Below are positions 1-48,042 of a stretch of 48,042 bases of DNA, one piece after another. Both the position numbers and the translations under genes were made by a program. The stretch comes from Ruminiclostridium sp. (lineage in GTDB: Bacteria > Bacillota > Clostridia > Oscillospirales > Ruminococcaceae), in NCBI GenBank assembly GCA_017625405.1, contig JAGALB010000034.1, positions 1-48,042 of the forward strand, read 5' to 3'. Numbering within the stretch: position 1 is the stretch's first letter; the number at the start of each line of letters is the position of its first letter. Below the pieces are notes generated by a model. That model did not search any database. It was not told the DNA's origin and worked only from the letters and a program-made list of their open reading frames with translations.

Positions 1-1319
1 CTGTCTGCGTTAGCGATAGTTATAGCTTTGTCGGAAAGGATGTTCAGCACTTTAGTCCTCTGAGAGTAGGTGTAGTCCTTGCCGTACACCAGCGTTTCGC
101 CGCTTTTTGTCGCGCTGACGCTGAACTGTGTTCCATGTACGAACTCTATGAACGAACCATTATTGTATTCGTATACTGTGGACGTGTTGCCGACCTTTAC
201 AGTGTGGTTCTCTGCTGTGACGTATGCGTAGATCTTTGTCTCGTTGCCGTGACTGTCGGGGTAGTCAACACCGTCGATCACGATGTCTTCGCCGTTCGGG
301 TTGTCTATTTCAAGCAGATATACGGGTGTGGTGCCGTCTGCAAGGGTGGGTGTGACAGGCTCGCCGCCTTCAAGGACATAGTCACCAGTCTGAACTCCGC
401 TACCGATGGCAGGTGCAGGAGAATCGCCGTAAAAAGAATCGCTATACGTTGAACCTATAGCATTCACAGAGCCGCCGCTGATGATGATATTATCAAGTGA
501 GCCATTATATCCGCCGCCGATACCTGCGCCACCCGCAGCGCCTGTTGCTGTAACGACAGCTTTATCTGTTATTGTAATATTTGCGGCTGAACCATTAGAT
601 CCGCCGCCGATGCCTGCGCCGTAGTCGCCGCCCTGCACGGAAAGAGAGCCTGTGCCGCAGATAGTCAGCGTTCCGACGCTATCGTCTGCGCCGTTCTTCT
701 GCAGACCTGCACGCTCTAGGCCACTCTTCAGCGTATTAGTCGTGCCGTCAGCAAGTGTGATTGTTACATTGCCCGTGCTGTTGTCAGCTATTTGGAATGC
801 ACAAGCACGCTGTGTCGCCGAAACATCAATATTTACCCCTGCAAGGGTGATGTTTGCGGAAACGTCGCTTGCAACCTCAATTCTGTTGGTTGTAGGTGTT
901 GAGGGGGTTTTATTTGCGATTGTGACAGGTGTTGCTGTGTTTATAATCAGTACACCGTTTTCGTAGGTGTAATCTACGCCCTCTGTGCCACCTGTAACAG
1001 TGAAATCACCCGTAGCCTGCCTTATCTGCAGGTGAAGAGTACTGTCTTTCTGAATACTGTAATCCTGGAGGGTATTGCCATCTTCTAACTGTTTGTCTGC
1101 GAATGTGAGTATTTGTGAATCAGGAGCAATTCCTTCTTTTTCCTGGATTTTTGCTTTTACATCTTCAATTCTGTCTGTTGGTTCGACCTCTAATGTAATA
1201 TGCTTATTTTCAGGTGTCTTAACAAATATCTGCATTGCTGATGCCGTAACTCCCAGTGCAAAAAGTCCCGTTATGCTTATCGTCATAATGACAAAAAATC
1301 GTAAAAGTTTTACTTTCAT
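1..1319 (-). CDS. Secreted ubiquitin-domain protein, partial (3' end beyond window)
   Basis: The frame is open from the ATG at 1319 to the window edge (about 439 residues, no stop). Residues 1-28 form a signal peptide (MKVKLLRFF, hydrophobic core, ends TASA). The residues just after it start MQIFVKT and run for 72 residues as a ubiquitin fold: by hand alignment to human ubiquitin recalled from memory, 53 of 72 positions are identical. All seven ubiquitin lysines (6, 11, 27, 29, 33, 48, 63) are present. The LRLRGG tail is replaced by IRQATG and the chain continues. The rest is Gly/Thr/Asn-rich beta-strand-like sequence with GAGIGGGxNGS motifs near residues 237 and 267, and a module ([12 protein letters not shown]...TPVTIAN) that recurs at the window edge, as in secreted beta-helix or surface proteins. 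It has a good ribosome site (AAAGGAG, 7-8 bp before ATG) and its own promoter. The ubiquitin domain probably came from a eukaryote; function unknown. Confidence 0.93.
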
Positions 1320-1364
1320 AAGCTTCTCCTTTGATATATATAAGGATACAATTAATTATAATAA

Positions 1365-1393
1365 ATTATATCACAAACCTGCTGGATTTACAA
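1365..1393 (-). promoter_or_regulatory. Promoter of the ubiquitin-domain gene
   Basis: On the minus strand a -35 box TTGTAA (1388-1393) and a -10 box TATAAT (1365-1370) are separated by exactly 17 bp and lie about 46 bp upstream of the start codon. The gene is therefore probably transcribed alone by the housekeeping sigma factor. Confidence 0.7.
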
Positions 1394-1528
1394 GTTTTAT
1401 TTTAAAATACAGCATAAAAAATCTGCGTGTAATCTAAGAATGGATTTTTATTTAATATTAACTATAGCGGTTACGTGGGAGTTGTTTTTTTGATGGATAG
1501 TAAGACAAAAAATAAACCTGAAACAAGC

Positions 1529-1554
1529 GAGGACAGCACAAATGTGCTGTCCTC
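1529..1554 (-). terminator. Perfect 12-bp hairpin at the end of the resolvase gene
   Basis: GAGGACAGCACA and its exact complement are separated by 2 bases and overlap the resolvase stop codon. On the minus strand a T-rich run follows only about 13 bases later, so it is a plausible but not textbook intrinsic terminator. The interval 1320-1528 otherwise holds only the ubiquitin-gene promoter. Confidence 0.55.
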
Positions 1555-2170
1555 AACATTTCACCGAAATCTCCCGCATATTCTCATTAACCATGCGATA
1601 GAAAGTAGTCTTTTTAAGCCCAGTCTTCTTCATAGTAATAACCGCCGTCTGTTCCCCTTCAAGCCACTTTCTGCATTCATCAAAAAAGTTATCAGGAATA
1701 GCCTTCTTAGGTCTGCCGAAAGGTATGCCTTTCTGTAAGGCAATATCAATACCCTCACGTTGCCTGAGCTTGATTTTCTGACGTTCCTTTTCAGCAGTGT
1801 AGGCAAGTAATTCAAACACAATATTGGCAATGAGCGACTTTTCCAGGTCGCTCTTTTCTGCTGTATTCAGAATGGGCATATCGATAATTACTATGTCAAC
1901 GCCCATCTTCTGAAGCTCCTGCCACTCTTCTTTGATTTGTTCGTAGTTTCTGCCAAGTCTGTCAAGCTCTTTGACTACAAGAACATCCCCTCGTCGGAGC
2001 ATCTTATCTTTAAGTGCAAGGTACCCCTGACGATTGAAATCTTTACCTGAAAATTTGTCCGTGATAATATCGCGTTCAGCAACTCCATAGCTTGTAAGTG
2101 CCTCAATCTGTCTGTCGAGGTGCTGGTCGGTTGTGGAAACTCTTGCATATCCGAATGTCCGTCCTTTCAT
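1553..2170 (-). CDS. Small serine recombinase (resolvase/invertase family)
   Basis: This 205-residue site-specific recombinase has the resolvase domain first: GYARVS with the catalytic Ser at about residue 12, DKFSGKDFNRQGY, and KELDRLGRN with the conserved arginines. A short C-terminal helix-turn-helix (GLKKTTFYRMVNE) follows. The length fits the Tn3-resolvase/Hin type and not the large integrase type. I chose the ATG at 2170 because family members start MxxxxGYARVS; an in-frame ATG at 2284 would add 38 residues without family resemblance. AAAGGA lies 11 bp upstream. It probably resolves or inverts DNA within the element; a perfect 16-bp palindrome just upstream could be its site or an operator. 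Confidence 0.9.
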   Translation of the reverse strand: MKGRTFGYARVSTTDQHLDRQIEALTSYGVAERDIITDKFSGKDFNRQGYLALKDKMLRRGDVLVVKELDRLGRNYEQIKEEWQELQKMGVDIVIIDMPILNTAEKSDLEKSLIANIVFELLAYTAEKERQKIKLRQREGIDIALQKGIPFGRPKKAIPDNFFDECRKWLEGEQTAVITMKKTGLKKTTFYRMVNENMREISVKC

Positions 2171-2246
2171 ATATAATATTATCCTTTCATGCGTTCGTTT
2201 AAGTCGAGCCTTTTTGGGACATATACCACAAGTGCAAAACTGTGTT

Positions 2247-2262
2247 TTTTGAACGTTCAAAA
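2247..2262. promoter_or_regulatory. Perfect 16-bp palindrome upstream of the resolvase gene
   Basis: TTTTGAACGTTCAAAA is an uninterrupted palindrome in the 153-bp gap between the amidotransferase stop and the resolvase start. It could be a recombination half-site pair or a repressor operator. No family-specific res site is recognised. Confidence 0.4.
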
Positions 2263-2323
2263 CCTCGTTTTTACAGCGTTCCATAAGGTGTACTTTCTCG
2301 TATATATCCCTTTAGGTTTTGGT

Positions 2324-3259
2324 CTAACAATAATCGTAGTTCAGTATTTCCAGAACGCATATAAGCTCATCTGGGTCATAGAGAAGTTCTTCTATCTCGT
2401 CACTGGTATATCCATTACTGTAGAGAATATCAATACAGGCTTCATCTATTCCGAAGCTCCATGCAACATCATAAAGGTCATCAAGAACAGGCGTTGTTTT
2501 AATAAGCCTGCAATATCTCAGATACCAGTTGTCCCAGTCATCATAGTCAAAAGTTTTTCTTTCGATTTCTCCGAAGCAGTTGATTTTAAGGATATCACCC
2601 TCTTTGATTTCAAGCTCGTATTTAGGACGTTTTGAAATACCCAGTTTCTCCATAGTATTAGAGAGTATGTCCTTTGTGCTGGCATATAAGTAAAAGCCGT
2701 CATTGTAGAAGTTGTAAATGGTTAACGGATTGCTACCTCTTACGAAATATATACTATCTTCTTCGTCAAGGATAGTGAATACAAAAGAGCCTTTCAGAGT
2801 TTCTGCCATTATCTTGACAGACTCAAAACTCAAATGCTTTTCTTTCTCAATAAGCTGAACAGCAGCATAGCTGTCTGTTTCTATTGTGGTTTCAGGTATT
2901 TCCTTGTTCCTGTGAAGCAGATAGTCGTTTGATATTACTCCGTTATGAGCCAAAGCAAATTGTTGTAATCCTGCTTTGCCTATAAAGGGATGATTATTGT
3001 AGTTTAAGAGCTGATTACCTTGTGTAGTCATTCGGGTGTGTCCCATTATGACATTCACGTTATCAGGGAGCTTAAGCTTTAATTTATGGGCAGGCAATGG
3101 CCTTTTAAATACCGTTAGCTTGTCCGACTTATTAAAGGCATAACCTGTTGCATCTGTTCCGCGAATTTCACATTCCTTGGAAAGCACTTTTAATATTTTC
3201 TCTTTTGTCTTTGTAGATAGGCGGTGGTTGTAGTCTATAAGTCCGAAAACTGCACACAT
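2324..3259 (-). CDS. Class II glutamine amidotransferase-like protein
   Basis: This 311-residue Ntn-hydrolase begins MCAVFGL, so removal of Met exposes the nucleophilic Cys2 used to release ammonia from glutamine. Other family signatures are visible: RGTDATGY near residue 33, GHTRMTTQG near 73, AHNGVISN near 105 and ETDSYAA near 127. It resembles the glutaminase half of GlmS/PurF but has no synthase domain; the last 100 residues are acidic and unassigned. It lies 3 bp after the amidoligase gene, and its ribosome site is inside that gene's terminal Glu codons. Amidoligases of the glutamine-synthetase-like fold are known to pair with class II amidotransferases, so it probably supplies ammonia to, or trims the product of, its neighbour. 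The substrate is unknown. Confidence 0.85.
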   Translation of the reverse strand: MCAVFGLIDYNHRLSTKTKEKILKVLSKECEIRGTDATGYAFNKSDKLTVFKRPLPAHKLKLKLPDNVNVIMGHTRMTTQGNQLLNYNNHPFIGKAGLQQFALAHNGVISNDYLLHRNKEIPETTIETDSYAAVQLIEKEKHLSFESVKIMAETLKGSFVFTILDEEDSIYFVRGSNPLTIYNFYNDGFYLYASTKDILSNTMEKLGISKRPKYELEIKEGDILKINCFGEIERKTFDYDDWDNWYLRYCRLIKTTPVLDDLYDVAWSFGIDEACIDILYSNGYTSDEIEELLYDPDELICVLEILNYDYC

Positions 3260-3262
3260 AAT

Positions 3263-4354
3263 TTATTCCTCCTCTATGGTTTCAATTGGTTCGTTGATAT
3301 AAAGCCTGCGTTCTTTGAGATAAGTAATAAGTTCTGGATAAAACTCTTCATCAATACCTTCAACAAACTCTGTCCAGCTTACCTTTGATATTTCCTCATC
3401 ATTGAAAGTCATAGCGTACTGACAGATAAGGTCTACAAGCTCCAGAGTTGCAAGAATTGTATTGACTTTAAGCGTTCCTCTGAACATTCTGAATTCTACA
3501 GTGTTCCAGTTCTGTAAGTTGATACAGGAATATCTGCCGTTACAGCCTTTCTTTGCATGTTCAAGGATTTCTTTTGGTGTATTCTTGTAACCGTACCTTG
3601 CCGCCCAGCGGTTCATGGTGTACTCGTTCCTACGGCTGAAACGTAAGAGTTCTTCCCAATGGTGTTCCACAAAATACAAAACCCGTGAGATTCGTTCATC
3701 CTGAATCTCACGGGTTTCTCCGAAGGTTGTTCTGTTGACGTGGATATGTAATCCACAGGTTGTTGTCTTATGGCTCTTGTAATCTAAGTCCAATGCCTTT
3801 TCACAAAGCTTAGTCCATGGCATTTCAGACTTGTGATATTCCAGTGACATAGGGTGTGTTACTATTTCCATTCCATCATTAAGAGAGCCATCTGACTTGA
3901 TATATATGAGCTCATCATTGTAATTGGCAATATACAGAAGCTTATCAGCACTGCTTCTTGATTTACCGCCAACATCAATCTCAAGCTCCACGCCGAAATA
4001 TCGGTTACCATCACCATAGAATATTGGGTCTGGCTTGTAACTGTATTCATGTATTGAACCCTGGTCATAACAATTACTGCAATATGGGTTATCATAATCA
4101 TCATACTCGGCGCTATCCTGATGGATAACCCTGTTACATTCCTCGCATACAGTGTAGCACTCATCGTAGCAGCGCTGGCAGAGGACAATATCCGAATCCC
4201 CAGCGTTATCGTCCTGCCATATACGTCTTCCGCAATGGTCACAGATATATGTCTGGTCATCGAGACAATCCTGACAATAGAAGTCATCATCAAACCAGAA
4301 GCCTGTATCCTCGCTAAGCTCACAATGACAGCAGGCACAGATAATCTCACTCAT
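3263..4354 (-). CDS. Zinc-ribbon amidoligase (Amidoligase_2-like)
   Basis: This 363-residue protein has two parts. Residues 1-100 hold three or more pairs of CxxC/CxxxC motifs (CACCHC, CQDC, CDHC, CQRC, CEEC, CSNC), a LIM-like or zinc-ribbon array. From about residue 115 the sequence matches the amidoligase fold: FGVELEIDVGG, IKSDGSLNDGMEIVTHPMS, CGLHIHVNRTTFG and NTVEFRMFRGTL, with the conserved Glu, His and Arg of glutamine-synthetase-like ligases. Such enzymes are predicted to join amino groups to carboxylates using ATP. I start at the ATG at 4354, which has GGAGAGGAG 7 bp upstream and overlaps the previous gene's end (TGA-A-ATG); an upstream ATG at 4399 lies inside that gene. It is in an operon with DUF960 and a class II amidotransferase. 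The target is unknown. Confidence 0.82.
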   Translation of the reverse strand: MSEIICACCHCELSEDTGFWFDDDFYCQDCLDDQTYICDHCGRRIWQDDNAGDSDIVLCQRCYDECYTVCEECNRVIHQDSAEYDDYDNPYCSNCYDQGSIHEYSYKPDPIFYGDGNRYFGVELEIDVGGKSRSSADKLLYIANYNDELIYIKSDGSLNDGMEIVTHPMSLEYHKSEMPWTKLCEKALDLDYKSHKTTTCGLHIHVNRTTFGETREIQDERISRVLYFVEHHWEELLRFSRRNEYTMNRWAARYGYKNTPKEILEHAKKGCNGRYSCINLQNWNTVEFRMFRGTLKVNTILATLELVDLICQYAMTFNDEEISKVSWTEFVEGIDEEFYPELITYLKERRLYINEPIETIEEE

Positions 4355-4355
4355 T

Positions 4356-4637
4356 TCAGTACTCCTCTCCCAAAAGCATAGTTGTGTAGCTTCCGTCATC
4401 GATAACGAACACAGTTTCTGTTACAGGCTCAGTATCAAGCAGGTATTCACGCTGATATTCAGGCTGTTCCTGTTTGTGGACTATTTTCTGTCTGCTGTTT
4501 TCCTCGGTTAAATAGAAAAACTGAATGTAGTCCTTCGGCTCATTCAGTTTTTCAATCAGGTTCCATAAAAACAGTTGGGTTAGGAGAGGGATTCTCTCAT
4601 TGACGCCTTTGGTTAAGTAGGGATGGTTTGTAAACAT
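4356..4637 (-). CDS. DUF960-family small protein
   Basis: This 93-residue protein has the DUF960 pattern: MFTNxxYLTKGVNERIPLLTQLFLWNLI near the start, QKIVHxQEQPEY in the middle and the C-terminal VFVIDDGSYTTMLLGEEY. Family members are common on Bacillota plasmids and integrative elements and have no established function. A strong ribosome site (GAAAGGAG) precedes the ATG. It is the first gene of the amidoligase operon and is translationally coupled to the second. A terminator-like hairpin with a T-tract sits in its leader. Confidence 0.75.
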   Translation of the reverse strand: MFTNHPYLTKGVNERIPLLTQLFLWNLIEKLNEPKDYIQFFYLTEENSRQKIVHKQEQPEYQREYLLDTEPVTETVFVIDDGSYTTMLLGEEY

Positions 4638-4663
4638 TTTTAACTCCTTTCAGACATAAAAAA

Positions 4664-4686
4664 TGCTCAGGCGTTATGCCTGAGCA
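4664..4686 (-). terminator. Hairpin with T-tract in the DUF960 leader (possible attenuator)
   Basis: A 9-bp perfect stem TGCTCAGGC/GCCTGAGCA with a 5-base loop is followed on the minus strand by TTTTTTATG and then, within 20 bases, by the DUF960 ribosome site. A weaker stem (AGCGAG/CTCGCT, 4712-4728) lies further upstream. Either an upstream minus-strand transcript ends here or the operon is attenuated. The rest of 4638-4900 holds no gene I can support. Confidence 0.55.
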
Positions 4687-4900
4687 AAATTTTATGTTCC
4701 TTTAAAATGGTAGCGAGCATATCTCGCTCATTTTTATATTATGTAAGTGAAAGGATAGATAATTACAACAGTAGAAATTATAAGGAGTAATTCTTCTTAA
4801 GACGTTTACCCCTGACCGTATATCTATCTTATATACAGAATAATTAAAATAATCCATATTTTCTTAATATCAAATAGTTATATCATCGCAGACATTCTCA

Positions 4901-4916
4901 AGGTTATACATAACCT
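4901..4916. promoter_or_regulatory. Operator copy 1 (AGGTTAT-AC-ATAACCT)
   Basis: A 16-bp inverted repeat lies 21 bp upstream of the -35 box of the hsdM-like gene. Its sequence AGGTTA-N4-TAACCT is repeated downstream of the same promoter. It is probably bound by a dimeric repressor not identified in this window. Confidence 0.65.
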
Positions 4917-4937
4917 AAAAAATATTTTAAAAACCTA

Positions 4938-4966
4938 TTGACAAATCGAGAGTAATGATGTATAAT
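4938..4966 (+). promoter_or_regulatory. Consensus promoter of the restriction-modification remnant
   Basis: A perfect TTGACA (4938-4943), 17-bp spacer and perfect TATAAT (4961-4966) lie 68 bp before the GTG start. Such a strong promoter flanked by matching operators suggests tightly repressed expression. Confidence 0.85.
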
Positions 4967-4981
4967 GAAATTACAGAGATA

Positions 4982-4997
4982 AGGTTATTAGTAACCT
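4982..4997. promoter_or_regulatory. Operator copy 2 (AGGTTA-TTAG-TAACCT)
   Basis: This is the second AGGTTA-N4-TAACCT palindrome, around +10 to +25 of the predicted transcript and 81 bp centre to centre from copy 1. Half-sites AACCTA also occur at 4933 and 5013. A repressor bound here would block initiation or form a loop with copy 1. Confidence 0.65.
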
Positions 4998-5034
4998 AAT
5001 CAGAAAGTTCAAAACCTAAAAGGAGGAATTTCAA

Positions 5035-6750
5035 GTGACGAAAGAAAAATTACAAGAATTAAGAAATCTTGATACAAGCAAAGTTGAATTCTATCTGATT
5101 AACGAGTTAAAAGGAATAACGGGAAATGCGTATTATGCGGCGTTTTCTACTGCTTATGTTATAGTTAAATCCTCTGAAAACATAACAGCAGATATATCTT
5201 CCTTTGAAAACTTTTCAAGGGAATGTGCTATAAATTCAACAACCATTGAATTTTTATCATATTCCTTAAAGGGAGTTTGGGATTTCATAGCAAGAGCAAA
5301 AGGTATGTTTGATACTGATATGTATTTAGCATTTTTACTTTTCAGCGATTTGTCAGACACAAAATCGGATTTGACGGCAACCCCTGATAGTATTTCAGAG
5401 CTTGCTATTAGATTACTTGATATACAGAAAAGTGACAGAGTTGCTGATTATTTCACTGGAAGAGCATCATTTATCAGAGAATGCATTGTGCGTAATCTTA
5501 ATGCTAAGTATTTTGGTTTTGATATATGTGATTCTCTGAGTATAATCGCAACAATAAGAGCTGAATTTTTACAAAGCAATATTGAAATAGTACAGCAAAA
5601 TGTGCTCTCTATGGATTACGAAAATAAATTCAACAAAATTTTTGCCAATTATCCATTTGGAGTAAGAGTTACAAGCACCGATAATTCAAATGCACTTCAA
5701 TTTCTGAATAAAAGATTATCAATGTCAAAAAAAGTTATTTTTATGGATTGGCTCGCAAACACTACTATTATCAATACGCTTGCTCCAAATGGTAAGGCAG
5801 TATCTATTACAACAACAGGTGCCTTATTCAGGGGCGACGAAAGGGATATTCGTAAATATTTTATTGATAATGGCTACATCAACACAATTATCGCATTGCC
5901 AACAGGTATGTTTGAAACCACACGAATTTCAACAATACTGATTGTGTTCAGTCACAATAATCAGTCAGTAAGATTCGTAGACGCTCGTCAAATCTGCACT
6001 AAAGGAAGAAGATATAACACTTTCTCCAAAGAAAATATTGATGAAATAATTAACCTTTGCTCCAACGACGATAAATTAAGCAAACTTGTTTCAAAAAACG
6101 AAATCATTGATAAAGATTATAATCTTGACCCCAACACATACTTTGAAGCTGAAATAAATATACCTCACGGTACTATGTTTGAAACGGTAATAAAGAACAT
6201 CACTCGTGGAGCACAGCTTACAGCAAATCAGCTTGATGAGCTTTCATCCAATGAGCCGACCGAATACCAGTATTTAATGTTGTCTGATATTCGGAATGGA
6301 CAAATTGCGGAAGATTTATCCTATATTACAACAATAGAAAACAATCTTCTGAAATATTGTATAAAGGATAAGAGTATAATCATATCCAAAAGTGCTGCTC
6401 CGATAAAAACTGCTGTAGCTTCTGTCTCTGAAAAAGTAAATCTTCTCGCTACGGGTAATCTCTATGTTGTAGAAGTTGATACTGATAAAATCAATCCATA
6501 TTTCCTAAAGTCTTTCTTGGATAGTGATGTTGGAATTTTATCGTTGAAGTCAATTTGTGCTGGAACAACAATTCCCAATATTCCAATTGAGTCTTTAAAG
6601 AAGATGATTATCCCCGTTCCATCTATGGATGTTCAAAACACTATTGCTGAAAAGTATACAGCAGCTCAGAAAGAGTGCGCAAAACTTCAGGAGCAACTTA
6701 AACAGACAGAAATAAAGATGAGAAACATATATGAGGAAAACATTTCATAA
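5035..6750 (+). CDS. HsdM-HsdS-like fusion, degenerate N6-adenine methylase with one specificity domain
   Basis: This 571-residue protein aligns by pattern with type I methylase subunits. A helical N-terminus is followed by TPDSISELAIRLL near residue 116, a region at 136-146 (VADYFTGRASF) where AdoMet motif I (DPxxGxGxF) belongs, and ANYPFG at 204-209 where NPPF belongs. Residues from about 395 look like one HsdS half: a target-recognition domain, CAGTTIPNIPIESLKKMIIPVP, and a coiled coil (residues 540-565). Motif I lacks the usual glycines and motif IV has Tyr for the first Pro, so activity is uncertain. The GTG start has AAGGAGG 7-8 bp upstream. The mazF/hsdR remnants follow after 11 bp. 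It could be a regulatory DNA-binding remnant. Confidence 0.75.
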   Translation: MTKEKLQELRNLDTSKVEFYLINELKGITGNAYYAAFSTAYVIVKSSENITADISSFENFSRECAINSTTIEFLSYSLKGVWDFIARAKGMFDTDMYLAFLLFSDLSDTKSDLTATPDSISELAIRLLDIQKSDRVADYFTGRASFIRECIVRNLNAKYFGFDICDSLSIIATIRAEFLQSNIEIVQQNVLSMDYENKFNKIFANYPFGVRVTSTDNSNALQFLNKRLSMSKKVIFMDWLANTTIINTLAPNGKAVSITTTGALFRGDERDIRKYFIDNGYINTIIALPTGMFETTRISTILIVFSHNNQSVRFVDARQICTKGRRYNTFSKENIDEIINLCSNDDKLSKLVSKNEIIDKDYNLDPNTYFEAEINIPHGTMFETVIKNITRGAQLTANQLDELSSNEPTEYQYLMLSDIRNGQIAEDLSYITTIENNLLKYCIKDKSIIISKSAAPIKTAVASVSEKVNLLATGNLYVVEVDTDKINPYFLKSFLDSDVGILSLKSICAGTTIPNIPIESLKKMIIPVPSMDVQNTIAEKYTAAQKECAKLQEQLKQTEIKMRNIYEENIS

Positions 6751-6761
6751 GGGGGAATTAT

Positions 6762-7037
6762 ATGTACAAGTTCGGAGAGATTTATTTTGCAAATTTACCG
6801 GTTCAGCCTGACAGTAGAGTCCAGCAAGGATATAGACCTGTTCTTGTAGTATCCAATGACAAAAACAACTATTACAGCACCGTAGTATCAGTTGTTCCAT
6901 TGACTTCGAGCCGAACAAAACGTCATTTACCAACGCACATTAACAGGCACGAATTATCTTATTCAGCACTCGGCAGGCTCAGGCAAGTCCAATTCTATCG
7001 CTTGGACAGCTTATCGTCTTGCAAGCCTTCACGATGA
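6762..7037 (+). pseudogene. Truncated MazF/PemK-family toxin fused out of frame to hsdR DNA
   Basis: Residues 1-62 are a MazF-like endoribonuclease start: FGEIYFANLP, QQGYRPVLVVSND, VVSVVPLTSS and KRHLPTHI. The family normally continues another 45-50 residues. Here the remaining 29 residues (from NRHELSYS) are encoded by DNA that, in another frame, reads as the HsdR segment containing its P-loop. A recombination junction at about 6942-6948 therefore removed the toxin C-terminus, including half of the usual dimer core. No antitoxin gene is adjacent. A good ribosome site (AAGGGGG) remains, so a short protein may still be made but is unlikely to be an active toxin. Confidence 0.85.
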
Positions 7038-7038
7038 A

Positions 7039-9048
7039 ATGAACAATGCTGTATTCAACTCGGTAATTATTGTAACTGACCGTACTGTACTTGACGCACA
7101 GCTTCAGGAAACTATTTCAGGCTTCGACCATACTCTCGGAACAGTTGAAACTATCGGAGAGGGTAAAAACTCGAAAAATCTCCGTGATGCTATCAACAAT
7201 GGTTGTAGAATTATTGTTACAACGCTCCAGAAGTTCCCTGTAATTTATGAGGAAGTAGAAAGTACAGCAGGAAAGCATTTTGCTGTTATTGTCGATGAAG
7301 CTCATTCTTCACAGACAGGAACATCAGCAATAAAGCTGAAAACAGCACTTGCCGATACTGAAGCAGCGTTAAAGGAATACGCTGAAATTGAAGGTAAAGC
7401 TGAGGACGAGATTGACAAGCAGGACAAGCTTGTGCAGGAAATGCTCGCACACGGCAAACATAAGAATTTGTCATTCTTTGCATTTACTGCAACACCAAAG
7501 GAACAGACACTTGAAATGTTCGGTACAGAACACGAGGACGGCTCCTTCCATCCCTTCCACATCTATTCAATGAAACAGGCTATTGAAGAAGGCTTCATTA
7601 TGGATGTCCTTCAGAATTATATGACATATAATACCTGTTTCAAGATTGCAAAGACAATTCCTGATAACCCTGAAGTTCCAGCTTCAAGAGCAGCAAAGGT
7701 TATTCGCCGTTTTGAAGAACTGCACCCTTATAACATTGCACAGAAAGCTCAGATTATAGTTGAAACTTTCCTTTCAACTACTTCAAAGGCTATCGGCGGC
7801 AAGGGTAAAATGATGGTTGTTACAGCTTCAAGACTTGCGGCAGTAAGATATTATCACGAGGTCAAGAGATACATTCAGGAAAAGAAGTACGATAATATTG
7901 ATGTTCTTGTAGCTTTTTCAGGTGCTATTAACGACGGCGGGGATGAATATACAGAATCCAGACTTAATGTTCGTAAGGACGGCTCTCATATCTCTGAGGA
8001 ACAGACAAAAGCCGAATTCCACGACAATTTCAATGTACTTATCGTAGCTGAAAAGTATCAGACAGGATTTGACGAGCCTTTACTCCATACTATGATAGTT
8101 GATAAAAAGCTCCGTGGAGTAAAATGTGTCCAGACCCTTTCAAGACTTAATCGTATCTGCGAAAATAAGACAGATACCTATATTCTTGACTTTGTAAACA
8201 CAGCGGAAGATATTAAAAAGGCATTTCAGCCTTTCTACCAGGAAACATCACTTTCTCAGGAAGTTAATGTTGACCTGATATATCAGACACAGAAGGAGCT
8301 TCGTGGATACAAGCTCTATGATGATGCAAATATCAGCACTTTCTCAGATATTTATTATTCATCAAAGAAGCAGGACGATAAGATGATGGGCAAAATGACA
8401 TCTGCATTAAAGCCCGTTGCGGATAGATACAATGATTTGAGCAATGACGACAGGTATCAATTCCGCCGTTTACTTCGCTCCTACATCAAGTGGTACGGTT
8501 ATATTTCTCAGATATGCAGAATGTTTGATAAAGATATGCAAAGAGAATACACATTCTGTGCCTATCTTTTAAGACTTCTCCCGAATGAGTCTGTATCTAT
8601 GATAGATATTGAAAGTGCCTTAAAACTTGAATTCTACAAGTTGGAACAGACCTTTAAGGGCGGTATTGCACTTGATAATGCAACAGGTGTTTATGAGCCT
8701 TCAAAAGCAAAAGGAAAGGCAGTTCCTGAACAGAAAGAGCCTTTGGAAGAAGTTATTGATAAAATAAATCAGTTGTTTACTGGTAGTTTTAGTGAAGCAG
8801 ATAAGGTACTTCTTTATACGCTTCACGACAAGCTGAAGAATGACAAGAAGCTCGGAAAGATTGCAAAGTCCTCTGACCCACAGGTCTTTGTAGAAAGCAT
8901 TTTCCCGAAATCATTCGATACAGTAGCACAAGACAGCTATGTAGAGCAGACAGAAGCATTTACTTCACTTTTTGAAAACAAGAGCAAATATAATGCTGTT
9001 ATGGCTGCTCTTGCAGAAATGCTTTACAGAGAATTTAATAAAGAATAA
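7039..9048 (+). CDS. hsdR: Truncated HsdR (type I restriction motor subunit), lacking nuclease domain and P-loop
   Basis: The 669 residues match the HsdR motor and C-terminal region: SVIIVTDRTVLDAQL, VIVDEAHSSQTG (Walker B/DEAH), FAFTATPKEQT (motif III) and EKYQTGFDEPLLHTMIVDK, QTLSRLNR (motifs V-VI). A complete HsdR is about 1,000 residues. The N-terminal PD-(D/E)XK nuclease is absent. The Walker A sequence QHSAGSGKS is present in the DNA at 6964-6990, in this gene's frame, but lies upstream of the first usable start and inside the mazF frame; an in-frame stop at 6901-6903 closes the frame. The first ATG is 7039, in TGA-A-ATG coupling to the mazF remnant. Restriction activity should be lost. 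Downstream is a terminator. Confidence 0.88.
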   Translation: MNNAVFNSVIIVTDRTVLDAQLQETISGFDHTLGTVETIGEGKNSKNLRDAINNGCRIIVTTLQKFPVIYEEVESTAGKHFAVIVDEAHSSQTGTSAIKLKTALADTEAALKEYAEIEGKAEDEIDKQDKLVQEMLAHGKHKNLSFFAFTATPKEQTLEMFGTEHEDGSFHPFHIYSMKQAIEEGFIMDVLQNYMTYNTCFKIAKTIPDNPEVPASRAAKVIRRFEELHPYNIAQKAQIIVETFLSTTSKAIGGKGKMMVVTASRLAAVRYYHEVKRYIQEKKYDNIDVLVAFSGAINDGGDEYTESRLNVRKDGSHISEEQTKAEFHDNFNVLIVAEKYQTGFDEPLLHTMIVDKKLRGVKCVQTLSRLNRICENKTDTYILDFVNTAEDIKKAFQPFYQETSLSQEVNVDLIYQTQKELRGYKLYDDANISTFSDIYYSSKKQDDKMMGKMTSALKPVADRYNDLSNDDRYQFRRLLRSYIKWYGYISQICRMFDKDMQREYTFCAYLLRLLPNESVSMIDIESALKLEFYKLEQTFKGGIALDNATGVYEPSKAKGKAVPEQKEPLEEVIDKINQLFTGSFSEADKVLLYTLHDKLKNDKKLGKIAKSSDPQVFVESIFPKSFDTVAQDSYVEQTEAFTSLFENKSKYNAVMAALAEMLYREFNKE

Positions 9049-9053
9049 TGGAA

Positions 9054-9091
9054 AGAGCAGTATCGATTATGCGGTACTGCTCTGTTCTTTT
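9054..9091 (+). terminator. Intrinsic terminator after hsdR
   Basis: A 9-bp stem AGAGCAGTA/TACTGCTCT with a 12-base loop and a downstream T-rich run (TTCTTTT) lies 6 bp past the hsdR stop. The gap 9092-9599 has no credible gene. It holds a small hairpin (9249-9269, CACACGG/CCGTGTG) and the 17-bp direct repeats listed separately. Confidence 0.8.
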
Positions 9092-9410
9092 ATGCGGGGT
9101 TATCTAATACGCTTGAATAATTGCATTCAGAAACTACAAAAACGATAAATTTCATCATAACAATTTGGTGTCAGTGTTGTTGGTAGCACAACATCAAATA
9201 TTCATAATATATAAATACTAGACCAAATGAGATTAAATGAAAAATATACACACGGTTTACTTCCGTGTGCATGTCTACATAATCTGCTGTATTAAGTTTT
9301 ATAAGGTGTATGTGAATAACTTATGTATCACTATACATCAAATGTCAGGGCGTTTTCTATGATCCAATTAAATTGGGAAGGACACATGACTGCATCGTTG
9401 TTATAGCGTG

Positions 9411-9461
9411 TAAGTGAAAAGATTTAGTAAGTGTGAATATTTGGTAAGTGTGCTTGGACTC
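9411..9461 (+). repeat. Three iteron-like 17-bp direct repeats
   Basis: TAAGTG begins at 9411, 9428 and 9445, exactly 17 bp apart. The first two full 17-bp units match at 13 of 17 positions by eye; the third is less similar after its first eight bases. They lie about 100 bp before the -10-like TATAAT (9551-9556) upstream of a small gene. They could be protein-binding iterons of the element or an operator array. Confidence 0.5.
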
Positions 9462-9599
9462 GCATCAAATAAAATCGGTAAAAATTACGAATGTGCGAAT
9501 TGCAATTACAAATGGTGAGTTTCTATCCTTTCTATAGGACAGAAAGCGAGTATAATAGTAATCAAGGAAAACGAAACACAACCGGAAAGGACGAACATC

Positions 9600-9806
9600 A
9601 TGGGATTTTTTGATAACTTACTTAAGAACATTGCTTTACAGGGCTGCATCGAAGCCAGCAAGGACGAAAATGGAAAACCTGACCCTTATAAAGCGGCAGG
9701 CATGGCGGCGGGATTCGGACATTCTTCCTTCGAAGACCGTGCAATGTTAGGTGGAATGCTCGGAGCTCAGGGTGCATTTGACGACGATGATGACGATAAT
9801 TATTAA
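9600..9806 (+). CDS. Small hypothetical protein with acidic tail
   Basis: This is a 68-residue protein with an amphipathic start (MGFFDNLLKNIALQG), a glycine/alanine-rich middle (AAGMAAGFGHSS, LGGMLGAQG) and a C-terminal run of six aspartates. No family recognised. AAAGGACG lies 8-10 bp before the ATG, and TATAAT at 9551 with a weak -35 could drive it. It is followed after 45 bp by a small membrane protein, and both end at a shared terminator before the integrase. The very acidic tail is unlike neighbouring proteins and might mimic DNA or bind metal; that is speculation. Confidence 0.7.
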   Translation: MGFFDNLLKNIALQGCIEASKDENGKPDPYKAAGMAAGFGHSSFEDRAMLGGMLGAQGAFDDDDDDNY

Positions 9807-9851
9807 TGTCGGCCACTTGAAATAATCAACACAACAACGGAGGTACACACT

Positions 9852-10028
9852 ATGTTTTTATTTTGGTTATTATTAGCACTTGCGTTAGGCGTCGGTGAAC
9901 AGATTAAGCTTGAATATGATGCTTATAAATACAATAAATCAGGCGGATTCTACGCTCGTCATCCTGCGTTCAAGCCAGAACCCTGGGAACAGGAATGGAT
10001 TGATAATAATAAACACAAGTACAAATAA
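9852..10028 (+). CDS. Small single-pass membrane protein (58 aa), unknown function
   Basis: The protein starts MFLFWLLLALALGVGEQIK, one hydrophobic segment at residues 2-15, followed by a charged, aromatic C-terminus (YKYNKSGGFYARHP, WEQEWIDNNKHK). A strong ribosome site GGAGG sits 8 bp before the ATG, which supports translation despite the small size. It follows the 68-residue gene and precedes a strong terminator. No family recognised. Confidence 0.65.
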   Translation: MFLFWLLLALALGVGEQIKLEYDAYKYNKSGGFYARHPAFKPEPWEQEWIDNNKHKYK

Positions 10029-10048
10029 TTCCTCCTTTTCTATAAATA

Positions 10049-10088
10049 ACTGCTCTGTATGCTTAATGCGTACAGGGCGGTTGTTTTT
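10049..10088 (+). terminator. Intrinsic terminator between the small genes and the integrase
   Basis: A 14-bp stem with three G-U pairs (ACTGCTCTGTATGC with GCGTACAGGGCGGT), a 5-base loop and a run of Ts separate the upstream small genes from the integrase promoter. Confidence 0.85.
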
Positions 10089-10108
10089 AAAAAAATATCA
10101 CAGTCTGA

Positions 10109-10137
10109 TTGATTTTTCCGATAATCTGTAGTATAAT
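10109..10137 (+). promoter_or_regulatory. Promoter of the large serine integrase
   Basis: TTGATT (10109-10114), a 17-bp spacer and TATAAT (10132-10137) lie 30 bp before the proposed integrase start, giving a short leader. Confidence 0.8.
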
Positions 10138-10166
10138 AAAACAAACCCACAAAGGAGGTGTCCCGT

Positions 10167-11789
10167 CTGAAATTTGCTATCTACTCACGAAAATCGAAAT
10201 TCACAGGTAAGGGTGAATCCATCGACAATCAGATTGACGAGTGCCGAAGATACATAATGGCTCAGTATCCTGATACAAAAGAAAGCGAAATCTTCATTTA
10301 CGAAGATGAAGGCTATTCGGGTAAGAATACGAAACGCCCGCAGTTCCAGCAAATGATGGCTGAGGAGGAAAGGGAACCTTTCGATTTAATCGTTGTTTAC
10401 CGCCTTGACCGTATCAGCCGTAACATGACCGATTTCGACAGGCTTATGGAAACGCTCACAAATAAGGGGACTTCCTTTTATTCAACCAACGAGCGGTTTG
10501 ATACCGCTACAATTTCGGGCAAGCTGATGATGACAATTTCTGCAGCCTTCGCCCAGTTTGAACGTCAGATAATCGCCGAGCGTGTAAGGGACAACGTCTA
10601 TAAGCTTGCTAAAACAGGTCGTTGGCTTGGCGGCACTCCGCCACTGGGATTCTACTCCGAAAAGGTAGAGTTTGTTGACGATTCAGGTGAAGACCGCAAG
10701 TGCTACAAGCTTACCGAAAACGAAGAAGAAATCGAAATTGTACGTCTTATATATGCGAAATATCTCGAAACACACTCCATAACAAAAGTGGAAACATTCA
10801 TGCTTAACGGTGGCTATAAAACCCGTAAGGATGCCAATTTCCATGTATCCACACTGCGTTACATACTCACAAATCCCACCTACTGCACAGCGGATAAGGA
10901 GAGCCTTAATTACTTCCGCAGTAAGGATTGTGACATTGCAGATATCGATGAAAAATGCAATGGTGAGCGTGGGTTTATGGGGTATAAAAAAACGCTTACT
11001 CAGAACAATGACCGCCGTGAATCTACCAATATGTCTGAATGGACAATCGCTCTCGGAAAACACAAGGGAATAATCCCCAGTGCCGACTGGATTGAGGTTC
11101 AGAATATCATTGAAGGCAACGCCGAAAAGAAAGTAGGTTTCCGTCAGTCCCACAATTCAGTTGCGCTTCTTTCGGGTGTGCTTCGCTGTAAATGCGGAAG
11201 CTATATGCGCCCTAAATATTACAAGGCAAACAAGGACGGCGAAAAGCCTTTCACCTATATGTGCGAGCTTAAGGAAGCCAGCAAACGTCAGCAGTGTGAC
11301 TGTCAGAATGTCAACGGCAGAGTTGTTGACAAAATGGTTTGCGACGCACTTCTTGACTATGAAAATGACGGCAGTGTTTTTGCAAAATATGTGGGTGAAA
11401 TTGCCGACATAGGAAGCAAAAACGAAAACATAGCAAACCTTATCAAAACCCAGACAGCAACTATTGCAAAAAAGAAAAAGACCATTTCTGGTCTTTTACG
11501 AATGGCGGGAGATGACGACAATCTCACCGCTGAATATGTACGTGATGAAATAGCTCAGCTCCATAAGGAAATAGGAGAAGCCGAGAATGAAATCAAGCGT
11601 CTTGAACGTCTGAAAAAGAGCGGCGAAACTCTTTCGGAAGCTGTAAACAGCACCGGGGAAATGCTTAAAGCATTCAAGTCAGGCTTTGATAAAATGAGCG
11701 TTGAAAACAAGCGTGCATTTATACGCAAGTGCGTAAGCAAAGTCGAATGGGACGGAGAAAACATCAGCGTTTTTCTCCTGGATAGATGA
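10167..11789 (+). CDS. Large serine recombinase (element integrase), probable CTG start
   Basis: This protein of about 540 residues catalyses integration and excision of the element. Order of domains: resolvase domain with FAIYSRKS (catalytic Ser at residue 7), VVYRLDRISRN and FAQFERQIIAERV; recombinase domain (residues 160-290); zinc beta-ribbon with CKCG and later C-x-CDC pairs (about 345-385); a coiled coil (about 430-500). Homologues start MKFAIYSRKS. Here that Met is a CTG at 10167, with AAAGGAGG exactly 8 bp upstream. The only nearby standard start, GTG at 10158, overlaps the ribosome site and is unlikely. The stop is 54 bp before the resumed dpaB sequence, so the integrase sits at the element's right end. 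Confidence 0.93.
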   Translation: MKFAIYSRKSKFTGKGESIDNQIDECRRYIMAQYPDTKESEIFIYEDEGYSGKNTKRPQFQQMMAEEEREPFDLIVVYRLDRISRNMTDFDRLMETLTNKGTSFYSTNERFDTATISGKLMMTISAAFAQFERQIIAERVRDNVYKLAKTGRWLGGTPPLGFYSEKVEFVDDSGEDRKCYKLTENEEEIEIVRLIYAKYLETHSITKVETFMLNGGYKTRKDANFHVSTLRYILTNPTYCTADKESLNYFRSKDCDIADIDEKCNGERGFMGYKKTLTQNNDRRESTNMSEWTIALGKHKGIIPSADWIEVQNIIEGNAEKKVGFRQSHNSVALLSGVLRCKCGSYMRPKYYKANKDGEKPFTYMCELKEASKRQQCDCQNVNGRVVDKMVCDALLDYENDGSVFAKYVGEIADIGSKNENIANLIKTQTATIAKKKKTISGLLRMAGDDDNLTAEYVRDEIAQLHKEIGEAENEIKRLERLKKSGETLSEAVNSTGEMLKAFKSGFDKMSVENKRAFIRKCVSKVEWDGENISVFLLDR

Positions 11790-11835
11790 ATTAATCACAG
11801 CACGGGTCATCTATCCGCAATGTTTTCCTGTTTCT

Positions 11836-11857
11836 ACTGACCGCTACTCCTGTAACG
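11836..11857 (+). other. Attachment-site junction (attL/attR) within dpaB
   Basis: The dpaB-like translation becomes recognisable at TPVTMAVKSHL; reading back in the same frame it degrades after about ATPVT and hits a stop at 11792-11794. The crossover must lie near 11836-11850. The exact core cannot be set without the other junction or an empty site. Confidence 0.6.
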
Positions 11858-12109
11858 ATGGCAGTAAAAAGCCATCTGAGAGGCAACAGGCCTGTACTGC
11901 TTAACATTGCTACGAACGATGCTCTTGCAGGCTCGGCGAAAAACATTTCCATGCTGATGAACTACAAGAATTATTATTTTGTACCCATGGGGCAGGACGA
12001 TTTTGTGAAGAAGCCTGCTTCGCTTATCGGTGATTTCAGCCAGATTCCCATGGCGCTTATGTATGCTATGGAGAACAAGCAGATTCAGCCGTTTTTCTTC
12101 ACAGGTTAA
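11843..12109 (+). pseudogene. spoVFB: Dipicolinate synthase subunit B, C-terminal fragment (interrupted by the element)
   Basis: About 88 residues match the C-terminal part of SpoVFB/DpaB, the flavoprotein subunit needed to make the spore-core metabolite dipicolinic acid: TPVTMAVKSHLRGNRPVLL, NIATNDALAGSAKNI, YYFVPMGQDDFVKKPASL and a short tail. The whole protein is about 195-200 residues, so the first 110 or so are missing and should be at the element's other end. No ribosome site precedes the first ATG (11858), so this piece is probably silent unless the element excises. A strong bidirectional terminator follows directly. Excision by the neighbouring integrase would rebuild the gene. Confidence 0.87.
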
Positions 12110-12149
12110 AAAAATTCCGTTTTGGATAAATCCAAAACGGAATTTTTTA
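12105..12149. terminator. Bidirectional intrinsic terminator
   Basis: A perfect 15-bp stem (AATTCCGTTTTGGAT with its complement, 2-base loop) is flanked by A-runs on one side and T-runs on the other, so it ends transcription from both dpaB (plus) and the lipoprotein gene (minus). Confidence 0.92.
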
Positions 12150-12698
12150 TTTTCTTATAACGAAAGTACCGCCCCAGAGGACAAGCTCCTTGCGGTTTTC
12201 TTCGGTGATGCCGTCGTGAATATAAAGATTTATCAGCGGTCTTTCCGAAGTAATCATATGAAAGGCATTGGGTGCAATCCAGGTTACAGTTTCGGGTACG
12301 GTAAAAGCCTTTTTGGGACTTGGTAAATCCTTTGTTCCTTCGTCCTCGCACCATGACGGAACAGCATACAGCTTAGTCATATCCTTGCTGTAAAGTGCGC
12401 CGTTTTCTACGCAGAAAATTCCGTTTTCATCAGGAACATAAACAACCCATTCCGTTTCACGGAAGTATTCACCGATATTTTCATCGGTATAGTCTGCGGG
12501 GATATTCACATACACCCATTTATCCTCGTATGAAATCTCAACACCCTCAACCTGAAGAGAGGGTGTGGTGACAGCGGTTGTCTCCGTTGTTTCAATCGGG
12601 ACGGCGGTTGTCGTTTCCGATGTGGTTTCTGCTGTCTGTGTACAGCCTGTCACCAGAGAGATGCATAATACTAAAAACAGAGCTTTTATTCTTTTCAT
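12147..12698 (-). CDS. Putative lipoprotein with Thr-rich linker
   Basis: This 183-residue secreted lipoprotein has a signal peptide ending in the lipobox LVTGC (Cys19), a Thr/Glu-rich flexible linker (residues 20-48), and a folded C-terminal part containing KAFTVPETVTWIAPNAF, which resembles one BspA-type leucine-rich repeat. It starts in an ATGA overlap with the galE stop, so the two are co-transcribed and translationally coupled. No enzyme signature is visible; a role at the cell surface is inferred only from the signal. Its end overlaps the bidirectional terminator. Confidence 0.85.
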   Translation of the reverse strand: MKRIKALFLVLCISLVTGCTQTAETTSETTTAVPIETTETTAVTTPSLQVEGVEISYEDKWVYVNIPADYTDENIGEYFRETEWVVYVPDENGIFCVENGALYSKDMTKLYAVPSWCEDEGTKDLPSPKKAFTVPETVTWIAPNAFHMITSERPLINLYIHDGITEENRKELVLWGGTFVIRK

Positions 12699-13699
12699 TT
12701 TCCGTTGTTTGTCTTAATGTAATTCCATGCGTCACGGCACATTTCTTCAAGGGTATGTGTTGCCTTCCAGCCAAGCTCCTTCGCTGCCTTATCGGGCACG
12801 GAGTAGCATTCGGCAGCGTCGCCTGCACGTCTTTCTGCAATGGAATAGGGGATTTTAATGTTGTTTACACGCTGGAATGTTTCGATGATTTCAAGCACGG
12901 AATAGCCGTTGCCTGTGCCTAAGTTGTAGGGGATAGCGCCCTTCTTTTCACGGACACTCTTTACCGCCGCAAGGTGGCCGAGAGCTAAGTCAACAACGTG
13001 GATATAGTCACGGATGCAGGTGCCGTCGGCGGTGGGATAATCGTTGCCGAACACCTTCAGCTCAGCCTGCTTGCCTGTGCATACGTTGATGATGATAGGC
13101 ATGAGGTTGTTGGGGATTCCGTTGGGGTCTTCGCCGATTTTTCCGCTTGCATGTGCGCCGATAGGGTTGAAATATCGGAGAAGTGCAATGCTCCATTCGG
13201 GGTCGGAAGCACATAAGTCACGGCACATATCCTCAATCATCAGCTTTGTTCTGCCGTAGGGGTTGATAGCGGAGAGAGGGAAGGTTTCGTTTACGGGAAC
13301 AGTTTCGGGAATACCGTAAACAGTAGCAGAGGAACTGAAAATAAGCTTTTTACAGCCGTATTTCTTCATGCATTCAAGGAGTACAAAAGTACCTCCCAGG
13401 TTATTTTTGAAATACATGAGAGGTTCTCTAACGCTTTCGCCTACCGCCTTGTAGCCAGCGAAATGGATAACCGCTTCAATATCATTTTCAGCGAAGATTT
13501 TTTCCATATCCGCTTCACTGCACATATCTGCTTCGTAGAATTTAAAATCCTTGCCTGTGATTTCCTTTATAAGCTCAACGGCACGGGGCTTGGAGTTGTA
13601 GAAATTGTCCATTACCACGATTTCTTCACCTGCATTCAGAAGCTCGATACAGGTATGTGAGCCTATGTAGCCTGCGCCGCCTGTTACTAAAATAGCCAT
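12695..13699 (-). CDS. galE: UDP-glucose 4-epimerase
   Basis: This 334-residue cytosolic enzyme interconverts UDP-glucose and UDP-galactose for galactose use and surface polysaccharides. Visible motifs: the Rossmann NAD-binding GGAGYIGSH at residues 7-15, FSSSATVYG (catalytic Ser/Thr) around 123-131, and NPYGRTK (YxxxK) near 148-154, plus RYFNPIGAH and YNLGTGNGYSV. The length matches the family. I start at the ATG at 13699, preceded by AAAGGA; an upstream in-frame ATG (13765) adds a 22-residue extension outside the family fold. It has its own promoter and is followed by the coupled lipoprotein gene. Confidence 0.97.
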   Translation of the reverse strand: MAILVTGGAGYIGSHTCIELLNAGEEIVVMDNFYNSKPRAVELIKEITGKDFKFYEADMCSEADMEKIFAENDIEAVIHFAGYKAVGESVREPLMYFKNNLGGTFVLLECMKKYGCKKLIFSSSATVYGIPETVPVNETFPLSAINPYGRTKLMIEDMCRDLCASDPEWSIALLRYFNPIGAHASGKIGEDPNGIPNNLMPIIINVCTGKQAELKVFGNDYPTADGTCIRDYIHVVDLALGHLAAVKSVREKKGAIPYNLGTGNGYSVLEIIETFQRVNNIKIPYSIAERRAGDAAECYSVPDKAAKELGWKATHTLEEMCRDAWNYIKTNNGK

Positions 13700-13755
13700 A
13701 ATAATATTTTCCTTTCGTTGATTGTTTGTGACAGTGCGCTGTCTTTTACAGTTAC

Positions 13756-13784
13756 ATTGTAGCACCTGTTAAAGTATATTTCAA
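13756..13784 (-). promoter_or_regulatory. Promoter of galE
   Basis: On the minus strand TTGAAA (13779-13784), a 17-bp spacer and TACAAT (13756-13761) lie 57 bp before the galE start, just past the end of the araC-family gene. Confidence 0.75.
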
Positions 13785-13796
13785 TGAAAAATAATA

Positions 13797-14642
13797 TCAT
13801 TCATATGGACTTTTGTTGCAATTTCTGTATTCTGTCGGAGTAAATCCCGTGATTTTCCTGAATACTCTTGAGAAATACAGGTTGTCTTCATAACCCGAAG
13901 AGCGTGCTACTGCGGTTATGGACAGCTCTGTTTGCGTGAGAAGCGTTTTTGCCTGAGCAATACGATATGCGGTCAGGTAATCAACAGGCGTTGTATTAAG
14001 CTCGGATTTGAAAATACGGAAAAGGGTAGTGCGTGAAACATTTGCCGCAGCGGCAATATCCTCCACTGATACGGATACGGGGTAATTTGTTGCAACAAAA
14101 TCCTTTGCGACTTTTATTATGTGCCGCTTTTCGGATTCACGTGCAGGACGGGAGTTTTTCCGGTGAGAATGCTTCATCAGCATTGACAGCAGAATATACA
14201 GTCTGCCTGTGAGTGCGGTCGCTTCATAGCGTGTTGTGCCTGCGTTTGAAACAATATCCGTCATAGCATTTCTGATTTCCTCGCTGCAGCAGCGGATAAC
14301 GGGGCATTCAGGGGTAAAATCCGTTCTTTTCAGAAGACTCTCTGCATCTGTTCCCGTAAAGTTTACCCACAGGTATTCCCACGGGTCATTTTCGTTGGCG
14401 TAATATTCGATTTCGGTATAGGGGCGTATAAGGAACATATCCCCCGCACTGAGTTCAAAACTGCTGTCGGGGGTGTTGTATATGCCCTTGCCTGAAACGA
14501 CAAGATGAAGAACATATTGCTGGCGAATTCCCTTGCCCCAGCGCTGACCGCTGCTGCATTTTTCATGTCCCGAATAAGTGACGGACATGGAGATTCCTTC
14601 ATCTGAGTAGTTTTTTACGCTGTGTTTGAATACTTCGTTCAT
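13797..14642 (-). CDS. AraC-family transcriptional regulator
   Basis: This 281-residue regulator has an N-terminal cupin-like sensing half (LHLVVSGKGIYNTPDSSFELSAGDMFLIRPY, residues 45-80) and a C-terminal pair of AraC helix-turn-helix motifs (VSVEDIAAAANVSRTTLFRIFK, then LSITAVARSSGYEDNLYFSRVFRKITGFTPTEYR). The layout fits sugar-responsive activators. I chose the ATG at 14642 because it overlaps the stop of the preceding gene as ATGA; an ATG 15 bp upstream is also possible. It is the last gene of the fabD-led operon. Its target is unknown; the adjacent galE promoter is a natural candidate. Confidence 0.93.
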   Translation of the reverse strand: MNEVFKHSVKNYSDEGISMSVTYSGHEKCSSGQRWGKGIRQQYVLHLVVSGKGIYNTPDSSFELSAGDMFLIRPYTEIEYYANENDPWEYLWVNFTGTDAESLLKRTDFTPECPVIRCCSEEIRNAMTDIVSNAGTTRYEATALTGRLYILLSMLMKHSHRKNSRPARESEKRHIIKVAKDFVATNYPVSVSVEDIAAAANVSRTTLFRIFKSELNTTPVDYLTAYRIAQAKTLLTQTELSITAVARSSGYEDNLYFSRVFRKITGFTPTEYRNCNKSPYE

Positions 14643-14971
14643 TCCCAGTTCTTCCATACATCGGGACAGTACCCGACAGTAGCCTGTTTTCCGTTTCTTA
14701 CAATGGGAGTCTTATAGATCGAGGGTTTTTCAATGAGCTTTTCAGCCTTTGCGTTTTCTAAAAGATACTTTATTTCAAAATAGTCCTTGCTCTTTTCATC
14801 TAAGAGCTTGTCAAGTCCGCCCACAGCGGAAATAACGCTTTCCAGCTCACGCTTGCTGAGCCCTTTTTCAAGGATATTTACCGACTGGAATTTAATACCA
14901 CGCTCCTTGAAATAGCGTTCCGCCTTTTTGGTATCAAAGCATTTGCTTTTTCCGAAAATCTGAATATTCAT
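14639..14971 (-). CDS. ArsC/Spx-family thioredoxin-fold protein
   Basis: This 110-residue protein has the ArsC/Spx fold: IFGKSKCFDTKKAERYFKERG with a single Cys at residue 11 where true Spx has CxxC, a central charged helix, and a C-terminal KTPIVRNGKQATVGYCPDVWK. The family includes glutaredoxin-type arsenate reductases and redox regulators; the sequence does not decide between them. It overlaps fumA at its start (TGATG) and the araC-family gene at its end, so it is embedded in a housekeeping operon with no other arsenic genes. That makes an arsenic-specific role less likely. Confidence 0.8.
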   Translation of the reverse strand: MNIQIFGKSKCFDTKKAERYFKERGIKFQSVNILEKGLSKRELESVISAVGGLDKLLDEKSKDYFEIKYLLENAKAEKLIEKPSIYKTPIVRNGKQATVGYCPDVWKNWE

Positions 14972-15813
14972 CAGATAACTGCCTCCTTGTGACGGGTTAC
15001 GTGACAGCCGATATTTACCGCAACGGGAAGTCCTGCAATATGTGTGGGGGCGGTTTCGATGTTTACATAAAGAGCTGTAACCGTACCGCCGAAGCCCTGT
15101 GAGCCGATGCCTGTAAGGTTGATTTTTTCAAGCATTTTTGCTTCCATATCTGCGTAGAATTCGTCGGGGTTACGCTTGTCAAGGTCACGGCAGAGAGCCT
15201 TTTTGGACAGGTATGCAACCTGCTCAAAATCGCCGCCGATGCCTACACCCACAACTATGGGAGGGCAGGGGTTGCTGCCTGCGATATTCACTGTTTCGGT
15301 AACAAAATCTATGATGTCTTCCCTGGTTGCGGAGGGAGTGAACATTTTGAGTCTGCTCATATTCTCGCTGCCGAAGCCCTTGGGTGCAACCATGATTTTT
15401 ACCTTGTCACCGTCAACGATTGATGTGTGGATAATAGCGGGAGTGTTGTTGTTTGTATTTACACGGCGAAGGGGGTCTTTTACCACGGAAAGACGGAGCT
15501 TTCCGTCAACATAGCCCTTTGCTACGCCCTCGTTTATTGCTTCATAAAGGCTGCCGCCCGTGAAGTGTACATCCTGACCGATTTCAAGGAAAATTACCGC
15601 CATGCCCGTATCCTGACAGATAGGAACATTAAGCTCTGTTGCACAGTCGATATTCTTCACGATATCGCCGAGAACCTCCTTGCAGACAGGACTTTCCTCG
15701 CAGGGAATGCTGTTTTCGATAACCTCTCTCATTCCGCAGGGAAGCTTCAGATTTGCTTCCTCGCAGAGGCTTGCAACGGTATCACGGATAACCGCAACAT
15801 CAATTTCTCTCAT
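14971..15813 (-). CDS. Class I fumarate hydratase, alpha (N-terminal) subunit
   Basis: This 280-residue protein is the Fe-S-binding half of a two-subunit class I fumarase/L-tartrate dehydratase. The three cluster cysteines are visible in PICQDTGM (near 72), GSNPCPP (near 185) and VNIGCHVTRH near the end; GVGIGG and GIGSQGFGG are conserved. It hydrates fumarate to malate (or dehydrates tartrate) only with the beta subunit, which is not in this window. The start at 15813 has AAAGGA 9 bp upstream and overlaps the preceding gene by 14 bp. Confidence 0.9.
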   Translation of the reverse strand: MREIDVAVIRDTVASLCEEANLKLPCGMREVIENSIPCEESPVCKEVLGDIVKNIDCATELNVPICQDTGMAVIFLEIGQDVHFTGGSLYEAINEGVAKGYVDGKLRLSVVKDPLRRVNTNNNTPAIIHTSIVDGDKVKIMVAPKGFGSENMSRLKMFTPSATREDIIDFVTETVNIAGSNPCPPIVVGVGIGGDFEQVAYLSKKALCRDLDKRNPDEFYADMEAKMLEKINLTGIGSQGFGGTVTALYVNIETAPTHIAGLPVAVNIGCHVTRHKEAVI

Positions 15814-16351
15814 TTTCCTCGGTCCTTTCATTTTCTTCTTCGGGCTGTGCCCCTAATATCTCCATCATTTTAAGCTTGATTTCTTCCAGACGATAGCGGT
15901 TGAACTGCATTATCGACATGCATATGTACGCACGGACAATTGTTGCAACGCCTGAGATCATAAGCGCCTTTACCATATCAAAACCGGCTGTGAATAAAAG
16001 ACAGTATGTAATTATGAGAAAGTCTATGAAAAGTGTGGCAATAACGCCCCAGAAAACCGCCCATGAACCTGCAGGCTTGCAGATAAAGCCCTTTGCCGTG
16101 CATTTTTCAAGACCCTTTTCGATATAGAAACGCACGCAGGTGTCGCACATATCCTTTTTGTAGGAATGATGGTATTTAAGGCAGAACTGACCTTTTTCCT
16201 TCTCCTTTTCGAGAAGATAAACGGGCGAACCCTTGAGCTTGTAGAGTGAAAGCTCTCTCTGCTCCTTCATGATTCTGCTGATGTTTGCCCTCAGCTCCTC
16301 GTAGGAAAAGCCGCTGTCCTGTTCGTAGGGGATTCTCATAAACTTTTTCAT
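15800..16351 (-). CDS. Membrane protein with Cys-rich N-terminus, unknown function
   Basis: This 183-residue protein has a soluble charged N-terminus (1-90) with a cysteine pattern (C..CDTC...C...C) that could bind zinc, then two hydrophobic segments (about 95-120 and 125-150) and a charged C-terminal tail rich in Glu/Asn. AAAGGAG precedes the ATG. It lies between the amidohydrolase (19-bp gap) and fumA (14-bp overlap) in one operon. No family recognised. Confidence 0.75.
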   Translation of the reverse strand: MKKFMRIPYEQDSGFSYEELRANISRIMKEQRELSLYKLKGSPVYLLEKEKEKGQFCLKYHHSYKKDMCDTCVRFYIEKGLEKCTAKGFICKPAGSWAVFWGVIATLFIDFLIITYCLLFTAGFDMVKALMISGVATIVRAYICMSIMQFNRYRLEEIKLKMMEILGAQPEEENERTEENERN

Positions 16352-16370
16352 AGTATAATGCTCCTTTGCG

Positions 16371-17537
16371 TCAGATAACTTCGCCGTTCATTATAACAAT
16401 TTCGGGTGTTTTTGAAATATCGTGGAAGGTGCCGCTGAAAAGAACGATGTCTGCGTCCTTGCCTGTTTCCAGGCTGCCCACTCTGTCTTCGATTCCGCAG
16501 AAGCGTGCAGGGTTGATGGTGATTGCTTCCAGCGCCTGCTTTTCAGTAAGTCCTCCGCGCATAGCAAGTCCTGCCATACTGGGGAGATACTGAATGGGAT
16601 TTTCGGGGTGGTCTGTGCAGATAGCGATTTCCATGCCGCCATCTGTAAGCTTCTTGCCGTTGGCGATATCCGCATTCATCAGTTCAGGCTTGCATCTGTC
16701 GCCGAACACGGGACCGATAACGCACTGTGTGCCCTTGTCCAGCTCGTCGGCAATGAGTCCGCCCTCGGTAGCGTGGATAAGCACGTAGTCAAGGCTGAAT
16801 TCCTCTGCAAGTCTTACGGCGGTGAAAATATCATCGGCTCTGTGGCAGTGGAAATGCACCTTAATTTCCCTGTTCAGGACAGGAATAAGCGCTTCGCACT
16901 TTATATCGTAATCGGGACGGCTGGTTTCATCATCCGTACCCTTTGTTTTTTCGTACTCCGCCATTTCTTCCATATAGCGCTTGGCCTTGAAAAGATTTTC
17001 ACGGATGACCGCAGCGGTAGCCATACGGGTTGTGGGAGTTTCCTCCTTTTCGTGGTATACGGATTTGGGGTTTTCGCCCAGCGCCATCTTCATTGCAACG
17101 GGATTTTTAATTACACGGCGATCAATGCGTTTGCTGCCCCAGGTTTTCATGGCGATGAATGTACCGCCGATGGGGTTGGCGCTGCCCATGCCTGTGATAA
17201 CCGTGCCGATACCGCCCTTTGCAGCTTCGGTAAAGCAGTAATCCATAGGATTCACTGCGTCAATTGCACGGAGCTGAGGGGTTGCAGGGTCGGTTTCTTC
17301 GTTGCCGTCGTCGCCCTCAAAGCCGTAGCCGTTGGCAAACACGCCGATATGGCAATGAGCGTCAATGAACGCAGGGTAAGCGGTAAGCCCCGATGCGTCA
17401 ATGTCGCCGCTTTCCGCCTTGCGCGGCATATCGGTCATATTACCGAGATTCTTTATCTTTCCGTCTTCGGTTTCGATAAAGCCGTTTTCAATATTTTCTC
17501 CCGTTACGGGAACGATTTTTACGTTATAGATTATCAT
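16371..17537 (-). CDS. Amidohydrolase-family metal-dependent hydrolase
   Basis: This 388-residue TIM-barrel amidohydrolase has PAFIDAHCHIG (metal-binding HxH) near residue 60, HFHCH and LIHAT for the later histidines, an Asp in CTDHPE, and the C-terminal composite sandwich signature VGSLETGKDADIVLFSG. It resembles the imidazolonepropionase/adenine-deaminase-related group; the substrate cannot be told from the sequence. It starts in an ATGA overlap with the aroK stop. Being inside an aroE-aroK operon suggests only co-expression. Confidence 0.87.
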   Translation of the reverse strand: MIIYNVKIVPVTGENIENGFIETEDGKIKNLGNMTDMPRKAESGDIDASGLTAYPAFIDAHCHIGVFANGYGFEGDDGNEETDPATPQLRAIDAVNPMDYCFTEAAKGGIGTVITGMGSANPIGGTFIAMKTWGSKRIDRRVIKNPVAMKMALGENPKSVYHEKEETPTTRMATAAVIRENLFKAKRYMEEMAEYEKTKGTDDETSRPDYDIKCEALIPVLNREIKVHFHCHRADDIFTAVRLAEEFSLDYVLIHATEGGLIADELDKGTQCVIGPVFGDRCKPELMNADIANGKKLTDGGMEIAICTDHPENPIQYLPSMAGLAMRGGLTEKQALEAITINPARFCGIEDRVGSLETGKDADIVLFSGTFHDISKTPEIVIMNGEVI

Positions 17538-18025
17538 TTGATGCCTTTCAGTATCATGTCGAGAATTTCTGTTTCATCTCTGTTGGAATCAACGGAAAAG
17601 TCCGAGTGTTCAAGATAAATTTTTCTTCTTTTGTTGAACAGTTCAAGGAGCTGTTCCTTTGTGTTGTTCATTACAAGGGGGCGGTGGGTGTCGCCCTTTA
17701 TACGGTCGTAGCAAAGCTCAAAATCCGCATCGAGGAATACTATCGTGCCTGCGTTTCTTGCAGTTTCGGCGGTGACGGGATTTATGATTGCTCCGCCGCC
17801 TGTGGCAACCACAGAGTTTCCGGGCATTTCACGGATATATTTCGCTTCCAGCTCACGGAAATGCGGTTCGCCGTCCTGCGCAAAGATTTCTGGGATTGTT
17901 CTGCCCTCTTTTTCTTCGATATAGGCGTCCAGGTCAACAAGGGTACAACCCAGCTTTTCCGAGAGTTTTCTGCCTGTATACGATTTTCCGCAGCCCATAA
18001 AACCGCAGAGATAGATGTTTCTCAT
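17534..18025 (-). CDS. aroK: Shikimate kinase
   Basis: This 163-residue kinase phosphorylates shikimate at the 3-hydroxyl in aromatic amino-acid synthesis. It has Walker A GFMGCGKS (residues 8-15), the substrate-binding LVDLDAYIEEKEG, FRELE and VATGGGAI (substrate glycine loop), and THRPL in the lid. The length is typical. It overlaps aroE upstream and the amidohydrolase downstream by 4 bp each. Confidence 0.97.
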   Translation of the reverse strand: MRNIYLCGFMGCGKSYTGRKLSEKLGCTLVDLDAYIEEKEGRTIPEIFAQDGEPHFRELEAKYIREMPGNSVVATGGGAIINPVTAETARNAGTIVFLDADFELCYDRIKGDTHRPLVMNNTKEQLLELFNKRRKIYLEHSDFSVDSNRDETEILDMILKGIK

Positions 18026-18870
18026 ACAAGCGCCTCCATATCGGAAATGAGCTGCTTGATGTCGCTTTCCTCAAAAACAGAGCCGTTCCAGATTTCGTGT
18101 GCGGCAACCGCCTGCAAAACCAGCATTGCCATACCGCTCATTGCCTTTATGCCGTGCTTTTCAGCGGTTTTTACAAGGAGAGTGTCACGGGGATTGTATA
18201 CAACGTCGAATACGAATTTCACGTTTTCGAGCAGGTTTTCGTCACAGGGCATATTTTCAACTTTCGGGAACATTCCGATAGGAGAAGCGTTCACGATAAG
18301 GTCGAAGCAGGGCTTTTCGGAGAAATCCTCAGCGGCAATGACATTGCCGCCGATAAAGACCATCTGCACCTTTGCGTCGGGCTTCATTTTCTTTATTTCA
18401 TCAATAACCACCTGTGTGGAAGCTTCGTCCTTTTTCAGCACAGCGATGGTAAGGTTGCCGCCGCTGAGTGCGGTTTCAATGGCCATCATTCTGCCTACGC
18501 CGCCGCAGCCGATAAGCAGTACCTTTGAAGCAAGGCTTGCACCCATAAGGTCAATGGACTTTGTAAAGCCCAGCACGTCGGTATTGTAGCCCACTTTTTC
18601 ATCGCCGTTCTTAAGGCAGTTCACAGAGCCGTAGCGTGCTGCGCCCTCGTCAAGTCTGTCGCAGTATTTTATTATCGGCACTTTGTGGGGGATGGTGATA
18701 TTGAAGCCGCCGAGAGCAGCAAGTTCACCGAACTTTGCTTCAAGCTCTTCGGGGGGGATTTCCATTTTTACGTAGTTTGCTTCCTTACCTGAAAGGCTGA
18801 AGAGTCTTTCGTGAATGTTGGGGGAAAGGGTATGACCTAAGGGGTAACCGATAATTGCGTAAGTTTTCAT
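18022..18870 (-). CDS. aroE: Shikimate dehydrogenase
   Basis: This 282-residue enzyme reduces 3-dehydroshikimate with NADPH. Family marks: YPLGHTLSPNIHE near the start, NITIPHK (catalytic Lys), GYNTDVLGF (catalytic Asp), the NADP loop GCGGVGRM and the C-terminal GMAMLVLQA. I prefer the ATG at 18870 (GGCGG 5-6 bp upstream); an ATG at 18888 overlapping the fabD stop would add six residues. It works directly before aroK in the pathway and in the operon. Confidence 0.97.
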   Translation of the reverse strand: MKTYAIIGYPLGHTLSPNIHERLFSLSGKEANYVKMEIPPEELEAKFGELAALGGFNITIPHKVPIIKYCDRLDEGAARYGSVNCLKNGDEKVGYNTDVLGFTKSIDLMGASLASKVLLIGCGGVGRMMAIETALSGGNLTIAVLKKDEASTQVVIDEIKKMKPDAKVQMVFIGGNVIAAEDFSEKPCFDLIVNASPIGMFPKVENMPCDENLLENVKFVFDVVYNPRDTLLVKTAEKHGIKAMSGMAMLVLQAVAAHEIWNGSVFEESDIKQLISDMEALV

Positions 18871-18887
18871 TCTGCCGCCTTCTTTCA

Positions 18888-19787
18888 TTATGCGTCCATT
18901 GCCGATGCTGTAACATCGTCAAGAGTTTTCTTCACAAGACCTACAAGCGTCTTTCCGGGACCGCATTCAACAAAATTATCAAAGCCGTCGGCCTGCATAG
19001 CGGCAAGCTCGCTTGTGAAGCGTACGGGAGAGCAGATATGACGGGATAAAATATCATGGATACCGCTGAAATCGGTGAGAAGTCCGCCTGTTACGTTGGA
19101 GTAGAACTTCTTTTCGGGAACCTTGAATTCAACGCCGCTGATAAGGCCCTTGAATTCTTCTGCGGCTTCCTTCATGAATTCAGAATGGAAGGCTGCTGCA
19201 ACGGCAAGAGGAATAACTCTCTTTACACCGCTTGCAGTAAGCTTTTCAGCTGCCTTTGCAATACCGTTTTCGCTGCCTGCGATAACAGTCTGCTGTTTGG
19301 AGTTGTAGTTTACGGGAGTTACATAGTCGCCGCCCTTTGTGATTTCCTCGCATACGCTTTCGATAAGAGCAACATCTGCGCTCATAACCGCAGCCATTTT
19401 GCCGCCGTTCTTAACGGCTGCCTTTTCCATGCACATTGCACGGTTCTTTATAAGCTCAAAGCCTGTTTCAAGGCTTACTGCACCGGAAACGACAAGAGCT
19501 GCATATTCGCCTAAGGAGTGACCTGCAACAGCGCCGAAGCCGTCGTTTTCAGCCATGAATTTTTCTGCGCAGAGAAGCGACATTGTGAAGATTACAGGCT
19601 GGGAAACGGCTGTTCTTGAAAGCTCTGCCATTTCAGCTGTGAACATTGTATTTTTAAGATCGAAGCCAAGTATATCGCTGCCTGCTTCAAAGATTTTTTC
19701 ATATGCGGCAGGGTTTTCGTTATAGATTTTTTCTCCCATTCCCTGATACTGGGATCCCTGTCCCGAAAATAAAAGTGCTGTTGCCAT
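18888..19787 (-). CDS. fabD: Malonyl-CoA-ACP transacylase
   Basis: This 299-residue enzyme loads malonyl groups onto acyl carrier protein. It has LFSGQGSQYQGMG at the N-terminus, the nucleophile motif GHSLGEYAA near residue 90, and the catalytic His in AAAFHSEFM near 197. The start at 19787 has AAAGGA 9 bp upstream. It heads the minus-strand operon with aroE and aroK and is divergent from the rest of the fatty-acid genes, so one promoter region of about 200 bp serves both. Confidence 0.97.
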   Translation of the reverse strand: MATALLFSGQGSQYQGMGEKIYNENPAAYEKIFEAGSDILGFDLKNTMFTAEMAELSRTAVSQPVIFTMSLLCAEKFMAENDGFGAVAGHSLGEYAALVVSGAVSLETGFELIKNRAMCMEKAAVKNGGKMAAVMSADVALIESVCEEITKGGDYVTPVNYNSKQQTVIAGSENGIAKAAEKLTASGVKRVIPLAVAAAFHSEFMKEAAEEFKGLISGVEFKVPEKKFYSNVTGGLLTDFSGIHDILSRHICSPVRFTSELAAMQADGFDNFVECGPGKTLVGLVKKTLDDVTASAMDA

Positions 19788-19861
19788 AAAGTTATGTCCT
19801 TTCTGTCTGTTCATTACGCCGAAAAACGACAATCACCTCTATAATGCCCAATAAAAAAGAA

Positions 19862-19890
19862 TTGACAAATCATATATTTATTGGTATAAT
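19862..19890 (+). promoter_or_regulatory. Consensus promoter of the fatty-acid operon
   Basis: A perfect TTGACA (19862-19867), 17-bp spacer and TATAAT (19885-19890) lie about 100 bp before fabH. On the minus strand a TTGTCA-like box overlaps this -35 and could serve fabD, so the divergent operons may share control. Confidence 0.85.
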
Positions 19891-19930
19891 ATTTAGGATA
19901 TTTTTGATTTACGGATATGTTTTCCGGCGG

Positions 19931-19952
19931 ATAAATAAATTCTGTTATTTAT
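19931..19952. promoter_or_regulatory. Inverted repeat in the fabH leader (candidate operator)
   Basis: ATAAATAA-N6-TTATTTAT lies 40-60 bp downstream of the predicted transcription start and 40 bp before fabH. It may bind a regulator of lipid synthesis; it does not match the FapR site I know. Confidence 0.35.
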
Positions 19953-19991
19953 TATATACTATTTGGTGAATAAAATCAAGGAGTAATTAAA

Positions 19992-20993
19992 ATGCGAGGA
20001 ATAAAAATTTTAGGTACAGGCGTTTATACCCCTGATGTGAAAATAACAAACGATGATCTTTCAAAGATCATGGAAACCGATAATGAGTGGATTGTTACAC
20101 GTACCGGTATCAGTTCACGTAATTATTCCAAGGACAAATCCAATCACTATATGGCTACTGAGGCTGCAAAAGCAGCCCTTGAAAATTCAGGCGTCAGCGC
20201 TGAGGATGTCGACCTTATCATTGCTTCCTCCTGCACTACCGAATATTTCTATCCCAATCTTGCAAGCCTTATTCAGGGCGGTACGGGTGCAGTGAATGCA
20301 GCGGTAGTTGAGGTGAATACAGCCTGCACAGGCTTTATTTCCGCAGTGGATATTGCAAGCCGCTATCTTCAGGATGATGATTACAAAACAGTTCTTGTGG
20401 TTGCAAGTGAAAGACTTGCGCCTCACGTAGACTTTGAGGACAGAGCCTCCTGCATACTTTTCGGTGACGGCGCAGGTGCGGCGGTCATCACAAAGAGCGA
20501 CAAGCCCATGTACTCATATCTCAGCGGTAAGGCTGACAGCTTTGAAGCCCTTTACCGCCACAAGAACATCAGTCATAACTGCCCTTATGTTGATGAAAAG
20601 GATGAAACCACATCAACAGCGGCATTCGATACGGACAAGAAGCTCCATTACCTCCAGATGGACGGCAAGGGCGTTTATAAGTTTGCGGTTGACGCTATGG
20701 CGACAGCAGTAGAAAAGACACTTGCAAAGGCAGGACTTGCAAAGGACGATATCGACCTTGTAATCCCCCATCAGGCAAATATAAGAATTATCCAGAGCGC
20801 TACAAAGGCTCTCGGAATTCCTCAGGAAAAGGTGTTTGTAAACATCGGCGAGCATGCAAACACTTCGAGCGCATGCATTCCTACCTGTCTTGACGACCTT
20901 AACAAGGAAGGCAGAATAAAGGACGGCATGAGAATCTGTATGGTAGGCTTCGGTGCAGGTCTTACCAGCGGTGCAATAATTTTTGAACAGTAA
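19992..20993 (+). CDS. fabH: Beta-ketoacyl-ACP synthase III
   Basis: This 333-residue enzyme starts fatty-acid synthesis by condensing an acyl-CoA primer with malonyl-ACP. Catalytic residues are seen in NTACTGF (Cys, about 113), PHQANIRI (His, about 255) and GEHANTSSACIP (Asn, about 285); DNEWIVTRTGI near residue 30 is conserved. AAGGAG precedes the ATG by 7 bp. First gene of the plus-strand operon. Confidence 0.97.
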   Translation: MRGIKILGTGVYTPDVKITNDDLSKIMETDNEWIVTRTGISSRNYSKDKSNHYMATEAAKAALENSGVSAEDVDLIIASSCTTEYFYPNLASLIQGGTGAVNAAVVEVNTACTGFISAVDIASRYLQDDDYKTVLVVASERLAPHVDFEDRASCILFGDGAGAAVITKSDKPMYSYLSGKADSFEALYRHKNISHNCPYVDEKDETTSTAAFDTDKKLHYLQMDGKGVYKFAVDAMATAVEKTLAKAGLAKDDIDLVIPHQANIRIIQSATKALGIPQEKVFVNIGEHANTSSACIPTCLDDLNKEGRIKDGMRICMVGFGAGLTSGAIIFEQ

Positions 20994-21055
20994 TTTTACT
21001 GAAATAAAAAGAAATCAGGGAGAGAAACGACCCGTATAAGAAAGGACGGAACAGA

Positions 21056-21982
21056 ATGAACACAAAAATCACAGAGCTTCTCGGAATAAAGTACCCCATT
21101 TTACAGGGCGGTATGGCGTGGATTGCTGAAAGCACTCTTGCGGCTGCTGTATCAAATGCAGGCGGCGCAGGTATCATCGCAGGCGGAAGCGCTCCTGCCG
21201 AAGTAATCAAGGAAGAGATCCGCAAGGCAAAGGCACTCACAGATAAGCCTTTCGGCGTGAACATCATGCTTATGGCTCCCAATGCCGATGACCTTGCACA
21301 GCTTGTAATCGATGAGAAGATTCCCTTTATCACAACAGGTGCCGGCAACCCCGGAAAATATATGGAAAAGTGGCTTGAAGCAGGAATCAAGGTAATCCCC
21401 GTAGTTCCCAGCGTAGCCCTTGCAAAGAGAATGGAGCGTGCAGGTGCGGCGGCTGTTATTGCCGAGGGCACAGAAAGCGGCGGACACATCGGTGAAAACA
21501 CAACAATGTGTCTTGTTCCCCAGGTAGTTGACGCTGTAAACATTCCTGTTATCGCAGCAGGCGGTATTGCAGACGGAAGAGGAATTGCAGCTTCCTTCAT
21601 GCTGGGCGCAGAGGGTGTTCAGGTAGGTACACGCTTCTTAGCCTGTGAAGAATGTAAGATTCATCCCACATACAAGGAGCTTGTAATTGACGCCAAGGAT
21701 ACAGACAGCGTTGTTACAGGCCGTTACACAGGTCATCCCTGCCGTAATGTCAAGACAAAGTTCGCAAAGCGTCTTGCAACAGGCGAAAAGGATGGTACAT
21801 TGACACCCGACGAATTTGAACAGCTTACAGTAGGCGCACTCAGAAAGGCAGTTCAGGACGGTAATCTTGACGAAGGATCTTTCCTCTGCGGTGCAATTGC
21901 AGGTATGGTAAACGAAGTGAAGCCTGCAAAGGAAATTGTTGAAGAAATGTTTGCCGGAGCTGAAAAGCTTTTAAATAAATAA
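21056..21982 (+). CDS. fabK: Enoyl-ACP reductase II (FMN-dependent)
   Basis: This 308-residue TIM-barrel flavoenzyme catalyses the last reduction of each elongation cycle in bacteria that lack FabI. It starts with ITELLGIKYPILQGGMAWI and carries the FMN-phosphate segments AGGIADGRG and GAEGVQVGTRF, with GTESGGHIGE near residue 140. It belongs to the nitronate-monooxygenase-like fold, but its place between fabH and fabG supports FabK. AAAGGACGG precedes the ATG. Confidence 0.95.
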   Translation: MNTKITELLGIKYPILQGGMAWIAESTLAAAVSNAGGAGIIAGGSAPAEVIKEEIRKAKALTDKPFGVNIMLMAPNADDLAQLVIDEKIPFITTGAGNPGKYMEKWLEAGIKVIPVVPSVALAKRMERAGAAAVIAEGTESGGHIGENTTMCLVPQVVDAVNIPVIAAGGIADGRGIAASFMLGAEGVQVGTRFLACEECKIHPTYKELVIDAKDTDSVVTGRYTGHPCRNVKTKFAKRLATGEKDGTLTPDEFEQLTVGALRKAVQDGNLDEGSFLCGAIAGMVNEVKPAKEIVEEMFAGAEKLLNK

Positions 21983-22002
21983 TCAGGAAGAGAGGAAAAG
22001 AA

Positions 22003-22740
22003 ATGACAGCAATTATTACAGGTGCTTCTCAGGGCATCGGCGAATGCATCGCAAAAAGACTGGCAAAGGACGGCTATAACGTGGCAATCAACTGCTATCC
22101 CTCCGATGGTGACAAGGAAAAGGCGGAAAAGGTAGCTGAAGAATGCCGTGCTATGGGCGTTGAAGCAGAAGTTTTCGCAGCGGATGTATCCAGGTACGAC
22201 CAGTGCGAGGCGATGGTCAAGGCAATCAAGGAACGTTTCGGCGTGATTGACGCTCTTGTAAACAACGCAGGCATCACAAAGGACGGTCTTTTAGCAAGAA
22301 TGAGCGAGGAACAGTATGACGCTGTTATCGCAGTAAACCAGAAATCCATTTTCAATATGATGAAGCCCGTTTGCTCCATTATGATGAAGCAGAAGCACGG
22401 CGCTATCGTCAATATGGCTTCCGTTGCAGGTCTTTACGGCAACCCCGGTCAGTTCAATTACAGCGCTTCCAAGGCTGCTATCATCGGTATGACAATGAGT
22501 GCGGCAAAGGAATTCGGCGCAAGAAATATCAGAGTAAACGCAGTTGCTCCCGGACTTATCAAGACTCCCATGACTGACGCTCTTACAGACGAACAGAAGG
22601 ATAAGATTTTCGGACAGATTGCACTTAAGCGTTTCGGCGAGGTAAGCGAAATTGCTTCCACAGTTTCCTTCTTACTTTCCGAAGAAGCTTCCTATATCAC
22701 AGGACAGACAATAGAAATCAGCGGCGGACTTGCAATGTAA
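22003..22740 (+). CDS. fabG: 3-oxoacyl-ACP reductase
   Basis: This 245-residue short-chain dehydrogenase reduces beta-ketoacyl-ACP with NADPH. It has TGASQGIG (cofactor loop, residues 6-13), NNAGI, the catalytic Ser in NMASVAG and YSASK (YxxxK), and ends with a SGGLAM C-terminus typical of FabG. It starts 20 bp after fabK. Confidence 0.96.
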   Translation: MTAIITGASQGIGECIAKRLAKDGYNVAINCYPSDGDKEKAEKVAEECRAMGVEAEVFAADVSRYDQCEAMVKAIKERFGVIDALVNNAGITKDGLLARMSEEQYDAVIAVNQKSIFNMMKPVCSIMMKQKHGAIVNMASVAGLYGNPGQFNYSASKAAIIGMTMSAAKEFGARNIRVNAVAPGLIKTPMTDALTDEQKDKIFGQIALKRFGEVSEIASTVSFLLSEEASYITGQTIEISGGLAM

Positions 22741-22780
22741 TCCGCAGTTATATAAAAAATTCCAAAGGAAAGGGAAAAAT

Positions 22781-24016
22781 ATGAGCAGAGTAGTTATTAC
22801 GGGCTTAGGCGTAGTAAGCCCTATCGGTAATACAGTTGAAGAATTCTGGGAAAATATCAAGGCAAACAAGCATGGCTTTGCCCTTGAAGAATGGTTTCCC
22901 GGACAGACAGAAGAAAAGAATGTTACCGCAAAGGTAAGAAATTTTGATGTAAGCGAATATGTGGACAAGAAGGCTGCACGCCGTATGGATACACTCACAC
23001 AGTATGCGGTTTATGCCTCCAAGAAGGCTCTTGAGGATGCAGGCAGTGATTTCTCCGACCTTGACCCTTACCGCTGCGGCGTTATCATCGGTTCAGGTAT
23101 CGGCGGTATCCTTACAACAGAAGAACAGATCTTAACATATCACAACAAGTCCAACAGCCGTGTTTCCGTATTCACAATTCCTATGATGATCGGTAATATG
23201 GCAGCAGGTACAGTTGCAATCCAGACAAAGTTCAAGGGTGCGAACTACTGTACAGTTTCCGCTTGTGCTTCCGCAACACACGCTATCGGTGAAGCATTCC
23301 ACGCGATCAAGAACGGTTATCTTGACTGTGCAATCGCAGGCGGCGCTGAAGCTTGTCAGTTAGGCTTCGCAATGGCAGGCTTCAACAATATGCACGCCGT
23401 TACAAGAAGCCAGGACCCCGACAGAGCGTCCATTCCTTTCGATAAGGACCGTTCAGGCTTTGTTCTCGGCGACGGTGCAGGTATTGTGATTCTTGAAGAA
23501 TATGAACACGCAAAGGCAAGAGGCGCTAAGATCTATGCTGAAATCGCAGGCTACGGCGCTACATGCGACGCGTATCATGAAACAAGTCCCGACCCCGAAG
23601 GCTACGGCGGTGCAAAGGCTATGGAGCTTGCAGTAAAGGAAGCAGGCGTTCCCTTTGAAACAATCAATTACTGCAACGCACACGGTACATCCACACCTAT
23701 CAACGACAGAACAGAAACAAATGCTCTCAAGATTACCTTCGGTGAGCATGCAAAGAATATGGTTATCAACTCCACAAAGTCCATGACAGGTCACCTTCTC
23801 GGTGCGGCAGGCGGTGTTGAAGCGGTTGCGACAGCACTCCAGATGCAGAACAGCCTTGTTCACACTACTGTGGGCTTACAGGAATGCGATGATGACTGCG
23901 ACCTTGATTACTGCAAGGGTGCAAACAGAGAGATGAAGATTACAGGCGCAATCAGCAACTCTCTCGGTTTCGGCGGTCATAACGCCACTATCTGCTTAAT
24001 TCCCGTAAATGACTGA
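22781..24016 (+). CDS. fabF: Beta-ketoacyl-ACP synthase II
   Basis: This 411-residue elongating condensing enzyme has Cys in VSACASATHAIG (near 165), His in NAHGTST (near 305) and His in KSMTGHLLGAAGG (near 340), with the conserved SNSLGFGGHNATI tail. The ATG at 22781 has AAGGAAAGG upstream and gives the family start MSRVVITGLG; an earlier in-frame ATG overlaps fabG. Confidence 0.97.
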   Translation: MSRVVITGLGVVSPIGNTVEEFWENIKANKHGFALEEWFPGQTEEKNVTAKVRNFDVSEYVDKKAARRMDTLTQYAVYASKKALEDAGSDFSDLDPYRCGVIIGSGIGGILTTEEQILTYHNKSNSRVSVFTIPMMIGNMAAGTVAIQTKFKGANYCTVSACASATHAIGEAFHAIKNGYLDCAIAGGAEACQLGFAMAGFNNMHAVTRSQDPDRASIPFDKDRSGFVLGDGAGIVILEEYEHAKARGAKIYAEIAGYGATCDAYHETSPDPEGYGGAKAMELAVKEAGVPFETINYCNAHGTSTPINDRTETNALKITFGEHAKNMVINSTKSMTGHLLGAAGGVEAVATALQMQNSLVHTTVGLQECDDDCDLDYCKGANREMKITGAISNSLGFGGHNATICLIPVND

Positions 24017-24039
24017 GAATGACAGAAAGGAACACTTCT

Positions 24040-24504
24040 ATGGATACAATCAAGACAGTTAAAGAGCTTGCTGAGATCATGAAGGAAAACGGACTCAGCT
24101 ACTTAAAATACAAGGGCGATGATTTTGAGGTTGAAATGGGCGAAAAGAAGCCCCAGATGCCTCCTATGCCCCCTATGATGCCTCCTGTTGCTGCTCCCGC
24201 TGCACCTATGGCTATGGCAGTTGCTACTGCTCCCGGTGCTGAAGCTGCCGCACAGGTATCTCCTGCGGCAGGCAATATTATGAAGGCTCCTATCGTAGGT
24301 ACTTTCTATGCGGCTCCCGCACCCGGAAAGGCTCCTTTTGTAACAGTAGGTTCTACTGTAAGCAAGGGCGATGTGCTTTTCATTATCGAAAGCATGAAGG
24401 TTATGAACGAGGTTACAAGCGAATTTGACGGTAAGGTTACCGAAATCCTTGTAAAGGACGGCGACGCAGTAGAATATGACCAGCCCGTTCTCCGCATTGA
24501 ATAA
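24040..24504 (+). CDS. accB: Biotin carboxyl carrier protein of acetyl-CoA carboxylase
   Basis: This 154-residue protein carries the biotin that shuttles CO2 between AccC and AccA-AccD. A small N-terminal domain is followed by a Pro/Ala/Met-rich linker (residues about 45-80) and a biotinyl domain containing ESMKVMNEV, where Lys is the biotinylation site (Ser replaces the usual Ala before MK). AAAGGAA precedes the ATG at 24040. Confidence 0.95.
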
Positions 24505-24532
24505 TCAGGGAGAAGCTGAAAGGAAAGAAAAT

Positions 24533-24958
24533 ATGAAGATGAATATTGAAGAGATAAAGGAAATTATACCCCATCGTGACCCGTTTTTACTTATTGATGA
24601 AATCGAAGAAATCGAAGAAGGCAAGAGAGTTGTTGCGTTAAAGCACATCAAGGCTGACGATTTCTGGTTCAAGGGTCATTTCCCCGAATATCCCGTAGTT
24701 CCCGGTGTGCTCATTCTTGAAATGATGGCGCAGGCAGGCGCTGTTTCTATGCTTATGATGCCTGAAAACAAGGGCAAGATCGGCTTTTTCGGCGGCGTAA
24801 AGGAAGCAAAGTTCCGCAGACAGGTAGTTCCCGGTGACACTCTTCGCCTTGAGGTTGAAATCATCAAGGTAAAGGGTCCCGTAGGCGTAGGCAAGGGCGT
24901 TGCGACAGTAAACGGAGAAAAGGCTTGTACCGCTGAAATCTCCTTCGCAATCAAGTAA
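24533..24958 (+). CDS. fabZ: 3-hydroxyacyl-ACP dehydratase
   Basis: This 141-residue hotdog-fold enzyme dehydrates beta-hydroxyacyl-ACP. The catalytic His is in [12 protein letters not shown] and the Glu in [26 protein letters not shown] is conserved. The start at 24533 follows AAAGGAAAG. The gene sits between accB and accC, as in many Clostridia. Confidence 0.96.
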
Positions 24959-24975
24959 GGAAAGGATTTTACCTG

Positions 24976-26319
24976 ATGTTTGATAAAATTCTTATTGCTA
25001 ACAGGGGCGAAATTGCAATCCGCATCATAAGAGCCTGCCGTGAGCTGGGAATCGGCACAGTAGCCGTTTATTCCACAGCTGACAAGAGCGCTCTTCACGC
25101 ACAGATTGCCGATGAGGCTATCTGTATCGGCGGACCCCGCAGCTCCGACAGCTATTTAAATACAAAGGCTCTGATTGCGGCCTGTGAAATCACAGGCGCA
25201 AAGGCTATCCACCCCGGCTTCGGCTTTTTATCCGAGGACAGCAGCTTTGTAAAGCTCTGCGACAAGTGCGGTATCAAGTGGATAGGCCCCAATGCAGCGG
25301 CAATGGAGGCTATGGGTAACAAGGCAAACGCCAAGGGCGCTATGATTGAAGCGGGCGTGCCTGTTGTAACAGGCTCCGACGGCGTTGTGGAAAGCCTTGA
25401 GGACGCAAAGAAAATTTCTGCGGAAATAGGCTACCCCGTGCTTGTAAAGGCAAGTGCAGGCGGCGGCGGACGCGGTATCAGACGTGCCGACAGCGAGGAG
25501 GAGCTTGAAGAGGCTCTCAGCGCTGCAAAGCAGGAGGCAATCCAGTTCTTCGGCAACGGCGACGTTTATATTGAAAAGTTTATCGTAAATCCCAGACACG
25601 TGGAAATCCAGATTATCGCTGACGAACACGGCAATGCCGTTCATCTGGGCGAGCGTGACTGTTCCTGCCAGAGAAGAAACCAGAAGGTGCTTGAGGAAAG
25701 CCCCAGCCCGATTATGACTCCCGAACTCAGAGGAAAAATGGGTCAGGCGGCTCTTCGTGCAGCAAAGGTTTACGGCTATTACAATGCAGGTACGGTAGAA
25801 TTCCTTGTGGACAAGGACAAGAATTTCTATTTCATGGAAATGAATGCACGTATCCAGGTTGAACATCCTGTAACGGAAATGGTAACAGGTGTGGATTTAA
25901 TCAAGGAACAGATACGCATAGCCATGGGACTTCCTCTTTCCTTCAGACAGGAGGATATAGAGCTTACAGGTCATGTTATCGAATGCCGTATCAATGCGGA
26001 AGACCCCAGGCAGAACTTCCGCCCCTGCCCCGGAAAGATTCAGTCAATCCATATGCCCGGCGGCTTCGGCGTGCGTATTGATACAGCGGTTTATCAGGGC
26101 TATCAGATTCCGCCTTATTATGACAGCATGATTGCAAAGCTCATAGTAAAGGGCAGAAACCGTGAAGAGGCAATCACAAAGATGAAGGTTGCACTTTCGG
26201 AAATGCTAATCGAGGGCATTCAGACAAACATAGATTTCCAGCTCAATCTCCTTCGTGACAAGGAATTTGAAAGCGGAGACTTCGACATCGGATTCCTTAA
26301 CCGTAAGGATTTAACATAA
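24976..26319 (+). CDS. accC: Biotin carboxylase subunit of acetyl-CoA carboxylase
   Basis: This 447-residue ATP-grasp enzyme carboxylates biotin using ATP and bicarbonate. It begins MFDKILIANRGEIAIRIIRAC and has the glycine-rich ATP loop KASAGGGGRGIR, ERDCSCQRRNQKVLEE, and FMEMNARIQVEHPVTE with the catalytic Glu/Arg. The length is normal. Confidence 0.97.
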   Translation: MFDKILIANRGEIAIRIIRACRELGIGTVAVYSTADKSALHAQIADEAICIGGPRSSDSYLNTKALIAACEITGAKAIHPGFGFLSEDSSFVKLCDKCGIKWIGPNAAAMEAMGNKANAKGAMIEAGVPVVTGSDGVVESLEDAKKISAEIGYPVLVKASAGGGGRGIRRADSEEELEEALSAAKQEAIQFFGNGDVYIEKFIVNPRHVEIQIIADEHGNAVHLGERDCSCQRRNQKVLEESPSPIMTPELRGKMGQAALRAAKVYGYYNAGTVEFLVDKDKNFYFMEMNARIQVEHPVTEMVTGVDLIKEQIRIAMGLPLSFRQEDIELTGHVIECRINAEDPRQNFRPCPGKIQSIHMPGGFGVRIDTAVYQGYQIPPYYDSMIAKLIVKGRNREEAITKMKVALSEMLIEGIQTNIDFQLNLLRDKEFESGDFDIGFLNRKDLT

Positions 26320-26337
26320 GATTTTTCAGGAGGCAAA

Positions 26338-27231
26338 ATGGCACTTGAAGATTTATTCAAAGTTGTAAAGGACCGTTTCAAAGAGGATAAGAAGCCTGAA
26401 AAGAAAGAGGAAGGAATAGAAATTCCCAAAAACCTGCTTTTCAAGTGTCCCAGATGCGGTACAGTGGTTTACAGCGAAGAGTTTGAAAAAAATAAAAAGG
26501 TATGTCCGTCCTGCAATTATCACGCCCGTATCAATCACCGTGACCGTCTTGAAATCACAGTTGACAAGGGCAGCTTCGAGGAATTCGACGCAGGTATGAC
26601 ATCGCTTAACCCCATAGATTTCCCTGATTATGAGGAAAAGATTGCCGAACTTCAGGAAAAGTGCGGTATGAAGGAGGCCGTTGTTACAGGCCTTTGCACA
26701 ATCCGTGGCTACAAGGCGGTTATCGGTATCATGGACAGCAGCTTCATGATGGCAAGTATGGGCAGCGTTGTGGGCGAAAAGATTACCCGTGCCTTTGAAT
26801 ACGGTACAAAGCATAAGCTCCCTGTAATCATGTTCACAGCTTCAGGCGGCGCACGTATGCAGGAGGGTATCATCTCCCTTATGCAGATGGCAAAGACCTC
26901 TGGTGCGATTGCAAAGCACAACGAGGCAGGCCAGCTCTACATCACCGTTATGACTGACCCTACAACAGGCGGTGTTACAGCTTCTTTTGCGAGCCTCGGC
27001 GATGTTATCATTGCTGAACCCAAGGTGCTTATCGGCTTTGCGGGCAGACGTGTAATCCAGGGTACAATCCGTCAGCAGCTTCCCGACGATTTCCAGTCGG
27101 CGGAATTCATGCTGGAAAACGGTTTTGTGGATATGATTGTTGAGCGTAAGCAGATGCGTTCCACACTTTCAAGACTTTTAAAGATGCACAATTATAAAAA
27201 GACGGAAACACTTCCGGGAAAGGACAGCTGA
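26338..27231 (+). CDS. accD: Acetyl-CoA carboxylase carboxyltransferase beta subunit
   Basis: This 297-residue subunit has an N-terminal zinc finger (CPRCGTVVY...CPSCNYH, residues 38-60) and a crotonase-like carboxyltransferase fold (TASGGARMQEG, GGVTASFASLGD, GFAGRRVIQ). It pairs with AccA, encoded 1 bp downstream, to make malonyl-CoA. AGGAGG precedes the ATG. Confidence 0.97.
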   Translation: MALEDLFKVVKDRFKEDKKPEKKEEGIEIPKNLLFKCPRCGTVVYSEEFEKNKKVCPSCNYHARINHRDRLEITVDKGSFEEFDAGMTSLNPIDFPDYEEKIAELQEKCGMKEAVVTGLCTIRGYKAVIGIMDSSFMMASMGSVVGEKITRAFEYGTKHKLPVIMFTASGGARMQEGIISLMQMAKTSGAIAKHNEAGQLYITVMTDPTTGGVTASFASLGDVIIAEPKVLIGFAGRRVIQGTIRQQLPDDFQSAEFMLENGFVDMIVERKQMRSTLSRLLKMHNYKKTETLPGKDS

Positions 27232-27232
27232 A

Positions 27233-28036
27233 ATGAATACTCTTACAGCAACAGAGCGCCTGGAAACTATCCGTCATAAGAACCGTCCCACAGTAATGGA
27301 CTATATTCCCGCAATTTTCACGGATTTCATGGAGATGCACGGTGACAGACATTACAGTGATGATAATGCAATCATAGGCGGTATTGCAGAGCTTGCAGGC
27401 GTTCCTGTAACGGTTATTGCACAGGTAAAGGGCAGAAATCTTGACGAAAACAAGAAGTCAAACTTTTCCATGCCTCACCCCGAAGGATACAGAAAGGCCT
27501 TAAGACTTGTAAAGCAGGCTGAAAAATTCCACAGACCCGTTATCTGTCTTGTTGACACTCCCGGTGCTTTCTGCGGAATCGAAGCTGAAAAGCGTGGACA
27601 GGGCGAAGCAATTGCACGTAACCTTATGGAATTCATGCTTGTGAAAACTCCCATAATTTCCGTGGTTTTAGGCGAAGGCGGAAGCGGCGGTGCACTTGCT
27701 CTTGCGGTATGCGACGAGCTTGCAATGCTTGAAAATGCGCTTTATTCCGTAATTTCTCCCCGTGGCTTTGCTTCTATTCTCTGGAAGGACGCAAGCAGGG
27801 AAATGGAAGCGGCTGAGCTTATGAAGATTACCGCAGAAGACCTTGTGAAATTCGGTGTATGTGAAAAAATCATCGAAGAACCCACAGGCGGCGCACATAC
27901 CGATATGGAATATACAGCAATGAATATTTCCGATTATCTGAAAGACGCTCTGGCACGTATCACACAATACGACACCGATACTCTTTTAGAGAAAAGATAC
28001 GAAAAATTCCGCAAAATCGGCATGTTTAACGAATAA
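27233..28036 (+). CDS. accA: Acetyl-CoA carboxylase carboxyltransferase alpha subunit
   Basis: This 267-residue partner of AccD has FMEMHGDRHYSDD, VTVIAQVKGRN, PVICLVDTPGAFCGIEAEKRGQ and LGEGGSGGALA. Translation is probably coupled to accD. Last gene of the long fab-acc operon; only a weak hairpin (AAAAGTT/AACTTTT near 28050) follows. Confidence 0.97.
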   Translation: MNTLTATERLETIRHKNRPTVMDYIPAIFTDFMEMHGDRHYSDDNAIIGGIAELAGVPVTVIAQVKGRNLDENKKSNFSMPHPEGYRKALRLVKQAEKFHRPVICLVDTPGAFCGIEAEKRGQGEAIARNLMEFMLVKTPIISVVLGEGGSGGALALAVCDELAMLENALYSVISPRGFASILWKDASREMEAAELMKITAEDLVKFGVCEKIIEEPTGGAHTDMEYTAMNISDYLKDALARITQYDTDTLLEKRYEKFRKIGMFNE

Positions 28037-28125
28037 GCAAAATGCACAAAAAAGTTCAAAACTTTTGTAAAATATATATCAAAAGTTAAAAAAATAAAAA
28101 AATGGTAAAAATTTAAGAAAAGCTA

Positions 28126-28154
28126 TTGATTTTTTAAATAGTATCATTTATAAT
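28126..28154 (+). promoter_or_regulatory. Separate promoter of acpP with repeated flanking motifs
   Basis: TTGATT, a 17-bp spacer and TATAAT precede acpP by 66 bp. AATGGTAAAA occurs twice (28101-28110 and 28152-28161), and GTATCA/TGATAC (28141-28146, 28164-28169) bracket the -10 region. These may be regulator sites. Confidence 0.7.
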
Positions 28155-28220
28155 GGTAAAAGTTGATACAGTTTAACTGTGCTATTATTTAATTAAAAAT
28201 ATTTTTTGGAGGACAAGAAA

Positions 28221-28454
28221 ATGATTTTTGAAAAAGTAAAGAGCATTATCGTAGACCAGCTTGACGTTGATGAAGACAAGGTAACAATGAACGCTAATAT
28301 CCAGGATGATCTCGGCGCAGACTCCCTTGATATCGTTGACCTCGTAATGAGCTTCGAAGACGAATTCGATATGGAAATTCCTGACGATCAGGTTGAAAAC
28401 ATCAAGACAGTTGGCGACGTAGTTAAGTACGTTGAAGAAAATACAGAAGCGTAA
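28221..28454 (+). CDS. acpP: Acyl carrier protein
   Basis: This 77-residue acidic protein carries growing acyl chains on a phosphopantetheine attached to Ser in [12 protein letters not shown] (near residue 36). The start at 28221 has GGAGG 8 bp upstream. It has its own promoter and terminator, allowing higher expression than the enzymes upstream. Confidence 0.97.
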
Positions 28455-28462
28455 GCTTTTAT

Positions 28463-28495
28463 AAAAACCGCCGTACCATAGGTACGGCGGTTTTT
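28463..28495 (+). terminator. Intrinsic terminator of acpP
   Basis: A perfect 15-bp stem (AAAAACCGCCGTACC with its complement, 3-base loop) ends in a T-run. Confidence 0.93.
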
Positions 28496-28511
28496 GTTAT
28501 GTCATATACAA

Positions 28512-28550
28512 TAAAAACGGCGGTATCGCACAACCTGCGACACCGCCGTT
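28512..28550 (-). terminator. Intrinsic terminator of ackA
   Basis: On the minus strand a stem AACGGCGGT (plus an inner TCGCA/TGCGA helix after one mismatch) is followed by TTTTTATTG, 60 bp past the ackA stop. Confidence 0.85.
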
Positions 28551-28612
28551 AATCTTATCTGCTAATTAAATCCGACCTTGTAAAAGGCGTAACCGCCGGC
28601 CATAGTTACGGA

Positions 28613-29812
28613 TTAAAGACCGCAGAGTTCCTTTGTATCTCTTGCAATAAGAAGCTCTTCGTTTGTGGGAACAACCCAGACCTGTGTCTTGGAGTCGTCT
28701 GTGGAAATCTTAACGAATTCGCCTCTTGTCTTGGAGTTGAGTTCCTTATCGAGCTTGATGCCGAAGTATTCCATGCCTTCGCAAGCACCTGCACGTACAG
28801 CGTCAGCGTTTTCACCGATACCGCCTGTGAAGATAACTGCGTCAAGACCGCCCATAGCTGCTGTGTAGGAGCCGATGTACTTCTTGATTTCGTAGTTGAG
28901 CATTTCGCCTACGATCTGAGCCTGCTTGTTGCCTTCCTTTGCAGCAGCTTCAATATCTCTGTTGTCGCTGGAGATGCCGCTGATGCCGAGGAAGCCGGAC
29001 TTCTTGTTGAGGTAGTTGCTCATTTCGTCAGGGGAAAGACCGAGCTTCTTAGCTACGAATGTAACTGCGGAAGCGTCAACACAACCGGAACGTGTGCCCA
29101 TGATAACACCGTCAAGGGGAGTGAAGCCCATGGATGTATCAACAGACTTACCGCCGTCAACAGCTGTGATGGAGGAGCCGTTACCGAGGTGGCAGGAAAC
29201 GATCTTGAGGTCCTTGATATCCTTGCCGAGCTTTTCAGCAAGAGCTGCTGTTACGAAACGGTGGGATGTACCGTGGAAGCCGTACTTTCTTACGTGGTAC
29301 TTTTCATAGCATTCATAGGGCATACCGAACATGAAAGCCTTTTCGGGCATTGTCTGGTGGAATGCTGTATCGAAAACTACTGCCTGAGGAACTGTTTCGG
29401 GAATAACCTTCTTACAAGCCCATAAAGCGAGTGCGTGGGGGTGGTTATGTACAGGAGCAAGCTCTGCAAGATCGTCGATCTTCTGGATAACTTCGTCTGT
29501 AACAAGAGTTGTCTTGTTGAAAACTTCAGCGCCCTGCACGATTCTGTGACCTACTGCGGAGATTTCGTCCATGCTCTTGATAACAGCTGCGTTGCCTGTT
29601 GTGAGAACTTCAACAACCTTTTCAAAGGCTTCTGTGTGAGTGGGGAATGTGCAGTCAGATTCATAAACTCTGCCATCGAAAGCAGTGTGCTTGATGTGAC
29701 CGTCAATACCGATTCTTTCGCAGTTACCCTTTGCGATAACCTTTTCATCTGTCATTTCGATGAGTTGGTACTTAAGGGAAGAACTACCTGCGTTTACAAC
29801 TAAAATTTTCAT
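28613..29812 (-). CDS. ackA: Acetate kinase
   Basis: This 399-residue enzyme makes ATP and acetate from acetyl phosphate in fermentation. It has VVNAGSSSLKYQL at the N-terminus, VVFDTAFHQTMP, YGFHGTSHR (catalytic His), LGNGSS, GTRSGCVD and FTGGIGENA. The start at 29812 follows GAAAGGA. No phosphotransacetylase gene is adjacent. Confidence 0.98.
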   Translation of the reverse strand: MKILVVNAGSSSLKYQLIEMTDEKVIAKGNCERIGIDGHIKHTAFDGRVYESDCTFPTHTEAFEKVVEVLTTGNAAVIKSMDEISAVGHRIVQGAEVFNKTTLVTDEVIQKIDDLAELAPVHNHPHALALWACKKVIPETVPQAVVFDTAFHQTMPEKAFMFGMPYECYEKYHVRKYGFHGTSHRFVTAALAEKLGKDIKDLKIVSCHLGNGSSITAVDGGKSVDTSMGFTPLDGVIMGTRSGCVDASAVTFVAKKLGLSPDEMSNYLNKKSGFLGISGISSDNRDIEAAAKEGNKQAQIVGEMLNYEIKKYIGSYTAAMGGLDAVIFTGGIGENADAVRAGACEGMEYFGIKLDKELNSKTRGEFVKISTDDSKTQVWVVPTNEELLIARDTKELCGL

Positions 29813-29931
29813 GGTTATAATTCCTTTCATAAAATAAATAATCATACCTGTTAATTTTATACCAAATTGAGAGAAAAATCAAGTCTTTTAGGAAAATTTG
29901 TGGAAATAATACGGTTAATTTTGAAATTGCC

Positions 29932-29960
29932 TTGCAAATTGCGGAAATATATGCTATAAT
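29932..29960 (+). promoter_or_regulatory. Promoter of the structured leader RNA
   Basis: TTGCAA (29932-29937), a 17-bp spacer and TATAAT (29955-29960) place the transcription start at about 29967, exactly the first base of the outer helix of the RNA described next. Confidence 0.8.
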
Positions 29961-29966
29961 TCAAGA

Positions 29967-30129
29967 TGCGACACAACTGAATAAGAACAATTGTTAAAGT
30001 GTACACTTTTACTATATGGTAAAAGTGCATGCTCTTTTTTCGTATGCTTTAATAGTTGTTCGAAAGTTGTGTCGCAGCAATCGGAGCGGTGCATTTTTCG
30101 GGTGCGTAGCTTCGGCTGCGCACTTTTTT
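29967..30129 (+). ncRNA. Structured leader RNA with three-way junction and terminator (candidate riboswitch)
   Basis: The DNA folds on paper into a compact RNA: P1, 12 bp, 29967-29978 with 30065-30076; P2, GAACAA 29985-29990 with 30056-30061; a 3x3 internal loop; P3, TTAAAG 29994-29999 with 30047-30052. P3 opens to a three-way junction with hairpins P4 (30004-30027, 9 bp) and P5 (30028-30046, 5 bp with one G-U). A terminator follows at 30102-30129 (9-bp stem, TTCG loop, six Ts). TCGGAGC (30081-30087) can pair with GCTTCGG inside the terminator (30109-30115, two wobbles), giving a possible antiterminator. The downstream membrane-protein gene starts 30 bp later. It matches no RNA class I can recall; a stand-alone sRNA is the alternative. 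Confidence 0.72.
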
Positions 30130-30158
30130 GATTTATAAAGCATATGGAGGACGAAAAA

Positions 30159-30758
30159 ATGGCAAAAATGAAAGTTACGTACGAAAATATCACGCCTTTG
30201 ATGAGCAAGGTGAACAAAAGAAGAATTGCAGTTTCATTTCTGAGTTGGATTTTGCAGATTATAATTGCAATTGCTTTTGTGGTATCGTTTCCGCCTGGAG
30301 GTTTTTTTGAAATTATAGGAGCGTTTTTAGGCTCTCTTTTTCTTGCGTGGTATATAGTCGGAATGCTTCCTGGACTTTTTCATATAGACAGTCTTTATGG
30401 CAGCATTAAACCTCTTTTATTTATCCCGATTATCGGTTGGTTTATATGGTTTATGATTGTCTGCTTTGCGGCGATTGTTATTGGTATGGGTGTAATGATA
30501 GCCAATATATTCAAGCTGATTTTCAAGAAACCGCTTATTTACTTTTTTGAAGTTGATTATTTTATAAAAAAAGAAGCAGCACAGAATATAGATGCAGCTG
30601 TAACAGAGGCTGCTTATAACAACGTTATGGGGCAGCAGAATGTTCAGAACAACAATTCTGCCGAAAGCCTTGCAAAACTCAAGGAAATGCTTGATAACGG
30701 TCTTATAACAGAAGACGAATATGATGTAAAGAAGGCTGAAATCCTCAGCAGAATGTAA
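30159..30758 (+). CDS. Membrane protein with C-terminal SHOCT domain
   Basis: This 199-residue protein has three hydrophobic stretches (about 28-48, 52-72, 85-115) and a C-terminal SHOCT helix pair (SLAKLKEMLDNGLITEDEYDVKKAEILSRM region, 170-199), a short module thought to mediate oligomerisation or targeting. The start at 30159 has GGAGG 8 bp upstream; an in-frame ATG at 30144 overlaps that site. It lies directly behind the structured leader RNA, so its expression is probably set by that RNA. The function is unknown. Confidence 0.8.
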   Translation: MAKMKVTYENITPLMSKVNKRRIAVSFLSWILQIIIAIAFVVSFPPGGFFEIIGAFLGSLFLAWYIVGMLPGLFHIDSLYGSIKPLLFIPIIGWFIWFMIVCFAAIVIGMGVMIANIFKLIFKKPLIYFFEVDYFIKKEAAQNIDAAVTEAAYNNVMGQQNVQNNNSAESLAKLKEMLDNGLITEDEYDVKKAEILSRM

Positions 30759-30769
30759 ATATATTGCAG

Positions 30770-30822
30770 GGGCGGGTGCTACCCGCCCGTTTTATTTTCG
30801 GGCGGAAAATTCCGCCCTTTTT
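30770..30822 (+). terminator. Tandem GC-rich hairpins (REP-like unit plus terminator)
   Basis: GGGCGGGT-GCT-ACCCGCCC (30770-30788) is followed by GGGCGGAA-AA-TTCCGCCC (30800-30817) and five Ts. The second is a clear intrinsic terminator; the first resembles the palindrome at 32045-32063. Confidence 0.85.
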
Positions 30823-30825
30823 ATA

Positions 30826-30854
30826 TTGCCAACTCCCGTTTTTTCTGATATAAT
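30826..30854 (+). promoter_or_regulatory. Promoter of tmcAL
   Basis: TTGCCA, a 17-bp spacer and TATAAT lie 24 bp before the tmcAL start. Confidence 0.75.
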
Positions 30855-30878
30855 AATAAAAAACACACGGAGGTGCGT

Positions 30879-32039
30879 ATGAAAACCTGCGGAATTATTG
30901 CCGAATACAACCCCTTTCACAACGGGCATAAATACCAGATAGAAGAAACAAAGAAGCGATATGGCGCTACCCATATAGTTGCTGTAATGAGCGGTAATTT
31001 CACCCAGCGTGGGGATGTTGCCGTATATGATAAATATAAGCGTGCGGAAATCGCTTTGCAGAGCGGCGTTGACCTTGTAATCGAGCTGCCTGTGGCGTAC
31101 GCTCTCGCCAGTGCGGAGCAGTTCGCCCTCGGTGCGGTTTCGCTTCTGCACTCTCTCGGCTGTGTGGATATGCTCAGCTTCGGCAGTGAGTGCGGAGATA
31201 TAGAGCTGCTTCACGAAACGGCAGGTGCGGTTGTCTATGCGCAGAACCATGACGATTTCTTCCGCTATATGAGAAACGGCGATACACTGCCTGTGGCACT
31301 TCAGAAAACAATTGAAACCTATTATGAAGATGATATCATAAAGACTCTTACCGAGCCGAACAACACCCTTGCAGTCGAATATTTAAAGGCAATGGACGAG
31401 CTGGGCTGTAGTTTTACGCCTGTGACAATCGGCAGAACAGGTGCAGAGCATGACAGCGACGTGGTTTCGGAAAATATCGCTTCCGCTTCAAAAATCAGAA
31501 AGCTGATTCTATCGGGTGATGACGCTTCCGCTTTTGTACCTGTGCTTCCCGAAGCGGATACTGCCGATATAAGACGGCTTGAAACGGCAATCCTTGCAAA
31601 ACTGCGTACCATGAGCTGTAAGGAAATCGAGAAAGCTCCCAATGTGCTTATGGGGCTTGAAAACCGCATATACAAGGCGGCAAGAGTGTCGTCAAACCTT
31701 GCGGAATTATATATGCTTATCAAGACAAAGCGCTATACAATGGCTCGTATACGCAGAATCGTGCTTGCCTGCTTTTTAGGAATAAAGAAAGCTGACCTTA
31801 AAGCAAGCCCCTCGTATGTGCATATTCTGGGCATGAACGCAAAGGGCAGGGAAATTCTTTCGGCAGCGGATTGCAAACTGCCTATGGATACATCCCTCAA
31901 GAATCTTGCTGCTCAGGGCGACAAGCAGAAGCGCCAGGCGGCTCTTGAGGAATCGGCAGGCAATATGTATGCGCTTGCATTTGAAAAGAACAGGCCCTGC
32001 GGACTGGACTACACGACAAAGCCGGTGATTTTACCGTAA
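30879..32039 (+). CDS. tmcAL: tRNA(Met) cytidine acetate ligase (YlbM family)
   Basis: This 386-residue enzyme uses ATP and acetate to acetylate the wobble cytidine of elongator tRNA-Met. The HxGH-type nucleotidyl motif is in IIAEYNPFHNGHKYQI near the start; VAVMSGNFTQRGD, IELP and SASKIRKLI are family marks. The ATG at 30879 has GGAGG 5 bp upstream; a GTG two codons earlier lies within that site. It may use the acetate produced nearby by AckA, but the two genes are not co-transcribed. Confidence 0.92.
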   Translation: MKTCGIIAEYNPFHNGHKYQIEETKKRYGATHIVAVMSGNFTQRGDVAVYDKYKRAEIALQSGVDLVIELPVAYALASAEQFALGAVSLLHSLGCVDMLSFGSECGDIELLHETAGAVVYAQNHDDFFRYMRNGDTLPVALQKTIETYYEDDIIKTLTEPNNTLAVEYLKAMDELGCSFTPVTIGRTGAEHDSDVVSENIASASKIRKLILSGDDASAFVPVLPEADTADIRRLETAILAKLRTMSCKEIEKAPNVLMGLENRIYKAARVSSNLAELYMLIKTKRYTMARIRRIVLACFLGIKKADLKASPSYVHILGMNAKGREILSAADCKLPMDTSLKNLAAQGDKQKRQAALEESAGNMYALAFEKNRPCGLDYTTKPVILP

Positions 32040-32044
32040 CGTAG

Positions 32045-32063
32045 GGGCGGATATTATCCGCCC
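32045..32063. repeat. REP-like 19-bp palindrome
   Basis: GGGCGGAT-ATT-ATCCGCCC, flanked by AG and G(T), has the same size and outer bases as 30770-30788. Intergenic GC-rich palindromes of this kind look like a dispersed repeat family. Confidence 0.65.
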
Positions 32064-32089
32064 GTAATAAAAATGAAAGGATATATTAT

Positions 32090-33019
32090 ATGAGCATCAG
32101 ATTTACAGAAGAAAGCTACAAGAATTTCGGCAGGTGCATAGTCATGGACAACGGGATATGCACTCTTAAAATTACGGTTGATGTAGGTCCCCGTGTGATT
32201 TATTATGCCATGAACGGCATGGAAAACATGCTGAAGGAGGATATAAACCGTGATACCGTCCGTGACAGCGAGGATATACATGAATTCTTTGATACAACCG
32301 AAAACTGGTATATCTACGGCGGTCACCGCTTATGGACAAGCCCCGAAGCGTGGCCTCAGAGCTACACCCCCGACAACAGCCCTGTTGACTATAAAATCGA
32401 GGGCAATACCGTAACTCTCACCCCTGAGCCACGCACAAAGGTGGGCGAGCAGCACGTTATGACGGTTACACTGGATGAAAACAGCACTCTCGTTACTATC
32501 GGGCATAAGGTTATCAATATTTCCGATAAGGAGCTTACATTAGCGCCCTGGTGTCTTACGGTTGCGGACAAGGGCGGCGTTGAGATTATCCCGCAGTGTA
32601 AGAAAAAGACAGGTCTTTTATCAAACCGCAGGCTTGTAATCTGGGAATACACCGATATTCAGGACGAACGCTTCTATGTAAGCGACGACTATATTACCCT
32701 CAGACAGACCGACAAGAACCGTTCCTTTAAAGTAGGTATGAACAACGAAGACGGCTGGTGTGGGTATCTGAACAAGGGTCAGCTTTTCAGAAAGCTGTTT
32801 GATTTTGATGAAAATGCAGAATATCCCGATTACGGCTGTAATTACGAAACCTTTACCGATCCTTTTATTATGGAAATCGAAACCCTTGGCGCACTGCGTA
32901 CATTAAAGCCGGGCGAATGCTCCGATTATGAGGAAAGATGGGATCTGAAAGTGTGTGATGACACCTTTGATCCGCGCGACAATGCTGATATTGACAGATT
33001 TGTAAAGGAGAATATGTAA
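32090..33019 (+). CDS. Putative mutarotase-like beta-sandwich protein
   Basis: This 309-residue soluble protein has no signal peptide. It is rich in predicted beta strands and contains YGGHRLWTSPEAWPQSY (near residues 78-94), similar to the conserved GGHRLWxxPE of aldose-1-epimerase-like folds, plus LAPWCLTV and VGMNNEDGWCGYL. It may bind or isomerise a sugar; no catalytic residues can be assigned with confidence. AAAGGA lies upstream of the ATG. Confidence 0.65.
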   Translation: MSIRFTEESYKNFGRCIVMDNGICTLKITVDVGPRVIYYAMNGMENMLKEDINRDTVRDSEDIHEFFDTTENWYIYGGHRLWTSPEAWPQSYTPDNSPVDYKIEGNTVTLTPEPRTKVGEQHVMTVTLDENSTLVTIGHKVINISDKELTLAPWCLTVADKGGVEIIPQCKKKTGLLSNRRLVIWEYTDIQDERFYVSDDYITLRQTDKNRSFKVGMNNEDGWCGYLNKGQLFRKLFDFDENAEYPDYGCNYETFTDPFIMEIETLGALRTLKPGECSDYEERWDLKVCDDTFDPRDNADIDRFVKENM

Positions 33020-33121
33020 ACATACGGTTGCGTTTTCAGGAAAAACAGAACTTTTTAATTGGTGGAGTACTGCGAAGCAGAGTGTTATAATTTACTTATA
33101 ATACTGAAAGGCGGTAAAAAT

Positions 33122-33817
33122 ATGAGTTTTGGTCAGAATCTGCAGTTTTTAAGAAAAATGAGAAACGGAATGACGCAGGAGGAGCTTGCCGAAAGGATGA
33201 ATGTCAGCAGACAGACTGTGTCCAAGTGGGAGCTTGATTCCGCATATCCCGAAATTGAAAAGATAATTGACTTGTGCAATCTTTTTTCCTGCTCTATGGA
33301 TCAGCTGATAAGAGAAGATATGAATGTCATCAATGAGGCTTATTCCGATATACGCTGTGAATGGGTGGAGGCTTTCAGCTATATCCGCTATGCAGTTATC
33401 AGCACCGAGCCTGAAAATGATGCAAAGAATCATGTAATCGGCTGGGCGGAAAATCTGAAAGTAGAAAATCCGCAGATTATAGGCTGGGATTTTCCTGTGC
33501 TGTCACAGGAACAGATAAATGTCTACAATATGCATGGATATGCTGCGGCACTTATTCTTGAAGATGGCAAGGAATACAGCCTGCCTGAAAATGCGGAGGT
33601 TCTCAGTCAGAAAAGGCAGAGATATGCTGCCATTACTATCAGGGCCCCTTTTAAAGCTCCGTTCTATATTATCCCCAATGCATACAAGACTCTTATTTCC
33701 TATATTGACGCAAACGGTATTCCACATAAGGACAGCAGGGATATAATCTGCTGCTTTGAAAAGGAATACAAGCTTGACGGTACAGATTATATGGATGTCT
33801 ATATAGCAATAGAGTAA
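33122..33817 (+). CDS. XRE-family regulator with effector-binding C-terminal domain
   Basis: This 231-residue protein has an N-terminal helix-turn-helix (MTQEELAERMNVSRQTVSKWELDSAYPEIEKI, residues 17-50) and a C-terminal region (90-231) with YAAITIRAPF and a DxYIAIE end, suggesting a GyrI/SOUL-like small-molecule binding fold. I start at 33122 (GAAAGGCGG upstream); the 21 residues before it have no family support. A TATAAT at 33091 may be its -10 box. Target genes are unknown. Confidence 0.85.
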   Translation: MSFGQNLQFLRKMRNGMTQEELAERMNVSRQTVSKWELDSAYPEIEKIIDLCNLFSCSMDQLIREDMNVINEAYSDIRCEWVEAFSYIRYAVISTEPENDAKNHVIGWAENLKVENPQIIGWDFPVLSQEQINVYNMHGYAAALILEDGKEYSLPENAEVLSQKRQRYAAITIRAPFKAPFYIIPNAYKTLISYIDANGIPHKDSRDIICCFEKEYKLDGTDYMDVYIAIE

Positions 33818-33860
33818 AATTTAAGCGGCGCGCTTAATGCGTCCGCCATATAGAAGTTTT

Positions 33861-33890
33861 TAACCCCGCCGTTTTGCAACTGCGGGGTTA
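33861..33890 (+). terminator. Terminator-like hairpin after the XRE regulator
   Basis: TAACCCCGC pairs with GCGGGGTTA across a 12-base loop. A smaller palindrome TTAAGCG-GCG-CGCTTAA (33821-33837) lies between it and the stop. The T-run is weak. Confidence 0.55.
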
Positions 33891-33966
33891 GCTGTTTCTT
33901 ATAAAAGGCGGGAACTGCCCAAAGGGGTTCCCTTTAGTACGGGTGCGGTACAGCAGTATTGTATAT

Positions 33967-34014
33967 CCTGCCGTTTTTCCTGTTCTGATAAAGCAGAATA
34001 TTTTAAAAGGCAGG
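33967..34014 (+). repeat. 48-bp dispersed repeat, copy A
   Basis: The unit begins CCTGCC and ends GGCAGG. It matches 39463-39510 at 41 of 48 positions with no gaps. A related AAAAGGCGGGAACTGCCC occurs at 33903. GC-rich hairpins (34021-34039) follow. Confidence 0.75.
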
Positions 34015-34054
34015 AACTGCCCAAGGCGGCACGCCTTGGCACGCCGCTTTTTAT

Positions 34055-34615
34055 TTATTCTTCTTCGTTCAGAATATCAATGACCTCGTCAGGCTTTTCT
34101 ACAAAGCACAGACCCTCGTTCATCATAATGATAAGCACCTTTTCGCCTTTTTTTATATCGGTTTCGTTTTCCGAAAGTGCAGGGCGAGTGTATCTGCGGT
34201 TTTTGTAAAGAAATTCAATTTCCCCGTAGCCGTCGCCGTCAATATCCTCTGTGCAGGTGGCTTCGGTACCGCTTAAATCCTCCTCTTTAGGAATGGGTCT
34301 GCTTCTGATTTTCCGAAGTATACGGACAACAGCAAAATTCATGAACATACCGCACATTACGCTGACGGGAAAGCTTATGAGAGCGTTCACCTGAAGCAGG
34401 GACATCAGGATTCCCGATACGCCCAGTGCCATGAAGAACAGGCAAAGCAGGGTAATGTTGTGAGGAATGAAATCCTCGGTGGGAATAATTCTGCCTTTTA
34501 TATTATGAAGCCGTGATTCCATTCCGAAGGAACGGATTTTTTCCATATAACGGAGAATAATATCAATTGTAAAGGCAACCGCAGAAACTATGGTTACCAT
34601 AACGTAAAAAATCAT
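34055..34615 (-). CDS. NfeD-like membrane protein
   Basis: This 186-residue protein has an N-terminal hydrophobic segment (3-22), two central membrane segments (about 53-75 and 80-100) and a C-terminal soluble domain with IDGDGYGEIEFLYKNRRYTRPAL and IKKGEKVLIIMMNEGLCFV, which resembles the OB-fold of NfeD proteins. It overlaps the CorC/HlyC gene (TGATG), so the two probably act together in the membrane. The assignment to NfeD is by pattern only. Confidence 0.65.
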   Translation of the reverse strand: MIFYVMVTIVSAVAFTIDIILRYMEKIRSFGMESRLHNIKGRIIPTEDFIPHNITLLCLFFMALGVSGILMSLLQVNALISFPVSVMCGMFMNFAVVRILRKIRSRPIPKEEDLSGTEATCTEDIDGDGYGEIEFLYKNRRYTRPALSENETDIKKGEKVLIIMMNEGLCFVEKPDEVIDILNEEE

Positions 34616-35889
34616 CAGTTCTTGTTATCCTGAGTAATGATTTCAAACTGCACCGTGCCCACTCTGAAATCTTCCAGTGATTTTACGGTAATAATGAAAT
34701 CGTCTGTTCTGATTGAGTCGTTTTCTTCGGGGATTCTTCCGAAAAGCTCGAAAAGCCATCCGCCTACGGTATTGCTTTCGGTGTCGATGCGGAAATCCAT
34801 AGCTCTTGCTTCAAAGAAACGGTTGAAGTCGTTCTGCGAAACCTCGCCGCTTGTTTCAAAAACGGTTTCGGAAATGAATTTTACGGGAGCTGTGATTTCA
34901 TCGCTTTCGTCCCAGATTTCGCCTACAAGCTCTTCGATTATATCTTCAAGGGTAACGATACCTTCAGTACCGCCGTACTGGTCAACAACAACCGCAAGAT
35001 GAAGCTTGTTCTTCTGCATCTGCTTCAGTACGTCGGAAATCTTCATAAGATTAGGGATATGAAGTGTATCCTGCATTATATCGCTGATTGTAAAGCTTTC
35101 GCCACGTACGATCTTTTCAAAGAAATCATGCTGTGTGATTACGCCCACAATGTGGTCCACAGTCTTTTCATATACGGGAAGACGTGAGTACTGTTCCTTT
35201 ATAAAGAGATCCTTTACCTTTTCTGTATCGGAGTTTATTTCAACCGCAACAATGTTGACTCTGGGGGTGATGACTTCGGAAACAATTGTTTCATCAAATT
35301 CCAGAGCGCTTCTTACAAGGCTGCCTTCCTGCTCTTCGAGAACGCCCTCGTCTTCGATTTCGTCAATAATGCTGATAAGCTCCTGCTCGGTCATGCTTAC
35401 TTCCTTATTCTTGCTTGCGAAGAGCTTGTTTGCGCCCTTCTGGAGCAGTATGAATACTGCTGAAAGGGGAGTGAATACCGTCATAAGGAATGACATTATT
35501 CCGCTGATTCCGCAGGCAAAGCTTTCTGCGTGGGATTTCGCAAGGGTTTTCGGAAGGATTTCGCCGAAAATAAGTACAACGATTGTAACAACTACGGTAG
35601 AAGCCACAGAGCCTTTGTCTGCATCCTTGAGAAGGTCAATAAACAGAACCGTAGCAAGTGAAGATGTAAGGATATTTACAATATTGTTGCCGATTAGGAT
35701 TGTTGTAAGGGTTTTGTCGTATTTTTCAATTATTTTTAGGGCACGGGCTGCGGATTTCTTTCCGTTTTCAGCCTTGCTTCTGAGCCTTATCTTGTTTGCG
35801 CTGGTGTAAGCTGTTTCCGATGCCGAGAAGAATGCGGAAAAGACAATCATAAAAAAGATAATTACAAGCGTCCCTATGTGTTGGTCCAT
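34615..35889 (-). CDS. CNNM/CBS-domain membrane protein (HlyC/CorC family)
   Basis: This 424-residue protein has the CNNM transmembrane domain (residues 1-185, FFSASETAYTSANKIRLR then LIGNNIVNILTSS), a pair of CBS domains (about 200-330: VITPRVNIVAVE, SRLPVYEKTVDHIVGVI, HLAVVVDQYGGTEGIVTLEDIIEELVG) and a C-terminal CorC_HlyC domain (about 345-420). The family is linked to Mg2+/Co2+ efflux; haemolysin activity is not implied. AAAGGAC lies 13 bp before the ATG. Confidence 0.93.
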   Translation of the reverse strand: MDQHIGTLVIIFFMIVFSAFFSASETAYTSANKIRLRSKAENGKKSAARALKIIEKYDKTLTTILIGNNIVNILTSSLATVLFIDLLKDADKGSVASTVVVTIVVLIFGEILPKTLAKSHAESFACGISGIMSFLMTVFTPLSAVFILLQKGANKLFASKNKEVSMTEQELISIIDEIEDEGVLEEQEGSLVRSALEFDETIVSEVITPRVNIVAVEINSDTEKVKDLFIKEQYSRLPVYEKTVDHIVGVITQHDFFEKIVRGESFTISDIMQDTLHIPNLMKISDVLKQMQKNKLHLAVVVDQYGGTEGIVTLEDIIEELVGEIWDESDEITAPVKFISETVFETSGEVSQNDFNRFFEARAMDFRIDTESNTVGGWLFELFGRIPEENDSIRTDDFIITVKSLEDFRVGTVQFEIITQDNKN

Positions 35890-36016
35890 GATGAAATTTT
35901 TGTCCTTTCGTAATTAAAAAAATATTTATTGCTTCTGCAATATTCTATATTATCTCACATTTCCGCTTTTATGTCAAGTAAACTGCAAATCCTTTGCCGA
36001 AAATTTACAAACCCCC

Positions 36017-36044
36017 TTGACAATAATTGAAAACGTGATATAAT
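36017..36044 (+). promoter_or_regulatory. Promoter of htpG
   Basis: TTGACA (36017-36022) and TATAAT (36039-36044) are separated by 16 bp, with the CIRCE operator beginning 5 bp further on. Confidence 0.85.
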
Positions 36045-36048
36045 ATGT

Positions 36049-36075
36049 TTAGCACTCTTAATAAGAGAGTGCTAA
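36049..36075. promoter_or_regulatory. CIRCE element (HrcA operator)
   Basis: TTAGCACTC-N9-GAGTGCTAA matches the CIRCE consensus at every arm position. HrcA binding here would block htpG initiation until heat stress. Confidence 0.95.
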
Positions 36076-36111
36076 AACTGCAATACTACAAAAGAAAGGT
36101 CTTGATGTAAA

Positions 36112-37998
36112 ATGGCAAAAAAGCAGTTCAAGGCAGAGTCCAAGCGACTTCTGGATATGATGATAAACTCCATATACACACATAAGGAGATTTTTTTACG
36201 TGAGCTTATTTCCAATGCGAGCGACGCTATGGATAAGCTTTATTTCAAGTCTATGCAGGAAAATCTCGGTATCACACGTGATAACCTTGAAATTTTCCTT
36301 ACTGTTGACCGTGAAAACCGTGTTATCACAATTAAGGATAACGGTATCGGTATGAATAAGGAAGAGCTTGAAAACAATCTGGGTGTCATTGCGCAGTCCG
36401 GTTCTTTCAAGTTCAAGCAGGAAAACACAGATACAGACAAGGACGAGGTTGATGTAATCGGTCAGTTCGGTGTAGGCTTCTATTCCGCATTCATGGTTGC
36501 CAAAAAGGTTGTTGTGGAAACAAAGAAGTATGGCGAAGAAACCGCATACCGCTGGGAATCCGAAGGCGTTGACGGCTATACCGTAAAGGAAACCGAAAAG
36601 GACGATTACGGCACACTTATTACTCTTTATATCAAGGATAACACCGAGGAAGAGGATTACGACGACTTTACAATGGAATACAAAATCAGAGGTCTTGTAT
36701 CCAAGTATTCCGACTACATCCGCTATCCTATCAAGATGAATGTTTCACATTCCCACCTTAAAGAAGGTACAGAGGACGAGTATGAAACTCATACCCACCT
36801 TGAAACCCTCAACAGCATGGTGCCTATCTGGAAGAAGAACAAGAGCGAGCTTACAGACGAGCAGTACAACGAATTCTACAAGGAAAAATTCATGGATTTT
36901 GCTGACCCTGCAATCCGCATTCATTCCAGAACTGAGGGTACAGCTACCTACAACGCACTTTTGTTTATTCCTTCCCGTGCGCCTTTTGACTACTATTCAA
37001 AGGAATACGAAAAGGGCTTACAGCTTTATTCCAGCGGCGTTCTTATTATGGACAAGTGCTCCGATCTGCTTCCTGACTATTTCAGCTTTGTAAAGGGTCT
37101 TGTTGACAGTGAGGACTTATCCCTCAACATCTCCCGTGAAATGCTCCAGCACGACAGACAGCTGAAGCTCATCGCCAAGAGCATTGAAAGAACAATCAGA
37201 AACGAACTTAAAAAGACTCTTACCAATGACCGTGAAAAGTACGAGGCATTCTGGAAGAATTTCGGCTTACAGATAAAGTACGGTCTTTACAATAACTACG
37301 GAATGGACAAGGAAAATCTCAAGGATTTACTCCTGTTCTATTCCTCCGCAGAAAAGAAGCTTACAACCCTTTCCGAATACGTAACACGTATGAAGGAAGG
37401 TCAGGAAATCATCTATTTCGCAAGCGGCGAAAGCGTTGCGAAGATTGACTCTCTTCCCCAGACAGAAATGCTCAAGGAAAAGGGCTACGAAATCCTTTAT
37501 CTTACCGATAATGTTGACGAATTCGCCCTCCAGATGCTTGTGGAATATGAGGGTAAGGAATTCAAGTCGGTACAGTCCAGCGACGTAGACTTTGAAACAG
37601 AAGAGGAAAAGGCAAAGAAGAAGGAAACCCTCGAACAGAACCGTGATATGCTTGAGGAAATGAAGAAGGCTCTCGGCGATAAGGTTGCCGATGTACGTAT
37701 TTCCGCAAGACTGCGTTCACACCCTGTATGCCTTACCAGCGACGGTGCATTCTCCCTCGAAATGGAAAAGATTTTAGGCAGTATGCCCGATGCGGGACAG
37801 AACAAGCCCAAGGCAGACAAGGTTCTCGAAATCAACGCAAACCACGCTATTTTTGAAAAGCTCCGCTTCCTTTGCGATAACGACAAGGAAAAGCTTGCGG
37901 TATATGCGGATATTCTCTTTACTCAGGCTATGCTTATTGAGGGTATGGCAATCGAAGACCCCGTTGATTACTGCAATAAGGTCTGCGGACTGATGTAA
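36112..37998 (+). CDS. htpG: Chaperone HtpG (Hsp90)
   Basis: This 628-residue cytosolic Hsp90 has the GHKL ATPase domain with ELISNASDAMDKL (about 25-37), DNGIGMNKEEL and GQFGVGFYSAFMVA, a middle domain with NISREMLQHDRQLK, and a C-terminal dimerisation domain. Full length for the family. AAAGG precedes the ATG. CIRCE upstream shows HrcA control. Confidence 0.98.
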   Translation: MAKKQFKAESKRLLDMMINSIYTHKEIFLRELISNASDAMDKLYFKSMQENLGITRDNLEIFLTVDRENRVITIKDNGIGMNKEELENNLGVIAQSGSFKFKQENTDTDKDEVDVIGQFGVGFYSAFMVAKKVVVETKKYGEETAYRWESEGVDGYTVKETEKDDYGTLITLYIKDNTEEEDYDDFTMEYKIRGLVSKYSDYIRYPIKMNVSHSHLKEGTEDEYETHTHLETLNSMVPIWKKNKSELTDEQYNEFYKEKFMDFADPAIRIHSRTEGTATYNALLFIPSRAPFDYYSKEYEKGLQLYSSGVLIMDKCSDLLPDYFSFVKGLVDSEDLSLNISREMLQHDRQLKLIAKSIERTIRNELKKTLTNDREKYEAFWKNFGLQIKYGLYNNYGMDKENLKDLLLFYSSAEKKLTTLSEYVTRMKEGQEIIYFASGESVAKIDSLPQTEMLKEKGYEILYLTDNVDEFALQMLVEYEGKEFKSVQSSDVDFETEEEKAKKKETLEQNRDMLEEMKKALGDKVADVRISARLRSHPVCLTSDGAFSLEMEKILGSMPDAGQNKPKADKVLEINANHAIFEKLRFLCDNDKEKLAVYADILFTQAMLIEGMAIEDPVDYCNKVCGLM

Positions 37999-38001
37999 TT
38001 T

Positions 38002-38107
38002 CAGTGAAAAATGAATAGTGAACAGTGAATAGTTGAGGAGTCGGCTTTTGCCGACAGGTTTTAAATATACGCCCTGAGGGCATTCCTTAACCTTTCACTT
38101 TTCACTG
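38002..38107. repeat. Multi-hairpin palindromic element after htpG
   Basis: The outer arms CAGTGAAAA (38002-38010) and TTTTCACTG (38099-38107) are perfect. A second imperfect helix brings GTGAATAGTTGAGGA against TCCTTAACCTTTCAC. Inside lie GTCGGC-TTTT-GCCGAC and GCCC-TGA-GGGC. The right end runs into a T-tract, so it may also end htpG transcription. The gap 37999-38331 otherwise holds only the rplJ promoter and leader. Confidence 0.7.
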
Positions 38108-38139
38108 CAATTTTTTATTAAAAAATTTCTGAAAAACTA

Positions 38140-38168
38140 TTGACAACCCATATTTTATATGTTATAAT
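38140..38168 (+). promoter_or_regulatory. Promoter of the rplJ-rplL operon
   Basis: A perfect TTGACA (38140-38145), 17-bp spacer and TATAAT (38163-38168) precede the L10 leader. Confidence 0.9.
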
Positions 38169-38171
38169 AAT

Positions 38172-38284
38172 CAAGCTGTTCTAAAGACAGCAGGTTGCGT
38201 TACGCACTAACGGTTTATACCGCCTGCCGAGGAATGGGAAGATATGAAACTATCGTCCTGCCGTCTTTAGCGGCGGGATTTTTT
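38172..38284 (+). promoter_or_regulatory. Ribosomal protein L10 leader
   Basis: The leader has the features of the L10 autoregulatory RNA of Bacillota: AAAGACAGCAGG near its 5' end, later CGCCTGCCGAGGAATGG, and a terminator (CCTGCCG-TCTTTAG-CGGCGGG then seven Ts, 38257-38284). AGACAGCAGG and CTGCCGTCTTT can pair as an antiterminator. Binding of L10(L12)4 is known to favour the terminator. Confidence 0.85.
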
Positions 38285-38331
38285 ATATTTCCTGCTTATG
38301 TAACAGCAAAAATTTACAAGGAGGAAAATTC

Positions 38332-38844
38332 ATGGCAAGCGAGAAGATTTTACAGGCTAAACAGCAGTACGTTGACGAACTCGCAGCAAAGCTTGAAAAG
38401 GCTGCTGGCGGTGTTATCGTTGACTACCGTGGAATCACAGTTGCTGATGATACCGTACTTCGTAAGGAGCTCAGAGAAGCAGGTGTTGAATACTTTGTAG
38501 TTAAGAACACACTCTTAAAGAGAGCTGCTGAAAAGGTTGGTATCGCAGGTCTTGACGAGCATCTCGAAGGCACAACAGCTATCGCTCTTCACGAAGAAGA
38601 CATCATTGCTGGTCCTAAGATTCTCTTCAAGCAGGTAGAAAAGTCCAAGGGTGCTTTTTCCGTTAAGGTAGGCTTCATCGGTAAGGATGCAATCACAGCT
38701 TCCGAAGTTGAAGAATACGCAAAGCTCCCCAGCAAGGAAACTCTTGTTTCCAAGCTTCTCTTCATGCTTCAGTCTCCTATGCAGAGACTTGCAATCGCAG
38801 CAAGCGAAATTGCAAAGAAGCAGGAAAACGGCGAAGTTGCTTAA
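38332..38844 (+). CDS. rplJ: 50S ribosomal protein L10
   Basis: This 170-residue stalk base protein binds 23S rRNA through its N-terminal domain (VDYRGITVADDTVLRKELREAGVEYFVVKNTLLKRA) and L7/L12 dimers through the C-terminal helix (SPMQRLAIAASEIAKKQ). AAGGAGG precedes the ATG. The usual upstream rplK-rplA are not here. Confidence 0.98.
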   Translation: MASEKILQAKQQYVDELAAKLEKAAGGVIVDYRGITVADDTVLRKELREAGVEYFVVKNTLLKRAAEKVGIAGLDEHLEGTTAIALHEEDIIAGPKILFKQVEKSKGAFSVKVGFIGKDAITASEVEEYAKLPSKETLVSKLLFMLQSPMQRLAIAASEIAKKQENGEVA

Positions 38845-38914
38845 TTTATGCAACGAGGCAGCATAGTGCTGCTTAAACAATCAACAAAATTATTAATTAT
38901 GGAGGAACATTAAA

Positions 38915-39295
38915 ATGGCTTCAGAAAAGGTTTTAGCTTTAGTAGAAAGCGTTAAGGAATTAACAGTATTAGAACTCAACGATTTAGTAAAGGCATTAGA
39001 AGAAGAATTCGGCGTATCCGCTGCTGCTATGGTAGCTGCTGGTCCTGCTGCTGGCGGTGCTGCTGCTGGTGCTGCTGAAGAAAAGACAGAATTCGACGTA
39101 ATTCTTGCTTCCTTCGGCGAAAAGAAGATGGACGTTATCAAGGCAGTTAAGGATATCTGCGGTCTTGGTCTTAAGGAATCCAAGGAACTCGTTGAAGCAG
39201 CTCCTAAGGCTCTTAAGGAAGGCGTTGCTAAGGCAGAAGCTGAAGAAATCAAGGCTAAGCTCGAAGCAGCTGGCGCTACTGTTGAACTCAAGTAA
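38915..39295 (+). CDS. rplL: 50S ribosomal protein L7/L12
   Basis: This 126-residue stalk protein has an N-terminal dimerisation domain, an Ala/Gly hinge ([17 protein letters not shown]) and the C-terminal factor-binding domain ([35 protein letters not shown]). GGAGG precedes the ATG. It ends the operon at a strong terminator; rpoB does not follow in this window. Confidence 0.98.
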
Positions 39296-39316
39296 GTTTA
39301 CTTATTCAGCCGAATC

Positions 39317-39345
39317 AAAGGCGGTACGTTTGTACCGCCTTTTTG
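39317..39345 (+). terminator. Intrinsic terminator of rplL
   Basis: AAAGGCGGTAC-GTTT-GTACCGCCTTT followed by Ts. The rest of 39346-39600 is GC-rich repeat sequence, including a 15-bp direct repeat ACAGGCGCCTCGCCT at 39418 and 39518, and no gene. Confidence 0.92.
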
Positions 39346-39462
39346 TTTTGCCTGTAAAATGGCAAGAACTATAAATATCAGACGCAGGCACCGGGACAGG
39401 CAGGCGCAGGAACCGGCACAGGCGCCTCGCCTTTGGTTATGCTGTAAAGCAAGGGGTTTTAT

Positions 39463-39510
39463 CCTGCCGTTGTACATGCTCTGATAAAGCTGAATATTGA
39501 AAAAGGCAGG
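39463..39510 (+). repeat. 48-bp dispersed repeat, copy B
   Basis: This unit is 41 of 48 identical to 33967-34014, with the same CCTGCC/GGCAGG ends. It is followed by the second copy of the 15-bp direct repeat. Confidence 0.75.
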
Positions 39511-39610
39511 AAGTGGGACAGGCGCCTCGCCTGATTTGTGTAAATAGTGCATTATATTATGCCTTATTTGTCATAAATATCTAAATATCGGCAAAACTAT
39601 GGTATTTCTA

Positions 39611-39639
39611 TTGACAAAAATATGTAAAAAGGTTATAAT
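39611..39639 (+). promoter_or_regulatory. Promoter of the hydrogenase-MCP gene
   Basis: A perfect TTGACA, 17-bp spacer and TATAAT lie 71 bp before the start codon. Confidence 0.88.
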
Positions 39640-39710
39640 TAACATGTATAGTTATACTTTGTATCAAGGAAAGATACATATTCAATAATCAAGACAAGTG
39701 AGGTCTCAAA

Positions 39711-41627
39711 ATGTTTGTATCTATTGATAAGGATAAATGCGTAGGCTGTAACGCCTGCATAAGAGCCTGTCCTATAAAGGAAGCCAACGAAGCGCATCTT
39801 GCAGAGGACGGCATGCATTCAATTGTAAATATCAATAAGGATAAATGTATCAGCTGCGGTGAATGTGTCAAGAAGTGTGAACACGGTGCACGTGTATACG
39901 AGGATGATACTGACAGATTCTTCGGTGCGCTCAAGGGCAGAGTAAACATTACTGTTATTGTTGCGCCCGCTTTCCGTCTTACCGAGCCTGATGCTGACGC
40001 CATGCTTGCATTCCTGCGTGATGAGCTTAATGTAAAGCTTATTTATGATGTATCTTTCGGCGCAGATATCTGTACATACATGCATTTAAAGGCAGTAAAG
40101 GAAAAGGTAGTAAGAAAGATTGTATCACAGCCCTGCGCTGCTACCACTGAATATATCCTCAAGCATCGCCACGATATGATTCAGTCCCTTTCTCCCGTTC
40201 ATTCTCCTATATCATGTACAGCTGTTTATCTGCGTAAGTATATGAATATTACAAACGATATTGCTTGTATTTCTCCTTGTATTGCCAAGAAGTTCGAGTT
40301 CAACGAAACAGGACTTGTTCAGTACAATGTTACTTTCAAGCGCTTTGCTGAATACATCCGCAAGCATTATCCCCATTTTGACAAGGAAGCTACTTTCAGG
40401 TTTGATAACCCTGACTGCTACTGTGGTAAGATTTATCCCAAGCCCGGCGGTCTTAAGGAATGTCTTCTTCACGCAGAGCCTTCTCTTACTGTAAGAAACT
40501 GTGAAGGTGTTTCACATGTATACGACGCACTGGATTATTATTACTACAATGCCAAGGAAAACGAAAGACCTGCGGTATTTGATATACTCAGCTGCGCCAA
40601 CGGCTGTATTTCCGGTCCCGGAACAAACTTTGAAGAAGCCGATATGTTCCGTTATCTTTCCGCTGCCGACAGACTTTCCGCAGAAAGCTTTGAAGCACGT
40701 GAAGGTCAGACTGCAAAGAGTTTCAACAAGACAATAGACAAGCAGTTTGATTTATTTGACAAGAAGCTTAAATTTGAAGATTTCATAAGAGATTATGAGC
40801 CCAAGAAGATAGAAGAAAAGCAGATTACCGAACAGGATGTCAAGGACGCTTATACAGCCCTTCTCAAGACAACCAAGGCAGAGCAGAATTTCAACTGCGG
40901 CGCCTGCGGTTACAATTCCTGTGAAGAAATGGCAAATGCTATCGCAATGGGACGTAACGTTCCTCAGAACTGCCACCAGTTCAATGTCCGTCAGGCGGGC
41001 GTTGCTGTTCAGCAGGCCGTAGCGGCAAGTGATGCTGCAAAGGCACAGAACAATATGATTGTCGGCGTTATTGATGATATCGTAGGCGACATCAATCTGA
41101 TCAGAAATGATACAAACAGCATCGGTGAACGCTGTGAAGTCAATAAGACATCTATGGCTACCGTTGAACAGAAGCTTGAAATGCTTCGTGGAAAGTGCGC
41201 TGAAATCGACGGCGCTATCCAGGGTATCATCCATGTAAATGACCTTTATAACAAGATGGCAGGCGCTATCCGCACAATTACCGAGCAGACACATATCCTT
41301 TCGCTCAATGCTTCTGTTGAGGCTGCAAGAGCAGGCGCAGCAGGCAAGACCTTCCAGGTTGTTGCGGGTGAAATCCGTTCTCTTGCTGCAAACACCAAGG
41401 CTACTACCAAGACGGTAGAAGAAAACGATGAAATCGTAAAGGGCGAAACTGCAAAGGTTCTTAAAATTGCTGAGGATATCGAAAGAATGGTAAATGAGCT
41501 TGCACAGGTTATGGAAGAGGTTCAGGAAAACCTCAACAAGACCAACAGCATAGGCGAGAACATTGAAACCGTTGCTGAGGAAATCACAACTTCAACAGAT
41601 GAACTCCGCAGAATGACCAATCAGTAA
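39711..41627 (+). CDS. [FeFe]-hydrogenase-like sensor fused to a chemotaxis (MCP) signalling domain
   Basis: This 638-residue soluble protein has, in order: two 4Fe-4S ferredoxin motifs (CVGCNACIRACP and CISCGECVKKC, residues 11-60); an H-cluster domain with altered motifs SQPCAATTEY (about 140), ISPCIAKKFE (about 190) and LSCANGCISGPG (about 295), keeping the cluster cysteines; a further Fe-S motif CGACGYNSCEEM...NC (about 395-420); and a C-terminal methyl-accepting coiled coil with the tip EQTHILSLNASVEAARAG (about 525-542). Catalytic hydrogenases have TSC at motif 1; the change, plus the MCP module, fits a sensory hydrogenase that reports H2 or redox state to CheA. No membrane segments. 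It stands alone with its own promoter; no che or hydrogenase genes are adjacent. Confidence 0.9.
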   Translation: MFVSIDKDKCVGCNACIRACPIKEANEAHLAEDGMHSIVNINKDKCISCGECVKKCEHGARVYEDDTDRFFGALKGRVNITVIVAPAFRLTEPDADAMLAFLRDELNVKLIYDVSFGADICTYMHLKAVKEKVVRKIVSQPCAATTEYILKHRHDMIQSLSPVHSPISCTAVYLRKYMNITNDIACISPCIAKKFEFNETGLVQYNVTFKRFAEYIRKHYPHFDKEATFRFDNPDCYCGKIYPKPGGLKECLLHAEPSLTVRNCEGVSHVYDALDYYYYNAKENERPAVFDILSCANGCISGPGTNFEEADMFRYLSAADRLSAESFEAREGQTAKSFNKTIDKQFDLFDKKLKFEDFIRDYEPKKIEEKQITEQDVKDAYTALLKTTKAEQNFNCGACGYNSCEEMANAIAMGRNVPQNCHQFNVRQAGVAVQQAVAASDAAKAQNNMIVGVIDDIVGDINLIRNDTNSIGERCEVNKTSMATVEQKLEMLRGKCAEIDGAIQGIIHVNDLYNKMAGAIRTITEQTHILSLNASVEAARAGAAGKTFQVVAGEIRSLAANTKATTKTVEENDEIVKGETAKVLKIAEDIERMVNELAQVMEEVQENLNKTNSIGENIETVAEEITTSTDELRRMTNQ

Positions 41628-41652
41628 AGGTGTATACATAAGATTTATACAG

Positions 41653-41824
41653 ATTATTGAGGAAAACCCTTTTGTAAAAGGGTTTTTCCGGGGCCTCCTT
41701 TCCTAAAACTTCAAATATTAATTACAGCCTGACAGGGTAAACCTGTCGGGCTGTAATTGATATTAAAAGTCTTTGGAAGGGGGTACGGGGGATAACCTTT
41801 CTACAGAAAGGTTTCCTCCGATAA
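41653..41824 (+). repeat. 172-bp dispersed repeat, copy 1
   Basis: The unit starts ATTATTGAGG, has end hairpins AACCCTTTT-GT-AAAAGGGTT and AACCTTTCTACAGAAAGGTT, and a central palindrome ATTACAGCCTGACAGG...CTGTCGGGCTGTAAT. It matches 43271-43441 (inverted) and 47891-48042 (direct). It fills most of the gap 41628-41951, which has no gene. Confidence 0.88.
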
Positions 41825-41886
41825 TGCATATAAATCTTCTGTATACAACATTTTTTCAAATATCGTATTAAATTTTTAAAAAAATG

Positions 41887-41915
41887 GTGACAAATGAGAA
41901 CACATGTGGTATAAT
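41887..41915 (+). promoter_or_regulatory. Promoter of the metY-type gene
   Basis: GTGACA, a 17-bp spacer and TATAAT lie 36 bp before the start codon. Confidence 0.75.
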
Positions 41916-41951
41916 AAATAAAAATTAAAACAAAAGAAAGGAAGAAGAATT

Positions 41952-43220
41952 ATGAATCTTGAAACAAAATGCCTCCATTCAGGCTACACACCCAAAAACG
42001 GCGAACCCAGAGTAGTGCCGATTTATCAGAGCACAACATATGTTTACGACTCTACCGAAGCGGTTGCACATGTTTTTGACGATCCTACCGCAGGCCTTAT
42101 CTACTCCCGTTTTGCCAACCCCACAACAGACGCAGTAGAAAAGAAAATCGCTGATCTCGAAGGCGGTGTTGCAGCAATGTGTACCTCCAGCGGACAGGCG
42201 GCTTCTCTCTTATCTATTATAAATATCTGTGAAGCAGGTGACAGCTTTGTTGCTTCCGCTTCTATCTACGGCGGTACAATCAACCTTTTTGCCGTAACTC
42301 TCAAAAAGCTTGGCATTGAATGCATTTTCGTTGACTGTGACGCAGACTACGAAACACTTGTAAAGGCTGCAAAGCCCAACACAAAGTGCTATTTCGGCGA
42401 AACTATCGCTAATCCTGCACTTACAGTCCTTGACATTGAAACATGGGCTAAGGCTGCTCACGATAACGGACTTCCCCTTATCGTTGACAACACCTTTGCT
42501 ACTCCTATCCTCTGCCGTCCTATTGAATGGGGCGCAGATATCGTTGTGAACTCCACCAGCAAGTACATGGACGGTCACGCTTTACAGGTTGGCGGTGTTA
42601 TCATCGACAGCGGTAAGTTCAACTGGTCAAACGGCAAGTTCCCCTGCCTTACCGAGCCTGACGAAAGCTATCACGGTACAATCTACACAAGGGATTATCC
42701 CTTTGCTCCCTATCTTTTAAAAGCAAGAATGCAGCTTATGAGAGATTTCGGCTGCTATCCCGCTGCCAACAGCTCCTTCCTTCTCAATCTCGGTCTTGAA
42801 ACCCTTGCAATCCGTATGCCTCAGTATTGTGAAAATGCACTTAAGGTTGCTGAGTTCATTTCCAGGTCCGACAAGATTGAAGCAGTATACTACCCCGGTC
42901 TTAAGGGCGATAAGTATTACGAAAGAGCACAGAAGTATCTGCCTAGAGGTACAAGCGGCGTAATCGGTATTTCCATCAAGGGCGGAAGAACCAACGCAGT
43001 TAAGTTTATGGATGCTTTAGAGCTTGCTTCCAACGAAGTGCATGTTGCTGATATCCGTACCTGTGTACTTCACCCCGCTTCTGCAACTCACCGTCAGCTT
43101 ACAGACGAACAGCTTGTAGCTGCAGGCATTGACGGCGGCCTTATCAGACTTTCCGTAGGCCTTGAAAATGTTGATGATATCATTGCCGATATCGAAAAAG
43201 GCTTCGCAGCTATTGACTGA
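41952..43220 (+). CDS. metY: O-acetylhomoserine sulfhydrylase / Cys-Met metabolism PLP enzyme
   Basis: This 422-residue PLP enzyme of the Cys/Met gamma family has YSRFANPTTDAVEKKIADLEGG, SSGQAASLLS, a PLP-binding VDNTFATP and the Schiff-base lysine in NSTSKYMDGH; the tail has RLSVGLENVDDII. The length above 410 and the YSRFANPT start favour the sulfhydrylase over cystathionine synthase/lyase; methionine gamma-lyase is an alternative. AAAGGAAG precedes the ATG. The gene is bracketed by inverted copies of the 172-bp repeat. Confidence 0.9.
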   Translation: MNLETKCLHSGYTPKNGEPRVVPIYQSTTYVYDSTEAVAHVFDDPTAGLIYSRFANPTTDAVEKKIADLEGGVAAMCTSSGQAASLLSIINICEAGDSFVASASIYGGTINLFAVTLKKLGIECIFVDCDADYETLVKAAKPNTKCYFGETIANPALTVLDIETWAKAAHDNGLPLIVDNTFATPILCRPIEWGADIVVNSTSKYMDGHALQVGGVIIDSGKFNWSNGKFPCLTEPDESYHGTIYTRDYPFAPYLLKARMQLMRDFGCYPAANSSFLLNLGLETLAIRMPQYCENALKVAEFISRSDKIEAVYYPGLKGDKYYERAQKYLPRGTSGVIGISIKGGRTNAVKFMDALELASNEVHVADIRTCVLHPASATHRQLTDEQLVAAGIDGGLIRLSVGLENVDDIIADIEKGFAAID

Positions 43221-43270
43221 TAGTACACAGTATCACAGGTGTGGCGCTTATACAGAAGCTTTATGCGTAT

Positions 43271-43441
43271 TTATCGGAGGAAACCTTTCTGTAGAAAGGT
43301 TCTCCCCCGTACCCCCTTCCAAAGACTTTCAATATCAATTACAGCCTGTCAGGTTTACCCTGCCAGGCTGTAATTAATATTTGAAGTTTTCGGAAAGGAG
43401 TTTGAGGGAAACCCTTTTACAAAAGGGTTTCCCTCAATAAT
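43271..43441 (-). repeat. 172-bp dispersed repeat, copy 2 (inverted)
   Basis: Reverse complement of copy 1 over its whole length with scattered changes. It lies between the metY-type gene and the diguanylate cyclase gene, and its hairpins could end transcription from both. Confidence 0.88.
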
Positions 43442-43483
43442 AAGTGTAAAATTTCCTGTATAAATACCACACCAGCGATACTG

Positions 43484-44746
43484 TTAAATCACTATCCTGT
43501 TTCTGCCGTTGGATTTACCCTGATACAGAAGTGAATCGGCACGGTTTATGGTAACATCTGCGGTTTCGCCTTTTTCTGCCTGAGCGATACCTAAAGTCAT
43601 GGTTACATTGATAGTGTGGTTTTCAAAGCTGTAACGTTGACTGCGTGTGTCATCGAGCACCATTACAGCTATTTTATGGGTTTCCTGAATATCCTTCTCA
43701 GGGAACACCATAAGGAATTCCTCTCCGCCCCAGCGTGCGGAAAAGCCGCCGTACTTGTCGGAATAGCTTTTAAGGAGTGCAGATATTTCTTTAAGCACGA
43801 AGTCGCCGCAGGCATGGCCGTAGGTATCGTTTATACTCTTGAAATAATCTATATCTGCCATAATTACGGTATAGCCTGAATTGGTTTCAAGCAGTTCATC
43901 CAGCTTCATGCGGCAGCTTCTTCTGTTGAGCAGCATTGTAAGCGGATCGCGCTCAACCATATCACGGAGATTTGCACAAAGAATCTGTGCGTGATGACCG
44001 ATATCGCCGATTTCATCATCTCTTTCAAGAGCCTTTTCGCTGAGCTGAGCGTTGAAATCACCTGCTGCAACCTCGTTTATATACTGCTTTATTTCTCTCA
44101 GATCCTTTATCAGCCTTTCGGTAAAAATAATGCAGAAGGCAAGCGACAAAGCAGCGGTAATTGCCGCAATTATTACAAATCCCAGTATAACGGCCTTGGC
44201 GTTTTCGTTAGCGAGATTAATAGGCTTACCTGCGAAGAACATTCCCGAGATACTGCCGTCAGAGGAAACAATGGGAATATAACAGCCCATGTAAATGTTT
44301 CCGTTTATATCTACGTTGTCATAGACAGACTCTTCGCCGCCTGTAAGCACATCCTTTATTACATAATCGGCAGCCTTTGTGCCTACGGGGGTGCTTCCGA
44401 TGGGGTTTACGATAGTGGTGAAAATACGGGTATCACCGTAGAATACAGTAAATTCCATATCCTCGGAGCAGCTTATATGGTTGACCAGATTGTAAAAATC
44501 CTCGGCAACCACTATTGTATCGCCGAAACGGTAGATGAAATAAGCGGAGCTGTTAAGGTCACCGGGATATTTCATTTCAAACAGCGTTTCGAGAGTATGT
44601 GCGGCTGATATTATTTCATTTCTGATGCTTTTCTTGGTGTTATCATAAATCAGGCTTGCACCTACAATGGTAATCAGCGAGGATACAAGAATAATTGTGA
44701 ACAATATGAGAAAAACAACTTTATTGGCAAGACTTTTCTGTTTCAG
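43484..44746 (-). CDS. Membrane diguanylate cyclase (Cache-HAMP-GGDEF), probable CTG start
   Basis: This protein of about 420 residues would make c-di-GMP. It has an N-terminal membrane segment, an extracytoplasmic Cache-like domain (about 45-180, ending SGMFFAGKPI), a second membrane segment, HAMP (EIKQYINEVAAGDFNAQL) and a GGDEF domain with DPLTMLLNRRSC, DIDYFKSINDTYGHACGD and the active-site loop RWGGEEF. The first standard in-frame start, TTG at 44704, would cut the N-terminal helix. Upstream in frame the sequence continues KQKSLANKVVFLIL from a CTG at 44746, which has GGAGAG 7 bp upstream, so I place the start there. Confidence 0.88.
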   Translation of the reverse strand: MKQKSLANKVVFLILFTIILVSSLITIVGASLIYDNTKKSIRNEIISAAHTLETLFEMKYPGDLNSSAYFIYRFGDTIVVAEDFYNLVNHISCSEDMEFTVFYGDTRIFTTIVNPIGSTPVGTKAADYVIKDVLTGGEESVYDNVDINGNIYMGCYIPIVSSDGSISGMFFAGKPINLANENAKAVILGFVIIAAITAALSLAFCIIFTERLIKDLREIKQYINEVAAGDFNAQLSEKALERDDEIGDIGHHAQILCANLRDMVERDPLTMLLNRRSCRMKLDELLETNSGYTVIMADIDYFKSINDTYGHACGDFVLKEISALLKSYSDKYGGFSARWGGEEFLMVFPEKDIQETHKIAVMVLDDTRSQRYSFENHTINVTMTLGIAQAEKGETADVTINRADSLLYQGKSNGRNRIVI

Positions 44747-44781
44747 TTTTCATCTCTCCATTATATAGTTTATATGCTATA

Positions 44782-44810
44782 ATTATATCATATTGTTAAA
44801 AATAATACAA
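44782..44810 (-). promoter_or_regulatory. Promoter of the diguanylate cyclase gene
   Basis: On the minus strand TTGTAT (44805-44810), a 17-bp spacer and TATAAT (44782-44787) lie 36 bp before the proposed start. Confidence 0.65.
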
Positions 44811-44888
44811 TATTTGTTTTGATGAAATAATATACTGAATTTTATATAATATGACAACTGCAACGTTACAGGTTACATTTATAAAAAG

Positions 44889-44913
44889 AAAAACCGTGCT
44901 ATGCACGGTTTTT
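44889..44913. terminator. Intrinsic terminator of the ABC transporter operon
   Basis: AAAAACCGTGC-TAT-GCACGGTTTTT is a perfect 11-bp stem with A- and T-runs, 19 bp after the last permease gene. Confidence 0.92.
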
Positions 44914-44931
44914 CCTGTTTGAATATACACC

Positions 44932-45615
44932 TTACAGGTCCTTTACTATCTGATTCTTTCCTGCCTTATAGGAAATAAATGTTACAAGTGCAGCTGCGGC
45001 AGGAAGCACGCCGTAGCAGATAATTCTTATTGTGGGTATGGGAATTTCATTTGAAAATGCCACAAAGCCGAAAATTATAAGAATAATAGCTGTTAAAATT
45101 ACAAATGTAAGGTAAAGTCCGTCGGTTTTTCTGACGCCGATTTTCATGCCGAGAGGAAAACAGGGTGCAACTGCGATAATCTGTAATAGGCCGATACACA
45201 TTGGTCCTGCAATGAGAATTTCAGTAATAAATACCCCGGGCGCTCTGATAAGACAAATTACATTCACGATAAGCGCAAAGAGTGCGAAAAAGCCGATAAC
45301 GATACCTGTGCAGATAAGCTTTGAGCCGATAGCTTCTCCTGCGTTCAGGGGCATAGTGCGCTGAATTTTGAGCCAGCCGCTTTCATAGTCGCTTTTCATG
45401 GTGTTCAGCAGGAATGAACTGAAGGGTACGATAAAGCAATAGCTGATAAGCAGCGTTATAAAGGAAAGCAGAGGTTCGCCATTCGGATTTCCCATTTCTC
45501 CGATCATGTTTGCAAGTCCCAGATGAAAAAGCACCGCAGGGTAAAGGCAGATAATTGCGCCCACGATAATCTGGGTTCTTATTGTATATAAATCTTTTAA
45601 TATAAGTCCTTTCAT
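44932..45615 (-). CDS. ABC-2-type transporter permease
   Basis: This 227-residue membrane protein has six hydrophobic segments and begins MKGLILKDLYTIRTQ, the start typical of small ABC-2 permeases. AAGGAGG precedes the ATG. Last gene of the gntR-ABC operon, 10 bp after a second permease; the two probably form a heterodimeric channel for the ATPase encoded upstream. The substrate is unknown. Confidence 0.87.
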   Translation of the reverse strand: MKGLILKDLYTIRTQIIVGAIICLYPAVLFHLGLANMIGEMGNPNGEPLLSFITLLISYCFIVPFSSFLLNTMKSDYESGWLKIQRTMPLNAGEAIGSKLICTGIVIGFFALFALIVNVICLIRAPGVFITEILIAGPMCIGLLQIIAVAPCFPLGMKIGVRKTDGLYLTFVILTAIILIIFGFVAFSNEIPIPTIRIICYGVLPAAAALVTFISYKAGKNQIVKDL

Positions 45616-45625
45616 AATTTCCTCC

Positions 45626-46306
45626 TTAACCGCTGTATCTCTCTAATCTCAGCTTCATTATAAAAGTGGATAAGGCATAGAGCGCAAGGCAGGCAATTGC
45701 CACAATAGCTGTAAGGGTGGTATCAAGCTGTATTACAAGGTGTTCGCCCTTTGCTTCCAAAATACCTATACCTATGGCGACAGCAAGGCCTAAAGCACAT
45801 CCGACTATAAGTCCTGCAACTTCATGGTTCTTTACAAAAAGTGTAAGAGTGTTTACCAGAGCGTTGAAGCTTCCGCAGAAAAGGCAGAACAGAAGAATTA
45901 TTCTGATGTAATCTTCGGCAGGCGGCATAATTTCAGGTGCTAAAAGTCCTGCTGTCCAGAACATAATAATGTCCAGAACAGCGGCAACCGCCATGTAGAT
46001 AAGACTTTCAACCGTTTCGGTAACAGCATATTTCGCCTTTGACACGCCTGAAGTCAGTGTGTATTTTAAAAAACCGCACTGTAACATTTTCTGGGTTTTT
46101 CTGCCTGATATGCCTTCGGAAAGGGTTATGGGGATAAAGAGCATTCCGAGATATGGTATCAGTATAGCTACGCTCAGAATATCGGGATTGCTGCCATAGT
46201 TACCAAAAATCCCGATAATCAGCGCCATCAATGCGGCGAATTCGCAGAGTGTAACAATATAAAACGTCTTGTTCTGAGCAATGGAGTTTAAAAGTAATCC
46301 TTTCAT
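45626..46306 (-). CDS. ABC transporter permease
   Basis: This 226-residue protein has six hydrophobic segments (first at about 15-38) and begins MKGLLLNSIAQNK, similar to its neighbour though the bodies differ. It overlaps the ATPase stop as ATGA. It probably pairs with the second permease. Confidence 0.83.
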   Translation of the reverse strand: MKGLLLNSIAQNKTFYIVTLCEFAALMALIIGIFGNYGSNPDILSVAILIPYLGMLFIPITLSEGISGRKTQKMLQCGFLKYTLTSGVSKAKYAVTETVESLIYMAVAAVLDIIMFWTAGLLAPEIMPPAEDYIRIILLFCLFCGSFNALVNTLTLFVKNHEVAGLIVGCALGLAVAIGIGILEAKGEHLVIQLDTTLTAIVAIACLALYALSTFIMKLRLERYSG

Positions 46307-47151
46307 GACTGCTGCTCCTTTACATAATATACCATAATTTCCTCAATTGTGGGAGCGTCAGCAACCATACCGGGATATTTATCGGCGTTGAGGGTCAGCA
46401 CCTCGCTGCAGAAGCGACCCTTTCTCATGCCGATAATGTCCTTCTTATCCACCTGCTGTAAATCCTCTTCCGTACATTTCATTATGCGGTATTTTTCCAG
46501 CATTTCGTTTCTCTCTTCTGTAAACACGATTTTTCCCTTGTTGATAAAGCAGATGTAATCTGCAATATGCTCAAGATCGCTGGTTATATGGGTGGAAATA
46601 AGAATAGAGTGGGTTTCATCCTGCATGAATTCCAGGAATATATCGAGAATTTCGCTTCTCATTACAGGGTCAAGTCCGCCCGTAGGCTCGTCAAGAACAA
46701 GTAAGGAGGGGTTGTGTGACAGAGCCGCAGCGATAGACAGACGCATTTCCATGCCTCGTGAGAAGCCTGAGAGTTTTTTCTTCAGGGGAAGCTCAAAGCG
46801 TGTAATGTATGCGAAGAACTTTTCGCTGTCCCATGTTTTGTAGATGCCCGATAATACCTTGTCAAGCATTGTAACGGTGAGATTCTTCGGAAAGGGCATT
46901 GTATCAAACACTACGCCGATTTTTTCTCTTGTTTCGTTGGACATTTTTTCGCTGTCCTCGCCGAAAACCTTTACTTCACCGCCGTCACGCTTGTAAAGAC
47001 CTAAAATTGCCTTTATAGTTGTGGATTTGCCTGCGCCGTTTGCGCCGATAAAGCCCATAACAGAGCCCATAGGCACGTTCAGCGTTACATTGTCAAGGGC
47101 GAATTTCTGATATTTTTTAGAAAGTCCGTTTATTTCGATAACGTTTTCCAT
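46303..47151 (-). CDS. ABC transporter ATP-binding protein
   Basis: This 282-residue ATPase has Walker A GANGAGKST (about 36-44), a signature LSGFSRGMEMRL in place of LSGGQ, Walker B LLVLDEPTGGLDP and the switch His in STHITSDLEHIADY. The layout is that of YtrB/multidrug-type ABC-2 ATPases. I start at 47151 (AAAGGA 9-10 bp upstream) rather than an ATG six codons earlier. Confidence 0.94.
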   Translation of the reverse strand: MENVIEINGLSKKYQKFALDNVTLNVPMGSVMGFIGANGAGKSTTIKAILGLYKRDGGEVKVFGEDSEKMSNETREKIGVVFDTMPFPKNLTVTMLDKVLSGIYKTWDSEKFFAYITRFELPLKKKLSGFSRGMEMRLSIAAALSHNPSLLVLDEPTGGLDPVMRSEILDIFLEFMQDETHSILISTHITSDLEHIADYICFINKGKIVFTEERNEMLEKYRIMKCTEEDLQQVDKKDIIGMRKGRFCSEVLTLNADKYPGMVADAPTIEEIMVYYVKEQQS

Positions 47152-47173
47152 AATCAAATTTCCTTTCATTCTG

Positions 47174-47542
47174 TCAGTTGTAGAGCATACCCAGTATCTC
47201 CGTCATTTCGGAAAGCTCCACACCGCTTCTTCTGGCTATATCTACGGCTTTCTGGAGATTCATTTCAATTTCACGGAGATTCTGCTCTCTGAGCAGTTCG
47301 GGATTCTGTGCGGAAACAAAGCTGCCCTTACCTGTGTAGGATTCAATAAGGCCTTCGCTTTCGAGAATTTCATATGCTCGTTTGGTTGTGATTACGCTTA
47401 TGCGTAAATCCTGCGCTAAGTTACGCATGGAGGGCAGCGGTTCTCCCTCTTTTAAGCTACCGCTTAATATAAGTCCCTTTATCTGTCCTGCAATCTGCTC
47501 GTAGATAGGGACGCCGCCTGTGTTGGTAATAATAATGTTCAT
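47174..47542 (-). CDS. GntR-family regulator (YtrA type)
   Basis: This 122-residue repressor has a winged helix (PIYEQIAGQIKGLILSGSLKEGEPLPSMRNLAQDLRISVITTKRAYEILESEGLI) and a short helical tail, the YtrA arrangement used for ABC operons. The start at 47542 has AAAGGAAA upstream; the frame stays open for 99 codons further through promoter and repeat DNA, which I reject. First gene of the operon, with a matching operator at its promoter. Confidence 0.92.
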   Translation of the reverse strand: MNIIITNTGGVPIYEQIAGQIKGLILSGSLKEGEPLPSMRNLAQDLRISVITTKRAYEILESEGLIESYTGKGSFVSAQNPELLREQNLREIEMNLQKAVDIARRSGVELSEMTEILGMLYN

Positions 47543-47627
47543 TTTAATTTCCTTTGCGGTAAGGCTGTTGCAATCAACCTTGCCAAAATCATGATTTTTG
47601 TGGAATGGATATGCATATTGTTGCGAA

Positions 47628-47648
47628 TGTGTATATCCGATATACACA
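47628..47648. promoter_or_regulatory. Operator of the GntR/YtrA-type regulator
   Basis: TGTGTATATC-C-GATATACACA is a perfect 21-bp inverted repeat that touches the -10 box, with the GTGTA/TACAC ends known for YtrA-type regulators. It indicates autorepression. Confidence 0.8.
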
Positions 47649-47676
47649 ATATACCACGTTGTATAACATTTGTCAA
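47648..47676 (-). promoter_or_regulatory. Promoter of the gntR-ABC operon
   Basis: On the minus strand TTGACA (47671-47676), a 17-bp spacer and TATATT (47648-47653). Confidence 0.85.
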
Positions 47677-47717
47677 TAGGTTTTTTGAAAAAAATTATTT
47701 TTTTTGAAAATGGGGGT

Positions 47718-47824
47718 GGTGCGGGGCGCAGCCCCGCTTTTGCAAAGCAAAAGCGAACCCCGTGCAGCAAATTGCTGCACGGGGTTGTTTTCGCCGCAGG
47801 CGAAAACGGGCTGCGCCCCGCACC
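47718..47824. repeat. 107-bp perfect cloverleaf palindrome
   Basis: Outer arms of 17 bp (GGTGCGGGGCGCAGCCC, 47718-47734, with 47808-47824) enclose three perfect hairpins placed end to end: 47735-47755 (9-bp stem), 47756-47786 (15-bp stem, 1-base loop) and 47787-47807 (9-bp stem). No base is unpaired at the four-way junction. It contains no gene. Confidence 0.93.
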
Positions 47825-47890
47825 TGTGCTATTACACAAAACAACCCCACCGTTTTAGAGCAGTGGTTCGTATAGAAATATTATATATAT

Positions 47891-48042
47891 ATTATTGAGG
47901 GAAACCCTTTTGTAAAAGGGTTATTCCTCAAACTCCTTTCCTAAAACTTCAAATATTAATTACAGCCTGGCAGGGTAAACCTGTCAGGCTGTAATTGATA
48001 TTAAAAGTCTTTGGAAGGGGGTACGGGGGACAACCTTTCTTC
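47891..48042 (+). repeat. 172-bp dispersed repeat, copy 3 (cut by window end)
   Basis: Direct copy of 41653-41824, beginning ATTATTGAGG and running to the window edge inside the last hairpin. The gap from 47543 holds only regulatory and repeat DNA. Confidence 0.87.

What the first reader, a model, noticed from the sequence alone, without database searches (positions are those of the whole stretch)
1..1319. A bacterial secreted protein that begins with a near-complete ubiquitin
Residues 29-100 of this reading frame can be aligned without gaps to human ubiquitin, 53 of 72 identical by hand count (reference recalled from memory). This is far above the level of bacterial ubiquitin-like folds such as ThiS or MoaD and points to transfer from a eukaryote. 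Bacteroides fragilis is a known case of a secreted ubiquitin in a gut bacterium. Here the domain is fused to a long surface-type repeat protein on an integrative element. Possible roles are host or protozoal mimicry, decoy or trap functions; these are inference.
Basis: partly seen in the sequence, partly recalled or inferred. Interest (0 to 1): 0.92.

Follow-up and report, generated by a model that had tools for sequence, protein, structure and literature searches.

The report
Exported bacterial protein with protist-type ubiquitin
A bacterium makes an exported repeat protein whose front end is a ubiquitin of the trichomonad kind, and many unrelated bacteria have a similar arrangement, which suggests that bacteria took ubiquitin from eukaryotes, probably more than once, and use it outside the cell.

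Summary
The ORF (window 1319..3, minus strand, cut by the contig end) has a signal peptide (aa 1-28) and then 72 gap-free ubiquitin residues, 53/72 identical to human (PF00240, 79.8 bits). It is closer to Trichomonas vaginalis ubiquitin (61/72), with all 8 residues separating that protein from human. The same genome holds a homologue without ubiquitin whose signal peptide runs straight into the repeat part, so ubiquitin sits at the signal-peptidase junction. One scan found 110 relatives, 80 kept. In 94 of 97 loci tested the cleavage motif abuts ubiquitin residue 1. 94 distinct domains split into Trichomonas (42), Entamoeba (21) and general (31) types. One bacterial clade is rejected on 26 chosen rows (p 7.5e-10), not on all 95 (p 0.145). 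Many relatives end in anchor-like signals (43 of 90); Gly-Gly is absent except in one viral polyubiquitin-like contig. Best reading: captured protist ubiquitin displayed as a non-conjugatable tip that ubiquitin-binding eukaryotic proteins recognise. Capture and placement are well supported; display of the window protein and binding are inferred.

The parts
1326..1331 (-). ribosome-binding site AAGGAG
   Evidence: read from the sequence
1236..1319 (-). signal peptide, aa 1-28, [28 protein letters not shown], cleavage predicted A28|M29 by motif
   Evidence: ORF; homologous to the signal peptides of ubiquitin-less homologues L106 (own genome) and L118; -3/-1 motif exactly before ubiquitin residue 1 in 94 of 97 loci tested
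1020..1235 (-). ubiquitin domain, aa 29-100 (ubiquitin residues 1-72), Trichomonas type, no Gly-Gly tail
   Evidence: PF00240 79.8 bits; identity 61/72 T. vaginalis type, 53/72 human, 51/72 E. histolytica type
3..1019 (-). partner: glycine-rich beta-helix-like repeat region, aa 101-439, cut by the contig end
   Evidence: PF18889 0.00059, below cut-off; homologues in 13 of 297 family genomes, the own genome included; homologous region without ubiquitin on contig C41
1553..2284 (-). small serine recombinase (resolvase/invertase type) directly upstream; neighbour, role in the fusion not shown
   Evidence: PF00239 1.8e-27
10158..11789 (+). large serine recombinase; hint of a mobile island
   Evidence: PF00239, PF07508, PF13408

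Best explanation
A ubiquitin gene of parabasalid type, taken from a eukaryote directly or through other bacteria, came to lie in frame exactly between the signal peptide and the mature part of an exported beta-helix repeat protein. After Sec export, signal peptidase I would cut at A28|M29 and leave a protein that starts with ubiquitin residue 1, so that ubiquitin becomes the free N-terminal tip of a surface or secreted protein. It cannot be conjugated (no Gly-Gly; the chain goes on into the partner). Most likely it works as a displayed ligand: ubiquitin-binding or deubiquitinating proteins of eukaryotic cells, above all protists that live with and eat bacteria, recognise it, which alters adhesion, uptake or fate of the bacterium. 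Shown here: ubiquitin type, junction, fusion, purifying selection in relatives. Inferred: cleavage, display of the window protein (its C-terminus is missing), the host's gut habitat, any binding. My odds: protist-type eukaryotic origin 0.9, extracellular display 0.75, eukaryote-directed recognition 0.4.
For: Origin: the phmmer score of PDB 5xy3_m (T. vaginalis ribosome by a passage of PMC8860606) against the Trichomonas-type consensus (144.2) equals that of an identical sequence, and each of ten single changes tried costs at least 1.3 bits; this fits identity but does not print the sequence. L025, a bacterial contig, is identical to that consensus over residues 1-71. 4gsw_A (E. histolytica by passages of PMC8588831) likewise scores as identical to the Entamoeba-type consensus (151.7; eight changes tried, smallest drop 0.5). 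Window: 8 of 8 Trichomonas sites. Tree of 26 chosen rows: Trichomonas type with T. vaginalis 98/98, Entamoeba type with E. histolytica 96/92, single bacterial clade p 7.5e-10. Junction. Different ubiquitins on one partner: window (T) and L010 (E) partners 64% identical over 129 aa, ubiquitins 48/71; L071 (E) and L082 (general) partners 60% over 180 aa, ubiquitins 56/71; window, L010 and L013 as one clade p 0.022. Display in relatives: among 92 proteins autotransporter barrel 9, SLH 3, IPTL-CTERM 2, VPDSG-CTERM 1, T9SS tail 1; anchor-like C-terminal signals in 43 of 90 proteins with a stop codon by a crude rule; a homologous gene near the ubiquitin gene in 5 of 81 loci, a sortase in the one tested (L041). 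Selection: median dN/dS 0.155 in 56 non-independent same-type pairs with dS under 1.2. In the Entamoeba type the recognition surface is nearly intact (I44 patch 95% kept, not corrected for scan bias).
Against: In the window itself L8, I44 and V70 are replaced, so the classical recognition face is damaged; in the Trichomonas type the I44 patch is kept at 65% and the E1-contact positions at 49% (40 rows, corrected for the scan's peptide patterns). On all 95 rows neither a single bacterial clade (p 0.145) nor the Trichomonas type with human ubiquitin (p 0.35) is rejected; two further tests there did not finish. Only three ubiquitins and NEDD8 served as eukaryotic references; other protists may share these residues. 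The ubiquitin-less homologue could have lost rather than never had ubiquitin. 47 of 90 proteins show no anchor by the rule used. No binding data exist, and the nearest studied protein, BfUbb, is antibacterial.
Confidence: 0.5

Rival explanations
1. Antibacterial weapon like B. fragilis BfUbb: the ubiquitin domain, free or released from the partner, inhibits competing bacteria.
For: BfUbb is a secreted ubiquitin with the cleavage site at residue 1 and inhibits some B. fragilis strains; bovine ubiquitin does not (PMC5705921, sections read). Small secreted forms exist in the family: L028 81, L091 92, L092 98, L039 109 residues after the cleavage site.
Against: Most members are much longer and many have anchor-like ends, which suits display better than diffusion; no neighbour cluster reaches more than 9 of 81 loci, so no common immunity gene is seen, though BfUbb is reported to need none, so this is weak.
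Confidence: 0.2
2. Structural cap: ubiquitin is kept as a very stable, protease-resistant fold that helps export, folding or protection of the N-terminus, without any ubiquitin-specific recognition.
For: Very diverse partners behind one N-terminal fold; in the Trichomonas type core positions are kept at 93% while I44 and E1 faces erode.
Against: Non-core residues of the Entamoeba type are kept at 92% (biased upward by the scan); lysines at 90% in the Trichomonas type; ubiquitin-less homologues manage without a cap.
Confidence: 0.22
3. Decoy or suicide substrate inside eukaryotic cells (E1 trap).
For: Recombinant BfUbb binds human E1 and inhibits ubiquitination in vitro (PMC3352274 abstract; discussion).
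Against: Window tail is QATG and continues into the partner; E1-contact positions are among the most eroded; no delivery system among the 24 window ORFs scanned.
Confidence: 0.05
4. Contamination or assembly chimera of eukaryotic DNA.
For: The window is a draft contig and many loci are metagenome bins.
Against: Signal peptide, ubiquitin and partner share one frame; the same layout occurs in records that name strains, for instance Massilimicrobiota An134, Thiocapsa marina 5811 and Parabacteroides An277, and on the R. albus 7 plasmid pRUMAL01.
Confidence: 0.01

Closest known systems
BfUbb of Bacteroides fragilis (PMC3352274, PMC5705921; sections read)
   Same: Eukaryotic-type ubiquitin in a gut bacterium, signal peptide cut exactly before residue 1, no Gly-Gly tail, present in some strains only
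   Different: BfUbb is a free 76-residue protein; the window's is fused to a repeat protein and 61/72 identical to the T. vaginalis type. The BfUbb sequence itself was not compared here
'ubiquitin family protein' WP_013483628.1 of Ruminococcus albus 7, plasmid pRUMAL01
   Same: Signal peptide ...TANA| then ubiquitin then a partner
   Different: 69.4% identical to the window domain, general type by eye, a different partner; named in the record only
Ubiquitin fusions of eukaryotes (ubiquitin-eL40, ubiquitin-eS31; recalled; PDB 5xy3_m is a 132-residue chain called 'Ubiquitin, putative')
   Same: Ubiquitin is N-terminal to another protein
   Different: There the Gly-Gly is cut by deubiquitinases (recalled); here no Gly-Gly, a signal peptide and a bacterial partner
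Secreted ubiquitin effector of the nematode Globodera rostochiensis (as told in PMC5705921)
   Same: Signal peptide plus ubiquitin plus a C-terminal extension
   Different: Made by a eukaryote, short extension that is cut off

Membership tests
Ubiquitin family (PF00240) | profile match over the curated cut-off | tested here: met
   79.8 bits against 25.4
Ubiquitin family (PF00240) | groups with eukaryotic ubiquitin rather than with other beta-grasp modifiers | tested here: inconclusive
   groups with T. vaginalis ubiquitin, 98/98, NEDD8 as outgroup, on 26 chosen rows; unstarred on 95 rows; ThiS and MoaD were not included
Conjugable ubiquitin | free C-terminal Gly-Gly | tested here: not met
   residues 73-76 QATG, followed by 335 more residues up to the contig end
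Conjugable ubiquitin | E1/E2/E3 genes nearby | tested here: not met
   no such Pfam match in the 24 window ORFs scanned; other ORFs of the window and the rest of the genome were not scanned for them
BfUbb-type secreted bacterial ubiquitin | signal peptide cut directly before ubiquitin residue 1 | tested here: met
   ...TASA|MQIF; by motif only, no signal-peptide predictor was run
BfUbb-type secreted bacterial ubiquitin | stand-alone 76-residue mature protein | tested here: not met
   fused to at least 339 residues
BfUbb-type secreted bacterial ubiquitin | inhibits related bacteria | not testable with these tools
   needs an assay
Surface-anchored protein | C-terminal anchor or sorting signal | tested here: inconclusive
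   window C-terminus lies beyond the contig; 43 of 90 relatives with a stop codon carry an anchor-like end

The most novel reading that the evidence does not exclude
Bacteria of several phyla have independently taken ubiquitin from the eukaryotes that share their habitat, trichomonads and Entamoeba among them, organisms that eat bacteria, and spliced it behind the signal peptides of unrelated surface proteins as an exchangeable tip. They thus wear their predator's or neighbour's own ubiquitin to steer recognition or uptake: a general extracellular ubiquitin mimicry system matched to the local eukaryote.
Probability: 0.3. Interest if true: 0.93.

Novelty: new variant of a known kind. Interest (0 to 1): 0.82.

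Why it matters
In the papers read, bacterial ubiquitin is a trait of B. fragilis and 'a few bacteria' with an unclear donor (PMC5705921). The set found here gives likely donor lineages for two types, an exact junction with a with-and-without pair in one genome, and evidence that the same partner carries ubiquitins of different type. That makes the question of why bacteria export ubiquitin directly testable, and offers a readable case of likely repeated eukaryote-to-bacterium transfer of a housekeeping protein that gained an extracellular place.

Tried and rejected
Rejected: chance similarity; contamination (one frame; strains named in records); phage cargo in the phage collection (no match in 50,697 records; 3 loci in viral contigs: L099 and L100 with the same signal-peptide layout, and L098 a polyubiquitin-like frame without signal peptide); a conserved conjugation operon (1,103 ORFs around 81 loci; largest cluster 9 loci, ABC-type ATPases by eye, then one of 6 that looks like a tRNA synthetase; the sortase-like cluster has 5); DNA inversion of the N-terminus by the adjacent recombinase (no inverted-repeat pair of 18 nt or more flanks the signal peptide or ubiquitin); continuation of the gene on contig C41 (that homologue also runs off its contig end in the same sense, so the window gene's end stays unknown).

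One search was a search for PDB codes.

Bias and dropped rows: the scan requires an exact peptide of the query, so conservation figures are inflated; one search corrects the Trichomonas type only. L013 falls under the 'general' threshold but groups with the Entamoeba type. The 31 'general' domains include three viral-contig loci (L098-L100). Dropped: L006, L016, L017, L066 and duplicates L053, L057; also L098, L015, L035 in the trees. Left out of the 92-member scan: L015, L016, L017, L055, L066, L098-L100. Not counted for the cleavage motif: L015, L043, L098 (under 20 residues upstream); without motif: L011, L016, L017. The 26 rows were chosen after the types were known.

Correction: an earlier count said 6 of 20 mixed partner clusters; one search shows 5 of 19.

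Full report
Observation. The minus-strand ORF at 1319..3 codes for 439 residues and runs off the end of the contig; the window is the whole contig C29, 48,042 bases, of a 2.1-Mb genome in 64 contigs. Residues 1-28 look like a signal peptide ending TASA; residues 29-100 align without gaps to ubiquitin residues 1-72, 53 identical to human. PF00240 scores 79.8 bits. The genome has this one ubiquitin match. None of the 7 other genomes of its genus in the family sample has one; in that sample 17 of 396 genomes do, the own genome included, and in a phylum-wide sample 5 of 398, 4 of them over the family cut-off, the own genome again included.

Which ubiquitin. The window domain is 61/72 identical to the T. 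vaginalis type, 53 to human and 51 to the E. histolytica type. The protist sequences were checked indirectly: the PDB scores of 5xy3_m and 4gsw_A equal those of a sequence identical to the typed consensus, and every single change tried lowers them (ten changes, at least 1.3 bits, for the first; eight changes, at least 0.5 bits, for the second). The organisms of these entries come from passages of PMC8860606 and PMC8588831. Eight positions separate T. vaginalis from human ubiquitin and eight separate E. histolytica. The window has 8 of 8 of the former and 1 of 8 of the latter. Over 94 distinct domains the count of Trichomonas sites is bimodal: 0-2 or 5-8, never 3-4; the scan that found most of them favours window-like peptides, but in the profile-based family sample the window and L014 have 8 and the other 13 domains printed have 0 or 1. 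L025, an alphaproteobacterial bin, is identical to the T. vaginalis type over residues 1-71.

The family. One scan of the collection of 84,980 species genomes found 110 relatives, 80 kept, in Bacillota, Pseudomonadota, Bacteroidota, Actinomycetota, Verrucomicrobiota, Fibrobacterota and a Nomurabacteria bin. By diagnostic sites 42 of 94 domains are Trichomonas type, 21 Entamoeba type and 31 general. All 19 scan-found Entamoeba-type loci have titles matching my gut word list, against 5 of 18 general ones and 13 of 40 Trichomonas-type ones; many titles of the last give no source, and some words of the list (study codes) are my own reading. In 94 of 97 loci with at least 20 residues upstream (of 100) a residue of the -3 set and Ala/Gly/Ser at -1 stand exactly before ubiquitin residue 1; the next best offset has 50. 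A stricter rule with start codon, charge and hydrophobic stretch is met by 86 of 100.

Trees. On 95 rows and 72 columns the three types form three sectors, each holding its eukaryotic reference on a zero-length branch, but support is 83-88 without a star, and neither a single bacterial clade (p 0.145) nor the Trichomonas type with human ubiquitin (p 0.35) is rejected; two more tests did not finish. On 26 chosen rows the Trichomonas type plus T. vaginalis has 98/98, the Entamoeba type plus E. histolytica 96/92, a single bacterial clade gives p 7.5e-10, and the Trichomonas type with human ubiquitin p 0.0005. More than one transfer from eukaryotes is therefore likely but rests on short sequences, chosen rows and few references.

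The junction. Contig C41 of the same genome holds a homologue with the signal peptide MKTKFLKLLAVMTISITAIFALGITASA followed at once by ATAGDFTI and the same kind of repeat region; G234, whose 75%-complete assembly shows no ubiquitin match, has nearly the same. In the window the order is TASA, ubiquitin, then ATGDFTV. The DNA alignment shows matching signal-peptide and repeat regions on either side; the aligner set some partner bases against ubiquitin, so the junction itself is read from the proteins. Gain in the window or loss in the homologue cannot be told from one pair, but of the 13 family genomes with the partner only three, G000, G111 and G118, have a ubiquitin match, which favours gain. 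G111 and G118 carry ubiquitin in front of the same repeat domain, but of another type: the partners of the window and L010 are 64% identical over 129 residues, their ubiquitins 48 of 71. L071 and L082 show the same for another partner (60% over 180 residues, ubiquitins 56 of 71). In all, 5 of 19 partner clusters (91 partners compared) mix types, some at low identity. The three domains on the window's partner are not one clade (p 0.022). Either capture or swapping of the module has happened more than once.

Partners and anchors. Among 92 proteins, some incomplete, Pfam finds InlB-type repeats in 14, autotransporter barrels in 9, DUF6273 in 8, CBM_X2 in 8, BspA-type leucine-rich repeats in 4, SLH in 3, and one or two each of three sorting tails. 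A crude rule finds an anchor-like end in 43 of 90 proteins with a stop codon (26 membrane segment with basic tail, 6 LPXTG-like, 11 ending like an outer-membrane barrel) and none in 47. Five of 81 loci have a homologous gene near ubiquitin; the one tested is a sortase. Thiocapsa marina (L033) has little more than ubiquitin and an anchor-like tail. The window's own C-terminus is unknown.

Constraint. Same-type pairs with dS under 1.2 have a median dN/dS of 0.155 (56 non-independent pairs). In 40 scan-found Trichomonas-type rows, corrected for scan bias, core positions are kept at 93%, the F4 patch at 93%, positions 54-60 at 95%, lysines at 90%, the I44 patch at 65% and the E1-contact rim at 49% (patch names recalled). 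In the Entamoeba type the I44 patch is kept at 95% (uncorrected). Gly75-Gly76 occurs in 0 of 42, 0 of 21 and 1 of 31 domains; the one is L098, a polyubiquitin-like frame on a viral contig without signal peptide.

Mechanism. Shown by sequence: in-frame fusion, junction, ubiquitin type, absence of a conjugable tail, constraint in relatives. Inferred from known signal-peptidase rules: maturation to a protein starting with ubiquitin Met1. Inferred from relatives: display at the envelope. Inferred without direct evidence: recognition by ubiquitin-binding proteins of eukaryotes. The likeness to known protists speaks for contact with them but may reflect only opportunity for transfer. The antibacterial rival is real because of BfUbb.

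Novelty. PMC5705921 (abstract, two sections and passages seen) calls B. fragilis one of a few bacteria with such a protein and leaves its source open; PMC3352274 (abstract and two sections seen) proposed an insect-virus link. Eight searches for a description of the wider family showed none in their listings, two of them being empty; preprints were not covered.

Noticed in passing
window 2324-4399: Glutamine amidotransferase-like and Amidoligase_2-like genes in a row beside the recombinase; role unknown.
   Followed up: no
window 5035-9048: Type I restriction genes: N6 methylase fused to a specificity domain, and an R-like helicase.
   Followed up: no
window 39711-41627: Iron-hydrogenase-like large-subunit domain fused to a methyl-accepting chemotaxis signalling domain.
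   Followed up: no
L087, L095: Paracidovorax oryzae and P. citrulli records carry an exported-type ubiquitin with a C-terminal membrane-type tail.
   Followed up: no
L099, L100: Two metagenomic viral contigs carry a signal-peptide-plus-ubiquitin protein of 444 residues after the cleavage site.
   Followed up: no
L098 2011-2745: A viral contig with a frame of at least three ubiquitin-like repeats joined by Gly-rich linkers, the first with LRGG.
   Followed up: no
L024 9545-11977: In Frisingicoccus caecimuris the ubiquitin stands far inside a longer reading frame, not directly after a typical signal peptide.
   Followed up: no
L063 7132-8171: This locus seems to hold two neighbouring ubiquitin genes; the scan and my script picked different ones.
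   Followed up: no
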